From Sphingobacteruim zhuxiongii (GTDB lineage Bacteria; Bacteroidota; Bacteroidia; Sphingobacteriales; Sphingobacteriaceae): a stretch of 64,000 nt of DNA. The number at the start of each line of letters is the position of its first letter. Position 1 is the first letter of the stretch. Both the position numbers and the translations under genes were made by a program. Location of the stretch: contig NZ_CP045652.1 in the NCBI RefSeq assembly GCF_009557615.1, positions 3,038,001-3,102,000 on the forward strand. The letters are read 5' to 3'. The notes beneath the pieces are model-generated. The model worked only from the letters and a program-made list of their open reading frames with translations, searched no databases and had not been told where the DNA came from. Shown here piece after piece: positions 1-64,000 of the stretch.

Positions 1-14
1 AAAATTTAAATGTT

Positions 15-422
15 ATGCCACTTATTTCACAACACAAGGAAGTACAACTCCATCTCTCCAACATGTATGATTCTCTACAAGATAGTGTAGAGAAAATGAA
101 ACAAGAGCTAAAAACACGTCGTTCACAATATGAACTAGCATGTCATAAGCATATCGAGTCGGGCTTCCAATTTGAACATCTTTGGTTGAATGCTGATCGC
201 AGTTATCAAAGCAAATTTCAAGAATTTGAAACACATTGTGTTCTTTTGGACATTCTTGGAGATTACCGCGATGAAGAAGGGAACTTCATCCATATTTCTG
301 AAATCATCTTAACGTTAGAGACCCTTCTGCGCTCCTTTGAGCAGCAAGAAGCATATGAAGTATGTGTCATTATAAAAAAATGGCAAGAACACATTCTTCT
401 AAAGCAACAAACAATTATTTAA
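15..422 (+). CDS. Hypothetical protein, helical, possibly 5'-truncated by the window
   Basis: I do not recognise this 135-residue protein. It has no signal peptide, membrane segment or catalytic motif that I can see. Residues about 8-45 (rich in Glu, Lys and Gln) and the last 40 residues look strongly alpha-helical, so it may be a small helical-bundle or coiled-coil protein. The reading frame stays open upstream to the window edge, so the true start may lie outside; the ATG at 15 is only the first in-frame one. The gene converges on the glycerophosphodiesterase gene at 2162-3007, and an IS110-family element has inserted between them about 115 bases after this stop codon. Confidence 0.5.
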   Translation: MPLISQHKEVQLHLSNMYDSLQDSVEKMKQELKTRRSQYELACHKHIESGFQFEHLWLNADRSYQSKFQEFETHCVLLDILGDYRDEEGNFIHISEIILTLETLLRSFEQQEAYEVCVIIKKWQEHILLKQQTII

Positions 423-549
423 GCTTTTTCTAAACGCTACCTAATCCGATTCACTATTCATTTTCTGAGTGGCTAAGGCATTTTTATTATTTTTTGTAAT
501 GTGTGGTAGACCTAATTCGTCTATCGATTACCTGATAATAAAACGTTCA

Positions 550-566
550 TGATACATCGGGTATCA
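550..566 (+). repeat. Small hairpin in IS110 left end
   Basis: TGATAC and GTATCA form a perfect 6-bp inverted repeat around a 5-nt loop, 14 bases inside the left border. The same sequence occurs in copy 2 at about 56081-56097. Subterminal inverted repeats or hairpins are common at IS1111-type ends and may be recognised by the transposase. The function here is inferred. Confidence 0.5.
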
Positions 567-650
567 CCAACAGCCATGAAAGTCACGGGCTCATAGTCCC
601 AATAGGCATTTAGCCAAAACGGTATCTTAGTACCAATAAATATAAGACCT

Positions 651-1877
651 ATGGCTGTCAGCGGATTACCCTTTATTCTTGACCGTGGTTGTGGACTGGA
701 TGTCCACAAAGACACAGTAGTTGCTACCATTAAAGGTAGTGATTTTGATACAGAGACAAAAACCTTCTTAACTTTTACGGATGACTTGTACAATTTAGTG
801 GAATGGCTCCAGGCCCATTCCATTACACAGGTTGCCATGGAGAGCACTGGGGTTTACTGGCGACCGGTTTACGCGGTTCTGGAAGACTATTTTCACATCC
901 TACTGGTCAATGCCCGGCATATCAAAAATGTTCCGGGACAGAAGACCGACAAGAAGGATAGCGAATGGATCACTAAACTGCTTCTTTCCGGTTTACTGAA
1001 GGGGAGCTTCATCCCACCACAACATATCCGGGAGCTCAGGGAACTTTTCCGACATAGACGTAAGCTTATCGCTATGCGGACCGCAGAAAAGAACCGGTTA
1101 CAGAACATCCTTGAATCCGCCAACATCAAACTGAGGAGCGTAGTCAGCGACGTATTTGGGGTAAGCGCCATGGAAATGGTCCGGGCCATGGCCAAAGGTC
1201 AACTCGATCCTTTGCTATTGGCAAGCATGGCCAAGGGTTCGCTGGTCAAGAAACACGCAGAGCTACTTAAGGCGCTTACTGGCAAGATTACGGATCATCA
1301 CCGCTTCATGTTGAACCTAATACTGCAATCCATCGATCATATCAATCTACAAATAGCACAATCAGAGGCTCAGATGGAACAGTACGCAAGGATCATGCAC
1401 AAGGAGCTGGAACTACTGGAATCTATCCCTGGAGTATCTTCCAGGGTGGCACTGGGAATCGTTTCAGAAATCGGTACGGACATGGCTCAATTTGCAACAC
1501 ATCAGAACCTTTCTTCATGGGCTGGGGTTTGCCCAGGCAACAATGAGAGTGCAGGAAAGAAGTACTCCTCGAAAATAACACGTGGAAACAAGTATCTCAA
1601 GACGACGCTCGTGGAGGCAGCATGGGTGGCCTCTAGATCCAAGGCAAATCCATTACTTGCGGTCAAGCATCATCAAATCGCTGCACGAAGAGGTCAGAAG
1701 AAGGCTACAATAGCCATCGCACATAAGATCTTGATTGCAGCATACCATGTCCTGAGGGACAATGAAGCCTATCAATTGCATCCACAGGATAAGAAAATAC
1801 TTGAAAATAGACGACTTAAAAGAATTGACAGATTACAGAAACAATTGAGTACCCTTAAAGACACGTCTTACAAATAA
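651..1877 (+). CDS. IS110-family transposase (DEDD recombinase), copy 1
   Basis: This 408-residue transposase catalyses movement of the surrounding element. The N-terminal RuvC-like DEDD domain shows D17 (in GLDVHKD), E64 (AMESTGVYW), and D100 and D103 (GQKTDKKDS), the four metal-ligand acids of the family. A helical linker spans about 115-250. The C-terminal Transposase_20 region begins at LLESIPGVS (about 255), and S300 in the NNESAGKK motif is the expected nucleophilic serine. The ATG at 651 puts the first catalytic Asp at residue 17, as in homologues. The length is normal and nothing is broken, so the gene is probably functional. It differs from the second copy at residue 404 (Asp here, Asn there). 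It runs convergently with the glycerophosphodiesterase gene. Confidence 0.96.
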   Translation: MAVSGLPFILDRGCGLDVHKDTVVATIKGSDFDTETKTFLTFTDDLYNLVEWLQAHSITQVAMESTGVYWRPVYAVLEDYFHILLVNARHIKNVPGQKTDKKDSEWITKLLLSGLLKGSFIPPQHIRELRELFRHRRKLIAMRTAEKNRLQNILESANIKLRSVVSDVFGVSAMEMVRAMAKGQLDPLLLASMAKGSLVKKHAELLKALTGKITDHHRFMLNLILQSIDHINLQIAQSEAQMEQYARIMHKELELLESIPGVSSRVALGIVSEIGTDMAQFATHQNLSSWAGVCPGNNESAGKKYSSKITRGNKYLKTTLVEAAWVASRSKANPLLAVKHHQIAARRGQKKATIAIAHKILIAAYHVLRDNEAYQLHPQDKKILENRRLKRIDRLQKQLSTLKDTSYK

Positions 1878-2138
1878 AAGATCGACCTTTTTTTGGTGGT
1901 TAGACTCCCCGGAAATAAAACTGATATCAGACGTTAAGAACCAACAGTTGATGCCTTTAGAGCTCGTAGAAAAAATTATACTCTTGTTTTTATTAATCAA
2001 GTCATTTCATCATAAATAATCATACACAAGAAACAGAAACAAAATTATCCGGACAAAAAGAATAGACCCTTGAATAATCACTGGTCTAACATTGTATTGG
2101 ATTACTAAAAAAAACAATAATAACTTTCAGAAAAAAAA
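1878..2138 (+). ncRNA. Candidate bridge/seekRNA region in the IS110 right end
   Basis: A 261-nt non-coding stretch lies between the transposase stop codon and the right border and is conserved to one base in the second copy. IS110-family elements encode a guide RNA in a non-coding end; in IS1111-type members it lies downstream of the transposase, which fits the long right and short left ends here. I did not derive a secondary structure or identify guide loops, so the RNA itself is an inference from element architecture. Confidence 0.35.
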
Positions 2139-2156
2139 GCCGGCTCAGTGGCCGGC
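2131..2156 (-). terminator. Intrinsic terminator of the glycerophosphodiesterase gene
   Basis: On the minus strand GCCGGC, a short inner stem and GCCGGC form a GC-rich hairpin followed by eight Ts, a few bases after the stop codon of the gene at 2162-3007. The IS110 element starts exactly behind the T-tract. Confidence 0.85.
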
Positions 2157-2161
2157 GCATT

Positions 2162-3007
2162 TTATTTAAGTTTAACCCAACTTGCGTTGTTTTTCACCCA
2201 GGTGGAGACTTCAATAGGCACATCTGTACACAGATAATCGGAACCCAGTGATAATCCTAAAAGGAAATCATCAACGGAACGTCCAGGCCATAAACTAACA
2301 GTCATCCCTTGTTTCTTGGCATCTTTAACCATTGCACGCGTTGTTTGTGTAATGTTAGCCGCTATTCGTTTAATTCCTAATGCTTTTGTTTCATCAATTA
2401 ATGCTTGCGTCAAAGCTTCGCCTTTGATAAACATTAAATCCGCACTTGGATATTTCTGCTTCAAATACTGTAGTGGTCTTTTATCAAATGAGGTAAGTAA
2501 ATAATCCGAATTTTGAGGTCTATTTGAATACACTTTATTGTACAACATATCGCAGTATTTATGTAACGTTGCCTCATCATACATCGGTTTATTCGTCTTC
2601 ATTTCAAACTCAATATAAACTCCAGGTTTGTCTTTAAAGTAATTTACAATCTCATCGAGGGTAGGAATCTCATTCCCCTTTAAGGTTTTTAATTTCTTAA
2701 TCTCCGCAAGCGTCATTTCTTCAATCACTCCTTCCTTACCGACAATTCTTTTGAGATTATCATCATGAAAGATTACCAACTGCCCATCTTTCGTAATTCT
2801 GACATCCGTTTCATAACCACGCATCCCTTGCTCATAAGTAGTCTTGAAGGCCGACAAAGTATTCTCGTCATACTCGTGTGCTCCTGCACGGTGAGCAAAT
2901 ATCTTCACTTCATTAAGCTGTGCGAATGACGAAGAAATCGATGAAATGCCTAGCGACACTCCCAATAGCGTGTACTGAAATAACTTTTTGGTATTTAACA
3001 TTTTCAT
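2162..3007 (-). CDS. Secreted glycerophosphodiester phosphodiesterase family protein
   Basis: A 281-residue enzyme predicted to hydrolyse glycerophosphodiesters (deacylated phospholipid head groups) to glycerol-3-phosphate and an alcohol. A signal peptide covers about residues 1-29, ending SSFAQ, so it should act in the periplasm. The TIM-barrel GDPD signature is visible: H39-R40 followed by ENT (48-50), the metal-binding pair E66 and D68, and the catalytic H81 in FHDDN. Length and motif spacing match the UgpQ/GlpQ-like family. A second ATG two codons in is an equally good start. It appears to be transcribed alone, with its own terminator just downstream, which the IS110 element borders. Confidence 0.9.
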   Translation of the reverse strand: MKMLNTKKLFQYTLLGVSLGISSISSSFAQLNEVKIFAHRAGAHEYDENTLSAFKTTYEQGMRGYETDVRITKDGQLVIFHDDNLKRIVGKEGVIEEMTLAEIKKLKTLKGNEIPTLDEIVNYFKDKPGVYIEFEMKTNKPMYDEATLHKYCDMLYNKVYSNRPQNSDYLLTSFDKRPLQYLKQKYPSADLMFIKGEALTQALIDETKALGIKRIAANITQTTRAMVKDAKKQGMTVSLWPGRSVDDFLLGLSLGSDYLCTDVPIEVSTWVKNNASWVKLK

Positions 3008-3101
3008 TGTTTATTATGTTTAGGTTGAAACATAAAAATACATGAAAATTTTAGAAGAGTAAGGTAAATTCTTTGTTAAGAAATTGGAATCATAAAATTA
3101 T

Positions 3102-4349
3102 CTAAATGCTCGTAGTCATTATTTGTATAAATTCACTTTCATTGCAACGCACTATCTGATTATAAAATACAGTTTTATAATTGCGGTCGAAATGTGGTGC
3201 GCCGACTATTGGTAATGCATCCATCAAATTATCCGTTAGTTGCTGCAAATTCCCGCTTGCAAATTGAAAGCTATAAACCTGATTGTTTGCGACGAAGCAG
3301 ACAAACTCGCCGTTCGAATCTAAATTGATTGGGGATGAAATAGAGAATGTGAACTCAGAAAGATATTTCATTTCCCCCGTTTCAACAGAAATACGGACAA
3401 GCTGGTTTTTGTAATACAGATCTTTTGCAAGAGCATAAACATATTGACCGTCGGGACTCGCTCTTAACCAATGTCGAAGATCCGAAAGCCCATGTTCAGT
3501 ATAAGTGAGTCTCTTTTGTATAGTTCCTTGTGGAACCTTTGGCCGTTCCCCAATTTCCCCAACAGCCAGACTATCTTTTAGAATACTTTCACAATCAATA
3601 TCAACTAAGAAGACCTCGGTGACCAAGTCTCCATTTTCATTGAACGTATTCCCTTGAAAAGCGATACTAAATGTGTTTTTTGATCCAGTAGGATTAGTCA
3701 CCCAACATTCATCAAAAGCTCGATTTATATCATCGGTTCCCCATCTTGGCTTATCAACGACATCCGATACGATCGCTGCATAAAAAGAACCCTGAACATT
3801 AACGGGTTCTTCATTCACTTTTTCGGGTGAATCGATCGGCAACATAACGCCTACAGTTCGAAGCTGAGAATCGATCAGCTCATCATTGTATGTAAAACTT
3901 AACAAACGACCATCCGGACTCCACATATGTGAGTGCGTACCTCCGCGTAAACTGCCCGGAACATAGGGTGCTACAATATCACGACTATCCACATAAGACG
4001 CTTCATTATTCCTATCCATATCTACCATCACCGCGGTCCTTCGAGTGATATCATAAGGTTTCTCTTTATCGGCATCACACAAACCGTGAATAAAAACCAC
4101 TTGATTTGTATAAGGATTAAAAGATGCTGCACCAACTCCCGGGCCGTATTCCGATTGATTTGAAGTTTGATAGATGGGATACTCCTTTCCATCAAGTAAA
4201 TTCATTACCGCAATTGTTCCAGTTTTCGCAATATGGGTTTCATCATTCCGATAATCAAAAAGAATCCACTGACCATCCTTAGATAACACACCATTATGAT
4301 GGAGTGTATGCCCATGTTCTCCTTGTGTAAGCTGCTTTTGTTTCGACAT
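3102..4349 (-). CDS. WD40/TolB-like beta-propeller protein (YidR/DUF3748-like)
   Basis: A 415-residue protein without a signal peptide or membrane segment, so probably cytoplasmic. It carries repeated PD40-type blade motifs such as SPDGRLLSFTY (about 160), ASPDGQYVYAL (about 305) and a Q-L-T-D-N strand near the C terminus, indicating a TolB-like beta-propeller. The opening QLTQGEHGHTLHHNGV and the overall pattern resemble the DUF3748/YidR family, whose role is not established. It lies about 95 bases upstream of the glycerophosphodiesterase gene on the same strand, so co-transcription is possible. The fold is fairly certain; the function is unknown. Confidence 0.7.
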   Translation of the reverse strand: MSKQKQLTQGEHGHTLHHNGVLSKDGQWILFDYRNDETHIAKTGTIAVMNLLDGKEYPIYQTSNQSEYGPGVGAASFNPYTNQVVFIHGLCDADKEKPYDITRRTAVMVDMDRNNEASYVDSRDIVAPYVPGSLRGGTHSHMWSPDGRLLSFTYNDELIDSQLRTVGVMLPIDSPEKVNEEPVNVQGSFYAAIVSDVVDKPRWGTDDINRAFDECWVTNPTGSKNTFSIAFQGNTFNENGDLVTEVFLVDIDCESILKDSLAVGEIGERPKVPQGTIQKRLTYTEHGLSDLRHWLRASPDGQYVYALAKDLYYKNQLVRISVETGEMKYLSEFTFSISSPINLDSNGEFVCFVANNQVYSFQFASGNLQQLTDNLMDALPIVGAPHFDRNYKTVFYNQIVRCNESEFIQIMTTSI

Positions 4350-4648
4350 AAATGAATGATAAATTAACCTCCTAAATGATGTAATAATTGAATGGGATTC
4401 TTAATCATATTTGAGGACACTCGCATATATTGAAGTGTACCACATGTAATATCAAATATGAATTAGTGCCACATGCCTGAAATCTTTCATCACATAATGT
4501 TTAGAAATCTTCCTTTAAACCATAGTCAAAAGTACTATTTGTCTAGTTCTATTTAATATCAAATTGATAAATAGTGAATCACGTGTCGATGTGATGATTA
4601 ACTGTATTCATTCGGATTACTAATTGTTGAAAAGGCCCCTATTTAAAC
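4350..4648. other. AT-rich intergenic region without a recognisable gene
   Basis: About 300 bases between the start of the propeller gene and the terminator of dsbD. It should contain the promoter of the minus-strand propeller gene, but I see no convincing -7/-33 pair, RNA structure or ORF. Confidence 0.4.
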
Positions 4649-4682
4649 AAAAAAGCCCATGATCAGCATACGCTTCACATGG
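4649..4682 (-). terminator. Probable terminator of dsbD
   Basis: On the minus strand CCATG pairs with CATGG around an inner AGC/GCT stem, followed by GC and a run of six Ts. It lies about 25 bases beyond the dsbD stop codon. Confidence 0.6.
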
Positions 4683-4707
4683 ACTCTGAATGATCTATTA
4701 GGGATCT

Positions 4708-6393
4708 TTATTTCGCTTTATAAGCGTCTATAGCGCTCTGCAAATAGGCTGCATAGCTCTCAATATCATAATTTGCGCCACTTGCCGGAACCAATAGTTG
4801 CTCATCAGCACCTACGATTGCATACAAGGGTTGGGAATTGCTCTGAAAGCGAGTGATCTGAAAGTCCGTATTTTTCTTACCAACCGTATTGATCTTCTTG
4901 CCTGTTTCTTTGGAAACATATTGCTCCGCTTCAGGTAATTTCAAATCGTGCTCATCAACATATAATTCGACTAAAATAAAGTTTTCATTGATTAGACCCT
5001 TCACTTTTGGATCCGACCATACCGAGGCTTCCATCTTGCGACAGTTTACACAAGTCCAGCCGGTAAAGTCAATCATCAAAGGCTTATTCTGTGCCTTTGC
5101 TGCTGCCAATGCCTCATCATAATCATAGTAAGGATCGAATCCTTTAATTGTTGCACGACTGTGGAAATGGCTATAATGCTTTCTGCTAGCCGCATCCGTT
5201 GCCGTTGCGCTTTGACCACTAGCGCTAGAGATATCAAAATCCTGTGTTCCAATTGGAGGAAGGAAGGCTGCAATCGATTTTAATGGAGCGCCCCACATGC
5301 CTGGTATCATATAAACCACAAAGGAGAATATTACAATCGTTAATACTAAGCGAGGAACCGATAGAAAAGCTAAGTCACTATCGTGAGAGAACTTGATTTT
5401 CCCCAATAGGTAAAGTCCCATTAATCCAAAGATTACGATCCATAGGGCTAGGAATATTTCCCGATCCAATAACTGCCAGTTGTAAGCTAAATCCACGTTG
5501 GAAAGGAATTTCATCGCTAAAGCTAGCTCTAAGAAACCTAAAACCACTTTCACACTGTTTAACCATCCGCCTGATTTAGGTAATGATTTTAATAATGAAG
5601 GGAACATCGCAAATAATACAAATGGAATGGCTAAAGCTAAAGAGAAGCCAAACATACCCACAGCAGGTCCTAAACGCTCGCCTTTGGTTGCCGCTTCTAC
5701 AAGCAGGGTCCCGATTATCGGACCTGTACAAGAGAAAGAAACAACCGCTAAACTAGCCGACATAAAGAACAAACCGACCAACCCGCTTTTATCGGAATTG
5801 GAGTCAATCTTGTTGACAAATGAACTTGGTAAGGTAATCTCGAATGCTCCGAAAAAAGAAGCCGCAAAGACAACCAGTAAAAGGAAGAATAGGAAGTTGA
5901 AAATTCCGTTGGTGGAGAGTGCATTTAAGGCCTCTGGACCGAACGCAATGGTAATCAACATACCTAATGCTACATAAATAACAATGATAAACAGCCCGTA
6001 TAAAAAGGCTTGAGAAATGGCTTTACTTCTGGAGTCTGATTTCTTGGTAAAGAAAGAGACTGTCAAAGGCACCATTGGGAAGATACAAGGCATTAGAAAT
6101 GCTGCAAAACCGCCGATAAGGCCAGCGATAAAGATTCCCCAAAGAGATTTTGATTCCTGCGGTGCCGCAACAGCACTTGCAGAAGCTTTTGCTGTCGTGT
6201 CTTGACTCACAGAGTCTTGTCCGTCAGAGAAAACAACATCTTCGGTCACTGCCGTATCCAATAGCTGCGTATCAGCGCCAGTGGTAAACTCAACGTCGTC
6301 TAGGTTGATCAGACTGTCCGCTTCTTGCGCCTGCACTGACCCCGCGAAAAACAACGCGAAAACTAAAATAATATGAAAAATATACTTCATCAT
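4708..6393 (-). CDS. dsbD: DsbD-type thiol:disulfide interchange protein
   Basis: A 561-residue inner-membrane reductase that passes electrons from cytoplasmic thioredoxin to periplasmic thiols. A signal peptide (residues 1-22, ending SVQAQ) is followed by an acidic, low-complexity linker to about 80, then the DsbD beta (CcdA-like) membrane domain of about eight helices. Its two redox cysteines are C103 (MPCIFPMVPL) and C222 (FSCTGPIIG). The C-terminal periplasmic thioredoxin domain (about 420-561) has CVNC at 448-451. The immunoglobulin-like N-terminal alpha domain of E. coli DsbD is absent, as in many Bacteroidota forms. The two TlpA-like proteins encoded nearby (8228-9592) are plausible electron acceptors; this is inferred from proximity. 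Confidence 0.93.
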   Translation of the reverse strand: MMKYIFHIILVFALFFAGSVQAQEADSLINLDDVEFTTGADTQLLDTAVTEDVVFSDGQDSVSQDTTAKASASAVAAPQESKSLWGIFIAGLIGGFAAFLMPCIFPMVPLTVSFFTKKSDSRSKAISQAFLYGLFIIVIYVALGMLITIAFGPEALNALSTNGIFNFLFFLLLVVFAASFFGAFEITLPSSFVNKIDSNSDKSGLVGLFFMSASLAVVSFSCTGPIIGTLLVEAATKGERLGPAVGMFGFSLALAIPFVLFAMFPSLLKSLPKSGGWLNSVKVVLGFLELALAMKFLSNVDLAYNWQLLDREIFLALWIVIFGLMGLYLLGKIKFSHDSDLAFLSVPRLVLTIVIFSFVVYMIPGMWGAPLKSIAAFLPPIGTQDFDISSASGQSATATDAASRKHYSHFHSRATIKGFDPYYDYDEALAAAKAQNKPLMIDFTGWTCVNCRKMEASVWSDPKVKGLINENFILVELYVDEHDLKLPEAEQYVSKETGKKINTVGKKNTDFQITRFQSNSQPLYAIVGADEQLLVPASGANYDIESYAAYLQSAIDAYKAK

Positions 6394-6502
6394 TCCTTAT
6401 TCCGTGAATAGTTGATTTAAACAATTAAGTTAACCGAGCTGGAACCCGGCTAACTTCTACTAGAAAACTTAACAGCCAACAACAGCTGCATGAAACAAAA
6501 GA

Positions 6503-7579
6503 CTATTTATTGAAACCGATTAATGGGTTCTCCAATCTTGCAATAGGATGAAATCCTGTAAACTCAAGATCTGTAGAAATATACCCCTCTTTAACTGGTT
6601 GCTCCTTAACTAAATCTGTAGTTAAGTATTTTTTATTATCGTCGCATAGTAATGTCACCACTACAGCGTCATCACCCAATTCTTGCTTTAATTTGATTGC
6701 GCCAATCACATTCGCACCTGAGGAAATACCAACCGCTAATCCTAACTGCTGCGCTAACTTCTGTGCCATAATGATAGAATCACCATCCGAGGCACAAACT
6801 ACAGGATCCAATTCTTCTAACTTCACAATAGCTGGAATAAACTCGTCAGAAATACCTTGAATACGATGTGCACCTACTTTATATCCAGTCGTTAACGTTG
6901 GACTTTCTTGAGGCTCTAAAGGATGGATTTTAACCAATGGATTATAGTTCTTCAACTGCTTTCCAACGCCCATAACCGTACCACCCGTTCCGACGCCAGC
7001 AACAAATGCGTCTGCAACCAATCCCTGTGATTCTAATTGCAAAGCAATTTCTTTCCCAGTGGTCAATTCATGCGCTTCCGCATTGAAAAGGTTCTCGAAC
7101 TGCCTAGGTAAAAACACACCACCTTTAGCAGCTAATTCCTCACTTAGTTGAATACTTCCTAAGAAACCACCCTCTTCTTTGCTGACTAATTGAATATCAG
7201 CACCCATAGATTTAATAATATCGATGCGTTCTTTACTCAACCAATTCGGCATAATAATTTTTACAGCATGACCTAAGGCTTTTCCAATAGCTGAAAACGC
7301 TATACCTGTATTTCCACTCGTCGCTTCAACAATCATATCCGTTGGGCGAATTTGGCAGTTAGCATAAGCTTTATATAAAATATACAAGGCCATACGGTCT
7401 TTGATACTTCCTGTTAAATTGTAATTCTCACACTTCACGTAGATCTTCCCAGGTTTCCCCTTATAAGTATATTGAAGTTCTAACATCGGTGTATTTCCAA
7501 CTAAACACCATAGATGTCTAAATCGGCTATCCAACTCAGGAGATAAACACTTACTAACTGTTGATTCCTCGATCATCAT
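6503..7579 (-). CDS. PLP-dependent cysteine synthase family protein
   Basis: A 358-residue fold-type II PLP enzyme of the O-acetylserine sulfhydrylase / cystathionine beta-synthase group. K60 in TGSIKDRMA is the Schiff-base lysine; TSGNTG (87-92) binds the substrate carboxylate; GTGGT (about 197-201) holds the PLP phosphate; SSGAN near residue 286 completes the cofactor site. The protein is about 40 residues longer than typical CysK, with a C-terminal extension of roughly 40 residues after [11 protein letters not shown] and no CBS domain. The substrate cannot be settled between cysteine synthase and a related beta-replacing enzyme. An Lrp/AsnC regulator is transcribed divergently 181 bp away and probably controls it. 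The second Met is an alternative start. Confidence 0.85.
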
Positions 7580-7647
7580 TAAAATTAATTGAATTAGGTA
7601 TTATTTGTCATTTATTAACTCTACAAAATTCAAATAAAACAAGATAT

Positions 7648-7668
7648 TATTCAACACCTTGATGAATA
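7648..7668. promoter_or_regulatory. Candidate Lrp/AsnC operator in divergent promoter region
   Basis: TATTCA and TGAATA form a perfect 6-bp inverted repeat separated by 9 bp, centred in the 181-bp region between the cysteine synthase-like gene and the Lrp-type regulator. Feast/famine regulators often bind such interrupted AT-rich palindromes. In so AT-rich a region a chance palindrome is possible. Confidence 0.3.
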
Positions 7669-7760
7669 TTCGGTAAATTTTATTGTTTCAGTGGTATTTT
7701 TCAAGTAATTTTTCAGAACTTTAAAGAATTGAATCGTTAACACTGAAAAAAATATCGACA

Positions 7761-8219
7761 ATGGATTTGGATCAAACTGACATCAAATTGCTAAAGCTGC
7801 TTCAAGCCGATGCGACCCTCAGCAATAAGGAACTATCCTTAAAGCTTCATAAATCTATTGCAGCTATACATGAACGCGTAAAAAAGCTTAAATCAGGGGG
7901 ATACATCAAAAAAACAGTAGCGATACTCGATCGACAAAAAGTCGGAATCGGTTTAATCTCCTTTTCACAAGTATTCCTTAAAGCCCATACATTCGAAGTG
8001 CTTGGCGAATTTGAACGTGAGGTTTCTAAATTTCCGGAAGTAATGGAATGCTATCAAATGGCAGGATCCTATGATTTTATGTTACGTATAGCAACTAAAG
8101 ACATGGAAGCCTACCATCAATTTTTAAGGCATAAATTAGCAGTTCTACCGCATGTTAATACCGTACAAACCTATTTCGTACTCTCCGAAACCAAAAGTGA
8201 GACCGCATACCACTTTTAA
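7761..8219 (+). CDS. Lrp/AsnC family transcriptional regulator
   Basis: A 152-residue feast/famine regulator. The N-terminal winged helix-turn-helix (about 1-60) begins MDLDQTDIKLLKLLQ and contains the helix-turn-helix around SNKELSLKLHKSIAAIHERVKKL. The C-terminal RAM/AsnC ligand-binding domain (about 70-145) shows the GSYDFMLRI strand typical of the effector-binding core. Length and domain order are standard. It is divergent from the PLP-dependent cysteine synthase-like gene, which suggests local control of sulfur amino-acid metabolism, with an amino acid as the likely effector. That target is inferred from position only. Confidence 0.92.
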   Translation: MDLDQTDIKLLKLLQADATLSNKELSLKLHKSIAAIHERVKKLKSGGYIKKTVAILDRQKVGIGLISFSQVFLKAHTFEVLGEFEREVSKFPEVMECYQMAGSYDFMLRIATKDMEAYHQFLRHKLAVLPHVNTVQTYFVLSETKSETAYHF

Positions 8220-8227
8220 AATGATTG

Positions 8228-8827
8228 CTAATCTTTCTTGATGAGGCTTTCTATTTGTTCCATAAAATTCGATGACGCATAATTAGCAAAGCCTTCATGC
8301 TTGAATCGAATACTTCCGTCTTTTGCAAATATTAAAGTCGTAGGTAAAGATCCTGTATAAATTTCATGTGACAAGGGACCATTCAATCGGTGTATTGGCA
8401 CGGTTAATCCTTCATTCTGCAAATAGTTTTTTCCTACCGCAACGTCATCATCTTGATTGATCATGATAAACTCAACTTGCGGATGATCCTTAAAACGCTC
8501 ATAAAGGGTTTGAATAGACGGAAATTCCGCCCGACAAGGCGGACACCAGGATGCCCAAAAATTGATGAAAACCACCTTCCCTCGCAGCCTCTCGGTTGAA
8601 AAAACATTCCCTTGTTCATCACTATAAGAGAAGTCATGGATTTGTTTTAAGTCTGAGGCTTGTTCTTCAATCTTCGCATTAAAGATACCGGTTTTCATGA
8701 TCTGCCGTAAAGCCCATGCTTTTGCGTCAGGAGATACTATCAATAAAACGATTACAAGCCCCAAAACAAGACTAAAGCCATGCTCCCGTAGGAAAGAAAT
8801 AAATTTGTTTGATTCAGGAGTACTCAT
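8228..8827 (-). CDS. Membrane-anchored TlpA/ResA-like thioredoxin
   Basis: A 199-residue thiol:disulfide oxidoreductase. An N-terminal membrane helix (about residues 17-33, uncleaved) places the catalytic domain in the periplasm. The thioredoxin-like domain (about 62-197) contains FWASWCPPCRAEFP with the redox cysteines C95 and C98, and the cis-proline loop SLPTT. The CPPC motif is typical of reducing TlpA/ResA proteins used in cytochrome c maturation and thiol repair. It is tail-to-tail with the Lrp-type gene, their stops only 8 bp apart. It lies downstream of a second TlpA-like gene on the same strand. Confidence 0.9.
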   Translation of the reverse strand: MSTPESNKFISFLREHGFSLVLGLVIVLLIVSPDAKAWALRQIMKTGIFNAKIEEQASDLKQIHDFSYSDEQGNVFSTERLRGKVVFINFWASWCPPCRAEFPSIQTLYERFKDHPQVEFIMINQDDDVAVGKNYLQNEGLTVPIHRLNGPLSHEIYTGSLPTTLIFAKDGSIRFKHEGFANYASSNFMEQIESLIKKD

Positions 8828-9022
8828 CTTCTGTTAATTGAACAATTTAAAATAGCGGAAAAACTGAAAAATAAGATTCCTATTTCGATCCTTCATCAGT
8901 CATTAAAACTAAGCGACAGAGCTATCGAATTGAATAGCCCCATGCTTAAATCCTCAGCGACGCAGAAGCGTATCGAATTAAAAAATAATCAGTAAATCCT
9001 ATTGAATTACTAAGCCACGCGA

Positions 9023-9592
9023 CTATTTTGCTTGAATCAACTCGTTCAAGCGGTCTTTAATCTCTTGGGTATCGTAATCTTGTCCCCCTTCGACACGTTC
9101 AGCAATATTTCCTCTTTTGTCGAGAACAACCGTTGTTGGAATAGCGCCAGCGAGAAATTCCGAAGGTATTTCGCTATTAGGTATAAATACCGGTAAGTCA
9201 TAGCTATTATCCTTCATAAAAGCGGTTGATTGTTCAATTTCCGAGTCTACATCCACCATTAAGAAAACGATATTATCGTTGTCCTTATAACCATTCCGTA
9301 GGTTATTGATTGAAGGTAGTTCCTCAATACATGGAGGACACCAAGTTGCCCAAAAATTGATAAACACAACTTTTCCCTTCAGGGATTTTAAATCAACGGA
9401 ATTTCCTTTTTCATCTAGAAATGAAATTTGGTAGTTTCCTTCTGTAATAGGTTCAGCTGAACTAGAAGGAGTTGTTGCAGTTGCCGTTGTCGAATCATTG
9501 GTTACCTCAGCGTTTTTCTTTTCAGCGTTACCACATGCTGAAAAACTTAAGGATGTTATTAAAATTAAAGCTGGTAGCAATATTTTTTTCAT
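9023..9592 (-). CDS. TlpA-like thioredoxin lipoprotein
   Basis: A 189-residue lipoprotein thioredoxin. The signal peptide ends in the lipobox SFSAC with lipidated C20, followed by a Thr/Ser-rich linker to about residue 50. The redoxin domain carries FWATWCPPCIEELP with C85 and C88, and the cis-proline loop AIPTT. It should sit in the periplasm, anchored to a membrane, and reduce disulfides or act in cytochrome c maturation. The next gene downstream on this strand (195 bp) encodes a second TlpA-like protein anchored by a membrane helix, so the two are likely paralogues with related jobs. DsbD, encoded at 4708-6393, is the plausible electron source. Confidence 0.9.
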   Translation of the reverse strand: MKKILLPALILITSLSFSACGNAEKKNAEVTNDSTTATATTPSSSAEPITEGNYQISFLDEKGNSVDLKSLKGKVVFINFWATWCPPCIEELPSINNLRNGYKDNDNIVFLMVDVDSEIEQSTAFMKDNSYDLPVFIPNSEIPSEFLAGAIPTTVVLDKRGNIAERVEGGQDYDTQEIKDRLNELIQAK

Positions 9593-9828
9593 GATATCTA
9601 TAATAATTTTTCTATTGAAATGTATTTAAATTGAATGAACGTTCCTTTATAGACTGTAAACTTACCTATTTGTATTTAACAAAAAACTTAGGCAATAAAT
9701 AAAAGCCTTTATTTTTTACTTAATATATAAATATAAATTGAAATGCAACAGCATTCCTCTTTGCGAATAAGCTGGAGACTAAAAAGGAGTCCTAACTTGG
9801 ACTTTAGAGAGCAATAACAAATATGAAG

Positions 9829-10230
9829 CTAAATCAGTAGTTTTCGATCTCTTAAAAAGATTGGAGGAGTGTTAAAGTGCTGTTCAGAGTGATACGTCTG
9901 TAAGGATCTATTCAATTTGAATAGCATAGCACTAAAGAACAGTACACTGGTGATAAACGGCAGAACTGGGTTCAGCTGCTTAACTTTTGCTGATATTTTT
10001 ATTATCTGCTGAATCGTAGACATATCAACCGAAACACACTGCGTTGCTGGTAGCTGTACAAGATTCTGATTAACTTTCGCACTGCTTTGTTCACTGTTGA
10101 ACGGAATTCCGGCAAGACTTTTAATACTACTTTTGATAGGACATGAGCTCAGCAAAACAAAAAGAGTCAATACCATTAGCGTTGCTAATTGCAGAAAAAA
10201 ACCAGAAGCTTTCGCTGTTTGATTGCCCAT
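9829..10230 (-). CDS. Hypothetical putative lipoprotein
   Basis: A 133-residue protein of unknown function. A hydrophobic segment (about 12-29) ends in VLLSSC, which fits a lipobox with C30 as the lipidated residue. A second hydrophobic stretch (about 89-104, VLPFITSVLFFSAMLF) may be a membrane helix. The middle region contains one further cysteine (ATQCVSV). No conserved catalytic motif is recognised. It is transcribed away from the small membrane-protein gene at 10339, so the roughly 110 bp between them should hold two promoters. Confidence 0.55.
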   Translation of the reverse strand: MGNQTAKASGFFLQLATLMVLTLFVLLSSCPIKSSIKSLAGIPFNSEQSSAKVNQNLVQLPATQCVSVDMSTIQQIIKISAKVKQLNPVLPFITSVLFFSAMLFKLNRSLQTYHSEQHFNTPPIFLRDRKLLI

Positions 10231-10338
10231 ATTGCCCCGAAGTTAAGGCAATTATTACTTGTTGGCAAATCTTTAAGCTATTCCAATATTGTTATTACAA
10301 TGGATATTTATCTTATATTGTTGTGAAATTACACAGCT

Positions 10339-10650
10339 ATGAACAAGCATATTCCTGAAGAAAATAGCGTTAACTGGAACGTCTCGCTATCAGCTGGACT
10401 CATCTTAACAAACACCTTGTTAGCGATTGTTTGTTTCGGTGGCGTTTATGAATTTGACCCGGATAGTATCCGAAGTATCTTCGCCTTTCTTCTTAGTATC
10501 ACCATATTAATCGGAATTTTTGCTTTTGGTTATCGCGGTAAATCATATCGCTGGGCAATGTGGTTATTTGTTATCCTATTGATAATTTCCATCATGTTAT
10601 TAGGATTAGCATGGTACGCTACACAATTGGGGAAAGCCTTTAAAAACTAA
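10339..10650 (+). CDS. Small three-helix membrane protein, unknown function
   Basis: A 103-residue integral membrane protein with three predicted helices at about residues 15-36, 46-66 and 71-95. It has no recognised motif; charges are few and lie between the helices. The next gene (DUF2931) begins 10 bp after its stop codon, so the two are almost certainly co-transcribed. Similar small membrane proteins next to DUF2931 genes suggest a paired envelope role, but none is established. Confidence 0.65.
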   Translation: MNKHIPEENSVNWNVSLSAGLILTNTLLAIVCFGGVYEFDPDSIRSIFAFLLSITILIGIFAFGYRGKSYRWAMWLFVILLIISIMLLGLAWYATQLGKAFKN

Positions 10651-10660
10651 AACCTACCTC

Positions 10661-11362
10661 ATGAGAATTAACACAGTCAATAAGCTATATATCCTGATTT
10701 TTGTCATACTTGCTACATTAGCCGTGATTAAGACTTGTCGCTTTAAGCCTTGGGACCGCTACTTTTACTTCGTGAGTGCGACTTCACCTGCATCCTACCC
10801 CATTCACGTTCGTAATTTGTATATGGAAACTGACAATCCGGACGATTTAATTATCATCAACAAAGAAAACACAGAGCCCTACGCAGCAAATTGGGGAGAG
10901 GAATACTACTTCATAGAAACAAACGAGAAAGAACAACTGCCAAAACAACTCATCATTCAGTACCTTGATTTCCGTAGTAAATTGTTTTACAAAGATACCT
11001 TAGCGCTACCTACAGATGAAATCAGAAAAATATTTAAAGACGCAGCCAAGAAAAACGATGAATTGGACATTTACTATCGAGGTGGAGATGCGAAAGGTCT
11101 GACTTTTCTAATTGGGATAGCGAATGAAGGACATATTATTGTCTGGCTAAGGACAAAGACTGAAGATCATATTGTTTTGAAAACCAAACTTACCCCTAAA
11201 CAACCAAATGCAGAAGACTTATATTATGATGGTTATAAATCTTTTAAAGACTATTATAATGATGTTTTCGCGGATATTTCTGATAGCTTAAAGCTAAAAT
11301 TTGATTCCGGCTGGGACCGGAATGCCAAATATATTGATAGTCTTCAGATTCCAAAACCGTAG
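10661..11362 (+). CDS. DUF2931-like protein
   Basis: A 233-residue protein resembling the Bacteroidota family DUF2931. An N-terminal hydrophobic segment (about 8-23) with a cysteine at residue 26 could be a signal anchor or an atypical lipobox. It is followed by the characteristic opening YFYFVSATSPASYPIHV and an AANWGEEYYF motif. The C-terminal half (LDIYYRGGDAKGLTFLIGIA) is predicted to be mixed alpha/beta. Family members are usually envelope-associated and of unknown function, often paired with small membrane proteins, as here with the gene ending 10 bp upstream. Confidence 0.65.
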   Translation: MRINTVNKLYILIFVILATLAVIKTCRFKPWDRYFYFVSATSPASYPIHVRNLYMETDNPDDLIIINKENTEPYAANWGEEYYFIETNEKEQLPKQLIIQYLDFRSKLFYKDTLALPTDEIRKIFKDAAKKNDELDIYYRGGDAKGLTFLIGIANEGHIIVWLRTKTEDHIVLKTKLTPKQPNAEDLYYDGYKSFKDYYNDVFADISDSLKLKFDSGWDRNAKYIDSLQIPKP

Positions 11363-11440
11363 CATACACTATTTTTCAATTCTAACGTTGAGTTTAAGCT
11401 CGTTTTCGTATATTTAAGTAGTCACACTACACTAATAAAT

Positions 11441-12067
11441 ATGATTACGGAAAAATTTGATTTCCTACTCCACCCTGCCTTGCGGGAGGAGTTTGAAAGA
11501 GACGGCGTAAAACTCAGCTTCAAAGCCGGCGATATTCTTGTCGAACCTCAAAAGTGCATTAAGATCATTCCCTTAGTTCTCAAGGGCAACATTCGAGTCC
11601 TCCGACAAAACGAAGATGGTCAAGAACTTTTCATCTATTACATCAAAGAAGGACAGTCTTGCGCTATTTCCCTTTCCACCATGATGATGGACAAACTCTC
11701 TAATATCAGAGCAATTGCAGAAGAAGACGTCGAACTCATTGGCATCCCCTCTCCTGTTGCACGCCACTGGTATGAAACCTACCCTGCATGGAGATGGTTT
11801 GTCCTAAACACCTTGGATTTCCGATATGAGGAGATTCTCTCCACTTTAGACAGCGTTGCATTCAAGAAAATTGACGAACGATTAATTGAGTACCTAGCAA
11901 CTAAGTCGGAAAGCATTCAAAACAATAGTTTGACTATTACGCATCAAGAGATCGCCAATGAATTGTCCACTTCTCGCGAGGTGATTTCTAGGCTATTGAA
12001 ACAGTTGGAACAGCGTGGTATGGTAAAGCTTTTCCGAAACAAAGTGGAAATAATTTCCCTTGTGTGA
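11441..12067 (+). CDS. Crp/Fnr family transcriptional regulator
   Basis: A 208-residue regulator with an N-terminal cyclic-nucleotide-binding-like beta-roll (about 20-120) and a C-terminal winged helix-turn-helix (about 140-205). The recognition region reads THQEIANELSTSREVISRLLKQLEQRG, a clear Crp/Fnr helix-turn-helix. I see no Fnr-type N-terminal cysteine cluster, so oxygen sensing by an iron-sulfur cluster is unlikely. A DUF2892 membrane protein gene follows 69 bp downstream in the same direction. Such pairs are common in Bacteroidota and are often linked to redox or sulfide stress, so the regulator may control its neighbour. The ligand cannot be predicted. Confidence 0.9.
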   Translation: MITEKFDFLLHPALREEFERDGVKLSFKAGDILVEPQKCIKIIPLVLKGNIRVLRQNEDGQELFIYYIKEGQSCAISLSTMMMDKLSNIRAIAEEDVELIGIPSPVARHWYETYPAWRWFVLNTLDFRYEEILSTLDSVAFKKIDERLIEYLATKSESIQNNSLTITHQEIANELSTSREVISRLLKQLEQRGMVKLFRNKVEIISLV

Positions 12068-12136
12068 TAAAAGTCACTGACAAGGGTTACTTCAAATGGG
12101 CATATTTGTCTTAAACAATCACGCTACACCAATACT

Positions 12137-12373
12137 ATGAGACAAAATTTGGGAACAATCGACCGAGGTATTCGAGTATTCGCAGCACTTGCAATTGCGA
12201 TACTGTTTTTCTCGGAAACAATCAGCGGAACGATTGGAATCGTTCTGATGATCTTTGCTGGCGTTATGATACTAACCAGCCTAATGGGTTACTGCCCACT
12301 GTACAGTTTGTTGGGAATCTCCACTTATAAAAATAAGAATCAGAATCCCTATCAACAAAAATTAGATAATTGA
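12137..12373 (+). CDS. DUF2892 family (YgaP-like) membrane protein
   Basis: A 78-residue membrane protein of the DUF2892/YgaP-transmembrane type. The opening MRQNLGTIDRGIRVFAAL is the family signature (N-x-G-x-x-D-R), followed by two membrane helices (about 12-27 and 32-50) and the typical GYCPLYSLLGIST ending. In other bacteria the module occurs fused to, or next to, rhodaneses and is linked to sulfur-compound handling. Here it stands alone behind the Crp/Fnr gene, with which it is probably co-regulated. Confidence 0.85.
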   Translation: MRQNLGTIDRGIRVFAALAIAILFFSETISGTIGIVLMIFAGVMILTSLMGYCPLYSLLGISTYKNKNQNPYQQKLDN

Positions 12374-12944
12374 ACCTCGAAAATCAAGAGCATATCGGGA
12401 TAGACTTAAGGCAAAAAGAATCTATCACAATAAAAAAAATGCATCACACTATCTAATTTCACAAATAAGTAAGAACCCTGGCTTTGCTCGAAGTCAGGGT
12501 TTCTTATTTCTATCGCATTCCTATCTAAACATGTTATTCATAATCTCGAAACGAGAAAGACAGAAATGAGAAATCTAGCGCATAGATAGTTTTTAAGCTT
12601 TCTCAAAGCCGTGTTTGTTCTCAGGTTGATGAGATATGGATCGAAGGAGGTACGAAGGAAGAGTAGAACAGATAAGACTTAAACTGATTGCAATTTTATA
12701 TTGGAATCATAATAAAATAATTTAAACGACCTTGAATTTTACAGGGATATATTTCCCCCCATCGCACCAACATTAAACTTTCAATTTAAATGATTGATAA
12801 AGCATTAAGGTATTATGTGTCACAAAAAACTATAACGAAATTATTTTCTTGTTTTAAGTGAAATAAAAACTAAAACTATTATTATTACATATATTTTTAA
12901 CATTAGGTTATCTCTATTCATATTTCGAAGCTAACAATAAGATT
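12374..12944. other. Long intergenic region with one terminator
   Basis: Apart from the hairpin at 12463-12509, I see no convincing gene or RNA in these 571 bases. The last 250 bases are very AT-rich and should contain the promoter of the sigma-factor gene. Confidence 0.4.
12463..12509. terminator. Bidirectional-type intrinsic terminator
   Basis: AAATAAG(TA)AGAACCCTG pairs with CAGGGTTTCTTATTT around a 14-nt loop, giving a long stem flanked by an A-rich and a T-rich side. It lies about 90 bases after the DUF2892 stop codon. Confidence 0.8.
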
Positions 12945-13559
12945 ATGCCTCATTGCTCCAACGATGATCTGAATTCGAACGAACAACGACTTCTTACCGC
13001 ATTAAAAAATGGGGAGGAATGGGCTTTTTCCGCTATCTACGAACAATATTGGAGAAAACTGCTTGGCATCTCCTATCGATTGGTTCGCGACAAAGATTTA
13101 GCAACAAGTATCGTACAAGATCTGTTTATCTATTTATGGCAAAAGCGAGAAATATTACAAATTGACTCTTTAGAATCTTATCTCTCTACTGCTATCCGAT
13201 TTTCCACCTACAAAGTACTACATCAAAATAAACGACGAACAGCCGTTCATGCAGAATTAGCGAATGAGATTAGCAGCGACATAGATGAACAACAAATTGA
13301 CGCCTTGTTTCTAAAAGAATATTTGCAGACCGGAATTTCAAAGCTGCCAACAAAATGTCAATTGGTTTTCAAGCTTAGTAGGGAAAATTATCAGTCGTAT
13401 AAAGAGATCGCTGAACAATTGAATATTTCCGAAAAATCAGTAGAGGCCCACATAAGTAGAGCATTAAGATTTCTACGGCATATGAGAACCGGTTATTCCC
13501 CTTCTGTCGGAATCGCTTGGAGATTGAAAGAAGAGAATTTCTTAAAAAATATTAACTGA
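12945..13559 (+). CDS. ECF-type RNA polymerase sigma factor (FecI-like), orphan
   Basis: A 204-residue extracytoplasmic-function sigma-70 factor. Sigma region 2 (about 25-95) contains AFSAIYEQYWRKLLGISYRLVRDKD and the DLFIYLWQKRE segment. Sigma region 4 (about 135-185) ends in the helix-turn-helix SYKEIAEQLNISEKSVEAHISRALRFL. It matches the Bacteroidota FecI-like expansion, which normally sits before a FecR anti-sigma gene and a SusC/SusD pair. None of these follows here: the next clear gene, a methyltransferase, is on the opposite strand. So it is an orphan, or its partners were lost or lie elsewhere. Confidence 0.9.
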   Translation: MPHCSNDDLNSNEQRLLTALKNGEEWAFSAIYEQYWRKLLGISYRLVRDKDLATSIVQDLFIYLWQKREILQIDSLESYLSTAIRFSTYKVLHQNKRRTAVHAELANEISSDIDEQQIDALFLKEYLQTGISKLPTKCQLVFKLSRENYQSYKEIAEQLNISEKSVEAHISRALRFLRHMRTGYSPSVGIAWRLKEENFLKNIN

Positions 13560-13635
13560 TTAAACCAGCAAAAGCTTCGCGCTAGTGCAGTACGAACTGG
13601 AACGCAGAACTTAGGGGATAATTTATTTTTACCGA

Positions 13636-13812
13636 ATGATAGCGTTGGAGTTGCCAAATATTACATCACATATTGACTCCCCCTATTCTTTAAATCCTAA
13701 TAAATTTCATGATTTGGTGATAAAAAAAGAAGAAAAACAAAAATTCATGTTCAAAATCCAACAAAAACAGCAAGAGATTGAACATTTAAAAAAACAGCGA
13801 TATTCAATATAA
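13636..13812 (+). CDS. Possible small ORF or gene remnant (58 residues)
   Basis: An ATG-started frame of 58 codons in the otherwise empty 390 bases after the sigma-factor gene. Its C-terminal 30 residues (around EEKQKFMFKIQQKQQEIEHL) are strongly coiled-coil-like. The N-terminal part (IALELPNITSHIDSPYSLNP) is protein-like in composition. No family is recognised. It may be a small gene, the remnant of a larger one, or chance. Confidence 0.25.
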   Translation: MIALELPNITSHIDSPYSLNPNKFHDLVIKKEEKQKFMFKIQQKQQEIEHLKKQRYSI

Positions 13813-13950
13813 ACTTATGTTCTAAAATCCATTGGTATTCGTCTTACGGGTTTTATATATAAAAAATTAATTAAAAATCAAATACACAACTGTTTATTTT
13901 AAATTCTGATTTTCAGCACATATTATATCCAAAATTGGCATTAATTTGAA

Positions 13951-14760
13951 TTAAACATACTCATCTCTTTTCCGACCTCTAACTTCTGTTAGCTTCATCG
14001 TCATCCGTTGAGCTTCACCAATTATCCATTCCTCATATTCTTCAATTGCTAGCAACCTTAACTCTTCAGAAATATATCCTTCCTCCACTACTTGCTTTAA
14101 ATTGGCTACTTTTGACCATATTCCGATTCTTGATAAAAAATTATCATCTCCTTTCTTATATATTTCATCGGAATTGAAAGCTTCAATAGCAATAAAGCCT
14201 GCTCCATCGAAATAGTCGACTAATTCATCGGAAATATGATTATTCATTCCTGCATCGGAACGCCACTTCAAAAAAGATTGATAATATAATTGCATGCTCG
14301 TAGGCGGCTGAGGATCCCATTCTAATTTCTCATGATTAAAATCAAGGATGGATAACTGACCTCCAGGTTTCAGCAATTCTTTCATTTTTAGTATAGCGTC
14401 TTTTGGATTATTTAACCATTGTAAGGTACGCGCTGAAACAATTAGATCAAACTTCTCATCGGTATTGTAGTTAAATAAATCACAATGGACGAGTTGTAAA
14501 TTTTTTGTTCCAGAATAACTTTCTTTTCCACTTACAATAAACTTCTCAGTATTATCTATCCCAGTAATATGACCGTTAGGCCCAATAATTCTCGCAATCC
14601 CATTGGATATAGCACCTGTACCACATCCTACATCCAACACTCGTAATCCTTCCTCTAGAATCGGAATTAAAGTAGCATAGTCTTTTTCCAAGCTACGATT
14701 ATCAAATATTTTATTTGAAGCCTGATGGTCACGATTAATAATTTTGTTTTCGTTTAGCAT
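13951..14760 (-). CDS. Class I SAM-dependent methyltransferase
   Basis: A 269-residue soluble methyltransferase. Motif I is LDVGCGTGAIS (about 42-52), followed by the motif II acidic residue in TGIDNTE (about 68) and a post-motif region with LIVSARTLQWL (about 105-115) and LLKPGGQLSILDF. The fold matches the Methyltransf_11/25 group (UbiE/Tam-like small-molecule methyltransferases); the substrate cannot be told. The upstream gene on the same strand encodes a SnoaL-like protein with an 81-bp gap, so the two may form an operon. No signal peptide is present. Confidence 0.85.
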   Translation of the reverse strand: MLNENKIINRDHQASNKIFDNRSLEKDYATLIPILEEGLRVLDVGCGTGAISNGIARIIGPNGHITGIDNTEKFIVSGKESYSGTKNLQLVHCDLFNYNTDEKFDLIVSARTLQWLNNPKDAILKMKELLKPGGQLSILDFNHEKLEWDPQPPTSMQLYYQSFLKWRSDAGMNNHISDELVDYFDGAGFIAIEAFNSDEIYKKGDDNFLSRIGIWSKVANLKQVVEEGYISEELRLLAIEEYEEWIIGEAQRMTMKLTEVRGRKRDEYV

Positions 14761-14841
14761 GACATAAAATTAGATTACTTTCTCTTAAAACATATAACCA
14801 TTTTCTAGTTATATAAAACCTTCCCAATCTATAAACGAAAA

Positions 14842-15243
14842 TTATTCATTTGTATAAACTTTTTTAAAGGAAGAACCCACCTTATGCTGATCCTCAGGAA
14901 AATTAAAGACTTCCACTATTTTTTTATTCTCTATTTTCCAAAGCAGACAAGACATGTTGTTCAAATTATCCTCTCCATCTAACTTGCTCCAATTGCGATG
15001 AAAATCAATAACAAATTGATCATTATATCCAACAACATTTGAGGACGCCTGAAACGATGCTTTATTAAGCTGACTTAGAAAAGCAAGGACATCATTCAAT
15101 CCTTTTTTAGTTTCACTTAATGGATGGTTACCTGGAATATGCCATTGGATATCATCAGAAAGAATCTGTCTTACTGCATCTTCGTCATTACTAACATACG
15201 CTTCATAAAGGCTCTGTACTATCTTAGTATTACTTTCAATCAT
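14842..15243 (-). CDS. SnoaL-like / NTF2-fold protein
   Basis: A 133-residue protein of the NTF2-like superfamily (SnoaL-like polyketide cyclase or ketosteroid-isomerase-related). The N-terminal helix VQSLYEAYVSNDEDAVRQIL, followed by DDIQWHIPGNHPLSETKKG and later the strands FVIDFHRNWSKLDG, are the characteristic pattern. The fold is a cone-shaped barrel that binds small hydrophobic molecules; no specific substrate can be inferred. It precedes the methyltransferase gene on the same strand. The ISL3-type element begins about 240 bp upstream of its start, so its promoter region lies next to the insertion. Confidence 0.75.
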   Translation of the reverse strand: MIESNTKIVQSLYEAYVSNDEDAVRQILSDDIQWHIPGNHPLSETKKGLNDVLAFLSQLNKASFQASSNVVGYNDQFVIDFHRNWSKLDGEDNLNNMSCLLWKIENKKIVEVFNFPEDQHKVGSSFKKVYTNE

Positions 15244-15476
15244 TTAGCTAAAATAATAGAATATTCATCAGATTTTAAACTTTCACTTTGCTCATAAATA
15301 AGTAAAGGAGATTCAGTAACCTAAACTGAACACAATCACGTACTATTTAAAATGAATTAAGTATGATCGATACATAGATAATGAATTACTAGCTCATGAG
15401 AAGAACAAGTCTACCATGATCTACACACATATCAAAGATATTGATAAGAAAAAGACTACATGAGACTTCCTAAACC

Positions 15477-15484
15477 TTAATTTA
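15477..15484. repeat. Left copy of 8-bp target-site duplication
   Basis: TTAATTTA directly flanks the left inverted repeat of the ISL3-type element; the identical octamer follows the right inverted repeat at 16907-16914. Eight bases is the usual duplication size for ISL3-family elements. Confidence 0.92.
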
Positions 15485-15507
15485 GGATCAAGTACAAAAG
15501 TTGTGGA
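15485..15507 (+). repeat. Left terminal inverted repeat (23 bp)
   Basis: The sequence starts GGATCAAGTACAAAAG and ends TTGTGGA. It is the exact reverse complement of 16884-16906. Confidence 0.92.
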
Positions 15508-15553
15508 GGGGATAAAAAATAAATAGATATTTGTGCTTTGAACTTTTAGAGAG

Positions 15554-15919
15554 ATGCACGATTCATTTAAAGCTTTAATACCCCTTATCATTCCTGAAGG
15601 AGTTTCCAATTATTTTGAGATGACCCACCATTCTCAAGGCGAGGGTCGCTTAGATATTTTCCTAGAAGAGATGAATATTATCCCAGAGGAATTTGAACAC
15701 AATAAACTAGTTTCAAAAGGCTTTTATGAACCTGTAACCCTGCAAGATTTTCCTATTCGCGGACAGCAGGTCTATCTTCATGTCAAACGACGCAGATGGC
15801 TTAACCAGGATACTGATCAAGTGGTTTACAGGAATTGGGAATTAGTAGCTAAAGGAACGCGGATCACACAGGATTTCGCGGCTTTTTTAAAAGGTATCAG
15901 CGGACAGCCAAGCACATAG
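15554..15919 (+). CDS. ISAon1-type transposase N-terminal region (ORF A)
   Basis: A 121-residue protein corresponding to the N-terminal part of the ISL3/ISAon1-type transposase. It includes the segment VSNYFEMTHHSQGEGRLDIF and a basic LHVKRRRWLNQDTDQVVYRNWELVAKGTRIT region that resembles the DNA-binding N terminus of these enzymes. The frame closes with TAG at 15917-15919. The rest of the transposase continues in the +1 frame, which opens at 15891, so the two overlap by 29 bases. Whether this is a programmed frameshift or a disabling mutation cannot be decided here. Homologous elements in Bacteroidota are often annotated as two such ORFs. Confidence 0.8.
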   Translation: MHDSFKALIPLIIPEGVSNYFEMTHHSQGEGRLDIFLEEMNIIPEEFEHNKLVSKGFYEPVTLQDFPIRGQQVYLHVKRRRWLNQDTDQVVYRNWELVAKGTRITQDFAAFLKGISGQPST

Positions 15920-16883
15920 CATCCAGACCATCAGTTCATTTTATGGAATATCAGCCAGTAAATTAAGGAGATATTACCGCAATAAACTAAGCGGTTTCCA
16001 GGATTGGGAGCATCGCGAAAACGCAAGGGATGGATTGATCTTCCCCCAAAATATCAGCGGCCATCTTTCCATTGACGAGACCTGCCTATCCCATGGGGAG
16101 CTCTATACCGTTGTTACCAACAAAGAAGCACATGGTAAAAAGGGGACTATTGTCGCTATACTAAGCGGCACAAAATCAGAGAACATTATCCCCATTCTTC
16201 AAAAGATTCAACATCGATTACGCAATAAAGTTCAGGAGATAACACTTGATCTAGCTGGTAATATGGGACTGATAGCCAAAAGATGCTTTTCCAATGCTGT
16301 TCAGGTAATAGACCGTTTCCATGTCCAGCAATTAGCCACTGAAGCGCTTCAAGAAATAAGGATAAAGCACCGCTGGCAGGCAATAGAGGAGGAAAACCAA
16401 GCTATTGAAGCGGCTAGGAAAGTGAAAGAAACCTATCTGCCAAAACTATTACCCAATGGAGATACCGTAAAACAAATGCTGGCAAGAAGCCGGTACCTGC
16501 TTTATAAGAGTGAACATAAATGGACTTTAGAACAAAGAGAAAGGGCGGGTGTACTATTTGAACGATATCCGGATGTTGGAAAGGCCTATAGGCTAGCTCA
16601 GGAACTCTCTTGGATCTTCAACACAACAATTGATAAGATCTATGCCTTTACCAGACTAGCTAAATGGGCGGATAAAGTTGAACAAGCTGGCTTCAGGTCA
16701 TTCAATACCGTCTCCAGAACCATAAATATCCATCACAAAAAAATATTGAACTACTTCGACAACAGAAGTACTAATGCATCCGCAGAGTCTTTCAATGCAA
16801 AGATAAAAGCTTTCAGAAGTCAGTTTAGGGGAGTAGGGGATATCAATTTCTTCCTGTTCAGATTGACCAAATTATTTGCTTAA
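15891..16883 (+). CDS. ISAon1/ISL3-family transposase, DDE domain (ORF B)
   Basis: The DDE catalytic part of the transposase. The frame is open from 15891, just after a TAA at 15888-15890. The segment before 16035, including FYGISASKLRRYYRNKLSG, is clearly transposase-like, so a start at the TTG at 16035 would be artificial. Numbering from 16035, the catalytic triad is D14 (LSIDETCL), D72 (TLDLAGNM) and E251 (ASAESFNAKIK), as in DDE_Tnp_ISL3. The FNAKIKAFRSQFRGVGD ending is typical. Production of an active enzyme needs a +1 shift from ORF A between 15891 and 15919. No ATG start is evident near the opening of this frame. Confidence 0.85.
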   Translation, partial: KVSADSQAHSIQTISSFYGISASKLRRYYRNKLSGFQDWEHRENARDGLIFPQNISGHLSIDETCLSHGELYTVVTNKEAHGKKGTIVAILSGTKSENIIPILQKIQHRLRNKVQEITLDLAGNMGLIAKRCFSNAVQVIDRFHVQQLATEALQEIRIKHRWQAIEEENQAIEAARKVKETYLPKLLPNGDTVKQMLARSRYLLYKSEHKWTLEQRERAGVLFERYPDVGKAYRLAQELSWIFNTTIDKIYAFTRLAKWADKVEQAGFRSFNTVSRTINIHHKKILNYFDNRSTNASAESFNAKIKAFRSQFRGVGDINFFLFRLTKLFA

Positions 16884-16906
16884 TCCACAACTTTTGTACT
16901 TGATCC
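16884..16906 (-). repeat. Right terminal inverted repeat (23 bp)
   Basis: Exact reverse complement of 15485-15507. It begins one base after the ORF B stop codon. Confidence 0.92.
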
Positions 16907-16914
16907 TTAATTTA
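16907..16914. repeat. Right copy of 8-bp target-site duplication
   Basis: TTAATTTA, identical to 15477-15484. Confidence 0.92.
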
Positions 16915-16970
16915 CCGATCCTAATAACAAATTGAAAAATAAGCGATTTCGTCCGAACTATTTAGGAAAC

Positions 16971-17005
16971 AAAAAAAAGCCACCGTTGTAAAACGGTGGC
17001 TTTTT
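16971..17005 (-). terminator. Terminator of tRNA-Pro
   Basis: On the minus strand AAAGCCACCGTT and AACGGTGGCTTT form a perfect stem with a short loop, followed by eight Ts. It begins immediately after the tRNA 3' end. Confidence 0.88.
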
Positions 17006-17007
17006 AG

Positions 17008-17081
17008 TCGGGGTGGCAGGATTCGAACCTACGACCTCCACATCCCAAATGTGGCGCGATACCGGGCTACGCTACACCCCG
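17008..17081 (-). tRNA. tRNA-Pro (anticodon UGG)
   Basis: A 74-nt cloverleaf. The acceptor stem CGGGGTG pairs with CACCCCG; the anticodon stem CCACA/TGTGG encloses the loop TTTGGGA with anticodon TGG; the T arm is GTAGG-TTCGAAT-CCTGC. The D stem has a T-T mismatch at its inner pair (13-22). The discriminator is A and CCA is not encoded. A strong terminator follows. Confidence 0.96.
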
Positions 17082-17351
17082 AAAAGGTATCACCTTTATT
17101 GTGGCACAAATATACAACCTTTACAATTACTTGCAAAGTGCATTTTTCACGTTTTTCAATAACATCCTGATTCTTTGAGAAATAATTTAACATTTCTAAG
17201 TTTTGGAGATTTAAATTCGATGTTGAAAAGGAAAATGTAAGCATTAACCAGTATATTGGCATACTATTTTGTTAATTACTTGGGATTCGGAGATGATGTG
17301 ATCATCATGAAAACATCGACTCCATTTTTGCGTTTATATTTAAAAGTACTC

Positions 17352-18239
17352 ATGAAATTTAAGTATCTATATCTTGGCTTAACTGTTTTACTTGCGTCTT
17401 GCAACTCGAATAGCAATAATAAAGAGAGTGATTCGAATTCCTCAGATTCAAGCGGGAATTCTGAGTACGCATTGTCTAAAGCTGACATGTTTCAAGATTA
17501 CTTAGATGCGCTAGATACAACGGATATAAACAGCATAGACAAAGCGAATAAAAAATTTAAGGAAATCTTTAATCCTGGCGATACAATCAATAACGACCAG
17601 GGGGTTGTAGATATCGTTGATTTCATGAACAAAGTTGCTGCATATGGTCATCAATCAGCAATAGATGATGACATTGATTACAGTGGCTTAGTGGATATCG
17701 AAATTGCTGGCGGAAAAGCGCCAGGGAAATTGGAAGATGCCTATGAAAAGATTAAGAAGAACGGATTCCGTATTAGACAATCTGAGGGTATGTACAGCTT
17801 ACAGATCAATCCCTTTTTCATTCAAAAAGAATTCTATCCCTATATCTCTTCCAATATGGAGATTATGTTACAGCAAATTGCAAAAGAGAACTTAGAAGGT
17901 TATGCAGAAGATGCGGCGATAACTATTCCATATCAAAGTTTGGTTCAGCGCGTGGTTTGGTGGGAAGATTTCTTAAAAAATAACAGTAACAAAGCATACA
18001 CAGCACTTGCCCAAGAGCAATACGGGAAATATTTCAATGCCCTAATTATTGGAATGGACAATACCCCAGCCATTGAAAGTGAACAAATTGCACCATATTT
18101 TCAAGAAGCGTATAGCTATTTAAAAGATTTTGCGCCTAATTCAACTAGTTATCAGCAGTTACAGCCCTATATCGACTTATTAGAGCAGGGGAAAATTGAA
18201 GAGGCGAAGGGCTTTGTTGAAGGTTTATTAAAGCGATAA
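17352..18239 (+). CDS. Hypothetical lipoprotein
   Basis: A 295-residue lipoprotein of unknown function when started at the ATG at 17352. The frame is open further upstream to a TTG at 17256, but the ATG gives a proper lipoprotein signal, MKFKYLYLGLTVLLASC, with C17 as the lipidated residue. A Ser/Asn/Asp-rich linker (about 18-40) follows, typical of Bacteroidota surface or periplasmic lipoproteins. The rest is acidic and largely helical and shows no family I can name. The Smr-domain gene starts 39 bp downstream, behind its own promoter-like element. Confidence 0.7.
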   Translation: MKFKYLYLGLTVLLASCNSNSNNKESDSNSSDSSGNSEYALSKADMFQDYLDALDTTDINSIDKANKKFKEIFNPGDTINNDQGVVDIVDFMNKVAAYGHQSAIDDDIDYSGLVDIEIAGGKAPGKLEDAYEKIKKNGFRIRQSEGMYSLQINPFFIQKEFYPYISSNMEIMLQQIAKENLEGYAEDAAITIPYQSLVQRVVWWEDFLKNNSNKAYTALAQEQYGKYFNALIIGMDNTPAIESEQIAPYFQEAYSYLKDFAPNSTSYQQLQPYIDLLEQGKIEEAKGFVEGLLKR

Positions 18240-18243
18240 CTTC

Positions 18244-18273
18244 TTTGATGCCCATTTTAAAAGCTTACTTTTG
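18244..18273 (+). promoter_or_regulatory. Bacteroidota-type promoter of the Smr-domain gene
   Basis: TTTG (18244-18247), an 18-bp spacer and TACTTTTG (18266-18273) match the Bacteroidota -33/-7 pattern TTTG / TAnnTTTG. The ATG lies only five bases after the -7 element, so the transcript would be nearly or fully leaderless. Confidence 0.6.
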
Positions 18274-18278
18274 CAAGC

Positions 18279-18584
18279 ATGGCACGATCATTAGCAAAAC
18301 CTTCAAAAACCGTAGACCTTCACGCAGAGGCTTTTCTTACAGATCTTGATCAATACGAACAAAATGAACTCTTAGGTGAAGCAATCGAATTTCTTCGCGA
18401 ACAGCTTGATGGAGCTATATACTGGGATTATCCAGAAATAAGATTTATTCACGGAAAAGGAAAAGGCTTGCTGAAACAAGCCGTGTATGAAGAATTAAAA
18501 TACTACAAGCAATCCGGCGCCATTTCAAATTACTACCCCGCCTATCATAATGAAGATATCGTTGTCGTTTTAATTGGACTATAA
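18279..18584 (+). CDS. Smr-domain protein
   Basis: A 101-residue stand-alone Smr (small MutS-related) domain. The family motifs are both present: VDLHAEAF with the DLH signature at residues 13-15, and FIHGKGKG (about 57-64), the HGxG loop implicated in nucleic-acid binding or nicking. The length fits a single domain without the MutS2 ATPase. Stand-alone Smr proteins have been linked to nuclease activity and ribosome rescue; which applies here is unknown. Its 3' end overlaps the convergent propeller gene by 6 bp. Confidence 0.85.
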   Translation: MARSLAKPSKTVDLHAEAFLTDLDQYEQNELLGEAIEFLREQLDGAIYWDYPEIRFIHGKGKGLLKQAVYEELKYYKQSGAISNYYPAYHNEDIVVVLIGL

Positions 18585-19688
18585 AACCTTTACGCGATAA
18601 ACCTGATAAGGATATTGAGCTTTGTCCTCTCCTCCATTCCATTGCGGCAACAATTGCATTTGAGCACATGAAAAATACAAGTACCCATCGGTACCTACAC
18701 CTAATGAGTCAGGCCAAAGCAGTCTTGGATCCTGAACGATAAGTTCAATTTTTCCTTCGGGAGTAATTCTTCGTATGGAATAGTCAAGGGAATTAGTGAG
18801 GTAAACATTCCCAACAACGTCTGCAACAAGTCCATGTGTAACCCCCACTTCAGCTACGGTCTCAATTTTATCCACTAATTCTATATCACGTAAATTCTTA
18901 TCGGCAAGATATTTCGTCTCAATACGATATAAATTCAACGCATTGATTGGCTTGAAATAAAACCACTTATTGTCTTTTGTTAAAGCTATCCCATTGATGT
19001 TGGAAGAAAAGGGATTGCCCTCTTTATCACGCATTTCCTTCCCTTCGTAACTCAACACAATGCTTCGATCAGACAACGTGTATTTGGAATTCGTTAATAG
19101 CGTTCTAGAACTTCCGGTTTTCAAATCTAAGACAACAATTCCTGCCTGACCCGGATCCGACAGATAGGCTAAGTCTTTGTCAGTATCTACACGAACATCA
19201 TTGAGTGATGATCGTGATTTATTTAATCCCTCAAAATTATAGACATGCATTAAGCTATCATTAGATAGATCAAAACGAATTAGTTTAAACTTTCCTTCTT
19301 GATCATTTGCAGTGATGTTGGCATTCCCGAAAATAGAGTTTGATGCTGCGGGCTTGCTGTCTAAAATCCAGAGGTGATCATTTATATCAACATAGATATC
19401 TTGAACATTGACATAATGTTTCTGCTCATCCCCCATTGATAATTGCCACTTATGGTTCGGATAGGGCTTCATCTTCCCTTCAACAATCTCAGTCATTCCA
19501 AATAAATAAGGCTCTCGATGCGGGAAAGAAACAAATATTCGGTTCTTAGAAGAAACGCTCACCCCTATCGGCTGTGCTTTGTCAAAAGAAGCAACAACTT
19601 CCAAATTTCTCTGAGACGTACTGTCCTGTGCAAATCCATCTTCCATACTCAATAAACAAACAATGCTAACGTAGATTAATTTTCTCAT
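18579..19688 (-). CDS. Major royal jelly/yellow-like beta-propeller protein
   Basis: A 369-residue secreted protein. The signal peptide (about 1-20) ends DGFAQ. The body reads as a six-bladed propeller of the MRJP/yellow type: VQDIYVDINDHLWILDS (about 95-110), SLNDVRVDTDKDLAYLSDPG (about 160-180), NGIALTKDNKWFYFKP (about 232-247) and THGLVADVVGNVYLTN (about 285-300) are the family's blade motifs. Bacterial members may be sugar lactonases or ligand carriers; the activity here is unknown. It runs in the same direction as the DUF1080 and oxidoreductase genes upstream, but a terminator at 19825-19856 separates it from them. Confidence 0.75.
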   Translation of the reverse strand: MRKLIYVSIVCLLSMEDGFAQDSTSQRNLEVVASFDKAQPIGVSVSSKNRIFVSFPHREPYLFGMTEIVEGKMKPYPNHKWQLSMGDEQKHYVNVQDIYVDINDHLWILDSKPAASNSIFGNANITANDQEGKFKLIRFDLSNDSLMHVYNFEGLNKSRSSLNDVRVDTDKDLAYLSDPGQAGIVVLDLKTGSSRTLLTNSKYTLSDRSIVLSYEGKEMRDKEGNPFSSNINGIALTKDNKWFYFKPINALNLYRIETKYLADKNLRDIELVDKIETVAEVGVTHGLVADVVGNVYLTNSLDYSIRRITPEGKIELIVQDPRLLWPDSLGVGTDGYLYFSCAQMQLLPQWNGGEDKAQYPYQVYRVKVL

Positions 19689-19824
19689 GTAGTGCGATAA
19701 ATACCAATTACTAATTAAACGTTTTGAAATGGGAATTTATGATTTACTATTGACTATTAAAATAAATATTGATGATTCCTTCCAATCCATAATACTGCAA
19801 ACACGTAATGAATCAGCTAGCAAC

Positions 19825-19856
19825 AAAAAAAGGAGCTACTGCAATGTGTAGCTCCC
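19825..19856 (-). terminator. Terminator after the DUF1080 lipoprotein gene
   Basis: On the minus strand GGAGCTAC and GTAGCTCC form a perfect 8-bp stem with an 8-nt loop, followed by seven Ts. It lies about 30 bases beyond the stop codon at 19885. Confidence 0.85.
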
Positions 19857-19884
19857 TTCGGTTATCTTATGTTCATTCTGTCGC

Positions 19885-20883
19885 CTATTTTGCGGGCGTC
19901 AGCGTGATCTTTCTGAATTCGATGGCTCCATGGTCACCTTGGATATAAAGTGGCCCTGGCTCGCCTTCTTTACTGTCTAGCGCTCCTCCAGTAATACCAG
20001 GAATTTCCTGATTATTGATAATCGTTTTGCCGTTTGCAACAATTGTCACCAGTCGACCAACAAGCGTAATATCAAACTTTTGCCATTCATTGGCTCCTAA
20101 TGTTGCCATTTCATTTGGCGCAAGGAATCCATAAACACCACCAAAATATAGAGATCCTGGATGTTTATCTTTCGGCGAGTCTTCAATTTGAACCTCATAA
20201 CGTCCACGTAGGTAAACGCCTGAATTACTTCCTTCAGGATAACGGAACTCCAAACTCAGTTTAAAATCTTGGAAACTTTGCTCGGATACCAAATTGGCAC
20301 CAGCTCCCTGATTGGTCAAGATACCATCTTTAACAACCCACTGATTCTTTTCATTCGAAGGCTTCCACCCTGTCAAATCTTTACCATTAAACAATTCTAC
20401 TGCTGTTCCCCATTCTACCGCTTTATCACGCACCAAATACGGTGCTTTTACACCCGTAAAAGTATATTTTTCACCGTTATTGGAAGTAATAGTACCCTTT
20501 AATTCACCTCCAGCTAATTCTCCTTCAATAACAAAATCACCTTCGCCACCTTCCCATTGTGGTGGAATAGCAAACGAAAACTTACCGTTCGTTAATTTAA
20601 TGTGTGATATTGGACGATTACTGCCGCTATCTCCTACCCAAGATCCAACAAGTGTCGTAAATCCAGATAATTTAATTTCGATCCATGAGGGTACCGAAGT
20701 TCCTTTCTTATCAACGGTCAAATCCCATCTTCCCAATAACTCTTTCGACTCTTCGGGAATAGTCTGAGACGCTGGATTATGCACCTCCTCTTCTTTCTTC
20801 TCTTGAGTTGCATTCTTACAAGAGCTTAAACTCAAACTTAAGATCGTGGTAAAGGCCAGACCCGTTGCAAATTGTTTAATCAT
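19885..20883 (-). CDS. DUF1080 (3-keto-disaccharide hydrolase-type) lipoprotein
   Basis: A 332-residue lipoprotein with lipobox LSLSSC (C22). Residues about 45-155 form a separate N-terminal beta-rich region (LLGRWDLTVDKKG...), and about 160-330 form the DUF1080/PF06439 concanavalin-like domain starting VELFNGKDLTGWK and including the YPEGSNSGVYLRGRYEVQI signature. DUF1080 proteins have been linked to hydrolysis of 3-keto-glycosides. The gene begins 24 bp after the Tat-exported Gfo/Idh/MocA gene on the same strand, so the two form an operon in which oxidation of a glycoside could be followed by cleavage. The substrate is not predictable. Confidence 0.85.
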   Translation of the reverse strand: MIKQFATGLAFTTILSLSLSSCKNATQEKKEEEVHNPASQTIPEESKELLGRWDLTVDKKGTSVPSWIEIKLSGFTTLVGSWVGDSGSNRPISHIKLTNGKFSFAIPPQWEGGEGDFVIEGELAGGELKGTITSNNGEKYTFTGVKAPYLVRDKAVEWGTAVELFNGKDLTGWKPSNEKNQWVVKDGILTNQGAGANLVSEQSFQDFKLSLEFRYPEGSNSGVYLRGRYEVQIEDSPKDKHPGSLYFGGVYGFLAPNEMATLGANEWQKFDITLVGRLVTIVANGKTIINNQEIPGITGGALDSKEGEPGPLYIQGDHGAIEFRKITLTPAK

Positions 20884-20907
20884 TTTTATTTATCTTTTTG
20901 GTTCTTT

Positions 20908-22323
20908 TTAAACTACATAATATTGTTCCCATCCCTTTTTAGGTGGAGGACCAACTAGTAAAGCATTCGCAAATTTATCATTTACAATTTCTTTTTTCAC
21001 CGGATCGAAATCAAACTTTGTATTTAATCGTTGAGCAATTACCCCTAAACAAAAGACTTGACTCAGTGGTCCTGCAATTTCAAACGATGAACGTGTTTTC
21101 TCTTGTCCCTTACATGCTTTCAAGAAGTTTGCAAAGTGATTAGAAGGAGAAGCAGGTACTTCTGGAAGTCTGCTCGCCATATCTTTTGCTTTATCTTCTG
21201 GAATGATCGTCAATGTACTACCATGAGATCCTCCTTTGAAGGTTAAGTCTTTTCCATAGATTATTTTACCTGGGTTTAATTTTGCAGGTTCTAACTTTCC
21301 TGTACTTGGAGGTGGAATATTTGGATCTAAACCAGAAATACCATAACCAGCAGGAATTGGCGGAAGATTGTCTAATCCATCATACCACATAATATCTAGG
21401 GCTGGCATTTTCTTACGTTTTGGAAAACTAAACTTCAATGTCGAAGACATCGGGAAAAAGAACGAATTATGCCCATCTAAACGAATAGCTTCTAAGCGGG
21501 TTGGCAATCCTAAGTCCAAAAACTCGTGCGCAGCATCAAGAATATGTGCTCCCCAATCTCCTAATGCCCCCATTCCGAAATCATACCAACAACGCCATTG
21601 TCCATTTACAAAATCTTTGTTGTAGTTGTGTCCAAGAGTCTGCATTTGCCATATTTCCCAATCTAGTGTTTCAGGAAGCTTTTCAGGCGCTGGGAAATTT
21701 TTCATATTCACATCCCAACCGTGCCACCTGCGCGGCATATTCATATGTCCCACTACCTGTGTAACATCTTTAATAATTCCAGCTTCTTTCCATGCTTTAA
21801 ACTGAAAATAATTCGCCTCAGAGTGCCCTTGATTACCCATCTGAGTCGCTAGTTTAGGATACTTCTTAGCCTTTTGCATCATTAATTCTACTTCCAAGAA
21901 CGTGCGTGCCATTGGTTTCTCTACATAGACATGCTTCCCTAGTTCCAAAGCCATCATGGTAATTGGAAAGTGCGAGAAGTCTGGAACACCTACGGATACT
22001 GCCTCGATTTGGTTTCCCATTTTATCGAACATCTGGCGGAAGTCTTGAAATCGTGGAACATCAGGAAATTGCTTCAATATAGCTTCAGTATGTTTCGCGC
22101 CCATATCCACATCACAAAGTGCTACAATATTACATAGCCCCGTCTTATGAAACTCCATAAGAATTTCAGCAGCACGGTTTCCAATACCTACCGCAGCTAA
22201 ATTGACACGCTCGTTGGGTTTTGCCATCATAACATTTGCGAAGCTACTATTTGCCAATGCAACTGCTCCTCCGGCCATGACCGACTTCTTTATGAAGCTT
22301 CTACGAGAAAAAAAATGATCCAT
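20908..22323 (-). CDS. Tat-exported Gfo/Idh/MocA family oxidoreductase
   Basis: A 471-residue NAD(P)-dependent oxidoreductase. The twin-arginine signal RRSFIKKS (R7-R8) and the following hydrophobic stretch indicate export in folded form with cofactor. The Rossmann domain shows VGIGNRAAEI (about 45-54) and LCDVD (69-73), and EKP (135-137) is the catalytic lysine motif of the family. The large C-terminal part is the form common in Bacteroidota and Planctomycetota sugar dehydrogenases, with HGWDVNMKNFP and a long proline-rich loop. It heads an operon with a DUF1080 lipoprotein and is divergent from a tandem DUF1080 lipoprotein, which suggests periplasmic oxidation of a sugar or glycoside. Confidence 0.9.
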   Translation of the reverse strand: MDHFFSRRSFIKKSVMAGGAVALANSSFANVMMAKPNERVNLAAVGIGNRAAEILMEFHKTGLCNIVALCDVDMGAKHTEAILKQFPDVPRFQDFRQMFDKMGNQIEAVSVGVPDFSHFPITMMALELGKHVYVEKPMARTFLEVELMMQKAKKYPKLATQMGNQGHSEANYFQFKAWKEAGIIKDVTQVVGHMNMPRRWHGWDVNMKNFPAPEKLPETLDWEIWQMQTLGHNYNKDFVNGQWRCWYDFGMGALGDWGAHILDAAHEFLDLGLPTRLEAIRLDGHNSFFFPMSSTLKFSFPKRKKMPALDIMWYDGLDNLPPIPAGYGISGLDPNIPPPSTGKLEPAKLNPGKIIYGKDLTFKGGSHGSTLTIIPEDKAKDMASRLPEVPASPSNHFANFLKACKGQEKTRSSFEIAGPLSQVFCLGVIAQRLNTKFDFDPVKKEIVNDKFANALLVGPPPKKGWEQYYVV

Positions 22324-22445
22324 GAAAAAATGATTAGGTTTAAATTTATTAATGATCGTATCCTAAAATTAAAAAAAAATATTAATTTCAACACGATAAT
22401 CATACATTATCGTTAAACCTGTTACAAAATCAACAAAAACTTTAT

Positions 22446-23849
22446 ATGAGAAATTTCTTTAAAAAATCCATCTATTCCCTTTCTTCGTGTGCCTTAAGCT
22501 TAATGATGCTGTCGGCATCCTGTCAGAATGCAGATAAATCAGCTGCTTCTGGCGATTGGGACAACCTTTTCAATGGAAAAGACTTGACTGGATGGAAAAC
22601 GCTTGCTGGCAAAGCGCCTTACACAATAGAAGATGATGCCATTGTCGGAACAATGGTAAAGGGAACGCCAAACAGCTTCCTTGTAACGGAAAAAGAATAC
22701 GGAGACTTTATCTTAGAACTAGATATCAAACTTGAGGGCGCTACGACAAATTCAGGAATTCAAACACGTAGCCATTATGATGCTTCTGCCAATGATGGTA
22801 AAGGACGTGTATATGGTAGACAGCTTGATGTTGATCCAACATCTAGAGCTTGGACAGGTGGCATTTATGACGAAGGCCGTAGACAATGGTTATACCCTTT
22901 AGATCTTAATCCAGCAGCTAAATCAGCTTATAAACCTAACGAATACAATAAAATCCGAATCGAAGCCATTGGTAATGAAACCAAAACTTGGGTCAATGAT
23001 GTTCCATGTGCACACTTAATCGATACCGTCGATGCTTCTGGTTTCATTGCTTTACAAGTACACGCTATTCCAGACTCTTTAGACGGCAAGAAAGTATATT
23101 TTAAAAACATTAAGATTCAGACAGAGAATCTAAAACCGGCAGACTTCCCAAGTGATATTTATATTGTTAATACTACCGCAAATAGTGTTAGTGAGGAAGA
23201 ACAAAAAGAAGGTTATAGCCTACTCTTTAATGGAAAAGATGCGACAGGATGGAAGTCTGCACGTGGTGGAAATTTTCCAGAGAAAGGATGGAAGATAGAA
23301 AATGGAACTATATCGGTTCAAGATTCAGACGGTGCAGAATCAACAAATGGTGGTGATATCGTTACTGAGAAACAATACAAAGCATTTGATTTATCGTTCG
23401 ATTTTAAATTAACCCCAGGTGCAAACTCAGGAGTTAAGTATTTCGTTACACTAAATGAAAAAACCGCAGGATCTGCTATCGGACCTGAATATCAAATATT
23501 AGACGATGAGTTACACCCAGATGCTAAATTGGGTAAAGATGGAAATAGAACACTTGCATCACTGTATGACCTGATTACTTCCGATAGAAATCCTCGCGCA
23601 AGAAAGCCTATCGGTGAGTGGAATCGCGGACGTTTAGTCGTAGAACCAAATAACAAAGTTACTTACTGGTTGAATGGCTTCAAAATGTTAGAATTCGTTA
23701 GAGGATCAGAAGATTTCAAAAAATTAGTTGCAGGAAGTAAATATAAAGATTGGGATAAATTTGGTGAAGCAGAACAAGGACATATCTTACTTCAAGACCA
23801 TGGAGATCAAGTATCTTTCAGAAGTATTAAAATTAAAGAATTGAAGTAG
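22446..23849 (+). CDS. Tandem DUF1080-domain lipoprotein
   Basis: A 467-residue lipoprotein with lipobox MLSASC (C26) and two DUF1080 domains, at about 37-227 (NLFNGKDLTGWK...) and 255-466 (LLFNGKDATGWKS...). Each has the N-S-G-V/I-x-x-R/F strand: TTNSGIQTRS in the first, GANSGVKYFVT in the second. Tandem arrangement is common in Bacteroidota and Planctomycetota. It is transcribed divergently from the Gfo/Idh/MocA-DUF1080 operon across 122 bp and so likely shares its control. A role in cleaving or binding 3-oxidised glycosides follows from the family; the substrate is unknown. Confidence 0.86.
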   Translation: MRNFFKKSIYSLSSCALSLMMLSASCQNADKSAASGDWDNLFNGKDLTGWKTLAGKAPYTIEDDAIVGTMVKGTPNSFLVTEKEYGDFILELDIKLEGATTNSGIQTRSHYDASANDGKGRVYGRQLDVDPTSRAWTGGIYDEGRRQWLYPLDLNPAAKSAYKPNEYNKIRIEAIGNETKTWVNDVPCAHLIDTVDASGFIALQVHAIPDSLDGKKVYFKNIKIQTENLKPADFPSDIYIVNTTANSVSEEEQKEGYSLLFNGKDATGWKSARGGNFPEKGWKIENGTISVQDSDGAESTNGGDIVTEKQYKAFDLSFDFKLTPGANSGVKYFVTLNEKTAGSAIGPEYQILDDELHPDAKLGKDGNRTLASLYDLITSDRNPRARKPIGEWNRGRLVVEPNNKVTYWLNGFKMLEFVRGSEDFKKLVAGSKYKDWDKFGEAEQGHILLQDHGDQVSFRSIKIKELK

Positions 23850-23861
23850 GACTAAGCATCA

Positions 23862-23898
23862 ATAAAAAAGGGTGGATTAAATAAATCCACCCTTTTTG
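23862..23898. terminator. Bidirectional terminator
   Basis: AAAAAAGGGTGGATT and AATCCACCCTTTTT form a long perfect stem with flanking A and T tracts between the convergent tandem DUF1080 and DUF4954 genes. Confidence 0.92.
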
Positions 23899-23918
23899 TT
23901 TAAATAAGATCCTATTAG

Positions 23919-26093
23919 TTACTTGCTAATTGCGGAAAACGCATCCAATTTCTCCTGAAAAACTCGAAGTTCCTCAGTCTGTAAATTAATAAATGAGTTA
24001 TCGCTCAATTTTCCAACAACAGTATCCATCTCCTCTTCTGAATTATAAACCATCATACGGAAAGGATTACTATAATCTTTAGCTCGTGTTTTTCGAATCT
24101 CGTCGCATATCCATTCCTTTACAGCTAAGGCTTCTTCGAATAGTTCATTCCAAAACATAGCATCCCAGCTGCTCGCATTTCGCCCAGTTACTTCTTGTAA
24201 AGAGACTAGAGCATGTATTAATTTATCTCCCACATATTCGCTACTTAATGCGTGATATTGCGCATGAACTGCGTCCCACGTAGCTATTTCTCCGATTCGA
24301 ATATCATTTAGTAATTCGTCTAACTTTCCATTTGGCATTAATTGACCACCAACATTAACGAAAGATACGCGTTCGTTCGTTTCCAAAGAATGGCCAAATA
24401 AGCTACTTTCGAAGTCTTCTGGCTTTATATGCTCCAATACTTGACATACAGTGTAATATCGAATCAATTTTTTAAATAAAGCGTAGGATTCCCTAGGCTT
24501 TAACAAACAAACTTTACGTTTGGAAAACTCTACATTGGATAAATATATCGTTAAATCCGAATTGGAATCGCCCGTCAACCAGTCGACAGCTGTTAGATTA
24601 GCAGACAAACCTTCCCTTTCCAGGGCTGAAGAAACAGCCGACTCAATTTCTTGGAGTCCATTGAACAATTCGTTGACCGTATCCGGTGCAAGAATATCGT
24701 ATTCAAAATATTGGTTCTTGAATTGACGTTTATCGCGACTTAAGAATTTATTCGTATTACGCATCAATGCGTACATATTATACATAAACCAATATCCAGG
24801 AACAATTAGTAGTTGATCATTTTTAACATCATTACTGATCAATGAAAATGGAATACGAATATCCATTTCATGTTGAAAGTCGCCTTTTACGATCAAGCTA
24901 TAAGACGCAAATCGTGAATTATGTTTTAAGCTAACACAGAGTCCTGGCCAGAATCCTCTTCCCGCAACAATCTCCCCATCAGCACCTCTGGAATTATGAT
25001 TCGAGCCTACGGTAGCTCCAGCGGCCATATTCGACTGCCCCATAATAAGCGATGCACATAAGAACGAATTGTTATGATGCTGCTCGTGAGCTGGAAAGAT
25101 AAGAGAGTTTAAGACTTCGCAACAAGAGATAGTCGAATTGTCTCCAAGAAACGAATTAATTAATCGAGCACCATATTTCAGTTGCGAATAGGAAGATAGG
25201 ATAAAACGTACTGCCTTTACCCCATAGAACACACGACAACCATAACCAATTATCCCGTTAACTAATTCACAACCCTCACCTATTTGAGTGTAGGCGTCCA
25301 AAGTCGAATTAACGGTTACATTCTTTAACTTATTTACGCCTTTTATATACGCATCGGAGCCAATCTTCACATTCTTAATCGTGTGCGAATTCTTGATTAC
25401 CGTTCGATCTCCAATTTCGCTATAGTATCCCCGATCGGAACTAAAGCATTTGTTTGTCATTTCAAAAAAACGATCTTGAAGCGCCTTATCCTGTCGGTTT
25501 CTACTCCATAAATAAGCGTCGGCAGCTTGCATCCCATCGAATGGTAATACCCTTCGGTTTCCATTCTCATTGCATACTTCTAGATAGATCCGACTTTCCT
25601 CTTGATCGCCATCCTTCAGAATTCCGTTCCCAAACTTCGCGCTTGAACTCGTCTCCATCTCATTAACATTCAAGAGAATCACCTCGTTACCTACGATGAA
25701 ATGTGCAATATATCGAACTTGATGCAAAGCGATACAATCGCCTAAATCACAGCTGATAATATGCGAATTATAGATACCGCAAGCTAAGCGAATATCACGA
25801 TATTCCAAGTAAACCTCTTCCATATCGCCGATTCGTACCAATCCATAAAACTTAGATCGCTTGATCTGCTTTGGAAGAAATTTATCTGTCACTAAGACAT
25901 CATTCCAATTGGTAGATTCATTAGCATTGATTTCTAAAATTGCAATCTCTGCAGCTGTAAGATTCCTATAGATTTTATCGTTCTTTTGTTGTTGAAAGCG
26001 ATAATAATATTCATCTCTTCCCTCTTTTAAATATTGAGCAGGAACAAAATCATACCCAATACGACTTAAAGGAATTTTATTAACATATCCCAT
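23919..26093 (-). CDS. DUF4954 family protein (left-handed beta-helix type)
   Basis: A 724-residue cytoplasmic protein of the Bacteroidota family DUF4954. The central part (about 225-400) is a hexapeptide-like left-handed beta-helix: SEIGDRTVIKNSHTIKNVKI, NKLKNVTVNSTLDAYTQIGEG and ASLIMGQSNMAAGATVGSNH show the short-repeat pattern seen in nucleotidyl- and acyltransferases. The flanking regions are specific to the family. No catalytic residues are known to me. The gene directly follows glmS with a 9-bp gap, which suggests a role in amino-sugar or nucleotide-sugar metabolism. That role is inferred from context. Confidence 0.85.
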   Translation of the reverse strand: MGYVNKIPLSRIGYDFVPAQYLKEGRDEYYYRFQQQKNDKIYRNLTAAEIAILEINANESTNWNDVLVTDKFLPKQIKRSKFYGLVRIGDMEEVYLEYRDIRLACGIYNSHIISCDLGDCIALHQVRYIAHFIVGNEVILLNVNEMETSSSAKFGNGILKDGDQEESRIYLEVCNENGNRRVLPFDGMQAADAYLWSRNRQDKALQDRFFEMTNKCFSSDRGYYSEIGDRTVIKNSHTIKNVKIGSDAYIKGVNKLKNVTVNSTLDAYTQIGEGCELVNGIIGYGCRVFYGVKAVRFILSSYSQLKYGARLINSFLGDNSTISCCEVLNSLIFPAHEQHHNNSFLCASLIMGQSNMAAGATVGSNHNSRGADGEIVAGRGFWPGLCVSLKHNSRFASYSLIVKGDFQHEMDIRIPFSLISNDVKNDQLLIVPGYWFMYNMYALMRNTNKFLSRDKRQFKNQYFEYDILAPDTVNELFNGLQEIESAVSSALEREGLSANLTAVDWLTGDSNSDLTIYLSNVEFSKRKVCLLKPRESYALFKKLIRYYTVCQVLEHIKPEDFESSLFGHSLETNERVSFVNVGGQLMPNGKLDELLNDIRIGEIATWDAVHAQYHALSSEYVGDKLIHALVSLQEVTGRNASSWDAMFWNELFEEALAVKEWICDEIRKTRAKDYSNPFRMMVYNSEEEMDTVVGKLSDNSFINLQTEELRVFQEKLDAFSAISK

Positions 26094-26102
26094 AAGTATA
26101 TA

Positions 26103-27944
26103 TTATTCTACAGTAACAGACTTTGCTAAATTGCGTGGTTTATCAACATCCAACCCACGATATACACCAATATAATATGAAAGTAGTTGTAGCGGTACCA
26201 CAGTCAAAATTGGTGCAATAACCTCATCTAACACTGGAACAGTCATCACATCATCTGCAATACTATGTGTCATCTCATCGCCCTCCGATACAACAGCAAT
26301 AACCTTACCTTTGCGGGCCTTAATTTCTTGCATATTGCTGATGACCTTTTCATGGTAAATATCTTTCGTTGCCACAAAAACCACTGGCAAAGTCTCATCT
26401 ACCAATGCTATTGGTCCGTGCTTCATCTCTGCAGCTGGATAACCTTCTGCATGTATATAGGAGATCTCTTTCAATTTCAATGCCCCCTCTAGTGCGGTTG
26501 GGAAGTTATAACCACGTCCGAGGTAAAGTACATCATGCGCGTCCTTGTATTTATAAGCTATTGCTTTGATGTTATCCACTTCATTTTTCAATACCCACTC
26601 TACTTTCTCAGGTACACTATTAAGTTCATGTGAAAGCTCAACGAAGCGTTCCTCTGAAATAGTACCTTTCAATTTCGCTACCTTGAGTGCTAACAACATC
26701 AATACCGCAAGTTGAGCCGTATAAGCTTTCGTACTCGCCACCCCAATTTCTGGACCTGCATGTGTATAGCAACCTGCGTGAGAAATACGAGCAATAGAAG
26801 ATCCAACAACATTTACAATACCAAATATCGTTGCACCGTGCTCCTTAGCGCGCTCTAATGCGACTAACGTATCTGCAGTCTCACCGCTTTGCGAAATCGC
26901 GATAATCACATCGTCTTCCGAAATAATTGGATTCCTATATCGGAATTCTGAAGCATATTCTACCTCTACGTTAATTCGACACAATTCCTCAATCACATAT
27001 TCAGCAACCAAACCAGCATGCCAGCTTGTTCCACAGGCTACGATAATAATCCGGCGAGCATTCAGTAACTTATCCTGAATGGAGTCTATCCCACTTAAGA
27101 TAATCTTTGAATCGTTCAAAACTAAACGTCCGCGTAAAGAATCTGCGATAGTAGTTGGTTGTTCAAAAATCTCTTTCAGCATGAAATGGTCATATCCACC
27201 TTTTTCAATAGCCGCCAATTCCATATCTAACTTTTGTACAAATGGCGTTATGGTTTCATTACCAAGATTTTTCAGAATTAACTCATCCGGACGAACAATA
27301 GCTAATTCATAATCGTTGATATAAACAACTTCTTTCGTATAGGCAAGCATAGGTGATGCATCCGAACCCAAGAAATGTTCATTATTTCCAATCCCGATAA
27401 CCAAAGGGCTACCTTTTCTGGCAGCAATAATCGTATCCGGTTGATCAGCTGATACAATTAAAATCACATAGGCACCAGTAACACGCTTAAGCGCAATACG
27501 GATAGCCTCTTCTAAGCTACAATTGTTATTTAATTGAATATCTTCGATAAAGTTTAATAATACTTCAGAATCTGTATCACTCTTAAACTCATATCCTTCT
27601 TTAATCAATTCATTCTTTAGAGATGCATAGTTCTCGATAATCCCGTTATGAATCATCGCCAAATTGCCAGATTTGGAGATATGCGGGTGTGCATTTCGAT
27701 CGGAAGGTTCTCCGTGTGTTGCCCAACGGGTATGTCCAATACCAGTAGTTCCAACGGTTGACTGCTCGGCAACGAATTCTTCTAAGGCAGCGACTTTCCC
27801 TTCCTTTTTATAAACCTTGATAGCGTCGCCTGTTTGTAGAGCGACTCCAGCACTATCATAGCCACGGTATTCTAATTTTTTTAAGCCATCAATAACTATT
27901 GGATAGGCTTGACGTTTCCCGGTGTAACCGACGATTCCACACAT
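26103..27944 (-). CDS. glmS: Glutamine-fructose-6-phosphate aminotransferase (isomerising)
   Basis: A 613-residue GlmS that makes glucosamine-6-phosphate from fructose-6-phosphate and glutamine, the first step to UDP-GlcNAc for peptidoglycan and lipopolysaccharide. C2 of MCGIVGYTG is the glutaminase nucleophile; GHTRWATHG and DSAGVA belong to the Ntn glutaminase domain (to about 225). Two SIS sugar-isomerase domains follow (about 285-420 and 455-600), with IIVACGTSWHAG, ISQSGETADT and the C-terminal KPRNLAKSVTVE ending. Length is normal. It heads an operon with the DUF4954 gene. I see no glmS ribozyme upstream. Confidence 0.97.
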   Translation of the reverse strand: MCGIVGYTGKRQAYPIVIDGLKKLEYRGYDSAGVALQTGDAIKVYKKEGKVAALEEFVAEQSTVGTTGIGHTRWATHGEPSDRNAHPHISKSGNLAMIHNGIIENYASLKNELIKEGYEFKSDTDSEVLLNFIEDIQLNNNCSLEEAIRIALKRVTGAYVILIVSADQPDTIIAARKGSPLVIGIGNNEHFLGSDASPMLAYTKEVVYINDYELAIVRPDELILKNLGNETITPFVQKLDMELAAIEKGGYDHFMLKEIFEQPTTIADSLRGRLVLNDSKIILSGIDSIQDKLLNARRIIIVACGTSWHAGLVAEYVIEELCRINVEVEYASEFRYRNPIISEDDVIIAISQSGETADTLVALERAKEHGATIFGIVNVVGSSIARISHAGCYTHAGPEIGVASTKAYTAQLAVLMLLALKVAKLKGTISEERFVELSHELNSVPEKVEWVLKNEVDNIKAIAYKYKDAHDVLYLGRGYNFPTALEGALKLKEISYIHAEGYPAAEMKHGPIALVDETLPVVFVATKDIYHEKVISNMQEIKARKGKVIAVVSEGDEMTHSIADDVMTVPVLDEVIAPILTVVPLQLLSYYIGVYRGLDVDKPRNLAKSVTVE

Positions 27945-28032
27945 AATTGTTCTCGTTTAATTTAAGTTTTCGTTATAATATTTTTGATAAAGATAGCTAT
28001 AAAATCTAGCTACGCAATCGATTGACTGCCAT

Positions 28033-28063
28033 AAAAAACAAAAACCGGACCAAGTCCGGTTTT
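28033..28063 (-). terminator. Terminator of the response-regulator gene
   Basis: AAAACCGGAC and GTCCGGTTTT form a perfect 10-bp stem with a 3-nt loop. On the minus strand it ends in a T-rich tract, about 20 bases beyond the regulator's stop codon. Confidence 0.85.
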
Positions 28064-28082
28064 CAATCTTTTAAATATTTTT

Positions 28083-28775
28083 TTAGTTCAGTTCAAACTT
28101 ATAACCAACGCCCTTAACGGTAGTGACATAGGTATCTCCTATTTTCTCACGCAGCTTTCGAATGTGTACATCGATCGTTCGGTTTGTAACGACAACAGAA
28201 TCCTCCCAAATTGCTTTCAGAATCTGTTCCCTTGTAAAAACCTTATTCGGCTTAGACGCCAATAGGTATAACAATTCGAATTCTTTCTTTGCCAAGACAA
28301 ACTTTTCCTCACCACGGTAGACTAGGAATGAATCTCTATCGATTACTAAATCGGAAATCTCTAATTTATCAGTTGACTGATCATCGATTACTTCTGAGGT
28401 ATTTCTACGAAGGATTGCGTTAATACGGCTCATTAGTGCGCGTGGTTTAATTGGCTTAGCGATATAATCGTCGGCACCCACATGAAAACCAGCAATTTCT
28501 GAATACTCTTCACTTCTGGCCGTCAAGAAAACCATAAAGGTTTGTTTAAACTCCGGCATAGAACGCATTAAACGACAAGCTTCTATTCCATCCATCTCCG
28601 GCATCATTACATCCAAAATAATCAAGTCTGGATATACATCTTTTGCCACTTTTATCGCCTCCTTACCGTTTGCCGCGGTGTAAACTTGGTATCCCTCTTT
28701 GGTTAAATTATAAGAAATCAATTCAACAATGTCTGCCTCATCGTCAACCACTAGAATTTTCTGCTTACTGGCCAT
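28083..28775 (-). CDS. OmpR/PhoB-family response regulator
   Basis: A 230-residue two-component response regulator. The receiver domain (about 5-120) has the acidic pocket D11-D12, the phosphoacceptor D55 in LIILDVMMPEMDG, the switch threonine in FLTARSEE and the lysine in IAKPIKPR. The C-terminal OmpR-type winged helix (about 135-228) ends in FTREQILKAIW...NRTIDVHIRKLREKIG...VKGVGYKFE, typical of PhoB/OmpR regulators. No histidine kinase gene lies next to it in this window, so its partner must be encoded elsewhere. It has its own terminator before glmS. Confidence 0.94.
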   Translation of the reverse strand: MASKQKILVVDDEADIVELISYNLTKEGYQVYTAANGKEAIKVAKDVYPDLIILDVMMPEMDGIEACRLMRSMPEFKQTFMVFLTARSEEYSEIAGFHVGADDYIAKPIKPRALMSRINAILRRNTSEVIDDQSTDKLEISDLVIDRDSFLVYRGEEKFVLAKKEFELLYLLASKPNKVFTREQILKAIWEDSVVVTNRTIDVHIRKLREKIGDTYVTTVKGVGYKFELN

Positions 28776-28879
28776 ATAATGTCTTTTTTTTGCTAAGTTA
28801 TGTACTTAATCATAAGATAAAGTTAACCAAATATTATATAATTGTTAACACTTAAATATAACTTAACAATGCATTATTC

Positions 28880-29983
28880 TTAATTTAAGGTTTTCGTTAA
28901 AAAATCTTCTAACTCTTTCCCTCTTAAGTTCTTAGCAATTATCTTTCCTGTACCATCAATTATATAAGATGTTGGAATCCCTTTAATTTGATAGTCAATC
29001 ACCAACGGCGAACTCCAGGCTTGTAAATCGGATATATTCGTCCATTCCAATTTATCATCTGCAATCGCACGCATCCATGGGCCTGGGTTGTTATCTAGAG
29101 ATACCCCAAGTACGGTGAAATTTTTATCTTTAAAACGATGGTATTGTTTGACGATGTTTGGATTTTCTTCTCGACAAGGCATACACCATGAAGCCCAAAA
29201 ATCGATTAACACGGTTTTACCTTGAAAATCCGATAACTTCACCAACTTATTATCCTTTGTATAAGCTTGTAATGCTGGCGCAGGTTGCCCGATTGCCAAT
29301 TTACGAAGCTTGTTCACTTCCCCTTTAAAATCGCTTACATAACGATTTTCGGTAAATTTATCTTTGATTTGATCAGCATAAGTAATTAATTCCTGCTCAG
29401 CCATCTCCGGATCCAGCGTGCTCATCACATAGAATCCCGCCAAGTCCTGATTCTTATCTGCAAAAGTAACCGCCTGTTGTACGTAGTTTTTAAAGAAAGG
29501 TTCAAATTTCTGGAGCATCTCCGCACGAAGATTCTGGATCTCATTAGCTCCAAGATCTGTGGTTGCTTTCGTAAACGCTTGCTGTAAAGAATCGCGAACA
29601 AAATCTATGCGAACTTTTAGCGGCGCAAAATCTTTCAATTTCGTAGAAAGCTCGGAACCTTCAACCTTATAAGTCTCGGGTTGCTGCATATCAACAGAAA
29701 ACGTCAATTCGTTTCCTGGCTCTACAATTATTGGATACCTATTCTTGCCTACCGCAATCGTTAATAAACGCTCCTGAGTGGCTGGTCTTTCAAATTTAAA
29801 TCGATTACCGTCTGCGATAAAAGTAGAATCCAATTTACGATCACCCTCATAAAAACTTACCACCTTCACATTTCCCGGGTTATCAATAACTCCTTTTATC
29901 TGGATACTTTCATTGTTCGAGCAAGCGCTAATTAAACTTGACAGGAACAATAAACCACATACATTTAATACGGATTTTCTCAT
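28880..29983 (-). CDS. DUF4369/TlpA-type thioredoxin lipoprotein
   Basis: A 367-residue lipoprotein (lipobox SLISAC, C21). The N-terminal part (about 25-110) is the DUF4369-type beta domain of Bacteroidota thiol oxidoreductases. A helical linker spans to about 225, and a C-terminal AhpC/TSA-type redoxin (about 230-367) carries FWASWCMPCREE with C267 and C270 and the cis-proline loop GIPTSYI. It should work in the periplasm or at the outer membrane as a disulfide reductase. It starts 6 bp after alaS on the same strand, so the genes are co-transcribed. This is a third TlpA-like protein in the window besides those at 8228-9592. Confidence 0.9.
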   Translation of the reverse strand: MRKSVLNVCGLLFLSSLISACSNNESIQIKGVIDNPGNVKVVSFYEGDRKLDSTFIADGNRFKFERPATQERLLTIAVGKNRYPIIVEPGNELTFSVDMQQPETYKVEGSELSTKLKDFAPLKVRIDFVRDSLQQAFTKATTDLGANEIQNLRAEMLQKFEPFFKNYVQQAVTFADKNQDLAGFYVMSTLDPEMAEQELITYADQIKDKFTENRYVSDFKGEVNKLRKLAIGQPAPALQAYTKDNKLVKLSDFQGKTVLIDFWASWCMPCREENPNIVKQYHRFKDKNFTVLGVSLDNNPGPWMRAIADDKLEWTNISDLQAWSSPLVIDYQIKGIPTSYIIDGTGKIIAKNLRGKELEDFLTKTLN

Positions 29984-29989
29984 TATATT

Positions 29990-32605
29990 TTACTTTACAA
30001 ATTCTCTAGCGCGTTCAATCGCTTTCGGCAAGCCAGCACTATCCTTACCTCCTGCTGTTGCGAAGAATGGTTGACCACCTCCACCACCTTGGATCTCTTT
30101 CGCTAATTCGCGAACAATATTTCCCGCGTTCAAATTCTTTTCTTTTGCTAAATCATCTGAAATCATCACTGTCAGACTCGGCTTCCCGTCAAAATCAGCT
30201 CCCAAAACTAAGAATAAGCGATCTACAGCACCTTTCAACGCATAAGCTAATGTTTTGACCGCATCTGCATTTGGTAAATCAACAACCATCGATAGGAAGT
30301 TGATATCACCAATACGCTCAAATTTAGACTCCAATTCTTCGCGCATTTTTAAGGATTTTTCAACAATGTTGCGCTCAATCTCTTTACGAAGTGCCCCGTT
30401 TTCATCAATAACTTTACTTAAAGCGGAAACAAAATCTTTCGGATTGTTTAACATGCCTTTCATGTTGTCTACCAATTCGAAATATTCACGAATAACTTGC
30501 TGTGCTTTTGTTCCAGTAATGGCTTCAATACGACGAACTCCTGCTGCTACAGCAGACTCGGAAACGATCTTAAAGAAACCTATTTGACCTGTAGCACGAA
30601 CATGCGTTCCACCACATAATTCTTTTGAATAGTGATCATCGAAAGTAATTACGCGAACATGATCTCCGTATTTTTCACCAAATAAAGCTGTAACTCCCGA
30701 TTCAATTGCTTTTTGATAAGGAACATTGCGTTCTTCTTTTAATGGAATATCTTCACGGATCTTTGCATTTACAATATCCTCTACTTGCTTGATTTCTTCA
30801 TAACTCATCTTTGCAAAATGAGATATATCAAAACGAAGTACATCTGGAGAAACTAAAGAGCCTTTTTGGTTGACATGATCTCCTAAAACTTGTTTTAAGG
30901 CAGCATGCAGCAAATGGGTTGCAGAGTGATTCGCTTCGGAGTCTTTTCTTTTTGAAATATCCACGACCGCTTCAAAATCACCCGTTAAAACAGATGGCAA
31001 TTGATTCACAAAATGAATAATCAATCCATTTTCCTTTTTCGTGTCTACAATTTCAATCTTCTCGCTCGTTTCTAAAGAACGAATGTAACCTGTATCACCA
31101 ACTTGACCACCTCCTTCAGCGTAGAATGGTGTAACGGATAAAACCAATTGAAACTGCTCTTTTCCCTTCGCAGATACCTTACGATATTTAACAATTTCTG
31201 TCTGACTCGACAAGGCATCGTATCCTACAAATTCTGTATCTTGATTCTCGCTAACTAAAACCCAATCACTTGTGTCGATTGCTGTTGCCGCACGTGAGCG
31301 TTCCTTCTGCGCTAATAAAGCTTGCTCAAATCCAAGCATATCAACAGTTAACCCCTGTTCGCGAGCAAGTAGATCCGTTAAGTCAATTGGAAATCCATAG
31401 GTATCAAATAATTCGAAAGCAAAATTGCCATCGATACTCTTTTGATCAACTACGTAATTTTCAAAACGTTGAATTCCTGTTGTTAATGTACGTAGGAACG
31501 AAACTTCCTCTTCCAAAACAACCTTTTCAACAAAATCTTGCTGACTGTAAAGTTCATCAAATACACCTTTAAATTGTTCTGCCAAAACAGGCACTAACTC
31601 ATGGATAAATGGTGATTTAAAATTTAAAAATGTATATGCGTAACGTACTGCTCTTCTTAATATACGACGGATAACATATCCTGCTTTATTATTGGATGGC
31701 AACTGACCATCAGCAATAGCAAAACTAACCGCGCGAATATGATCGGATAATACGCGCATCGCGATATCGGTTTTCTCGTCTGTTCCGTAAACAATGCCAG
31801 ACTTTGTCGCGATATATTGTATTAAAGGCTGGAATACATCTGTATCATAATTTGACGTCTTTCCTTGAATACAACGCACCAATCGCTCAAATCCCATCCC
31901 TGTGTCAACATGTTTTGCAGGCAAAGATTTTAATGACTTATCCTTCAATCTGTTGAACTGCATAAATACAAGATTCCAAATCTCGATAACTTGTGGATCA
32001 TCTGCATTTACCAATTCTTGACCAGGTACCTTAGCACGTTCTTCATCCGAACGCATATCGTAGTGTATTTCTGAGCAAGGACCACAAGGACCTGTGTCCC
32101 CCATTTCCCAGAAATTATCTTTCTTATTTCCTAATAGAATTCTATCTTCCGCGATTAACGCCTTCCAAAGGTCAAAAGCTTCCAAATCACGTTGCAAACC
32201 TTCGCTCGCATCGCCTTCAAAAATCGTAACGTATAAACGATCTTTATCTAACTTGAACACTTCTGTTAATAGTTCCCAAGCCCATTCAATAGCTTCCTTT
32301 TTAAAATAATCACCAAATGACCAGTTTCCAAGCATCTCAAATAAGGTATGGTGATAAGTATCAATCCCCACTTCCTCTAAATCGTTATGCTTCCCAGAAA
32401 CACGAAGACACCGTTGTGTATCGGCGACGCGTGGATATTTAATGGCGGCCTCTCCCAAAAACAAATCCTTAAACTGGTTCATACCAGCGTTCGTAAACAT
32501 TAATGTAGGGTCGTTTTTCACTACCACAGGAGCTGAAGGCACGATCTGATGTCCTTTACTCTTGAAAAAATCTAAAAAAGCCTGGCGTATTTCTCTGCTA
32601 GTCAT
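29990..32605 (-). CDS. alaS: Alanine-tRNA ligase
   Basis: An 871-residue class II aminoacyl-tRNA synthetase that charges tRNA-Ala. The N-terminal catalytic domain opens SREIRQAFLDFFKSKGH and contains HHTLFEMLGNWSFGDYF (motif 2 region). The editing domain has the zinc-type H-x3-H in NHSATHLLHA and the downstream CGGTH. The C-Ala domain at the end includes GGGGGQPFFATAGGKD. Length matches bacterial AlaRS. The DUF4369/TlpA lipoprotein gene follows after 6 bp. A TAAGTTTG promoter element precedes it. Confidence 0.97.
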   Translation of the reverse strand: MTSREIRQAFLDFFKSKGHQIVPSAPVVVKNDPTLMFTNAGMNQFKDLFLGEAAIKYPRVADTQRCLRVSGKHNDLEEVGIDTYHHTLFEMLGNWSFGDYFKKEAIEWAWELLTEVFKLDKDRLYVTIFEGDASEGLQRDLEAFDLWKALIAEDRILLGNKKDNFWEMGDTGPCGPCSEIHYDMRSDEERAKVPGQELVNADDPQVIEIWNLVFMQFNRLKDKSLKSLPAKHVDTGMGFERLVRCIQGKTSNYDTDVFQPLIQYIATKSGIVYGTDEKTDIAMRVLSDHIRAVSFAIADGQLPSNNKAGYVIRRILRRAVRYAYTFLNFKSPFIHELVPVLAEQFKGVFDELYSQQDFVEKVVLEEEVSFLRTLTTGIQRFENYVVDQKSIDGNFAFELFDTYGFPIDLTDLLAREQGLTVDMLGFEQALLAQKERSRAATAIDTSDWVLVSENQDTEFVGYDALSSQTEIVKYRKVSAKGKEQFQLVLSVTPFYAEGGGQVGDTGYIRSLETSEKIEIVDTKKENGLIIHFVNQLPSVLTGDFEAVVDISKRKDSEANHSATHLLHAALKQVLGDHVNQKGSLVSPDVLRFDISHFAKMSYEEIKQVEDIVNAKIREDIPLKEERNVPYQKAIESGVTALFGEKYGDHVRVITFDDHYSKELCGGTHVRATGQIGFFKIVSESAVAAGVRRIEAITGTKAQQVIREYFELVDNMKGMLNNPKDFVSALSKVIDENGALRKEIERNIVEKSLKMREELESKFERIGDINFLSMVVDLPNADAVKTLAYALKGAVDRLFLVLGADFDGKPSLTVMISDDLAKEKNLNAGNIVRELAKEIQGGGGGQPFFATAGGKDSAGLPKAIERAREFVK

Positions 32606-32628
32606 TTATTTCGTAAATATTTTGCTTG

Positions 32629-32636
32629 CAAACTTA
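32629..32636 (-). promoter_or_regulatory. -7 promoter element of alaS
   Basis: On the minus strand TAAGTTTG fits the Bacteroidota -7 consensus TAnnTTTG exactly, 23 bases before the alaS ATG. A matching TTTG -33 element at the expected distance was not seen. Confidence 0.45.
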
Positions 32637-32743
32637 CTCAAAATTGACGTTAAAATAGTCTTAAAAACCAACTTTTGTCATATTCACCGATATTTTTAGT
32701 AAATTTATCTTCTTAATAAAGAACAACTCAATAAATCAAAAAG

Positions 32744-33577
32744 ATGACTATAATCGTCCCTACCGATTTTTCGAAAAACTCGGAATTTGCGGCTCAATAC
32801 GCTTGCGAACTCGCTACAAAAAAGAATGCCGATATCTTGTTACTTCATTGTTACACCAGCGCTTCAGTTGGTGAGTCCGACGAGCACAACCTTACAGATC
32901 CAATCTTGAAAGCTGATTTATTGATTGCCGAACTAAAAGACAAACTTGTTGATCAATTTCCTAGTGTTGATTTCTATATTGAATGTTCGAGAACCCTCAT
33001 TATCGAAAAACTTACAGAAATGTCAAATTCTGGAAAGTTTGAGTTAATTATTATGGGGGCTTCAGGTGAAAGTAAAACAAAACCACTTTATTGGGGTAGT
33101 ACGACCCTTGCTGTTGCAGCGAAGTCAAGTATTCCTGTCGTGGTCGTTCCAAACGAACCATATTCTTTCCAAAGCAATCATATTGCTTTGTTGACCAATT
33201 TCAAACATGAGGAGTTAGATACCTTAAAACAATACCTCCGATTAGTGGATCAAACCAATTCACTATCATTAATCCACGTATATAAGGAAAGTCAAAAACG
33301 TGAAAACGTATTGGAGAGTTTAGACAGTTGGGCATATAATATTAAAGAGATGACGCAAGTTACCGAAGTAAAAACCTATGCTGAACCAATCCAAAAAAGC
33401 GATGAGGAATTAGATACGGTACCAGAGGTGGTGGAGAAATTAATTCAGGATATCAATCCTGATGTGATTCTTGTCACTCCTAGCCGCAAGACTTTTTTTG
33501 AACGCCTATTTACGAGTTCCGTATCAAAGGCAATTGCATTGGAGCTTAATAAACCCGCATTTTTCGACAAAATATAA
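32744..33577 (+). CDS. Universal stress protein (two Usp domains), first of pair
   Basis: A 277-residue tandem universal stress protein. The first UspA domain (about 1-140) opens MTIIVPTDFSKNSEFAAQYA and ends MGASGESKTKPLYWGSTTLAVAAKSSIPVVVVP, where the glycine-rich G-x2-G-type loop of ATP-binding Usps is imperfect. The second, degenerate domain (about 142-277) lacks a clear nucleotide loop. Cytoplasmic; likely a stress-adaptation protein rather than an enzyme. A second tandem Usp gene follows after 18 bp, and the two are surely one operon. Confidence 0.9.
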   Translation: MTIIVPTDFSKNSEFAAQYACELATKKNADILLLHCYTSASVGESDEHNLTDPILKADLLIAELKDKLVDQFPSVDFYIECSRTLIIEKLTEMSNSGKFELIIMGASGESKTKPLYWGSTTLAVAAKSSIPVVVVPNEPYSFQSNHIALLTNFKHEELDTLKQYLRLVDQTNSLSLIHVYKESQKRENVLESLDSWAYNIKEMTQVTEVKTYAEPIQKSDEELDTVPEVVEKLIQDINPDVILVTPSRKTFFERLFTSSVSKAIALELNKPAFFDKI

Positions 33578-33595
33578 AAACTACATATTGATATC

Positions 33596-34459
33596 ATGAG
33601 CAAATTATTAGTACCTATAGACTTTTCTGAATATTCAGCAGTCGCTGTGGAGTATGCTTGCCAAATTGCCCAACAAGCTGGTCAGTCTTTGGACTTGGCA
33701 CATATATTTTCGGATCACTCCAATATTTATATCAACGCGCAAAACGACCCTTCATTGAAAGACCCTCGTGTGCCAATGGCAGAGCGTGATATGAAGAACT
33801 TAGTCGCTGAAATCAGTAAAAAATACCCCAATATTGAAGTGAATACGCTGTTCAGTGATGGTAATCTTTATGACGAGATTAAGAAAATCACAAATGCGAA
33901 CGAGTATGATGCTGTTGTTATGGGAACAAAAGGTTCTTCTGGACTGGAAGCAATCTTTATCGGCAGTAATACTTACGATACGATATTAAACACCAAAACA
34001 CCGCTACTTGCAATTCCTTTAGAATCTACCGAACTAAAGAAAGATCGTATCGCATTGCTTTGTAATTTTAAAGACGCCGAACTTACTTGCTTAAGTCAGG
34101 CCTTACCATTATTCCAAAAGGATTTTGAATTGGTATTAATTCATGTTAATGCAAAGGACAGGGAGATAAAGGATATCGATTCAGATTTCAAAACTTGGAT
34201 TAATCGTATAGAAAATGAATTAGGTATATCCGATATTACCTACATTATTAAGCCTCAGTCATTATTTATGCGTCAAAAAGAAAGTGTGGCACAGGCTGTA
34301 ACTTCTGTTTTAATTGACGAACAGATTGACGTGCTTTTGTTGACCAAGAGTCGCAAGAGTGTTTTCCGCCAACTAACTGAGCCAAACGTAATTAAGAAAC
34401 TTGCGTTTGACATTAAAATACCGACATTCTTCGCTCGCGTTATCCCTACAAACGGCTAG
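33596..34459 (+). CDS. Universal stress protein (two Usp domains), second of pair
   Basis: A 287-residue paralogue of the preceding protein. The N-terminal UspA domain opens MSKLLVPIDFSEYSAVAVEYA and contains MGTKGSSGLEAIFIGSNTYDTI (about 109-130), a good G-x2-G-x9-G-S/T nucleotide-binding signature, so this copy may bind ATP. The C-terminal domain (about 150-285) is degenerate. It is probably co-transcribed with the upstream Usp gene and ends before the hairpin at 34494-34523. Confidence 0.9.
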   Translation: MSKLLVPIDFSEYSAVAVEYACQIAQQAGQSLDLAHIFSDHSNIYINAQNDPSLKDPRVPMAERDMKNLVAEISKKYPNIEVNTLFSDGNLYDEIKKITNANEYDAVVMGTKGSSGLEAIFIGSNTYDTILNTKTPLLAIPLESTELKKDRIALLCNFKDAELTCLSQALPLFQKDFELVLIHVNAKDREIKDIDSDFKTWINRIENELGISDITYIIKPQSLFMRQKESVAQAVTSVLIDEQIDVLLLTKSRKSVFRQLTEPNVIKKLAFDIKIPTFFARVIPTNG

Positions 34460-34493
34460 TTCAGCTACAAGAGCGCTACAAATTTTACAGCAT

Positions 34494-34523
34494 TTGTTGC
34501 CAAGGCGAGAGTTTTGGCAACAA
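34494..34523 (+). terminator. Hairpin between the Usp pair and the OmpA gene
   Basis: TTGTTGCCAA and TTGGCAACAA form a perfect 10-bp stem with a 10-nt loop, followed by TTTTG. It is most likely a terminator of the Usp operon, though it lies just 37 bases before the OmpA start and could also act in that leader. Confidence 0.6.
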
Positions 34524-34560
34524 TTTTGCCTAGCCATTAGCAAGTGTAAAATTTAGTAAC

Positions 34561-35889
34561 ATGAAAACAAACTATATTAAAAAAGCTAGCCTATTTGCTA
34601 TTGCAGGGCTTATTTCCTCGACTGCTTTTGCGCAACAAAACACAACTACAGTAGACGGTACAACGTTGTTAGGTCCTTCATCGGAATACAGAACTTGGTC
34701 TATTGGTGTAAACGCAGGTTTACTTAACCAATCAAACATCTTTGGATTTAACAGAGCTGGATTTGATAAACTTGACCACAACGTAGGATACAGCGCCTAC
34801 ATTAAAAAACAAATCTCTCCATCTTTTGGCCTTAAGGCACAATACTTAGGTGGTAAAGTATCTGGCACGAATGAAAATGCTGCAGCTGGTACTGTTTCTG
34901 CATTTGAAACAAAAATGCCTTGGTCTGCTGCTTTATCTGGTGAATTCACATTAGCGAATACAAACTGGAGATTTTTCAACAGCATTATTAAGCCTTATGC
35001 TTCCATCGGTCTTGGTGCATTAAACTTCGAAACAACAACAACAGTTGACGGAACAGCTTCTACTGCTGATTCTCAAACAAAATTATATGTTCCAATTGAC
35101 GCAGGTTTCAAATTCGCGGTAGCGAAAGGAATCAATATCGATTTAGGTTACCAATTAAACTGGGCTAACCAAAAATTTGATGGTGTTTCTGGTGGTCAAT
35201 ACAAAAACGACTTATTCTCTTACGCACACGCTGGTTTAGAAATTGCATTAGGTGATGGTAGCAAACCATACTTAGGTAACAGTAACCCGGTTGGTACATT
35301 AGTGAAGAAATATGATGAATTAAAAGCTGAACGTGATGCATTAGTTGCGTCAAATGAAGCATTAAAATCTGAAATCGCAGGTATTAGCAGTGATCTAAAG
35401 GATGACGATGGTGACGGTGTTGCTAACAAGTTCGATAAGTGTCCTAATACACCTTCAGGAGTAAAAGTTGATGGTGCTGGATGTCCATTACCAGAAGCAA
35501 AACACGAAACTAAAGTTGTTGAGAAAATCGTTGTTACCGAAGAAGACAGAAAAGTAGTAGATGAAGCGATTAAAAATCTAGAGTTCGATTTAGGTAAAGC
35601 AACTATCCGTTCTACTTCTTATGAATCTTTAAACAGAGTAGCAGCTTTATTAATCGAGAAAAACTTTAGCTTAAAATTAGCAGGTCACACAGATAACACT
35701 GGTTCAATGCAAACGAACTTACGTTTATCAAAAGAACGTGCTGAATCAGTAAAAGCATACTTGGTTTCAAAAGGTGCAAACGCTTCTCGCATCGAGGCTA
35801 CAGGTTACGGTCCTAACCAACCTATCGCTACGAACAAAACTGCAGAAGGACGTCAACAAAACAGACGTGTAGAGTTCACTCTTTACTAG
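34561..35889 (+). CDS. OmpA-family outer-membrane protein
   Basis: A 442-residue protein linking the outer membrane to peptidoglycan. The signal peptide ends SSTAFAQ (residues 1-25). A beta-barrel region spans about 40-235. A short coiled-coil (about 250-278) and one thrombospondin type 3 calcium-binding segment, DDDGDGVANKFDKCPNTP, precede the C-terminal OmpA domain (about 330-442). That domain includes FDLGKATIRSTSYESL, LAGHTDNTG and NLRLSKERAESVKAYL, the diaminopimelate-binding signature. This architecture is typical of Bacteroidota OmpA proteins. The codon usage looks like that of an abundant protein. Confidence 0.94.
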   Translation: MKTNYIKKASLFAIAGLISSTAFAQQNTTTVDGTTLLGPSSEYRTWSIGVNAGLLNQSNIFGFNRAGFDKLDHNVGYSAYIKKQISPSFGLKAQYLGGKVSGTNENAAAGTVSAFETKMPWSAALSGEFTLANTNWRFFNSIIKPYASIGLGALNFETTTTVDGTASTADSQTKLYVPIDAGFKFAVAKGINIDLGYQLNWANQKFDGVSGGQYKNDLFSYAHAGLEIALGDGSKPYLGNSNPVGTLVKKYDELKAERDALVASNEALKSEIAGISSDLKDDDGDGVANKFDKCPNTPSGVKVDGAGCPLPEAKHETKVVEKIVVTEEDRKVVDEAIKNLEFDLGKATIRSTSYESLNRVAALLIEKNFSLKLAGHTDNTGSMQTNLRLSKERAESVKAYLVSKGANASRIEATGYGPNQPIATNKTAEGRQQNRRVEFTLY

Positions 35890-35917
35890 AAATTACTAAA
35901 ACTACTATAATAAAAGC

Positions 35918-35952
35918 AAGGGGCTATCGATTAGATAGTCCCTTCTTTTTTT
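35918..35952 (+). terminator. Terminator of the OmpA gene
   Basis: AAGGGGCTATC pairs with GATAGTCCCTT (one G-T pair) around a 5-nt loop, followed by a run of seven Ts, about 30 bases after the stop codon. Confidence 0.88.
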
Positions 35953-36067
35953 CCTTGTAATCTACAGCACAAAAACTGCAACAATTATTATTGTAACTTC
36001 CTATGCCCCGCACTTGCGCTAAGGATATTCATTTTGATTACCAGAAGAACCATTCAATGCCAATCGG

Positions 36068-36259
36068 TTATTCCGTAGATCGCTTCAGTTCGACATTCTT
36101 GGCTAAGGCCTTAAAGCGCACATTATTAGTCTGAGTTACCGTTATCGTCCAATGCCCGGTTTTACTTAGATTTCATTCAGAAAGGAATCCAGACTTCCCC
36201 TTATGCGTACCTCCAATAACCAATACGAAGTCTCCTTCTTTCAATTCATTATCTTCCAT
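36068..36259 (-). pseudogene. KOW-motif protein gene interrupted by an in-frame TGA
   Basis: Reading the minus strand from the ATG at 36259, the frame gives MEDNELKEGDFVLVIGGTHK-GKSGFLSE, then TGA, then in the same frame NLSKTGHWTITVTQTNNVR-FKALAKNVELKRSTE and a TAA at 36068-36070 (63 codons before the final stop). EGDFVLVIGGTHKGKSG is a KOW motif, as in NusG or ribosomal L24-type RNA-binding proteins, and the part after the TGA continues as a plausible beta strand of the same small domain. The simplest reading is a small intact KOW gene inactivated by one nonsense change. The ATG lies in a low-information region with no clear promoter. Confidence 0.65.
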
Positions 36260-36337
36260 TGCGTTTATCTTATTGATTGAAATTAAGACTAATTTCTCAT
36301 TCTTAAAAATTGAATAAATCAAGAATTGCGAGGGTCT

Positions 36338-36392
36338 ACTTCCCTTTCACTTCCCTTTCACATCCCTTTCAAACCCGTTTCAAAGTCGGTTG
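36338..36392. repeat. Tandem 11-bp repeat, five units
   Basis: Successive units read ACTTCCCTTTC, ACTTCCCTTTC, ACATCCCTTTC, AAACCCGTTTC and AAAGTCGGTTG. The first two are identical and the last is the most decayed. They lie in the non-coding stretch between the KOW remnant and the permease gene. Confidence 0.75.
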
Positions 36393-36521
36393 CAATCGGG
36401 TATAAATTGGAATTGAATAACAAGAGAATTGTCCCATATTCGAGCTAGAATAATCTAACATAGATTCTATATAGATAAAATAAGATATCCTATCGTCGGC
36501 TTTATCCATCCAAATCTTACA

Positions 36522-36563
36522 TAAAAAAAGGCTGTATTAACGTTCGTCAATACAGCCTTTTTA
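36522..36563 (-). terminator. Terminator of the amino-acid permease gene
   Basis: AAGGCTGTATT and AATACAGCCTT form a long stem with A and T tracts on both sides, about 30 bases beyond the permease stop codon. Confidence 0.88.
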
Positions 36564-36590
36564 AGTAATATTTCTATTAGAATAATTTGA

Positions 36591-38081
36591 TTATTCTATG
36601 TTTCCGCCGTTAGCTCGTTCCTTTTCTTTACGCAATACAGAATTTTTATATCCGTAAGCAAAATAGAATGCTACGCCAATCGCCATCCAGATAGCCAATC
36701 GCTCCCAACTTTCAATCGGTAAAGCAGCCATCATCAACACACACACCAAAATACCTAATATAGGAACCAATGGAACCAAAGGTGTCTTAAATGGACGTTC
36801 GATTTCTGGATTAGTTTTTCTCAATACCAAAATACCGATACAAACTAAAGTAAATGCAAACAAGGTGCCGATACTAACCATATGTCCTAAATCCGAAACG
36901 GGTACAAATCCTGCAAAGATACTTACGAACACCATGAAGATGAGGTTAGTTTTCCAAGGGGTCTGACGTTTAGATAGATCAGAAAAGAACTTCGGTAATA
37001 AACCATCTTTACTCATCGAGTAAAATACACGACTTTGACCCAACAACATCACTAGAATAACCGAAGTGTAACCAGCGATAATCGTCACAATCATAGCCGT
37101 ATTTAAGAAGTGATAACCTGTTTTTTCAAATGCCGTAGCTACTGGTTTTGCATCACCACTGAAGGCAGTATATGGAGCTAAGCCCGTCATTACGTAAGAG
37201 AACAATACGTAAAGGATTGTACAAATGATTAACGATCCAATAATACCAATTGGCATATCTCTCTTCGGGTTTTTAGCTTCCTGTGCTGCTGTACTTACCG
37301 CATCAAATCCGATAAAAGCAAAGAATACAACACCCGCTGCTTGAAGAATACCAGTCCAACCATAGTGACCACGGTAATCGGAATTCCAAAAATCCCAGAA
37401 ACCCATAGTTCCTTGTTTCACCATCTCCTCCCCTTCGTTTGTAGGAATAAATGGTGTATGATTAGCAGGATCGATAAACTGCCAGCCTAGTGCAATAAAT
37501 AATACAACTACGCCAACTTTTAAAATGACTAATATATTATTAACCGCAGATGATTCTTGCGTTCCACGCATTAATAGAAGCGACAATAAACAAACAATAA
37601 TTATTGCTGGGAGATTAATCATACCGCCTTCGAATGGACCTGTTAGAAGTTCTGGCGGAATATGTAGCCCCATCATTAAGAGGAGTTGATTGAAATATTG
37701 AGACCAACTTACCGCTACTGTTGCGGCTGCAAGCGCGTATTCAAGCACTAAGTCCCACCCGATAATCCAAGCCATAAACTCCCCCATAGTTGCATAAGAA
37801 TAGGTATATGCACTCCCTGCAACGGGAATCATGGACGCGAACTCGGCGTAACAAAGACCTGCAAATGCACATCCGACTGCTGCAATGATAAAAGAGAGCA
37901 TAACAGCTGGTCCAGCATGATCGGCGGCAGCGATACCTGTTAAAGAAAAAAGTCCCGCTCCGATAATTGCGCCGATACCTAAGGCAATCAATCCCGTGCT
38001 GGACAATGTTCTTTTTAATGTTCCTTCGCCACTCTGTTCTGCTTCGGAAATTAACTTCGCAATTGATTTTTTATACCACAT
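36591..38081 (-). CDS. APC-family amino-acid permease
   Basis: A 496-residue inner-membrane transporter of the amino acid/polyamine/organocation superfamily, close to the cationic amino-acid (CAT/YfnA-like) group. About twelve to thirteen membrane helices are predicted. The first carries the unwound-helix signature GIGAIIGAGLFSLTG (about 36-50), which binds the amino-acid backbone. FFAFIGFDAVSTAAQEAKNPKRDMP (about 253-277) is the conserved loop after helix 6. The substrate is likely an amino acid, unspecified. It is a single-gene unit ending in a strong terminator. Confidence 0.9.
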   Translation of the reverse strand: MWYKKSIAKLISEAEQSGEGTLKRTLSSTGLIALGIGAIIGAGLFSLTGIAAADHAGPAVMLSFIIAAVGCAFAGLCYAEFASMIPVAGSAYTYSYATMGEFMAWIIGWDLVLEYALAAATVAVSWSQYFNQLLLMMGLHIPPELLTGPFEGGMINLPAIIIVCLLSLLLMRGTQESSAVNNILVILKVGVVVLFIALGWQFIDPANHTPFIPTNEGEEMVKQGTMGFWDFWNSDYRGHYGWTGILQAAGVVFFAFIGFDAVSTAAQEAKNPKRDMPIGIIGSLIICTILYVLFSYVMTGLAPYTAFSGDAKPVATAFEKTGYHFLNTAMIVTIIAGYTSVILVMLLGQSRVFYSMSKDGLLPKFFSDLSKRQTPWKTNLIFMVFVSIFAGFVPVSDLGHMVSIGTLFAFTLVCIGILVLRKTNPEIERPFKTPLVPLVPILGILVCVLMMAALPIESWERLAIWMAIGVAFYFAYGYKNSVLRKEKERANGGNIE

Positions 38082-38337
38082 AAATTTAGATAAAATAATT
38101 AACGCTCAAACCTACAAAAAAATTAAAGATTTATCCAAATCATTAACAAATTATCAGCTTGTGGCTACAATCATTAAATTATCATCGAAGTTAAGACCAA
38201 TAGATTGACAATCATTCGTTCAAGACAACATCTATTGAAATCTTATTTTATATATATTAATTTACGCCAAATATTATTTTATTGACTTCCGTCATTTTTC
38301 ATAATATTAACCCCTATCGACAGTTCTCTATTTTGTG

Positions 38338-38373
38338 AAAAACATAGTTTAAATGACTTTAAACTATGTTTTT
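38338..38373. repeat. Perfect 16-bp inverted repeat with 4-nt loop
   Basis: AAAAACATAGTTTAAA and TTTAAACTATGTTTTT are exact reverse complements around TGAC. The A- and T-rich ends give a terminator-like shape, but the stem has only two G-C pairs and no gene ends close by. Possible roles include a weak terminator, an operator or a decayed element end. Confidence 0.7.
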
Positions 38374-38515
38374 AGCAGGCAAAAATGTAGCACTGAGTAT
38401 TGACACCTCTATTTTATCCATCCTTTCTACATCTACAAACAATAGATATTCCACTACAAATCAATAATTTATTTTCATAAATCATTGACATATAGGAAAT
38501 ACTAAATATTATTTC

Positions 38516-38547
38516 TATCTTTGCACCGCCTTAGGCAATTGTGCCTA
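38516..38547 (+). promoter_or_regulatory. Helicase -7 element and leader hairpin
   Basis: TATCTTTG (38516-38523) fits the -7 consensus TAnnTTTG. About eight bases later TAGGCA-ATTG-TGCCTA (38532-38547) forms a perfect 6-bp hairpin at or near the 5' end of the transcript, 16 bases before the ATG. It may stabilise the mRNA or regulate translation; that is inference. Confidence 0.5.
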
Positions 38548-38563
38548 TTGTATATTTTATTTC

Positions 38564-40357
38564 ATGAACCCATTTTTAGAACTGGGGATCCGTCATGAGA
38601 TTGTTAATGCCATCACTGAGTTAGGTTTCGAAAAACCTTCTCCCATCCAGGAAAAAGCCATTCCTGTGTTACTGACTGGTAACGACGATTTTGTCGGATT
38701 AGCCCAAACAGGTACTGGAAAGACTGCGGCATTTGGTCTTCCTCTATTAGAACAACTAGACTTTTCTTTCAATCACCCTCAAGCATTGGTACTTTGTCCG
38801 ACGCGTGAGCTATGTTTGCAAATCGCAAAAGACCTAGAAAAGTATGCCAAAAATTTAGACAATGTTAATGTAGTTGCCGTTTACGGTGGTGCTAACATTG
38901 GCGACCAATTACGTCAGATCCGTCGTGGAGTACAGATCGTCGTAGCAACACCTGGTCGTATGCTTGATATCATCGGTCGTAATGCGATTGACTTCTCGAA
39001 AGTGAAGTATGTTGTATTAGACGAGGCTGATGAGATGTTGAACATGGGTTTCCAAGAAGACATCAATAATATTTTATCAGAAACTCCATCTGATAAGAAA
39101 ACATGGTTATTCTCAGCGACTATGCCTCGTGAGGTTCGTCGTATTGCTCAAAAATACATGACCGACCCGTTCGAGTTGACTGTAGGCACGAAGAATACTG
39201 GTAATGAAAACATCGAACACCAATACTTTTTAATTAAAGCAAAAGATAAATACGCTGCTTTCAAACGTATCGTAGATTTTTATCCAGAGATCTTTGGTAT
39301 TGTATTCTGTCGTACAAAGATTGAAACACAAGAGATTGCTGAAGCATTAATTAAAGACGGTTACAACGCTGACTCTTTACACGGAGACCTTTCACAACAA
39401 CAACGTGATAAGGTAATGAAACGCTATCGTGAGCGCAACTTGCAATTATTAATTGCTACTGACGTTGCTGCACGTGGTATTGACGTGAATGATGTTACGC
39501 ACGTAATTAACTATTCTCTTCCTGACGAAGTAGAAAACTATACGCACCGTTCAGGTCGTACAGCTCGCGCTGGTAAAACAGGTATCTCAATTTCATTAAT
39601 CAATGTGAAAGAGATGAGCAAAATTCGTCATATTGAGAAAATCATTGGTAAATCTTTCGAACGTAAACAAGTTCCACAAGGAACCGAAGTTTGTGAGAAA
39701 CAATTGTTTGCCTTAGTAGACAAAGTACACAATGTAGAAGTACATGAAGAACAAATCAACACATTCCTTCCTCAAATCTTAGAAAGTCTTCAAGACTTAA
39801 CTAAAGAAGAAGTAGTGAAAAGATTTGCTTCCTTAGAATTTAATAGATTCTTAAATTATTACAAAGAAGCACCAGATTTGAATATCGAAGCACGTGAATC
39901 TTCTAGAGGAGATCGTGATGGAGATAGAGAAGGCGGACGTCGTTCATCTAAAGGATTTACTCGTTTGTTTATCAACTTAGGTTCGGTAGACGAGTTCACC
40001 CGCGGTGAGATGCTAGGCTTTATTTGTAACAACAGTAAAATCTCTGGAAAATCAATTGGTAAAATTGACCTTAAAGGTGTATTCACTTTCTTTGAAGTGG
40101 AAGACGCTGAAGTCAATAAAGTATTCCAAGGTTTTGAAGGCGTTAATTACAATGGTAGAGGTGTACGTATTGAAGTATCTGGTGAAGGTAGATCTGATAG
40201 AGGATCTTCAAACGGCCGTGGCCGCTCAGGCAGATCTTCTGACAGAAACTCTGGCGGAGGACGCGGTGGAGACAGAAGAGATCGTGGTAGATCGAACGGC
40301 GGAGGTGGTTTCCGCGACTTCTCTGGAAAACGCAAAGAATCTAAAAGTAGATATTAA
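38564..40357 (+). CDS. DEAD-box RNA helicase with DbpA-type RNA-binding domain
   Basis: A 597-residue ATP-dependent RNA helicase of the CsdA/DbpA type. Walker A is AQTGTGKT (47-54), the DEAD box is at 153-156, SAT at 184-186, and the C-terminal RecA domain ends with THRSGRTARAGKTG. Residues about 475-550 form a DbpA-type RNA-recognition domain (TRLFINLGSVDEFTRGEMLGF...). The last 45 residues are a low-complexity Arg/Gly/Ser tail that should bind RNA non-specifically. Such proteins assist ribosome assembly and mRNA turnover, often at low temperature. Its leader holds a promoter element and a hairpin; a strong terminator follows. Confidence 0.94.
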   Translation: MNPFLELGIRHEIVNAITELGFEKPSPIQEKAIPVLLTGNDDFVGLAQTGTGKTAAFGLPLLEQLDFSFNHPQALVLCPTRELCLQIAKDLEKYAKNLDNVNVVAVYGGANIGDQLRQIRRGVQIVVATPGRMLDIIGRNAIDFSKVKYVVLDEADEMLNMGFQEDINNILSETPSDKKTWLFSATMPREVRRIAQKYMTDPFELTVGTKNTGNENIEHQYFLIKAKDKYAAFKRIVDFYPEIFGIVFCRTKIETQEIAEALIKDGYNADSLHGDLSQQQRDKVMKRYRERNLQLLIATDVAARGIDVNDVTHVINYSLPDEVENYTHRSGRTARAGKTGISISLINVKEMSKIRHIEKIIGKSFERKQVPQGTEVCEKQLFALVDKVHNVEVHEEQINTFLPQILESLQDLTKEEVVKRFASLEFNRFLNYYKEAPDLNIEARESSRGDRDGDREGGRRSSKGFTRLFINLGSVDEFTRGEMLGFICNNSKISGKSIGKIDLKGVFTFFEVEDAEVNKVFQGFEGVNYNGRGVRIEVSGEGRSDRGSSNGRGRSGRSSDRNSGGGRGGDRRDRGRSNGGGGFRDFSGKRKESKSRY

Positions 40358-40390
40358 TAAAAAAGGCTGTTCTTCGGAACGGCCTTTTTT
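40358..40390 (+). terminator. Terminator of the helicase gene
   Basis: AAAAAAGGCTGTTC and GAACGGCCTTTTTT form a stem around a short TTCG-containing loop just after the stop codon. Confidence 0.88.
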
Positions 40391-40471
40391 ATGCTTTGAT
40401 GATATATTTGCATTTCAACTCTATCTTTAAAAAAACTGAAGACTCAGCGTTGATTGCGATATCTAGAAATA

Positions 40472-40503
40472 TAAAAAAGCTATTCTTAGGAATAGCTTTT
40501 TTA
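40472..40503. terminator. Terminator-like hairpin between helicase and HPP genes
   Basis: AAAAAAGCTATTC and GAATAGCTTTTTT form a perfect stem with A and T tracts on both sides. It most likely ends the minus-strand HPP/rlmB transcript, about 135 bases after the HPP stop codon. Confidence 0.8.
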
Positions 40504-40637
40504 TTATATAGTTATTTTTCAGCTTAGCACTAATATGAGATTCTATCATTCGCTAATGCCTAAATAAGTCTCAGCCTATTGACTAGCGATTTTAAAATAA
40601 GATTTTACGGTTAATTCTTTACCTAAACACATTGACT

Positions 40638-41255
40638 TCATCGTGTCGGCTTAAAGCGTCTCTTGAGTTCGCTTCGACGCGATTTGCGAAGTCTCGAAGC
40701 CTTTATCGGATAATGCCTCTTCTTGGTAATATTATTAAATAACAGCGCCACGACGAAAAGAATCAAAGCCCCCGTAAATACAGGAGAAAGCACATACATA
40801 TACCCCATACTTGATATCTTTGTACCCGAACTCACCGCAATAAGCGCAGTTGCTCCGCCTGGCGGATGCAAAGTTTTGGTAATCTGCATAAACACAATTG
40901 AAGAGGCGACTGCTATTGGTGCGGTTAGCCAAATAACATCCGGCAAGAGCTTCCCTACAGTCACACCGACTAAGGCCGATACAACATGTCCACCAATAAG
41001 ATTTCGAGGTTGCGCTAAAGGACTTTGAATGGCGCCATAGACCAAGACAGCCGAGGCACCAAAGGAACCGATTAGAAATAGATTTTCTAAGTTTGGAAGT
41101 TGCAACGATTGTAAATACGCAATAATGCCAATACCTACAAATGCGCCAATAAAGGACCAAAAGTGCTCACGCACATCAACCAAGGTCTCCTTATACATAA
41201 CATAGCGGTAAACCCTGTATTGCCGATTGATTGATCTTCTAAAGCGCTGAACCAA
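40638..41255 (-). CDS. HPP-family membrane protein
   Basis: A 205-residue integral membrane protein of the HPP family, named for the motif in TKTLHPPGGATALIAV (about 127-142). Four or five membrane helices are predicted (about 35-50, 60-78, 85-125, 150-175), followed by a strongly basic C-terminal tail of about 30 residues. Members have been implicated in nitrite transport in chloroplasts and cyanobacteria; the role in Bacteroidota is unclear. The frame starts with TTG directly behind the rlmB stop codon; the first ATG (41198) would remove 19 conserved-looking residues, so the start is uncertain. It is co-transcribed with rlmB. Confidence 0.85.
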   Translation of the reverse strand: MVQRFRRSINRQYRVYRYVMYKETLVDVREHFWSFIGAFVGIGIIAYLQSLQLPNLENLFLIGSFGASAVLVYGAIQSPLAQPRNLIGGHVVSALVGVTVGKLLPDVIWLTAPIAVASSIVFMQITKTLHPPGGATALIAVSSGTKISSMGYMYVLSPVFTGALILFVVALLFNNITKKRHYPIKASRLRKSRRSELKRRFKPTR

Positions 41256-41256
41256 A

Positions 41257-42033
41257 TTAGGATATATTACGTTGTCGAATAGCTTCGTAGATCACGACAG
41301 CTGCTGATACAGAAACGTTTAATGAACCAATCTCTCCAAACATTGGAATCTTCGCTAATTTATCTGAAATACGAATTAAATCATCTGATACACCAACATC
41401 TTCAGCCCCCATAATAATACAAGAAGGCACAGTATAATCTACATCATAAATCGACTCTTTCGTTTTTTCTGTACTAACAACAAGTTGGATTCCTGATTCG
41501 ATTAAGAATTTAGCTGTCTTGCTAAGCGAATCATGACGACAAACAGGTATTTTAAACAAAGCACCTGCAGAAGTCTTTATCGCATCAGGATTAATCTCTG
41601 CTGATCCTTTCTTAGGAACGATAATAGCATGCACACCTGCACATTCAGCAGTACGAGCAATAGCTCCCATATTACGAACATCAGTAACCCCATCTAACAT
41701 CAAAAACAAAGGAGTCTCCCCTTTTTCGTAAATCGAAGGAAGTAGATCTTCTACATTTTGATATATGATTGGTGAAATAACTGCAATAATTCCTTGATGG
41801 TTCTTACGGGTAATGCGGTTTAATTTTTCAATAGGAACTTGTTGATAAGCTATATTGTGTTCTTTAATAAGCGCTTTGAATTCAGCAAATAGCGTTCCTG
41901 ACAAACCTCTCTGTACAAACAATGATTCGATTTCTCTACCACTTTCGATAGCCTCCATCACGGCACGAGTACCGAATACCATCTGATTAATTTCTCTTTT
42001 TTCAGGTCTATCCCTACGTTGAAATTGTTGCAT
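41257..42033 (-). CDS. rlmB: 23S rRNA (guanosine-2'-O-)-methyltransferase RlmB
   Basis: A 258-residue SPOUT-class RNA methyltransferase. The N-terminal substrate-binding domain opens MVFGTRAVMEAIESGREIESL (after a short basic leader), and the SpoU domain (about 105-255) has LDGVTDVRNMGAIARTAE, IIMGAEDVG and GSLNVSVSAAVVIYEA, the trefoil-knot motifs that bind SAM and methylate the ribose of a guanosine in 23S rRNA. Length and motif order match RlmB/TrmH group 3. It lies 78 bp downstream of dnaX and directly upstream of the HPP gene, suggesting one transcript. Confidence 0.92.
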   Translation of the reverse strand: MQQFQRRDRPEKREINQMVFGTRAVMEAIESGREIESLFVQRGLSGTLFAEFKALIKEHNIAYQQVPIEKLNRITRKNHQGIIAVISPIIYQNVEDLLPSIYEKGETPLFLMLDGVTDVRNMGAIARTAECAGVHAIIVPKKGSAEINPDAIKTSAGALFKIPVCRHDSLSKTAKFLIESGIQLVVSTEKTKESIYDVDYTVPSCIIMGAEDVGVSDDLIRISDKLAKIPMFGEIGSLNVSVSAAVVIYEAIRQRNIS

Positions 42034-42111
42034 TTGCTGATTTTTTTAAATATAGTATCCCGACTTAATTGCTATAAAGTCAGGAAAGTACAAAAGTAGA
42101 AAAGATATCGG

Positions 42112-43950
42112 TTAACTAAGTCCTAAATCAAAGGTTTTTCTCAATTCTTCTAACATTGGGTTCTTAGCAACCATTGCTTGATATTTCTCTTGCGCGGTAT
42201 ATGGTTTGCGATCTTTGGTTTTCTCAACCATAACGACATGGAGATCTAAAGAGAAGTTGCGTAGCTCAACACGTAAATAGTTAAGGATATCTATTTTCCC
42301 TAACTTTAGCTGTTCCGATTGAACTGCGTTTTCTACTTCAACCTCGATCTTCACCCCATTTAAGGTTGGGGTACTTGCAGTCATGATGGTAAACAAAGTA
42401 ATTTTATTATCTGCTTTAAGTTTTTCTGCAAAGAAATTCCATTTAGATAAAAACACGTTCTGTGTTACCTCGAGGTATTCCGATCCCTCAACAAGCGCTG
42501 GTTCATCCGAATCGCCACCTTTCTTTTCATCGAATATAGTATTCAAATTAGGCAGAGAATTCGCAGTCTTAAAACTACCCCAAGCTTTAAAGGCAGGCTT
42601 ACTCGTTTCCGGAGCCGTAGGAGCCGATGAAGTACTTGCTGGTGTATTTGTATTGGAAGCTGCTGGATTTGCTTGTGGAGCATTAGAACTCGTTCCACCG
42701 GGATGAGTCGTATCCATTTGCTTGGCAACAGGATTTGTAAACTGCGCAACAGCCGGAGGAGTATTCGTCGTTTTATGCGGTTCTATTATCCCTGACTCAG
42801 GGAGTTTTTTTTTTAATTCAGCTTGCGCTGGTATCCCATTTTGAGCTAAGGCTATCGCACTCGCTATATGGCACATCTTTAGTAAGGCAAGCTCGACTTG
42901 CAAACGTTGATTCTTACTAGTTCGGTAATTCACCTCACATTGATTCGCTATGTTCAAGGCCGATAACAATAGTCCGCTAGAAAGCTGTTGTGACTGTTCT
43001 AGATAACGCTTCTTAACATTCTCGCTAACTTCCAACAGTTTCAATGTAGACGGATCTTTGCTCACTAAGAGATTGCGAACATGCCCTGAAAGGCCAGATA
43101 TAAAATGTCCTCCATCAAAACCTTTATTTAGTATGCTATCAAAGATAAGTAAAGCGTTTGCCGCATCTTGTTTTTGAATAGCATCCAATAGCTGAAAGTA
43201 ATAGTCATAATCTAATATGTTAAGATTATCAATTACCGCTTTGTAGGTTAATTGCTTATTCGAGAAACTGACGATTTGATCGAACATTGATAAGGCATCA
43301 CGAAGCCCCCCATCAGCTTTTTGTGCAATAACATGCAAACCATCAGCTTCAAAACTAATCCCCTCTTTATTCGCTATAGAAGCTAAATGACTAGCCATAT
43401 CTTCTACCTTAATTCTATTGAAATCAAAAATTTGACATCGCGAAAGTATAGTAGGTAGAATCTTATGCTTTTCTGTTGTTGCTAGAATAAATATTGCATA
43501 AGAAGGTGGTTCTTCTAAGGTCTTCAGAAATGCATTAAATGCTTGCTGAGAGAGCATATGAACCTCATCTATGATATAGATTTTATATTTACCAGTTTGC
43601 GGAGGAATACGAACCTGATCAATTAATGAACGGATATCATCGACAGAGTTATTGGACGCTGCATCAAGCTCATGAATACTAAAGGAATTACCGTTTTGAA
43701 AAGACTTACAGCTATCACATTCACCACAAGCTTCATTGGTTTCAGTGATATGCTCACAGTTTATTGTCTTTGCTAGGATACGTGCGCAGGTCGTTTTACC
43801 GACACCACGTGGTCCACAGAATAAGAATGCTTGCGCTAATTGATTATTGCGAATAGCATTTTTCAGTGTTCCAGTTATGTGTTGCTGACCGACAACCGAA
43901 TCAAAAGTAACCGGTCTGTATTTACGTGCAGAAACAATAAAATTATCCAT
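42112..43950 (-). CDS. dnaX: DNA polymerase III subunit gamma/tau
   Basis: A 612-residue clamp-loader ATPase. Domain I has Walker A CGPRGVGKTT (45-54), a four-cysteine zinc module (C65, C75, C78, C81), Walker B IYIIDEVHML (124-133) and sensor 1 around ATTEKHKILPTILSRCQ (157-173, SRC at 170-172). Domains II-III run to about 365. A low-complexity Pro/Ala/Thr/Asn linker (about 385-465) and a C-terminal tau-type domain follow. The coding strand has an A10 tract exactly at the domain III/linker junction (residues 379-382). A slip in either direction would stop within a few codons and leave a gamma-like protein of about 384-387 residues. Upstream of the ATG is TATCTTCG, a near -7 element. Confidence 0.96.
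   Translation of the reverse strand: MDNFIVSARKYRPVTFDSVVGQQHITGTLKNAIRNNQLAQAFLFCGPRGVGKTTCARILAKTINCEHITETNEACGECDSCKSFQNGNSFSIHELDAASNNSVDDIRSLIDQVRIPPQTGKYKIYIIDEVHMLSQQAFNAFLKTLEEPPSYAIFILATTEKHKILPTILSRCQIFDFNRIKVEDMASHLASIANKEGISFEADGLHVIAQKADGGLRDALSMFDQIVSFSNKQLTYKAVIDNLNILDYDYYFQLLDAIQKQDAANALLIFDSILNKGFDGGHFISGLSGHVRNLLVSKDPSTLKLLEVSENVKKRYLEQSQQLSSGLLLSALNIANQCEVNYRTSKNQRLQVELALLKMCHIASAIALAQNGIPAQAELKKKLPESGIIEPHKTTNTPPAVAQFTNPVAKQMDTTHPGGTSSNAPQANPAASNTNTPASTSSAPTAPETSKPAFKAWGSFKTANSLPNLNTIFDEKKGGDSDEPALVEGSEYLEVTQNVFLSKWNFFAEKLKADNKITLFTIMTASTPTLNGVKIEVEVENAVQSEQLKLGKIDILNYLRVELRNFSLDLHVVMVEKTKDRKPYTAQEKYQAMVAKNPMLEELRKTFDLGLS
42805..42814 (-). other. A10 slippage-prone tract inside dnaX
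   Basis: On the coding strand ten consecutive As encode part of LKKK (residues 379-382). If one A is added, the frame reads KKKTP and then TGA; if one is lost, KKNSLSQG and then TAA. Such tracts allow transcriptional or ribosomal slippage; whether it happens here is untested. Confidence 0.55.
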
Positions 43951-44008
43951 GTGCGAAGATAATCATTTTTGAGGGTAAGAACAATATGATTCAGCATGGT
44001 TTAACACC

Positions 44009-44039
44009 AAAAAAAAGAAGCCTCGCTAGGGAGACTTCT
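44009..44039 (-). terminator. Terminator of the aquaporin gene
   Basis: On the minus strand AGAAG-T-CTC and GAG-G-CTTCT form a stem around CCTAGC, followed by eight Ts, about 30 bases after the aqpZ stop codon. Confidence 0.8.
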
Positions 44040-44065
44040 GACAAATATTTTATTGATACAGCAGC

Positions 44066-44791
44066 CTATGCAGCTGAAGACTCACTATACGTTACTTTCC
44101 ATAATATGGCTCCGATAATCGCGCCTAAGATAGGTGCAGCAAAGAACAACCATAATTGAGATAAGGCCTGTCCTCCCGCAAAAAGCGCTGGTCCAAAACT
44201 ACGCGCAGGATTTACAGAAGTCCCGGTAATAGGAATTGCCACAAGATGAATTAACACAAGCGTAAAACCGATAGCAAGGCCTGCCATCGTCCCATTTCCT
44301 ACTTTAGAAGTCGTTGCAAGAATCACAAATAAGAAAACCGCAGTCATTACAGTCTCGGTAATAAATGCCGAAGTAACATTGTATTCATTCTGATAACCTT
44401 TACCCCAACCGTTCGAGCCGAAAGCCCATTCCCCAGACGTAAAACCCGCAAGCTGCCCACTAAGTATGGTCTTTAAAACAAAAGCAGCTATAACGGCACC
44501 AATCAATTGCGCAACGATATAGACTACCGCATCCTTTACTGAAATACGTCCGGCGATTAGCACACCAATAGTGACCGCAGGATTAATATGACAGCCAGAT
44601 ATTCCGCCAATAGCATAGGCAAACACAACCACGGAGAATCCGAAGGCGAGCGATATACCTAACAAACCTAATCCAGATGTTTGGGCTAGCGTATCGCCAC
44701 CAGCAACTGCCGCAGCACCACATCCGAATAAGACTAAACCGAAAGTCCCAATCAGTTCAGCAATGAATTTTGAAGAGATTTTTGTTTCCAT
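44066..44791 (-). CDS. aqpZ: Aquaporin Z
   Basis: A 241-residue MIP-family channel with six membrane helices and two re-entrant loops. Both NPA motifs are intact: NPA 70-72 (HINPAVT) and NPA 194-196 (SVNPARS). H182 and R197 are at the selectivity-filter positions expected for a water-specific channel rather than a glycerol facilitator, and the protein lacks the larger loop insertions of GlpF. It sits in the inner membrane and allows osmotic water flow. It is transcribed alone and ends at its own terminator before dnaX. Confidence 0.94.
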   Translation of the reverse strand: METKISSKFIAELIGTFGLVLFGCGAAAVAGGDTLAQTSGLGLLGISLAFGFSVVVFAYAIGGISGCHINPAVTIGVLIAGRISVKDAVVYIVAQLIGAVIAAFVLKTILSGQLAGFTSGEWAFGSNGWGKGYQNEYNVTSAFITETVMTAVFLFVILATTSKVGNGTMAGLAIGFTLVLIHLVAIPITGTSVNPARSFGPALFAGGQALSQLWLFFAAPILGAIIGAILWKVTYSESSAA

Positions 44792-45101
44792 AATTTAATT
44801 TTTATAACAAGTTAGTGTTTTAATTTAAGAAATAGATGTTGAATTTGTTGAAATACAACAAAGCCTGTTTTTCATTTGAATAGGCCAAGATAAGAATTGG
44901 GAATTGTAATTAAAGAGAACAAAAATAGCTTGCTAGCTACAAAAAAGAAAAGAGGCCGATTGGGGGGTCGACCTCTTTTTTGTTTACCTAATAACCTTTA
45001 AATCACCAAACAATTTATTGAAACAAATTACTTAATCCAAAGGTATCGCTATGTTGTAAATTTATAGTTAAGAGAAAATTAAATAATAAATCTAGCGCTG
45101 A
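44792..45101. other. Intergenic region with one terminator
   Basis: The 310 bases hold the upstream region of aqpZ and the hairpin at 44941-44981. No further gene or structured RNA is evident. Confidence 0.4.
44941..44981 (-). terminator. Terminator of the gene at 45102-45602
   Basis: On the minus strand AAAGAGGTCGA and CGGCCTCTTT (with one mismatch) pair around a C-rich loop, with T-rich sequence following. It lies about 120 bases after that gene's stop codon. Confidence 0.7.
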
Positions 45102-45602
45102 CTATCTTGCTTTTGCTGTTGCAAGCATATTTAAAACCTCATCTATTGTGGTTTTAGCAGCATCTTTCATTTTCTGCACGCCTTCATAATCAGCATCCAA
45201 AGTGACCGATTTAGATTTCTCTTTATAATTGAATGTTAATTTATAACGAGGAACTTTAGCTTTCGTAGTTCTTTGATCGGCTGGCGTTGTCATGTCGTCT
45301 GCAACATTCCAATAACCTAGCTCCATTGCTTTTCTATGCAAGTACAACAAATCGTCATCACGTAGTTTCAATGTATCCTTGATAAGCTCTCCTTGTTTCG
45401 TCAAATATTGATAATGATGTGTTTTAGAATCATACTGATTCAACATAGAATCTGGATAACCATATACTAACTCAATAGATTCAAAGTCAGAAAAACGGTA
45501 GGGAGCATTCTTAATCATTCCTGCGTAGTAATAGACGCAATAAATCAGGAATGGAACAATGATACAAAGTGCAATAAATATTCGTTTCGTTCTATCTTGC
45601 AT
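45102..45602 (-). CDS. Hypothetical membrane-anchored protein
   Basis: A 166-residue protein with one N-terminal membrane helix (about 8-28) followed by a soluble domain of about 135 residues, probably in the periplasm. The domain alternates short strands and helices (FESIELVYGYPDSML, YQYLTKQGELIKDTLKLR, RYKLTFNYKEKSKSVTL). I do not recognise a family or catalytic residues. It appears to be a single-gene unit between the NlpC/P60 lipoprotein gene and aqpZ. Confidence 0.65.
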   Translation of the reverse strand: MQDRTKRIFIALCIIVPFLIYCVYYYAGMIKNAPYRFSDFESIELVYGYPDSMLNQYDSKTHHYQYLTKQGELIKDTLKLRDDDLLYLHRKAMELGYWNVADDMTTPADQRTTKAKVPRYKLTFNYKEKSKSVTLDADYEGVQKMKDAAKTTIDEVLNMLATAKAR

Positions 45603-45712
45603 GATAAATCTTTAAATTTTGGACAAAAGTAAAGATTTGTAGGGACTAAAGCGACCTTTATTTCTAATATGAGAATTCCATTACTTGTCGGTGAAGCAAG
45701 GCCAACCTTAAA

Positions 45713-46300
45713 TTAGATTTTTGGAGTACCACAACGCGTAAAATACTTAGCGTACCAAGCATCTTTGAGATTAGAAATAATAACGCCTTTGCGCGTGGAA
45801 ACGTGGACAAACTTATCGTTGTGCAAATAAATTCCAACATGATCTATATTTCGACCACCAAACGAAAAGAACACCAAATCTCCTTCTTTTAGCTGCTTAT
45901 CGTATTTACGATTGATTACATCAGCCATGTCTCGCGATGTTCTTGGTAAATCTTTACCATAAGCCTTACGATACAACATACCGACAAATCCAGAACAATC
46001 GACGCCTCGTTTATCAAGCCCTCCCATTCGGTGCGGTGTACCCATCCACTCATCAATCACATAATACAAACTTTTATTATCCAGTTCTCGCTCTTTCACG
46101 CCCAGCAGTGTGGCATAGTTCGCTAGCTTATCCTTCGAAAACTCCATACCTCGAGAATCACTTGCATCACTTATTGGCGCATTCTTATTCGGGCGGCTTC
46201 CAGCAACCAATGGACCATTAGCAGATTTTTTACGAGCGCCACATGATGTTAACAACAAGGTTCCAATTAGAAAAAAAAGTACAGCAAAGGTCAGTCTCAT
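45713..46300 (-). CDS. NlpC/P60 (C40) family lipoprotein peptidase
   Basis: A 195-residue cell-wall peptidase. The lipobox LLLTSC (C20) anchors it to a membrane. A spacer to about 75 is followed by the NlpC/P60 papain-like domain with the catalytic cysteine C102 in VDCSGFVG, H154 in IDHVGIYLH and H166 in KFVHVST, the expected Cys-His-His triad. It should hydrolyse bonds within peptidoglycan stem peptides at the inner face of the outer membrane or in the periplasm. Size and motif order match Spr-like lipoproteins. It is a single-gene unit. Confidence 0.92.
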   Translation of the reverse strand: MRLTFAVLFFLIGTLLLTSCGARKKSANGPLVAGSRPNKNAPISDASDSRGMEFSKDKLANYATLLGVKERELDNKSLYYVIDEWMGTPHRMGGLDKRGVDCSGFVGMLYRKAYGKDLPRTSRDMADVINRKYDKQLKEGDLVFFSFGGRNIDHVGIYLHNDKFVHVSTRKGVIISNLKDAWYAKYFTRCGTPKI

Positions 46301-46554
46301 AGCAAAAACATTTTATTCAAAGTATCTCAAAATCAACATTCTTTCCAATTGGATTTTTTCAACAGATGTGATTTAATAATTCTACGCAGCACACAATATA
46401 GGCTATAATGATTGATTAGTAAGGTTTTCGTGGAAAAAATGCTTTTTCTTTAACAAAAGAGCACCTTGGCAGATTGCTTACAAAAAGTATTATAATTGTC
46501 ATATACTGTCAAATGTGGAAAATGTTACTTCAATATTGCCGTACTTTGCACACT

Positions 46555-47448
46555 ATGAATAAGTCAAAGGGAGCAATTGCAGTATTCTTAGGCGCTGCAA
46601 GCTTTGGAATCCTCTCTACATTTGTAAAAAAAGCCTATGAACAAGGTTATTCGCTAGGCGAAGTAACAGGAATCCAAGCCTTTCTAGGAGCCCTCTTTTT
46701 ATGGATCATATGGATTTTCGCATCCCGATCTAAATCTCAACAAAAATATCCTTCTATATCCCCGAAGTGGAAAATTATCCTTTCTGGAATCAGTACAGGA
46801 ACAGTTAGCATACTCTATTACAAATCCGTACAATTAGTGCCGGCTTCTCTTGCTATCGTCCTACTCATGCAGTATATCTGGATTGGTCAGTTGATAGAAT
46901 TCATCTTTTTTAAGGTGAAGCCTTCTATTGGACAGATTATCGGCATTGTTGGAATATTAGGAGGAACCATACTTGCAACTGGACTCCTAGAAGAACCATT
47001 ATCCTCCTTTTCTGTACCTGGGATTATTTTCGGACTATTAGCTGCGACAGCGTATTCAATTTTCATGATTGTGAACGGTCGTGTGGGAACAGATTACCCT
47101 CCAATTCAAAAAAGTGCACTCATGATTACGGGTGCTTTTATCTTAATAGCAATCACTTTACAACCTTTCACCTTGCTTAACAGTGAGGTATTCCTTGGAA
47201 TCCTCCCTTACGGCCTATTACTCGCGTTCTTCGGCACCGTTATACCTCCCCTATTATTTGCTTATGGCTTACCAAGCGTTGGTTATTCACTCGGAGCTGT
47301 ATTAAGCGCTGTTGAACTCCCTGTAGCCGTTTGTATGTCCTACCTGATCCTTCATGAGCCGGTATCTTGGCTAAAATGGTTGGGTGTCGCATTTATTCTG
47401 CTTATCATCGTCTGGAAGAATATCATCAAACAAAAAACAACGAATTAG
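46555..47448 (+). CDS. EamA/DMT-family transporter
   Basis: A 297-residue inner-membrane transporter with ten predicted helices arranged as two EamA repeats (about 5-135 and 150-290). The frame extends upstream to a TTG at 46474, but the ATG at 46555 opens directly into the family-typical MNKSKGAIAVFLGAASFGIL. A TACTTTG promoter-like element ends only six bases before it, so the upstream codons are not expected to be translated. DMT-type carriers export or import diverse metabolites; the substrate is unknown. A second EamA protein is encoded at 60049-60876. Confidence 0.86.
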   Translation: MNKSKGAIAVFLGAASFGILSTFVKKAYEQGYSLGEVTGIQAFLGALFLWIIWIFASRSKSQQKYPSISPKWKIILSGISTGTVSILYYKSVQLVPASLAIVLLMQYIWIGQLIEFIFFKVKPSIGQIIGIVGILGGTILATGLLEEPLSSFSVPGIIFGLLAATAYSIFMIVNGRVGTDYPPIQKSALMITGAFILIAITLQPFTLLNSEVFLGILPYGLLLAFFGTVIPPLLFAYGLPSVGYSLGAVLSAVELPVAVCMSYLILHEPVSWLKWLGVAFILLIIVWKNIIKQKTTN

Positions 47449-47529
47449 TCTTTTAAATAAAAGTGCTGTATTTCTTTAGATCTACAAACCCTTTAATTCT
47501 ACCAAACAAATAACAATTGAACGTGTAAT

Positions 47530-49800
47530 ATGGAAAACTACCTATACCTTGTTCTTATCACGCTTGCTGTTCTAGCAATTATAGACCTAATGGTCGGCGT
47601 AAGTAATGACGCAGTAAATTTCCTAAACTCCGCTATTGGCTCAAAAGCAATCCCTTTTAAAACGATAATGATAATCGCTAGTCTAGGAATTCTATTTGGA
47701 TCCATATTTTCGAGCGGAATGATGGAAATAGCACGAAGTGGCATTTATGTCCCGAGTAAGTTTACATTCGATGATGTCATGGCCATATTCCTAGCCGTCA
47801 TGATTACCGATATCATTTTGCTAGATATCTTTAATTATTTTGGTTTACCTACTTCAACGACCGTATCCATTGTTTTTGAACTGCTTGGTGCGGCGATTAG
47901 TCTTGCAATTTTTAAAATTGTAATGACTGACGGTTCATGGGCGAGCCTTCCCGATTACATCAATACGGAGAAAGCATCAGAAATTGTTTACAGTATATTA
48001 TTATCCGTCGTCATTTCATTTTCCATCGGGATGTTAGTGCAATACATCTCTCGCGTGTTATTTACTTTCCAATTTGAGAAAAAACTAAAGACCGTAGGTG
48101 TATTTTTTGGCGGAATAGCGATGGCAGCCATAACGTATTTCATCTTGATCAAAGGCTTAAAAGAAGTGACTTTTCTAGGCGACGATATTAAGCTTTGGAT
48201 TAAAAATAACGAATTGCTATTGCTCGCGGGAAGTTTTATCGTCTGTACGATAATCAGTTTTATCATCACCCGCTTAGAGATTAATATATTAAAAGTAATT
48301 ATTGGAATTGGAACATTTGCATTAGCACTTTCCTTTGCAGGAAATGATTTAGTAAACTTTATTGGTGTTCCAGTAGCTGCTATTCAATCGATCGAAATAT
48401 TTCAAAACAGCCCGGGTGCGAATCCAGATACCTTTACTATGGATGCCCTCGCTAATTCAAATATCGTTGCGCCATTATGGATACTGTTATGCGCAGGTAT
48501 AGTTATGGTTATAACCCTCTGGACATCAAAAAAAGCAAAAACGGTTATTGAGACGGAAATGAGCCTTTCCAATCAAAGTGACGGTAATGAGAAGTTCGAG
48601 CCTAATTTCCTTTCAAGAACGATAGTAAGAGGATTTATTCGCGTAGGTTCTGTACTGAGCTATGTGATGCCCAAAACTTTACAATCGAATCTGGATAAAA
48701 AGTTTGAGAACCCAATGATTGCTGTCGCGCAGAAAAAAGCGAAGAGCAAAGATGAGCCGATGTTCGATATGATTCGTGCTTCTGTTAACTTAATGGTCGC
48801 GAGCAGCTTAATCGCATTAGGAACTTCAATGAAACTGCCATTATCGACTACCTACGTGACTTTCATGGTCGCTATGGGTTCAGCCTTCGCCGACCGTGCT
48901 TGGGGCCGGGAGAGCGCTGTATATCGTGTCTCAGGAGTGTTCCACGTTATTGGTGGTTGGTTCGTAACGGCCGGATGTGCATTTGCGGGTGCATTTGTCT
49001 TCGCATATTTTCTTAAAGTTGGTGGAATCGTCACTTTAGTAATTGCTTTAGTGGTCTTAGCGCTTCTCTTATATCGTAACGCAAAGAGTCATGACCGAAA
49101 GATAAAAGCCAAAGCGTTGCAGGAGCTTAATTTAGAGAAATCGGATATTATTTCTTTGCAACAAGTGATGGAAACGAGTGCAAACCAGATTTCCGAAACC
49201 TTTTCCAAAGCTAACATATTCTATAAAGATGCCATTGACTCATTGATTAAAGAAGATTTGGAATCCTTAAGTCATAACAAGAAGCTGGTGAAAAGATTAA
49301 TGAATGACCTCAATTCAACGAATAACTCGATGTACAACTTTATTCGGAGTCTTGATGATACATCTGTTAAAGGCAGTCGTTATTATATTATTTCTCTAGG
49401 CTATCTGCAAGATATGATTGAAAACTTAGCTGTGATTAATTCAAATGCATTAGATCATGTTGACAACAATCACAAACCGTTGCGAATTAGCCAAGCCAAA
49501 GATTTAAAGTACGTTGTGGAACAATTGGGGGCATGGTTTTCCAAAATTAATATGGCCTACAAGCGTCAAGACTTCAGTAAAATGGATTCACTAATTGAAG
49601 AAAGAGAAGGCATACAAGAATATATCAACCTTCTACTAGACAAACAAATCGATAGAATTCGTACTTCAGAAAGTAGCCCAAAGAATAGCAGGCTGTATTT
49701 CTCAATTCTGTTGGAAACAAATGAATTGCTAAGCTCAACTTATAAACTTTTAAGATTACATAAGGAGTTTGCATCTTTCCGAAGAAGAAATCAGCAATAG
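47530..49800 (+). CDS. PiT-family phosphate transporter with C-terminal PhoU-like domain
   Basis: A 756-residue fusion. Residues about 1-515 form the PiT/PHO-4 permease with duplicated signature GVSNDAVNFLNSAIGSKA (23-40) and FAGNDLVNFIGVPVAA, about eleven membrane helices, and STTVSIVFELLGA and STTYVTFMVAMGSAFADRAWG loops. It should import inorganic phosphate with cations. Residues about 530-750 form a helical PhoU/DUF47-like domain in the cytoplasm, which is usually a separate protein that controls Pit transporters. The fusion implies self-contained regulation. The gene stands alone and ends in a bidirectional terminator. Confidence 0.9.
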   Translation: MENYLYLVLITLAVLAIIDLMVGVSNDAVNFLNSAIGSKAIPFKTIMIIASLGILFGSIFSSGMMEIARSGIYVPSKFTFDDVMAIFLAVMITDIILLDIFNYFGLPTSTTVSIVFELLGAAISLAIFKIVMTDGSWASLPDYINTEKASEIVYSILLSVVISFSIGMLVQYISRVLFTFQFEKKLKTVGVFFGGIAMAAITYFILIKGLKEVTFLGDDIKLWIKNNELLLLAGSFIVCTIISFIITRLEINILKVIIGIGTFALALSFAGNDLVNFIGVPVAAIQSIEIFQNSPGANPDTFTMDALANSNIVAPLWILLCAGIVMVITLWTSKKAKTVIETEMSLSNQSDGNEKFEPNFLSRTIVRGFIRVGSVLSYVMPKTLQSNLDKKFENPMIAVAQKKAKSKDEPMFDMIRASVNLMVASSLIALGTSMKLPLSTTYVTFMVAMGSAFADRAWGRESAVYRVSGVFHVIGGWFVTAGCAFAGAFVFAYFLKVGGIVTLVIALVVLALLLYRNAKSHDRKIKAKALQELNLEKSDIISLQQVMETSANQISETFSKANIFYKDAIDSLIKEDLESLSHNKKLVKRLMNDLNSTNNSMYNFIRSLDDTSVKGSRYYIISLGYLQDMIENLAVINSNALDHVDNNHKPLRISQAKDLKYVVEQLGAWFSKINMAYKRQDFSKMDSLIEEREGIQEYINLLLDKQIDRIRTSESSPKNSRLYFSILLETNELLSSTYKLLRLHKEFASFRRRNQQ

Positions 49801-49814
49801 CGTCAAACTAGACA

Positions 49815-49851
49815 TAAAAAAAGGAGCGATCAATGATCGCTCCTTTTTTTA
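49815..49851. terminator. Bidirectional terminator
   Basis: AAAAAAAGGAGCGATC and GATCGCTCCTTTTTTT form a near-perfect stem with A and T tracts between the convergent phosphate transporter and mtaB genes. Confidence 0.93.
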
Positions 49852-49865
49852 TGTCTTAATTATCT

Positions 49866-51185
49866 TTAATGCACTAATACTTCCGGAATTTCTTCGATGT
49901 CAACATCACCGTTTTCAGCTAAACTAATAAATTTGACAGGCACGACCTCATTAACAAGTAATGGATCATAGGCTGTACGAACTTTTACATAATTTCTCGA
50001 AAATGCGTGCATGTATCCATCCTTTTCATCTCCTTCAAATAGCACCAAATCAGTTTTACCTAATTGCGATTCATAAAATGCACGACGTTTCTTCTCGGAA
50101 AGTATATGCAACATTTTACTACGATCGCTACGTTGAGCTCCTGGAACTGCCCCTTCCATTTGTGCTGCAATAGTATTCTCCCGTTCTGAATACGTAAAAA
50201 CATGCAAATAAGAAATATCCATGTCGTTCAGGTAATTGTAAGTGTCGATGAAATCTTCGCGAGTTTCACCTGGGAAACCTACAATGACGTCAACACCAAT
50301 ACAACAATCAGGCATCAAGGATTTTATCTTCGAGACTCTCTCGCTATAAAGCTCGCGTTTGTAACGACGGCGCATTTTAGCTAATACTGCATTATTACCA
50401 GATTGCAATGGCATATGGAAATGAGGAACAAAACGCTTTGATTGCGCGACAAATTCAATAATCTCATTTGTCAACAGATTAGGTTCGATCGATGAGATAC
50501 GAATTCGGTCAATACCTTGAACTTCATCTAAAGCTTTCACCAGATCCACAAATTTATCTTGACGTTTTCCATCACGCACTCCAAAATCACCAATGTTAAC
50601 CCCAGTCAGTACAATTTCTTTCACCCCTGAAGCAGCAATTTCCTCGGCTTGCTTAACAATATCTTCAATCTTACCAGAACGACTCGCCCCCCTCGCTAAA
50701 GGAATCGTACAGAACGTACAAGAGTAGTCACAGCCATCCTGAACCTTTAAAAAAGTCCTCGTTCTATCTCCGATGGAGAAAGCAGAAACAAACTGATTAG
50801 TTTCATCAATTGGCGCATTATGAACAACTGCTTTTTCATTCTTTGTCAGATCATTGATATGCTCTAGGATATTGAACTTTTCTGCCGCACCAAGTACCAT
50901 ATCAACACCTGGAATTTCGGAGATCTCCTTTGGCTTGAGTTGCGCATAACAGCCAACAATCGTGATATAGGCGTTCGGAGAGTATTTTAATGCTTCTTTT
51001 ACAACCTTTCTACATTTTCGATCAGCATGATCGGTTACCGAACATGTATTAATAACATACACATCCGCTTGACTATTAAACGCTGTTGTCTCATAGCCGG
51101 CATCTTTGAAAACACGACCAATAGAAGACGTCTCTGAAAAATTCAGCTTACAGCCCAATGTGTAGAAAGCAACTTTTTTTCCCAT
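49866..51185 (-). CDS. mtaB: tRNA methylthiotransferase MtaB-type
   Basis: A 439-residue radical-SAM enzyme that adds a methylthio group to t6A37 of ANN-decoding tRNAs, as MtaB does. The start is taken at the ATG at 51185; the frame extends four codons further to a TTG, but a TATTTTTG promoter element overlaps that position. Numbering from the ATG, the N-terminal UPF0004 domain has C12, C48 and C79 (second iron-sulfur cluster), the radical-SAM motif is C152-x3-C156-x2-C159 (CDYSCTFC), and a TRAM domain ends the protein (about 375-435). The order and length match MtaB/YqeV rather than MiaB. Confidence 0.9.
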   Translation of the reverse strand: MGKKVAFYTLGCKLNFSETSSIGRVFKDAGYETTAFNSQADVYVINTCSVTDHADRKCRKVVKEALKYSPNAYITIVGCYAQLKPKEISEIPGVDMVLGAAEKFNILEHINDLTKNEKAVVHNAPIDETNQFVSAFSIGDRTRTFLKVQDGCDYSCTFCTIPLARGASRSGKIEDIVKQAEEIAASGVKEIVLTGVNIGDFGVRDGKRQDKFVDLVKALDEVQGIDRIRISSIEPNLLTNEIIEFVAQSKRFVPHFHMPLQSGNNAVLAKMRRRYKRELYSERVSKIKSLMPDCCIGVDVIVGFPGETREDFIDTYNYLNDMDISYLHVFTYSERENTIAAQMEGAVPGAQRSDRSKMLHILSEKKRRAFYESQLGKTDLVLFEGDEKDGYMHAFSRNYVKVRTAYDPLLVNEVVPVKFISLAENGDVDIEEIPEVLVH

Positions 51186-51194
51186 GATATTTTG

Positions 51195-51202
51195 CAAAAA
51201 TA
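51195..51202 (-). promoter_or_regulatory. -7 promoter element of mtaB
   Basis: On the minus strand TATTTTTG matches TAnnTTTG and lies nine bases before the ATG at 51185. This supports that start over the upstream TTG. Confidence 0.45.
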
Positions 51203-51301
51203 CACAAAAAGACGCAAAATGTGAGTTGTTGAAAAAATCTGATATTCTGATGATTTAAAAAAAGGTATCTTCGTACCTATTATAAAAAAGGAAACGAACC
51301 T

Positions 51302-52123
51302 ATGAGACAGTATTTGGATTTATTAGAGCATGTTTATCAGCATGGTGTTGAAAAGACCGATAGGACTGGCACCGGCACGAAGAGTGTTTTCGGATATCAA
51401 ATGCGTTTCAACTTGAAAGACGGCTTTCCACTCGTTACAACGAAAAAACTCCACCTTCGCTCGATCATTCATGAATTAATATGGTTTTTGAAAGGTGAAA
51501 CCAACATCCAGTATTTGAAAGAAAATGGCGTCAGTATATGGGACGAATGGGCCGATGCCGACGGAAATTTGGGGCCAGTTTACGGATCACAATGGCGTTC
51601 TTGGCCAAAACCAGATGGCGGGCATATCGATCAAATCAGCCAGGTGATTAAACAATTGAAAGAAACCCCAGATTCACGTCGAATTATTGTGTCTGCATGG
51701 AACGTAGCGGAAGTGGAAAACATGGCTTTACCTCCATGTCATGCTTTCTTCCAGTTTTATGTAGCGCCTGCGCAACCGGAAAAAGGAATTTATAAGCCTC
51801 AACTTTCTTGTCAATTATATCAACGTAGTGCTGATATTTTCCTTGGTGTTCCATTCAATATTGCATCTTATGCCCTATTGACAATGATGGTCGCTCAAGT
51901 TTGCGATATGGAAGCCGCGGAATTTATCCATACTTTAGGAGACGCACACATCTATAGCAACCATTTCGAGCAAACCGAATTGCAACTTTCAAGAGATCCA
52001 AAACCTCTACCGAAATTGATAATAAATCCGGACGTGCAGAATATATTCGATTTCAAGTTTTCAGATTTCGAACTAGTAGATTACGAATTCCATCCACATA
52101 TTAAAGCACCTGTTGCTGTATAA
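51302..52123 (+). CDS. thyA: Thymidylate synthase
   Basis: A 273-residue ThyA that methylates dUMP to dTMP with methylenetetrahydrofolate, which is oxidised to dihydrofolate. C146 in [14 protein letters not shown] is the nucleophile; R21 (TDRTGTGT) and the [11 protein letters not shown] arginines (125-126) bind phosphate; [17 protein letters not shown] is the substrate loop. It is slightly longer than the 264-residue E. coli enzyme. The folA gene begins 17 bp downstream, a functional pair because DHFR regenerates the folate oxidised here. Confidence 0.97.
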
Positions 52124-52140
52124 TTAGTTTTAAGACACAC

Positions 52141-52644
52141 ATGAGTTACCCTACTTTGACATTGATCGTAGCTGCTTCGGAGAATAACGCAATCGGCAAG
52201 AACAACCAGATGTTGTGGCACTTGCCAAATGACTTTAAATATTTTAAAAGTCAAACCATGGATCATTCGATCGTTATGGGAAGAAAGACTTTTGAATCTA
52301 TTGGCAAACCGTTACCAGGACGACGAAATATAGTTATTACACGTCAAGCGACTTTTGAAGCTGAAGACGTTGATGTCGCAAACAGTCTTCAGGACGTCTT
52401 TTCTTATTGTAGAGATGAACAAGAAGTGTTCATTATTGGTGGTGCACAAATATATCAACAAGCACTACCGTTAGCTTCAAAAGTGCTGTTAACGAGAGTA
52501 CATGCGACAATCGAAGATGCGGACGCATATTTTCCGGTACTACCCAGCGACGATTGGGAGTTAATTTCTTCAGAGCCACATAGCAAAGATGAAAAACACC
52601 AATACGATTACACTTTCGAAGTTTATAATAGAATTAAAAAATAA
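52141..52644 (+). CDS. folA: Dihydrofolate reductase
   Basis: A 167-residue DHFR that reduces dihydrofolate to tetrahydrofolate with NADPH. The family motifs are present: IVAASENNAIGKNNQMLWHLPND with the active-site acid D31, MGRKTFESIGKPLPGR (47-61) that binds NADPH and folate, and the later FIIGGAQIYQQAL strand. It follows thyA by 17 bp on the same strand, so both steps of dTMP synthesis and folate recycling are made together. A hairpin terminator overlaps the end. Confidence 0.96.
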   Translation: MSYPTLTLIVAASENNAIGKNNQMLWHLPNDFKYFKSQTMDHSIVMGRKTFESIGKPLPGRRNIVITRQATFEAEDVDVANSLQDVFSYCRDEQEVFIIGGAQIYQQALPLASKVLLTRVHATIEDADAYFPVLPSDDWELISSEPHSKDEKHQYDYTFEVYNRIKK

Positions 52645-52673
52645 AGGGAATGCTTCAATAGCTTCCCTTTTCT
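52645..52673 (+). terminator. Terminator of the thyA-folA operon
   Basis: AAGGGAA-T-GC and GCTTCCCTT pair around TTCAATA, followed by TTCTC, directly after the folA stop codon. Confidence 0.7.
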
Positions 52674-52689
52674 CATAAAAGATAAAAGT

Positions 52690-54426
52690 ATGAACCGCAG
52701 TATCGATTTTCAAATCTCGTTTATCGAGCCACAGGCACATTACGTAGAGGTCGAAATGCAAATTCAAGGATTTGCGAATACCTATTTAGATGTGAAAATG
52801 CCTGTTTGGACTCCTGGATCCTATCTTATCCGTGAATTCGCTAAGAATATTGAACAAGTATCTGCGAAGACAGACAATGCGGAGGATTTGAATATCTACA
52901 AAGTATCAAAAAACACGTGGCGAATTGATAATCCAAGCAACAATTTAAAGATTAATTACCGCATCTATAGCTTCGAAAAATCTGTTCGCACAAACTTCAT
53001 TGATGATTCGCATGCTTTCTTAAGCCCTGCTGGAACATTCTTGTATGTTGATGGATATTTAGAGCACGCTGTAAATGTACATATCGATCTGCCGAAATAC
53101 TGGACGAAGATCTCTACAGGATTGGCGGAGATTGAAGGCCGTACCAATAGTTTTTATGCTGAAAACTATGATATCCTATTTGATTCTCCAATTGAAATTG
53201 GCAATCAAGATACGTGGACATTTGATGCCGCAGGTATTCCTCATGAGTTTGCAATGGTCGGTGTTGGAAGCTATGATAAAGATCAGCTTTCGCAAGACAT
53301 AAAAAAAATTGTAGAAGAAGAGACGAAGTTATGGGGATCTAATCCAAATGACCGATATGTCTTCATTAGTCATAATTATCAGAGTGGGCATGGGGGCTTA
53401 GAACATTTAAATTCTACCGTTTTAGCATCAGGAAGAAACGCATACAGCAATTCAATCGGCTACACTAATTTCTTAAGCCTTGTGGCTCATGAATACTTCC
53501 ACCTTTGGCATGTAAAAAGACTACGTCCAAAAGCTTTGGGGCCATTCAATTACGAGGAGGAGAATTACACAAGCTTATTATGGATATTCGAAGGCTTCAC
53601 AGCGTATTATGATAATCTGATTACGCGCAGATGTAACTTCCGAGATGAAACCGACTATTTACAAGCATTAGTAAGTGAATTCAATATGGTATTGAACAAA
53701 CCTGGGCACCTCGTTCAATCCGTTGGATTATCCAGCTTCGATACTTGGATTAAACATTACCGCCCGGACGAGAATTCACAAAATTCAAGTATCTCTTATT
53801 ACAATAAAGGCGCTATGCTAGCTTGTATGTTAGACTTGAGTATAATTAGCCAAACCAATGGAGAAAAGCGCTTAGACCAAGTCCTACAGGCCGCATATAA
53901 GCAATTCTACCTAATTGAAGGTCGCGGAATTGAAGAAGCGGAATTTAAAAAGCTCGCGGAAGATATTACTGGTACTAATTTAAGCCCAGTCTTCGATGCT
54001 GTTTATAACTGTGAAGAAATTGATTACAATGCCTACTTCAATTTAGTGGGGTACCAATTTATCGATCAGAATGAAACGACACAAACGGCAAGTTTGGGAG
54101 TCAAAGTTACCCATCATGATGGTAGAACAACCATCAAAAACGTTGATAGAAATTCGACGGCTTGGGAATCCGGCCTAAACGTAGATGATGAGATAGTCGC
54201 GGTCAACGGGGTTCGAATTGATCCACAGGGGCGTGAATTAGATTTAATCATCAGTAATTCTCATGTTGGGACTGAATTGAATGTAATGATCGCTAGAGAA
54301 GGATTAATAAGAGAAATACAAGTAGTATTAAAAGCAAGCGATCGTGTATCTTATTATATTGAACGCAATCCTAATGCAACAGTAGAGCAACGAGCTCTAG
54401 GAGATATTTGGTTATCATTGAACTAG
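52690..54426 (+). CDS. M61-family metallopeptidase with PDZ domain
   Basis: A 578-residue aminopeptidase-like protease of family M61 (glycyl aminopeptidase). The zinc motif HEYFHLWHVK gives ligands H267 and H271 and catalytic E268; E301 in IFEGFTAYYDNL is the third ligand position. GHGGLEH (about 233-239) is the family's substrate-recognition motif. A C-terminal PDZ domain (about 470-560) contains WESGLNVDDEIVAVNGVRI. No signal peptide is seen, so the protein is probably cytoplasmic. It converges on an outer-membrane barrel gene, and an IS110-family element sits between them. Confidence 0.92.
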   Translation: MNRSIDFQISFIEPQAHYVEVEMQIQGFANTYLDVKMPVWTPGSYLIREFAKNIEQVSAKTDNAEDLNIYKVSKNTWRIDNPSNNLKINYRIYSFEKSVRTNFIDDSHAFLSPAGTFLYVDGYLEHAVNVHIDLPKYWTKISTGLAEIEGRTNSFYAENYDILFDSPIEIGNQDTWTFDAAGIPHEFAMVGVGSYDKDQLSQDIKKIVEEETKLWGSNPNDRYVFISHNYQSGHGGLEHLNSTVLASGRNAYSNSIGYTNFLSLVAHEYFHLWHVKRLRPKALGPFNYEEENYTSLLWIFEGFTAYYDNLITRRCNFRDETDYLQALVSEFNMVLNKPGHLVQSVGLSSFDTWIKHYRPDENSQNSSISYYNKGAMLACMLDLSIISQTNGEKRLDQVLQAAYKQFYLIEGRGIEEAEFKKLAEDITGTNLSPVFDAVYNCEEIDYNAYFNLVGYQFIDQNETTQTASLGVKVTHHDGRTTIKNVDRNSTAWESGLNVDDEIVAVNGVRIDPQGRELDLIISNSHVGTELNVMIAREGLIREIQVVLKASDRVSYYIERNPNATVEQRALGDIWLSLN

Positions 54427-54482
54427 AGTCCGAGCAAAGAGAAATATAAAAGGAACTAAAATTCCTTAGAACTTATGATAAT

Positions 54483-54516
54483 AAAAAAAGGCCCGCTAGT
54501 GCGAGCCTTTTTTTTT
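54483..54516 (+). terminator. Intrinsic terminator of the M61 peptidase gene
   Basis: AAAAAAAGGCCCGC and GCGAGCCTTTTTTTT pair (one internal mismatch) around TAGT. The IS110 element begins in or directly behind the T-tract. Confidence 0.85.
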
Positions 54517-56111
54517 CTGAAAGTTATTATTGTTTTTTTTAGTAATCCAATAAAATGTTAGACCAGTGATTATTCAAGGGTCTATTCTTTTTGTCCGGAT
54601 AATTTTGTTTCTGTTTCTTGTGTATGATTATTTATGATGAAATGACTTGATTAATAAAAACAAGAGTATAATTTTTTCTACGAGCTCTAAAGGCATCAAC
54701 TGTTGGTTCTTAACGTCTGATATCAGTTTTATTTCCGGGGAGTCTAACCACCAAAAAAAGGTCGATCTTTTATTTGTAAGACGTGTTTTTAAGGGTACTC
54801 AATTGTTTCTGTAATCTGTCAATTCTTTTAAGTCGTCTATTTTCAAGTATTTTCTTATCCTGTGGATGCAATTGATAGGCTTCATTGTCCCTCAGGACAT
54901 GGTATGCTGCAATCAAGATCTTATGTGCGATGGCTATTGTAGCCTTCTTCTGACCTCTTCGTGCAGCGATTTGATGATGCTTGACCGCAAGTAATGGATT
55001 TGCCTTGGATCTAGAGGCCACCCATGCTGCCTCCACGAGCGTCGTCTTGAGATACTTGTTTCCACGTGTTATTTTCGAGGAGTACTTCTTTCCTGCACTC
55101 TCATTGTTGCCTGGGCAAACCCCAGCCCATGAAGAAAGGTTCTGATGTGTTGCAAATTGAGCCATGTCCGTACCGATTTCTGAAACGATTCCCAGTGCCA
55201 CCCTGGAAGATACTCCAGGGATAGATTCCAGTAGTTCCAGCTCCTTGTGCATGATCCTTGCGTACTGTTCCATCTGAGCCTCTGATTGTGCTATTTGTAG
55301 ATTGATATGATCGATGGATTGCAGTATTAGGTTCAACATGAAGCGGTGATGATCCGTGATCTTGCCAGTAAGTGCCTTAAGTAGCTCTGCGTGTTTCTTG
55401 ACCAGCGAACCCTTGGCCATGCTTGCCAATAGCAAAGGATCGAGTTGACCTTTGGCCATCGCCCGGACCATTTCCATGGCGCTTACCCCAAATACGTCGC
55501 TGACTACGCTCCTCAGTTTGATGTTGGCGGATTCAAGGATGTTCTGTAACCGGTTCTTTTCTGCGGTCCGCATAGCGATAAGCTTACGTCTATGTCGGAA
55601 AAGTTCCCTGAGCTCCCGGATATGTTGTGGTGGGATGAAGCTCCCCTTCAGTAAACCGGAAAGAAGCAGTTTAGTGATCCATTCGCTATCCTTCTTGTCG
55701 GTCTTCTGTCCCGGAACATTTTTGATATGCCGGGCATTGACCAGTAGGATGTGAAAATAGTCTTCCAGAACCGCGTAAACCGGTCGCCAGTAAACCCCAG
55801 TGCTCTCCATGGCAACCTGTGTAATGGAATGGGCCTGGAGCCATTCCACTAAATTGTACAAGTCATCCGTAAAAGTTAAGAAGGTTTTTGTCTCTGTATC
55901 AAAATCACTACCTTTAATGGTAGCAACTACTGTGTCTTTGTGGACATCCAGTCCACAACCACGGTCAAGAATAAAGGGTAATCCGCTGACAGCCATAGGT
56001 CTTATATTTATTGGTACTAAGATACCGTTTTGGCTAAATGCCTATTGGGACTATGAGCCCGTGACTTTCATGGCTGTTGGTGATACCCGATGTATCATGA
56101 ACGTTTTATTA
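54509..56111 (-). mobile_element. IS110-family insertion sequence, copy 2 (inverted, about 1603 bp)
   Basis: Inverted, nearly identical copy of the element at 536-2138, lying between the convergent M61 peptidase and outer-membrane protein genes. Its right end touches the T-tract of the M61 terminator and its left end begins with the TAA that serves as stop codon of the barrel gene. The left end is identical to copy 1; the transposase gene and right end show three differences by eye. The near-identity indicates recent transposition. Confidence 0.88.
54770..55996 (-). CDS. IS110-family transposase (DEDD recombinase), copy 2
   Basis: A 408-residue transposase that is identical to the copy at 651-1877 except for Asn instead of Asp at residue 404 and one silent change around residue 181. 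All catalytic residues (D17, E64, D100, D103 and S300) are present, so this copy should be active. Residue 404 is in the extreme C-terminal tail, outside the catalytic parts, so the substitution is probably neutral. The gene reads toward the M61 terminator, mirroring the arrangement of copy 1. Confidence 0.96.
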   Translation of the reverse strand: MAVSGLPFILDRGCGLDVHKDTVVATIKGSDFDTETKTFLTFTDDLYNLVEWLQAHSITQVAMESTGVYWRPVYAVLEDYFHILLVNARHIKNVPGQKTDKKDSEWITKLLLSGLLKGSFIPPQHIRELRELFRHRRKLIAMRTAEKNRLQNILESANIKLRSVVSDVFGVSAMEMVRAMAKGQLDPLLLASMAKGSLVKKHAELLKALTGKITDHHRFMLNLILQSIDHINLQIAQSEAQMEQYARIMHKELELLESIPGVSSRVALGIVSEIGTDMAQFATHQNLSSWAGVCPGNNESAGKKYSSKITRGNKYLKTTLVEAAWVASRSKANPLLAVKHHQIAARRGQKKATIAIAHKILIAAYHVLRDNEAYQLHPQDKKILENRRLKRIDRLQKQLSTLKNTSYK

Positions 56112-56615
56112 GAATGTGTACCTAACGGAAAAGCCGAAGGTGTCAAAAATTTTGAATCCAGAACTTTGTAAAAAGTCAAAGTGAGGTTTAATATCTAGTG
56201 AGAGTGCAATTGGAGCAGATGGGATTTTGTATTCCACCCCTGCTATACCATCAACACTTAATGCAAGTTCCGAATATTTATCATATCGGTTTCCTTTATC
56301 GTCCGTGTATGCTTTACCAGCGTAAGAGCCAACACTACCCCCAAAACCCCAAAACCATGAGAAATCATTGGCAATTGGCATGTGATATTCATATAATCCT
56401 ACCAAACGGAATCTACTGTATTTAGAATTACTTTGAACACTCAAAATACCTTCTATGGCATTTTGCTGATTTAAGCTATAACGATACGTCACACCCGTAG
56501 CCGACCCGAAACGAGCACCAATAGCGTGTGTACTTGGCAATTGTGCTTGAGCCATATTAAGTCCCGCAAAAACGGTCAAAACTAGAATGATTGTTAATTG
56601 TAATGTTTTCTTCAT
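56109..56615 (-). CDS. Outer-membrane beta-barrel protein
   Basis: A 168-residue protein with a signal peptide (about 1-25, ending AQAQL) and alternating amphipathic strands through the rest, including GARFGSATGVTYRYSLN, GLYEYHMP and the closing FDTFGFSVRYTF. A terminal phenylalanine is the usual outer-membrane assembly signal, so the protein looks complete. It probably forms a small eight-stranded barrel; its function is unknown. The stop codon TAA coincides with the first three bases of the IS110-family element, so the insertion sits exactly at the end of the coding sequence and separates it from its downstream terminator. Confidence 0.82.
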   Translation of the reverse strand: MKKTLQLTIILVLTVFAGLNMAQAQLPSTHAIGARFGSATGVTYRYSLNQQNAIEGILSVQSNSKYSRFRLVGLYEYHMPIANDFSWFWGFGGSVGSYAGKAYTDDKGNRYDKYSELALSVDGIAGVEYKIPSAPIALSLDIKPHFDFLQSSGFKIFDTFGFSVRYTF

Positions 56616-57292
56616 AAATTTTTAAAATATCTGAACGCCCAAATGTAGCATTTATTTTTAAACGGAAAAAACCGGGTTTAGGTATACTGCTTTAAGTAAA
56701 TCCTCAGGTTAATCTGATAAATCACTCATTTTAAGTCATTAAAATTAGTGGAATGCTTCTCAACCCGTCACGCGACGGGCTTTATAATAAAAGGGCAATA
56801 TTCAATCAAAAACGCCTAGAATAAATTGAATTATTGAATCAAATTCCTCATGAAATTTGGCTCGATCTTAAAGGAATAGCTGCCTAAGTCGATAGATAGC
56901 ATTATTAATTGAATGCAACAACTCTTCAAAAACCAGCAGTAAAATCAGAGAATGACAGAACACTGTAGTTTTATCACAAATATTAAACTAGATATCCATT
57001 TTTTTCCTAACTTATTAAACTTGCATTAAGGAAATAATTTAGACTTGAAATGAAGCTAACGAAGGTATAACGTTAGATATATTTAGGTTTGAGTTAATTA
57101 TAAACACATCACCAACATCTTTAAAAAAGATGTTTAAACAAAAAAGATATTCAACTGATTTTAAACATCATGCGGATATACATAGCACAAATATTACTCT
57201 GCTAGCATAGTTTTTATTTAAAAAAAACAATATATTAGTCAGACCTAAGCTATGAAAATTATAAACTGTTATTTAAACGAAGGGAATAAAGT
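56616..57292. other. Long intergenic region, no gene recognised
   Basis: Besides a CCCGTC-ACGC-GACGGG hairpin at 56764-56779, these 677 AT-rich bases hold only short frames. I found no RNA gene or homologous remnant. The 3' part should carry the promoter of the acyl-CoA ligase operon. Confidence 0.4.
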
Positions 57293-59053
57293 ATGAATAA
57301 GTTCAAAAGATTATTTGATATTATCATAAACTATAAGACAGAATTTGCAAAAGACATCATGGTTGCTGGACGTTCTGGCGACAATTGGAAAACATATTCT
57401 ACTGCAGACTTTGTTGATATCGTAAATAACCTGAGTAAAGGATTACTAGCTCGAGGAATTAAGAAAGGAGATCGTATCGCTATCATGTCGGGAAACCGTC
57501 CTGAATGGAATTTTGTCGATTTTGCTTGTAATCAACTTGGTGTTGCAACTGTACCTCTATATCCAACGCTCTCTAGTCAAGATTTAGTCTACATCATCAA
57601 CGATGCGGAAGTTAAGATGCTATTTGTAAGTAACGAAGATCTTGCGGATAAGGCTGATATGGCGATGAAAGAGAATAATATCGACATTGAGACCTATACT
57701 TTTGACAAATTAGAGGGACGTAAATTATTTCTCGAAGTCGCAGAATTAGGGAAATCACAGGAAATTGATTTACAACCCTATAATGATGCTGTAGACGCCG
57801 ATGACTTACTAACGTTGATCTACACTTCAGGAACAACCGGAAAACCTAAAGGCGTCTTCCTGTCGCATGAAAATTTACTGAGCAATGTTCAAGCCTGTAA
57901 TCATTTGATCACCGATGACTACAAGAAGGCGTTAAGCTTCTTACCGCTTTGTCATATATTCGAACGTATGGTTGTATACATGTATTTCTCACGTGGTGTA
58001 CAGATCTATTATGCTGAAAATCTCGATAATATCGTTGCCGATATCAATGATGTTAAACCTGATTTATTTACAACTGTTCCACGTGTACTAGAGAAGGTTT
58101 ATGATAAAGTGGTTGCTAAAGGCAAAGACTTAACAGGTATTAAAAAATCACTATTCTTCTGGGCATTAGATCTTGGACTCAAATATCAAGAGCCGCTGAA
58201 GAACTCTGCTTGGTATAACTTTCAATTAGGAATAGCAAGAAAACTCATATTCTCTAAATGGCAAGAAGCCCTAGGAGGTAATATCAAAACGATCATATCA
58301 GGAGGTGCCGCCCTTCAAGAGCGTTTAGCACGTGTCTTTTGGGCAGCAGGAATTAAGGTTCTAGAGGGCTATGGACTCACTGAAACATCCCCAGTAATTG
58401 CTGTGAACTCTTGGAAAGACGAAGATGTGAAATTTGGAACGGTTGGGCGTGTCTTAAAGAATTTGGATGTGAAAATTGCGCAAGACGGCGAAATTATGGT
58501 CAAAGGGCCAAGTATTACCAAAGGCTACTATAAAAATGATGAGGCTACAAAAGAAGCATTCGATGAGGCTGGATATTTCCATACTGGAGATATCGGCGAA
58601 TTGACACCTGATGGCTTCTTACGCATCACCGATCGTAAAAAGGAAATGTTCAAAACTGCTGGTGGTAAATATGTTGCCCCGCAAGTACTTGAAAATAAAT
58701 TAATGGAATCCACTTTAATCGCACAAGTAATGGTCATCGGTGAGAATCAGCGTTTCCCTGCTGCATTGATAGTCCCTGCTTTCGAGGAATTGGAAAAATA
58801 TTGTAAACATAAAGGCATCCCATTCAGCTCGAAGCAAGAAGCAATTAAGCAGGGGGAAGTTTTAACAAAATATGAGCAAATTATTTCACAGGCAATGGCT
58901 AACTTTGGACATTGGGAACAAGTGAAGAAATTCAAACTTCTCGATAAGGAATGGACCATTGACAACGGCGAGCTAACACCTAAGTTAAGCCTAAAACGCA
59001 AGGTTATCCTTCAGAAAAATGAAGAATTAATTAAAGATATTTATAAGGAATAA
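57293..59053 (+). CDS. Long-chain fatty acid-CoA ligase (AMP-forming)
   Basis: A 586-residue ANL-superfamily enzyme that activates a fatty acid with ATP and CoA. The P-loop TSGTTGKPKG (178-187), the GYGLTETSP motif (about 362-370), the YFHTGDIGELTPDGFLRITDRKKEMFK hinge region and the C-terminal lysine region around NGELTPKLSLKRK are present and intact. The pattern matches long-chain acyl-CoA synthetases (FAA1-like group). It is cytoplasmic or membrane-associated. It is followed after 9 bp by yihY and then by an EamA transporter gene, so it heads a three-gene operon. Confidence 0.93.
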   Translation: MNKFKRLFDIIINYKTEFAKDIMVAGRSGDNWKTYSTADFVDIVNNLSKGLLARGIKKGDRIAIMSGNRPEWNFVDFACNQLGVATVPLYPTLSSQDLVYIINDAEVKMLFVSNEDLADKADMAMKENNIDIETYTFDKLEGRKLFLEVAELGKSQEIDLQPYNDAVDADDLLTLIYTSGTTGKPKGVFLSHENLLSNVQACNHLITDDYKKALSFLPLCHIFERMVVYMYFSRGVQIYYAENLDNIVADINDVKPDLFTTVPRVLEKVYDKVVAKGKDLTGIKKSLFFWALDLGLKYQEPLKNSAWYNFQLGIARKLIFSKWQEALGGNIKTIISGGAALQERLARVFWAAGIKVLEGYGLTETSPVIAVNSWKDEDVKFGTVGRVLKNLDVKIAQDGEIMVKGPSITKGYYKNDEATKEAFDEAGYFHTGDIGELTPDGFLRITDRKKEMFKTAGGKYVAPQVLENKLMESTLIAQVMVIGENQRFPAALIVPAFEELEKYCKHKGIPFSSKQEAIKQGEVLTKYEQIISQAMANFGHWEQVKKFKLLDKEWTIDNGELTPKLSLKRKVILQKNEELIKDIYKE

Positions 59054-59062
59054 TCGTACCCT

Positions 59063-60046
59063 ATGATAAACACTATTTGGACCAAACTAAAGGAATTTTG
59101 GGAGCTATTAGTTAATGCTGTAAATGGGTTTATCGAAGACAATTGCATGAAGCTTAGTGCTTCATTAGCTTACTATACCGTATTTTCAATAGGTCCATTG
59201 TTACTGATATTAACGTGGACCTTAGGTTTTTTTTACGGTGAACACCTGGATGGAACAGTTGGAGCGCGTGATCAAGTCATGGACGAACTCAGCGATCTAT
59301 TCGGACGAGAAATTGCCGCTACCCTTGAATCTACAGTCTCCAAGATATCGCTAGATAGTAAATCCAATATCGGAATTATTATAGGTACTGCGACCTTAAT
59401 GTTCACATCAACGACAATCTTCGTCGATATCCAAAATTCAATCAACACAATCTGGAAAGTAAAACCAAAGCCTAAAAAAGGTTGGTTAAAACTTATTATC
59501 AACCGACTGATTTCTTTCTCTATGATTCTAGGGTTGGTATTCTTGTTAATGGCTTCTTTAATTGTAAGTAGTTTGATCGGAATCATGACAGACTATTTCA
59601 ATAGATTTATTCAGAACTGGGATATCAGCTTGATCGATATGGTGAACACTACCATTACTTTCGTAGTCATTACAACACTTTTCGGTATTATTTATGCCTT
59701 CTTACCAGATGCAAAAGTTCGATTCAAAGACATTTTGGGAGGAGCAATCTTCACTTCTTTGCTGTTCATGTTAGGTAAATATGGTATTTCCGTTTATTTG
59801 AGTCAAAACATGACCGCATCATCTTACGGTGCTGCAGGATCAATTATAATCTTATTAGCATGGGTATATTACTCTTCTGCTATCCTATACTTTGGAGCCG
59901 AGTTTACTAAGGAATATGCTATCAAATATGGTAAAGGTATCCAACCGTCTTCATTCGCCGTATTAGTTAAACAAACTGAGTTAGAAATTGACCCTGAAAC
60001 GGGCATTAGAGAAGTCGTAAAAAAACATAACGACCCTGTTCAATAG
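59063..60046 (+). CDS. YihY/BrkB-family inner-membrane protein
   Basis: A 327-residue membrane protein of the YihY/virulence factor BrkB family. Six helices are predicted; the conserved opening is MKLSASLAYYTVFSIGPLLLI (about 29-49) and the conserved end AWVYYSSAILYFGAEFTKEYA. A cytoplasmic tail of about 30 residues follows. The family's function is not settled; earlier annotation as ribonuclease BN was shown to be wrong. It starts 9 bp after the acyl-CoA ligase gene and ends 2 bp before the next, so it is part of the same operon. Confidence 0.9.
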   Translation: MINTIWTKLKEFWELLVNAVNGFIEDNCMKLSASLAYYTVFSIGPLLLILTWTLGFFYGEHLDGTVGARDQVMDELSDLFGREIAATLESTVSKISLDSKSNIGIIIGTATLMFTSTTIFVDIQNSINTIWKVKPKPKKGWLKLIINRLISFSMILGLVFLLMASLIVSSLIGIMTDYFNRFIQNWDISLIDMVNTTITFVVITTLFGIIYAFLPDAKVRFKDILGGAIFTSLLFMLGKYGISVYLSQNMTASSYGAAGSIIILLAWVYYSSAILYFGAEFTKEYAIKYGKGIQPSSFAVLVKQTELEIDPETGIREVVKKHNDPVQ

Positions 60047-60048
60047 TT

Positions 60049-60876
60049 GTGGAAGAAAAAGATAGCATTAAATATATGCTGCTTGCGGGGCTATTCTTCG
60101 CCCTGATGAATGTATGTGTTAAGTATGTATCTCACATCCCAACACTCGAAGTTGTTTTCTTCCGATCGTTATTCAGTCTTATCGCCTCTTATGTTATTCT
60201 TAAAAGAGACAATATTCCAGTATTTGGAAATAATAAGCCATTACTAATTCTTCGAGGAATCGCAGGTTGCATTGGTTTAGTAGGATCTTTCTACACGCTG
60301 CAAAACATACCTTTAGCTTCCGCGGTGACGATAAACTATCTCTCTCCGTTTTTTACGGCAATACTTGGAATCTATATCGTAAAGCAACCCGTAAAGCCAA
60401 TACGTTTTCTATATTTCGCAATTGCAATTATCGGCGTAATGATGCTGAAGGGATTTGACCCGCGAATTTCACCCTTAGATCTAATTATCGGATTAACCGC
60501 CGCATTGTTCTCTGGGCTAGCTTACAACATCATCTCCAAACTAAAAACGTCTGAGCACCCATTAGTTATCATCTTCTATTTCCCGCTTATTACCTTACCC
60601 TTTGTTACCGCTTACACCATATTGCAATGGCAAACTCCTATTGGATGGGATTGGGGAATACTATTATTGATTGGAATATTTACCCAAATCGCACAATATT
60701 ATATGACCCTATCCTACCAAACTGCCAATCTTGCTAAAGTAGCTAGTCTAAATTATCTAGGTGTTGTCTACGCGCTAATATTTGGATATTTTTTATTTCA
60801 GGAAACATTCAGTCAATACGCAATACTTGGTTTTATTTTGATACTTGTTGCTGTTGTTCTAAACGTGAGAAAATAG
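60049..60876 (+). CDS. EamA/DMT-family transporter
   Basis: A 275-residue membrane transporter with ten predicted helices in two EamA repeats (about 7-130 and 143-272). The first codon appears to be GTG at 60049, giving MEEKDSIKYMLLAGLFFAL; the first ATG (60076) would cut into the first helix, so the GTG is preferred. It begins 2 bp after the yihY stop codon and so is the last gene of the acyl-CoA ligase-yihY operon. Substrate unknown; the family moves small metabolites. Confidence 0.86.
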   Translation: MEEKDSIKYMLLAGLFFALMNVCVKYVSHIPTLEVVFFRSLFSLIASYVILKRDNIPVFGNNKPLLILRGIAGCIGLVGSFYTLQNIPLASAVTINYLSPFFTAILGIYIVKQPVKPIRFLYFAIAIIGVMMLKGFDPRISPLDLIIGLTAALFSGLAYNIISKLKTSEHPLVIIFYFPLITLPFVTAYTILQWQTPIGWDWGILLLIGIFTQIAQYYMTLSYQTANLAKVASLNYLGVVYALIFGYFLFQETFSQYAILGFILILVAVVLNVRK

Positions 60877-60878
60877 AA

Positions 60879-60915
60879 ATAAAAAAGGTTCGAAGCAGAA
60901 CTTCGAACCTTTCAA
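60879..60915. terminator. Terminator between convergent genes
   Basis: AAAAAAGGTTCGAAG and CTTCGAACCTTT form a perfect stem around a short CAGAA loop. It ends the acyl-CoA ligase operon and may also serve the convergent plug-protein gene. Confidence 0.88.
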
Positions 60916-60945
60916 TATATTCAGCTAAAATTTAACTTTTAACGT

Positions 60946-63654
60946 CTATTTCACATTGTAATAGAAGACCTTGCGACCTACATTACCCTGAACATCATTC
61001 CCCTCTACAACGACTTTGTATTTCCCAGTACCGTCAGAATTATAGAACTCTAAGTCTATTTCTCCATTCTTACTAACTTGAATTTCTGGATTCCAGTAAA
61101 CCGTTGTTCTATAGTCATTAATATTCTTGCTATCTGGAGTCGTGTATTTTGGTGTATAAAACACACGTTGTTTAACATATCCTAATGGGTGAAGATCAAT
61201 TACATTTGATTTAGGAAGCATTGCCTCAATTTGCGCTGCAGTCATACGAGGTTGTTTCTTTTCCTTTTTCGTGATAATCGATACAACTCCATCATTCTGA
61301 TAAATGTTACGAACAGTCCCTAAATCATCTCTTAAGAAGATTTCAATTCCTTCAATTTCCGAAACAGTAATTGAATTTAAGGAAGGTTCATCAATTGGCA
61401 TACCGTTCAAAAAGAATTGAACCGGAACACGACTACCGGAGTTATAATTTCTTGTCACATAATACTTCAGGGTATTTACATCATAGGTAACCCCTGTTAA
61501 AAGCGTATTTAAACACATCGTAAGAACATTACAACCTTGAAGTCGAGAACCTTCAATACGATGGTCAGGCATTGAAAGTCCAGATAATGCAGAAAAATCT
61601 TTACTCGATTGTTTTTTCTCTTGAGTTGCTGTTACAACAACCTCATCAATCAAGATCGATGTACGAAATTCCTTCTTACTATTATCCAGATATGCCGACA
61701 TGCTTTGATCTATATTCTGAATACCAGAACTAAAATAAGGGCTATTCTGATCTACCTCTGGATAGAATGTTTGATCCATATTGATGACAAGACTACGGAA
61801 GTTATCATTTCCACGCGCGTTGATTGTCGCTTTCAATGAATCTTGGAAAACAAGGTTTTCAAATTTAAACGCCCCATTCTTGTCAGTGTAAGTATCTTTC
61901 TTAATTGCTGCTCCTGGAATACTTAAAAATAGACCTCCATTAGGCTGCGGACGTCCAGTATTTAAGCGTAAAGTACCACTTAATGTAATACCTAATTCTG
62001 GCATAAAGCGCAAAGCTGGTAATTTACCTTGGACCAAATCCTTATAATCAAAGCGTCTGTACCCCTGAGTCATCATTAACGCATCAATAGCATCTTGTCT
62101 ATTTGTATTCTTTTCGTTGAAGTAGTAATTAGGTTTCTCGACGTATCCTTTTAAATCAGACGTAAGCAACATACTACTCACGATAGTACGCTCATTATCC
62201 TCATTAAATGGAACCTTCGACTCATCGATTACGGAAACGGAGTAATTCCCAATCAAACTATCGATCGGACTATTAACATGAAGTTTCATCTTCACCAAGT
62301 CTTTCCGTGTATAACTGTCTTTATCTGTTTTCACCTGAATATCAATCAGTTTTTGAGGCTGTATAAAGACTAAACGTTCAGACATCGGTGCACCATCTGG
62401 CGACAATAAAGTCATCTGTACAATACCATTCGGCAGTTCCTTAATCGGAATTCGTACAGATACAGCAGCACTTTTCATTGATGCCTGCGCGGCATAAACT
62501 AAGTGTCCATTCAACTGTCCAAAAACATAGAATGGCTTATTTTGAATTTGCTGAAAATAACTGTCATTGGTCACAATTCCCAAGTTGATGAAATCACCTT
62601 CTTGTTTTACATAGACCAAATTTACCTTGTTATCCACGACAGCTGGTAAATCATATGTCTTTTGCTGACCATTTTCAAAATTAACATGCGCTTGATATTT
62701 CTCGCCGCTAACCGGAACAAAAGTAAAAGCACCCATACCAAGACCTAAATCTTCGAAAGTTGCAACCTCTTGCTTCTTACTGTCGATAATCTTACCTTTT
62801 ACCTTTAAGCCTAAACCTGTTGAATTGACAGCCTTAAATGCAACTTTCTTGGAAATACCAGCTATTAAATCCCCTCCTTCAGGAAAAAATTGAACATCAG
62901 CTTCCCAAATTGCATTACGTAGAGGATATTGACCAACTAAAGTCTCTCCATCTTCCAATTTAATCACTAAGCGTCCATTCTGAAACTTCTCCTTTTCTTT
63001 CGTCGACAGGTTGACTGTCACGCGACCCAAAGCATCCGTTTCCGCTTTTCCTTTATCGAAAGGATCCCAACCGTCATTGGCTTCCCAACTCAACTTCTTG
63101 CGACTCAAAAGCTCGCCATTGCGATTCCTAAACTGAAGTACAGCCTTCGTCTTTGTCCCATCCGGTTCAAAGCTGATATCAGTGCCTAACTTCTTATTAA
63201 TAGCATCGCCAATTGGAATAACCTTGTTGAAGAAGTAACCCATATCAAAATTCATCATCCACTTCGTATATGCTCGAACACGATAATTATCTTGGGACCA
63301 AAATTGCGGATCTAATACCAATTGTCCCTTTCCTGCTCCATCTTTCAATGGCACACGTAAAGTTTGCATTAAGGAGTCACGACTATTCAAGATCTCTACA
63401 TAAGCAACCTTACTTGGATCATAATTGAATAGATTGGTATTCAGATAGGATTTGAACCACAGGGTATCCCCCACTGCATAGTATGGTTTATCGAAATGAA
63501 GGTGTATTTTTTCTACAGGATAAACTGTAAAGAACTTTTGCACATTCTCTACCGCGGTATTAATCGGAATTGCAGGTTTTTCTTGGGCCCTCGTGAAATT
63601 GGAAACAGCTAATAGGGTTATAATAAGGATAAGTATTCGATTTATTTTGCTCAT
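60946..63654 (-). CDS. MG2-domain / TonB-plug-like envelope protein without a barrel
   Basis: A 902-residue secreted protein with signal peptide (about 1-23, ending FTRAQ). The N-terminal part contains a macroglobulin-type MG2 domain: EKIHLHFDKPYYAVGDTLWFKSYL and related strands, typical of alpha-2-macroglobulin-like Bacteroidota proteins. Further beta domains follow, one near 585-650 resembling a CarboxypepD-type regulatory domain. Residues about 690-800 look like a TonB-receptor plug (VPVQFFLNGMPIDEPSLNSI, IEGIEIFLRDDLGTV), but there is no beta-barrel after it. Such proteins are common in Bacteroidota, and their role is unknown. It is a single-gene unit. Confidence 0.82.
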   Translation of the reverse strand: MSKINRILILIITLLAVSNFTRAQEKPAIPINTAVENVQKFFTVYPVEKIHLHFDKPYYAVGDTLWFKSYLNTNLFNYDPSKVAYVEILNSRDSLMQTLRVPLKDGAGKGQLVLDPQFWSQDNYRVRAYTKWMMNFDMGYFFNKVIPIGDAINKKLGTDISFEPDGTKTKAVLQFRNRNGELLSRKKLSWEANDGWDPFDKGKAETDALGRVTVNLSTKEKEKFQNGRLVIKLEDGETLVGQYPLRNAIWEADVQFFPEGGDLIAGISKKVAFKAVNSTGLGLKVKGKIIDSKKQEVATFEDLGLGMGAFTFVPVSGEKYQAHVNFENGQQKTYDLPAVVDNKVNLVYVKQEGDFINLGIVTNDSYFQQIQNKPFYVFGQLNGHLVYAAQASMKSAAVSVRIPIKELPNGIVQMTLLSPDGAPMSERLVFIQPQKLIDIQVKTDKDSYTRKDLVKMKLHVNSPIDSLIGNYSVSVIDESKVPFNEDNERTIVSSMLLTSDLKGYVEKPNYYFNEKNTNRQDAIDALMMTQGYRRFDYKDLVQGKLPALRFMPELGITLSGTLRLNTGRPQPNGGLFLSIPGAAIKKDTYTDKNGAFKFENLVFQDSLKATINARGNDNFRSLVINMDQTFYPEVDQNSPYFSSGIQNIDQSMSAYLDNSKKEFRTSILIDEVVVTATQEKKQSSKDFSALSGLSMPDHRIEGSRLQGCNVLTMCLNTLLTGVTYDVNTLKYYVTRNYNSGSRVPVQFFLNGMPIDEPSLNSITVSEIEGIEIFLRDDLGTVRNIYQNDGVVSIITKKEKKQPRMTAAQIEAMLPKSNVIDLHPLGYVKQRVFYTPKYTTPDSKNINDYRTTVYWNPEIQVSKNGEIDLEFYNSDGTGKYKVVVEGNDVQGNVGRKVFYYNVK

Positions 63655-63739
63655 TGATTCTTGAGTTTTTCAAAAAGCTAAATATATCTAATTTTTTAAA
63701 GAACATCCCCATATACACTGAAATTTAACAGTCTTTAGC

Positions 63740-64000
63740 CTATAGTAGGGGTGCCAATAAGCGACATAAAGAGTCTATTCCTCGCTTCCATGCTTTTCGC
63801 TTCTTCCAATCTTTAAGCGTCACTATTCTGCTATCCTGCTTATCTATTTCAAACTGTTCATCTAATTGCTCGCAAAAACGCTTATTCGAAATTGCTGCAG
63901 CGACTTCGTAGTTGATATAAAAACTACGGAAATCTAAGTTTACAGTACCCACATAGGCAATCTTCTTATCGATGACAGAAGTCTTCGCGTGAAGAAATCC
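63740..64000 (-). CDS. cls: 3' end of a cardiolipin synthase/phospholipase D-like gene (partial)
   Basis: The frame is open from the stop codon at 63740 to the window edge, giving the last 86 residues of a longer protein; an internal GTG at 63952 is not a start. LHAKTSVIDKKIAYVGTVN shows the second HKD motif (H-x-K-x4-D-x6-G-T-x-N) of the phospholipase D superfamily, and LDFRSFYINYEVAAAI is the strand typical of cardiolipin synthases. The enzyme would join two phosphatidylglycerol molecules in the inner membrane. The rest of the gene lies beyond 64000. Confidence 0.9.
   Translation of the reverse strand, partial: GFLHAKTSVIDKKIAYVGTVNLDFRSFYINYEVAAAISNKRFCEQLDEQFEIDKQDSRIVTLKDWKKRKAWKRGIDSLCRLLAPLL

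Follow-up and report, generated by a model that had tools for sequence, protein, structure and literature searches.

Whether a single dnaX gene supplies one subunit of the DNA polymerase III clamp loader or two is the question raised by a locus of Sphingobacterium zhuxiongii, located on the minus strand at positions 42112-43950 of the window (the whole stretch of DNA analyzed here, 64,000 nucleotides of contig NZ_CP045652.1). As templated, this open reading frame (ORF) for subunit tau/gamma encodes a protein of 612 amino acids (67.6 kDa) that matches the NCBIfam model PRK14971 over residues 1-611 (E = 7.7e-253) and contains the Pfam domains DNA_pol3_delta2, DNAX_ATPase_lid and DNA_pol3_gamma3. 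The initial annotation had drawn attention to a run of ten As in the coding strand, and this A10 tract indeed occupies positions 42805-42814 (minus strand; gene nucleotides 1137-1146; T10 on the plus strand), in the context GAA TTA AAA AAA AAA CTC CCT GAG, where the codons TTA AAA AAA AAA specify LKKK at residues 379-382, as had been stated. Its placement ‘exactly’ at the end of domain III was slightly generous: the tract does lie just past that domain, but the Pfam match stops at residue 365 and the tract starts 14 residues later.

A change in the number of As would alter the product drastically. One additional A is computed to yield 384 amino acids (42.6 kDa, C-terminus ..LKKKTP), closed by a TGA at 42797-42799 (minus strand), and one missing A to yield 387 amino acids (42.9 kDa, C-terminus ..LKKNSLSQG), closed by a TAA at 42786-42788 (minus strand), so that both lengths given in the initial annotation are reproduced; with two additional or two missing As, the computed products comprise 388 and 383 amino acids, respectively.

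Among the homopolymer runs of 8 or more listed for the window, the tract ranks first in length, and no tandem repeats were found at it. The 4.32-Mb genome as a whole holds 16 A10 sites, both strands counted, and four of these, dnaX among them, fall within sense ORFs (ATG upstream of the tract, length 150 codons or more). The initial annotation had made its proposal depend on conservation among relatives, and the tract is kept: a run of A9 or longer is present in 92 of 93 genomes of the genus Sphingobacterium (the full set searched, this one included) and in 128 of 166 dnaX loci from other Bacteroidota. Within the genus, whose members are related to one another and whose counts are hence non-independent, the run is A10 in 76 genomes, A11 in 14, A9 in two and A7 in one (L116, where the broken tract lies in a truncated contig), and two members (L121 and L133) retain A10 in a different codon phase. 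No run of A9 or longer occurs in any of 1016 control windows (145 nt) elsewhere in the same genes. On this comparison, the tract is not a product of chance.

One could nevertheless regard it as a contingency locus subject to replication slippage (phase variation), or as simple mutational noise in a lysine linker rich in A, and three genus genomes (L113, A9; L114, A9; L115, A11) are in fact frame-shifted at the tract, such that a change of one A reopens the tau frame. Homopolymer sequencing error may be the source of these three shifts; because the genomic sequence itself is shifted, annotation would end dnaX at gamma in each of them. Against such a locus or such noise stand the control windows and the fact that tract length mostly stays at 10 while the surrounding linker varies. 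Lysine codons upstream of the tract are AAA in 889 cases and AAG in 645, so drift would break the run. Another of the four ORF-borne A10 sites of the same genome (L204, C1:3723-3732), in a gene that we take from the look of its protein to be lpxK-like, is not kept, being found in only one of the 30 genus members compared (from 40 matches), namely this genome itself. We therefore consider contingency or noise very improbable. In a further genome (L117, G018) the A10 is intact and the tau frame is broken about 57 codons past it, continuing in another frame, through either a sequencing error or a real shift.

Beyond the genus, 166 distinct loci were compared, comprising 79 named loci and a further 28 and 59 from phylum genomes. 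The named loci are the best 80 of at least 594, less L037 (Sphingobacterium arenae), which is identical to the genus locus L017 over 200 nt; the phylum genomes derive from 146 matched genomes, of which two overlapped the genus set, 28 entered as loci, 60 were picked by hand (mostly one per genus, giving 59 loci because L260 could not be anchored) and 56 were left out. At the gamma/tau boundary, 128 of these loci carry 9 to 13 As and the remaining 38 carry 7 or fewer; none carries 8, making the length distribution bimodal, and production of gamma by slippage would thus not be universal in the phylum. Only one of 1162 upstream control windows from the non-genus genes contains A9 or longer. A+T-rich genes carry the tract more often, but 9 of 21 genes with at least 55% G+C have it too. 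On a FastTree tree (177 rows, with L260 scored as lacking the tract), a minimum of 19 transitions between having and lacking the tract are needed, as compared to a mean of 35.5 and a minimum of 30 in 500 shuffles. The first A occupies codon phase 0, 1 and 2 in 22, 46 and 29 of 97 non-genus loci, respectively, indicating that DNA rather than peptide is kept; a peptide-level reason for the three lysines was rejected on the same ground.

Nearby stops beyond the tract likewise exceed the controls in both alternative frames. Among the genus genes with tau in frame (n = 89, without L113, L114, L115 and L117, which have no open tau frame as templated), the frame reached by one additional A closes within 20 nt in 88 (control 43%), as does the frame reached by one missing A, again in 88 (control 42%). 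The corresponding figures outside the genus are 96 of 97 (control 42%) and 80 of 97 (control 37%), and both stops lie within approximately 60 nt in 95 of 96 tau-in-frame loci (97 in the stop count and 96 in the locus count, as the frame rules differ). The initial annotation’s suggestion of a gamma-like short form, which it left open to a Thermus-type or an E. coli-type route, thus gains support from tract conservation and nearby stops; production of this form we infer. The upstream stem-loop of relatives and the quarter of tract-bearing relatives with gamma in the genomic frame, both described below, go beyond that annotation.

The same tract might alternatively be read by the ribosome. Any A10 contains the heptamer A_AAA_AAA, at which −1 ribosomal frameshifting of the E. 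coli type would generate gamma, terminating at the TGA 5 nt past the tract. The nearest and best-kept stop is that of the −1 ribosomal frame (it lies no more than 12 nt away in 87 of 89 genes of the genus and in 94 of the 97 from outside it), the window gene has a 6-bp downstream stem-loop, as E. coli-type sites do, and, in the available part of one survey, E. coli reporters of another gene are given frameshifting values of 10, 40 and 63% with growing A run (PMC3711429). Enrichment of the other frame’s stop, on the other hand, would be needless for a −1 shift, and the bimodal run lengths, at least 9 and never 8, fit a threshold set by RNA-DNA hybrid length better than a 7-nt ribosomal site. 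Rfam includes a dnaX frameshift family; a search of the locus up to E = 10 returned no match to it, and the two matches obtained (E = 5.4 and 7.6) were far under their gathering scores and were ignored.

Genomic frame provides a further line of evidence that bears on both readings. In 32 of the 128 tract-bearing loci outside the genus (the 3′ flank being short in three), gamma is encoded in the genomic frame and an open tau frame is reached by a shift, of one additional A in 31 cases and of one missing A in the other (L202). The frame required by these 31 is also the one reached by −1 ribosomal frameshifting, a point against the slippage reading, whereas L202 requires the opposite shift. On the gene tree, tau and gamma frames switch at least 16 times (33 gamma-frame rows, L113 included), and 500 shuffles give a mean of 29.7 and a minimum of 24 switches; frame states hence cluster, unlike random sequencing errors. 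Sequencing error was rejected on this basis as the source of the gamma-in-frame genes as a set; individual genomes such as L113-L115 are not covered by that rejection. Gene calling would report many Bacteroidota dnaX genes (e.g. L199, L201, L203 and L274) as short and gamma-only, with tau lying past the A run in another frame.

The reading that we consider probable is that the A10 of dnaX is a programmed transcriptional slippage site, through which one gene would provide a long subunit as well as a short one. When RNA polymerase transcribes T10, its hybrid of approximately 9-10 bp would consist entirely of rA:dT and be free to realign, producing a mixture of dnaX mRNAs with ten As, more or fewer. 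Transcripts with ten As would be translated into tau (612 amino acids), and those with ten plus or minus three As into tau of 613 or 611; all others would run into a stop no more than about 20 nt on, yielding gamma-like products, 383-388 amino acids long, that retain domains I-III and lack the tau-only C-terminal part. Slippage at a 9-10 bp hybrid predicts kept runs of at least 9, the lack of any of 8, a codon phase free to vary, stops in both alternative frames and a genomic frame that switches. The occurrence of slippage, the agency of RNA polymerase rather than the ribosome, the product ratio and the role of gamma are what we infer from this pattern.

Stem-loops are predicted on both sides of the tract. 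The downstream one (TCCCTG-AGT-CAGGGA, 6 bp, positions 42789-42803, minus strand) begins 1 nt past the tract (RNAfold −8.1 kcal/mol) and recurs in 4-6 bp versions in L004, L005, L011, L117 and L119, and is absent from L006-L010. Across the genus, downstream stems of at least 5 bp are rarer than in controls (15% vs. 36%), a point against ribosomal frameshifting; a role for this element as a general stimulator was rejected for the genus and is possible for the clade of the window gene. Read on the plus (antisense) strand, positions 42789-42814 present this hairpin, which is confined to near relatives, followed by a G and the T run, an arrangement resembling an intrinsic terminator.

The upstream stem-loop (CAGC-GCAA-GCTG, 4 bp, positions 42819-42830, minus strand) ends 4 nt before the tract (RNAfold −5.8 kcal/mol) and, in the predicted folds, is a weak form of a stronger one in relatives, reaching 9 bp in L168 and at least 7 bp in L160. 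When the 34 nt upstream of the tract are folded, the last paired base lies 0-4 nt from it in 91 of 93 genus members, and perfect stems of at least 6 bp ending within 4 nt of the tract occur in 51 of 93, as compared to 9.3% of 11253 control positions. The position of such a hairpin also bears on ribosomal frameshifting, since, according to the accessible text of PMC6321510, an upstream hairpin adjoining the shift site attenuates −1 frameshifting. For many relatives, a stem-loop in the nascent RNA beside the hybrid would probably increase slippage; given the weakness of the upstream loop in the window gene, the tract itself would there do most of the work. Weighing the stops, run lengths, genomic frames and stem-loops together, we regard E. 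coli-type frameshifting as an improbable explanation of this locus. RNA polymerase and ribosome might also both slip at the same tract, poly-A being described as slippery for both in the available part of PMC3711429, and the window gene being structured on both sides of the tract; the ribosomal part is not required by any result, however, and we find this combination quite improbable.

A separate matter, which leaves slippage at the tract unaffected, is whether the upstream stem-loops of the relatives have a role or merely reflect chance in related coding sequence. The excess of stems of at least 6 bp survives when the genus is thinned to dissimilar upstream sequences (7 of 22 vs. 9.1%, binomial p = 2.5e-3) or thinned at a 70% cut (10 of 28, p = 6e-5), and both-sided (compensatory) changes are seen in 10 of 32 stem pairs (33 cells), in five classes grouped by eye that cover 72 of the 93 genus rows (59 distinct). 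Consistent with chance, on the other hand, pairing exceeds all 1000 shuffles of the 3′ letters in one of the five classes and is at or under the shuffle maximum in the other four; folding relative to dinucleotide shuffles has a mean z of −1.0, with 23 of 93 members reaching 5%; one control window folds equally well (−7.23 vs. −7.25 kcal/mol) and a control position 298 nt upstream has a mean stem of 5.2 vs. 5.6 bp at the tract; and stems are under 5 bp in 35 of 93 members, the window gene included. We consider a chance origin rather doubtful, and the folds suggest that, in this genus, the upstream stem-loop is likely an auxiliary element rather than an invariable component of the system. As a phylum-wide element it was not borne out, dissimilar loci outside the genus having only a slight excess of stems of at least 6 bp (12 of 87 vs. 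7.1%, p = 0.019).

A broader reading, to which we give roughly even chances, extends slippage to the whole of the Bacteroidota: slippage at 9-13 As would be the ancestral default of dnaX, leaving the genomic frame nearly neutral and free to alternate between tau and gamma; Sphingobacterium would tune the rate through a fast-evolving nascent-RNA stem-loop at the tract, a terminator-like element turned to the control of a protein ratio. The tau/gamma switch of an entire phylum would thereby become testable, including lineages with apparently gamma-only genomes, in which tau would escape annotation. This reading would also provide a large natural series of stem-loop and A-tract variants for the study of nascent-RNA-driven polymerase slippage, and would bear on the open question of gamma’s purpose.

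Parts of this picture are already in print, namely slippage in Thermus dnaX and the two-ORF A10 type of dnaX gene; for a Bacteroidota-wide tract, the frame switching and the stem-loop, no report was found in the literature searched, in which subscription papers were mostly beyond reach. In Blochmannia, the dnaX frameshift in an A tract described in the available part of PMC3017870 is located elsewhere in the gene. The 2013 GeneTack survey, in its accessible portion, describes 17 two-ORF dnaX genes from 12 genera, nine of them with A10, with gamma in frame and tau produced by recoding, names Chloroherpeton and Chlorobium species, and suggests polymerase slippage (PMC3711429); some of the nine A10 species may be Bacteroidota. 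Its two-ORF organization, as there described, is that of the 32 gamma-in-frame relatives, whereas the window gene has tau in frame and so falls outside this type.

Stem-loop-assisted slippage is known from an IS630 element of Roseiflexus, where, according to the available text, a nascent RNA loop lies directly 5′ of a T5C5 slip site (PMC5009743). Many relatives studied here have a strong predicted stem-loop in the same place, but the site is A10 rather than T5C5, and the loop of the window gene has only 4 bp and lies 4 nt away. With the −1 programmed ribosomal frameshift of E. coli dnaX, the window gene shares the gene itself and the outcome, a short product ending soon after the site; it differs in having no AAAAAAG or A_AAA_AAG heptamer (A10 is followed by C, with A_AAA_AAA present within the run) and in a downstream stem-loop that recurs in near relatives rather than across the genus. 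Another parallel is Thermus thermophilus dnaX, for which the portions of the reports available describe transcriptional slippage at A9 and stops in either alternative frame (PMC5009743, PMC1088944). A mark of that type is an mRNA population with an extra or missing A and a gamma:tau ratio near 1:1. Like Thermus dnaX as there described, the window gene encodes tau in one ORF, has close stops in both other frames and carries an A homopolymer (of at least about nine) ahead of the tau-only part; it differs in phylum, in having A10 rather than A9, in the upstream stem-loop of many relatives, and in that slippage is here proposed from comparison. As far as the sequences can indicate, the evidence favors Thermus-type slippage, which fits better than −1 ribosomal frameshifting of the E. 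coli type.
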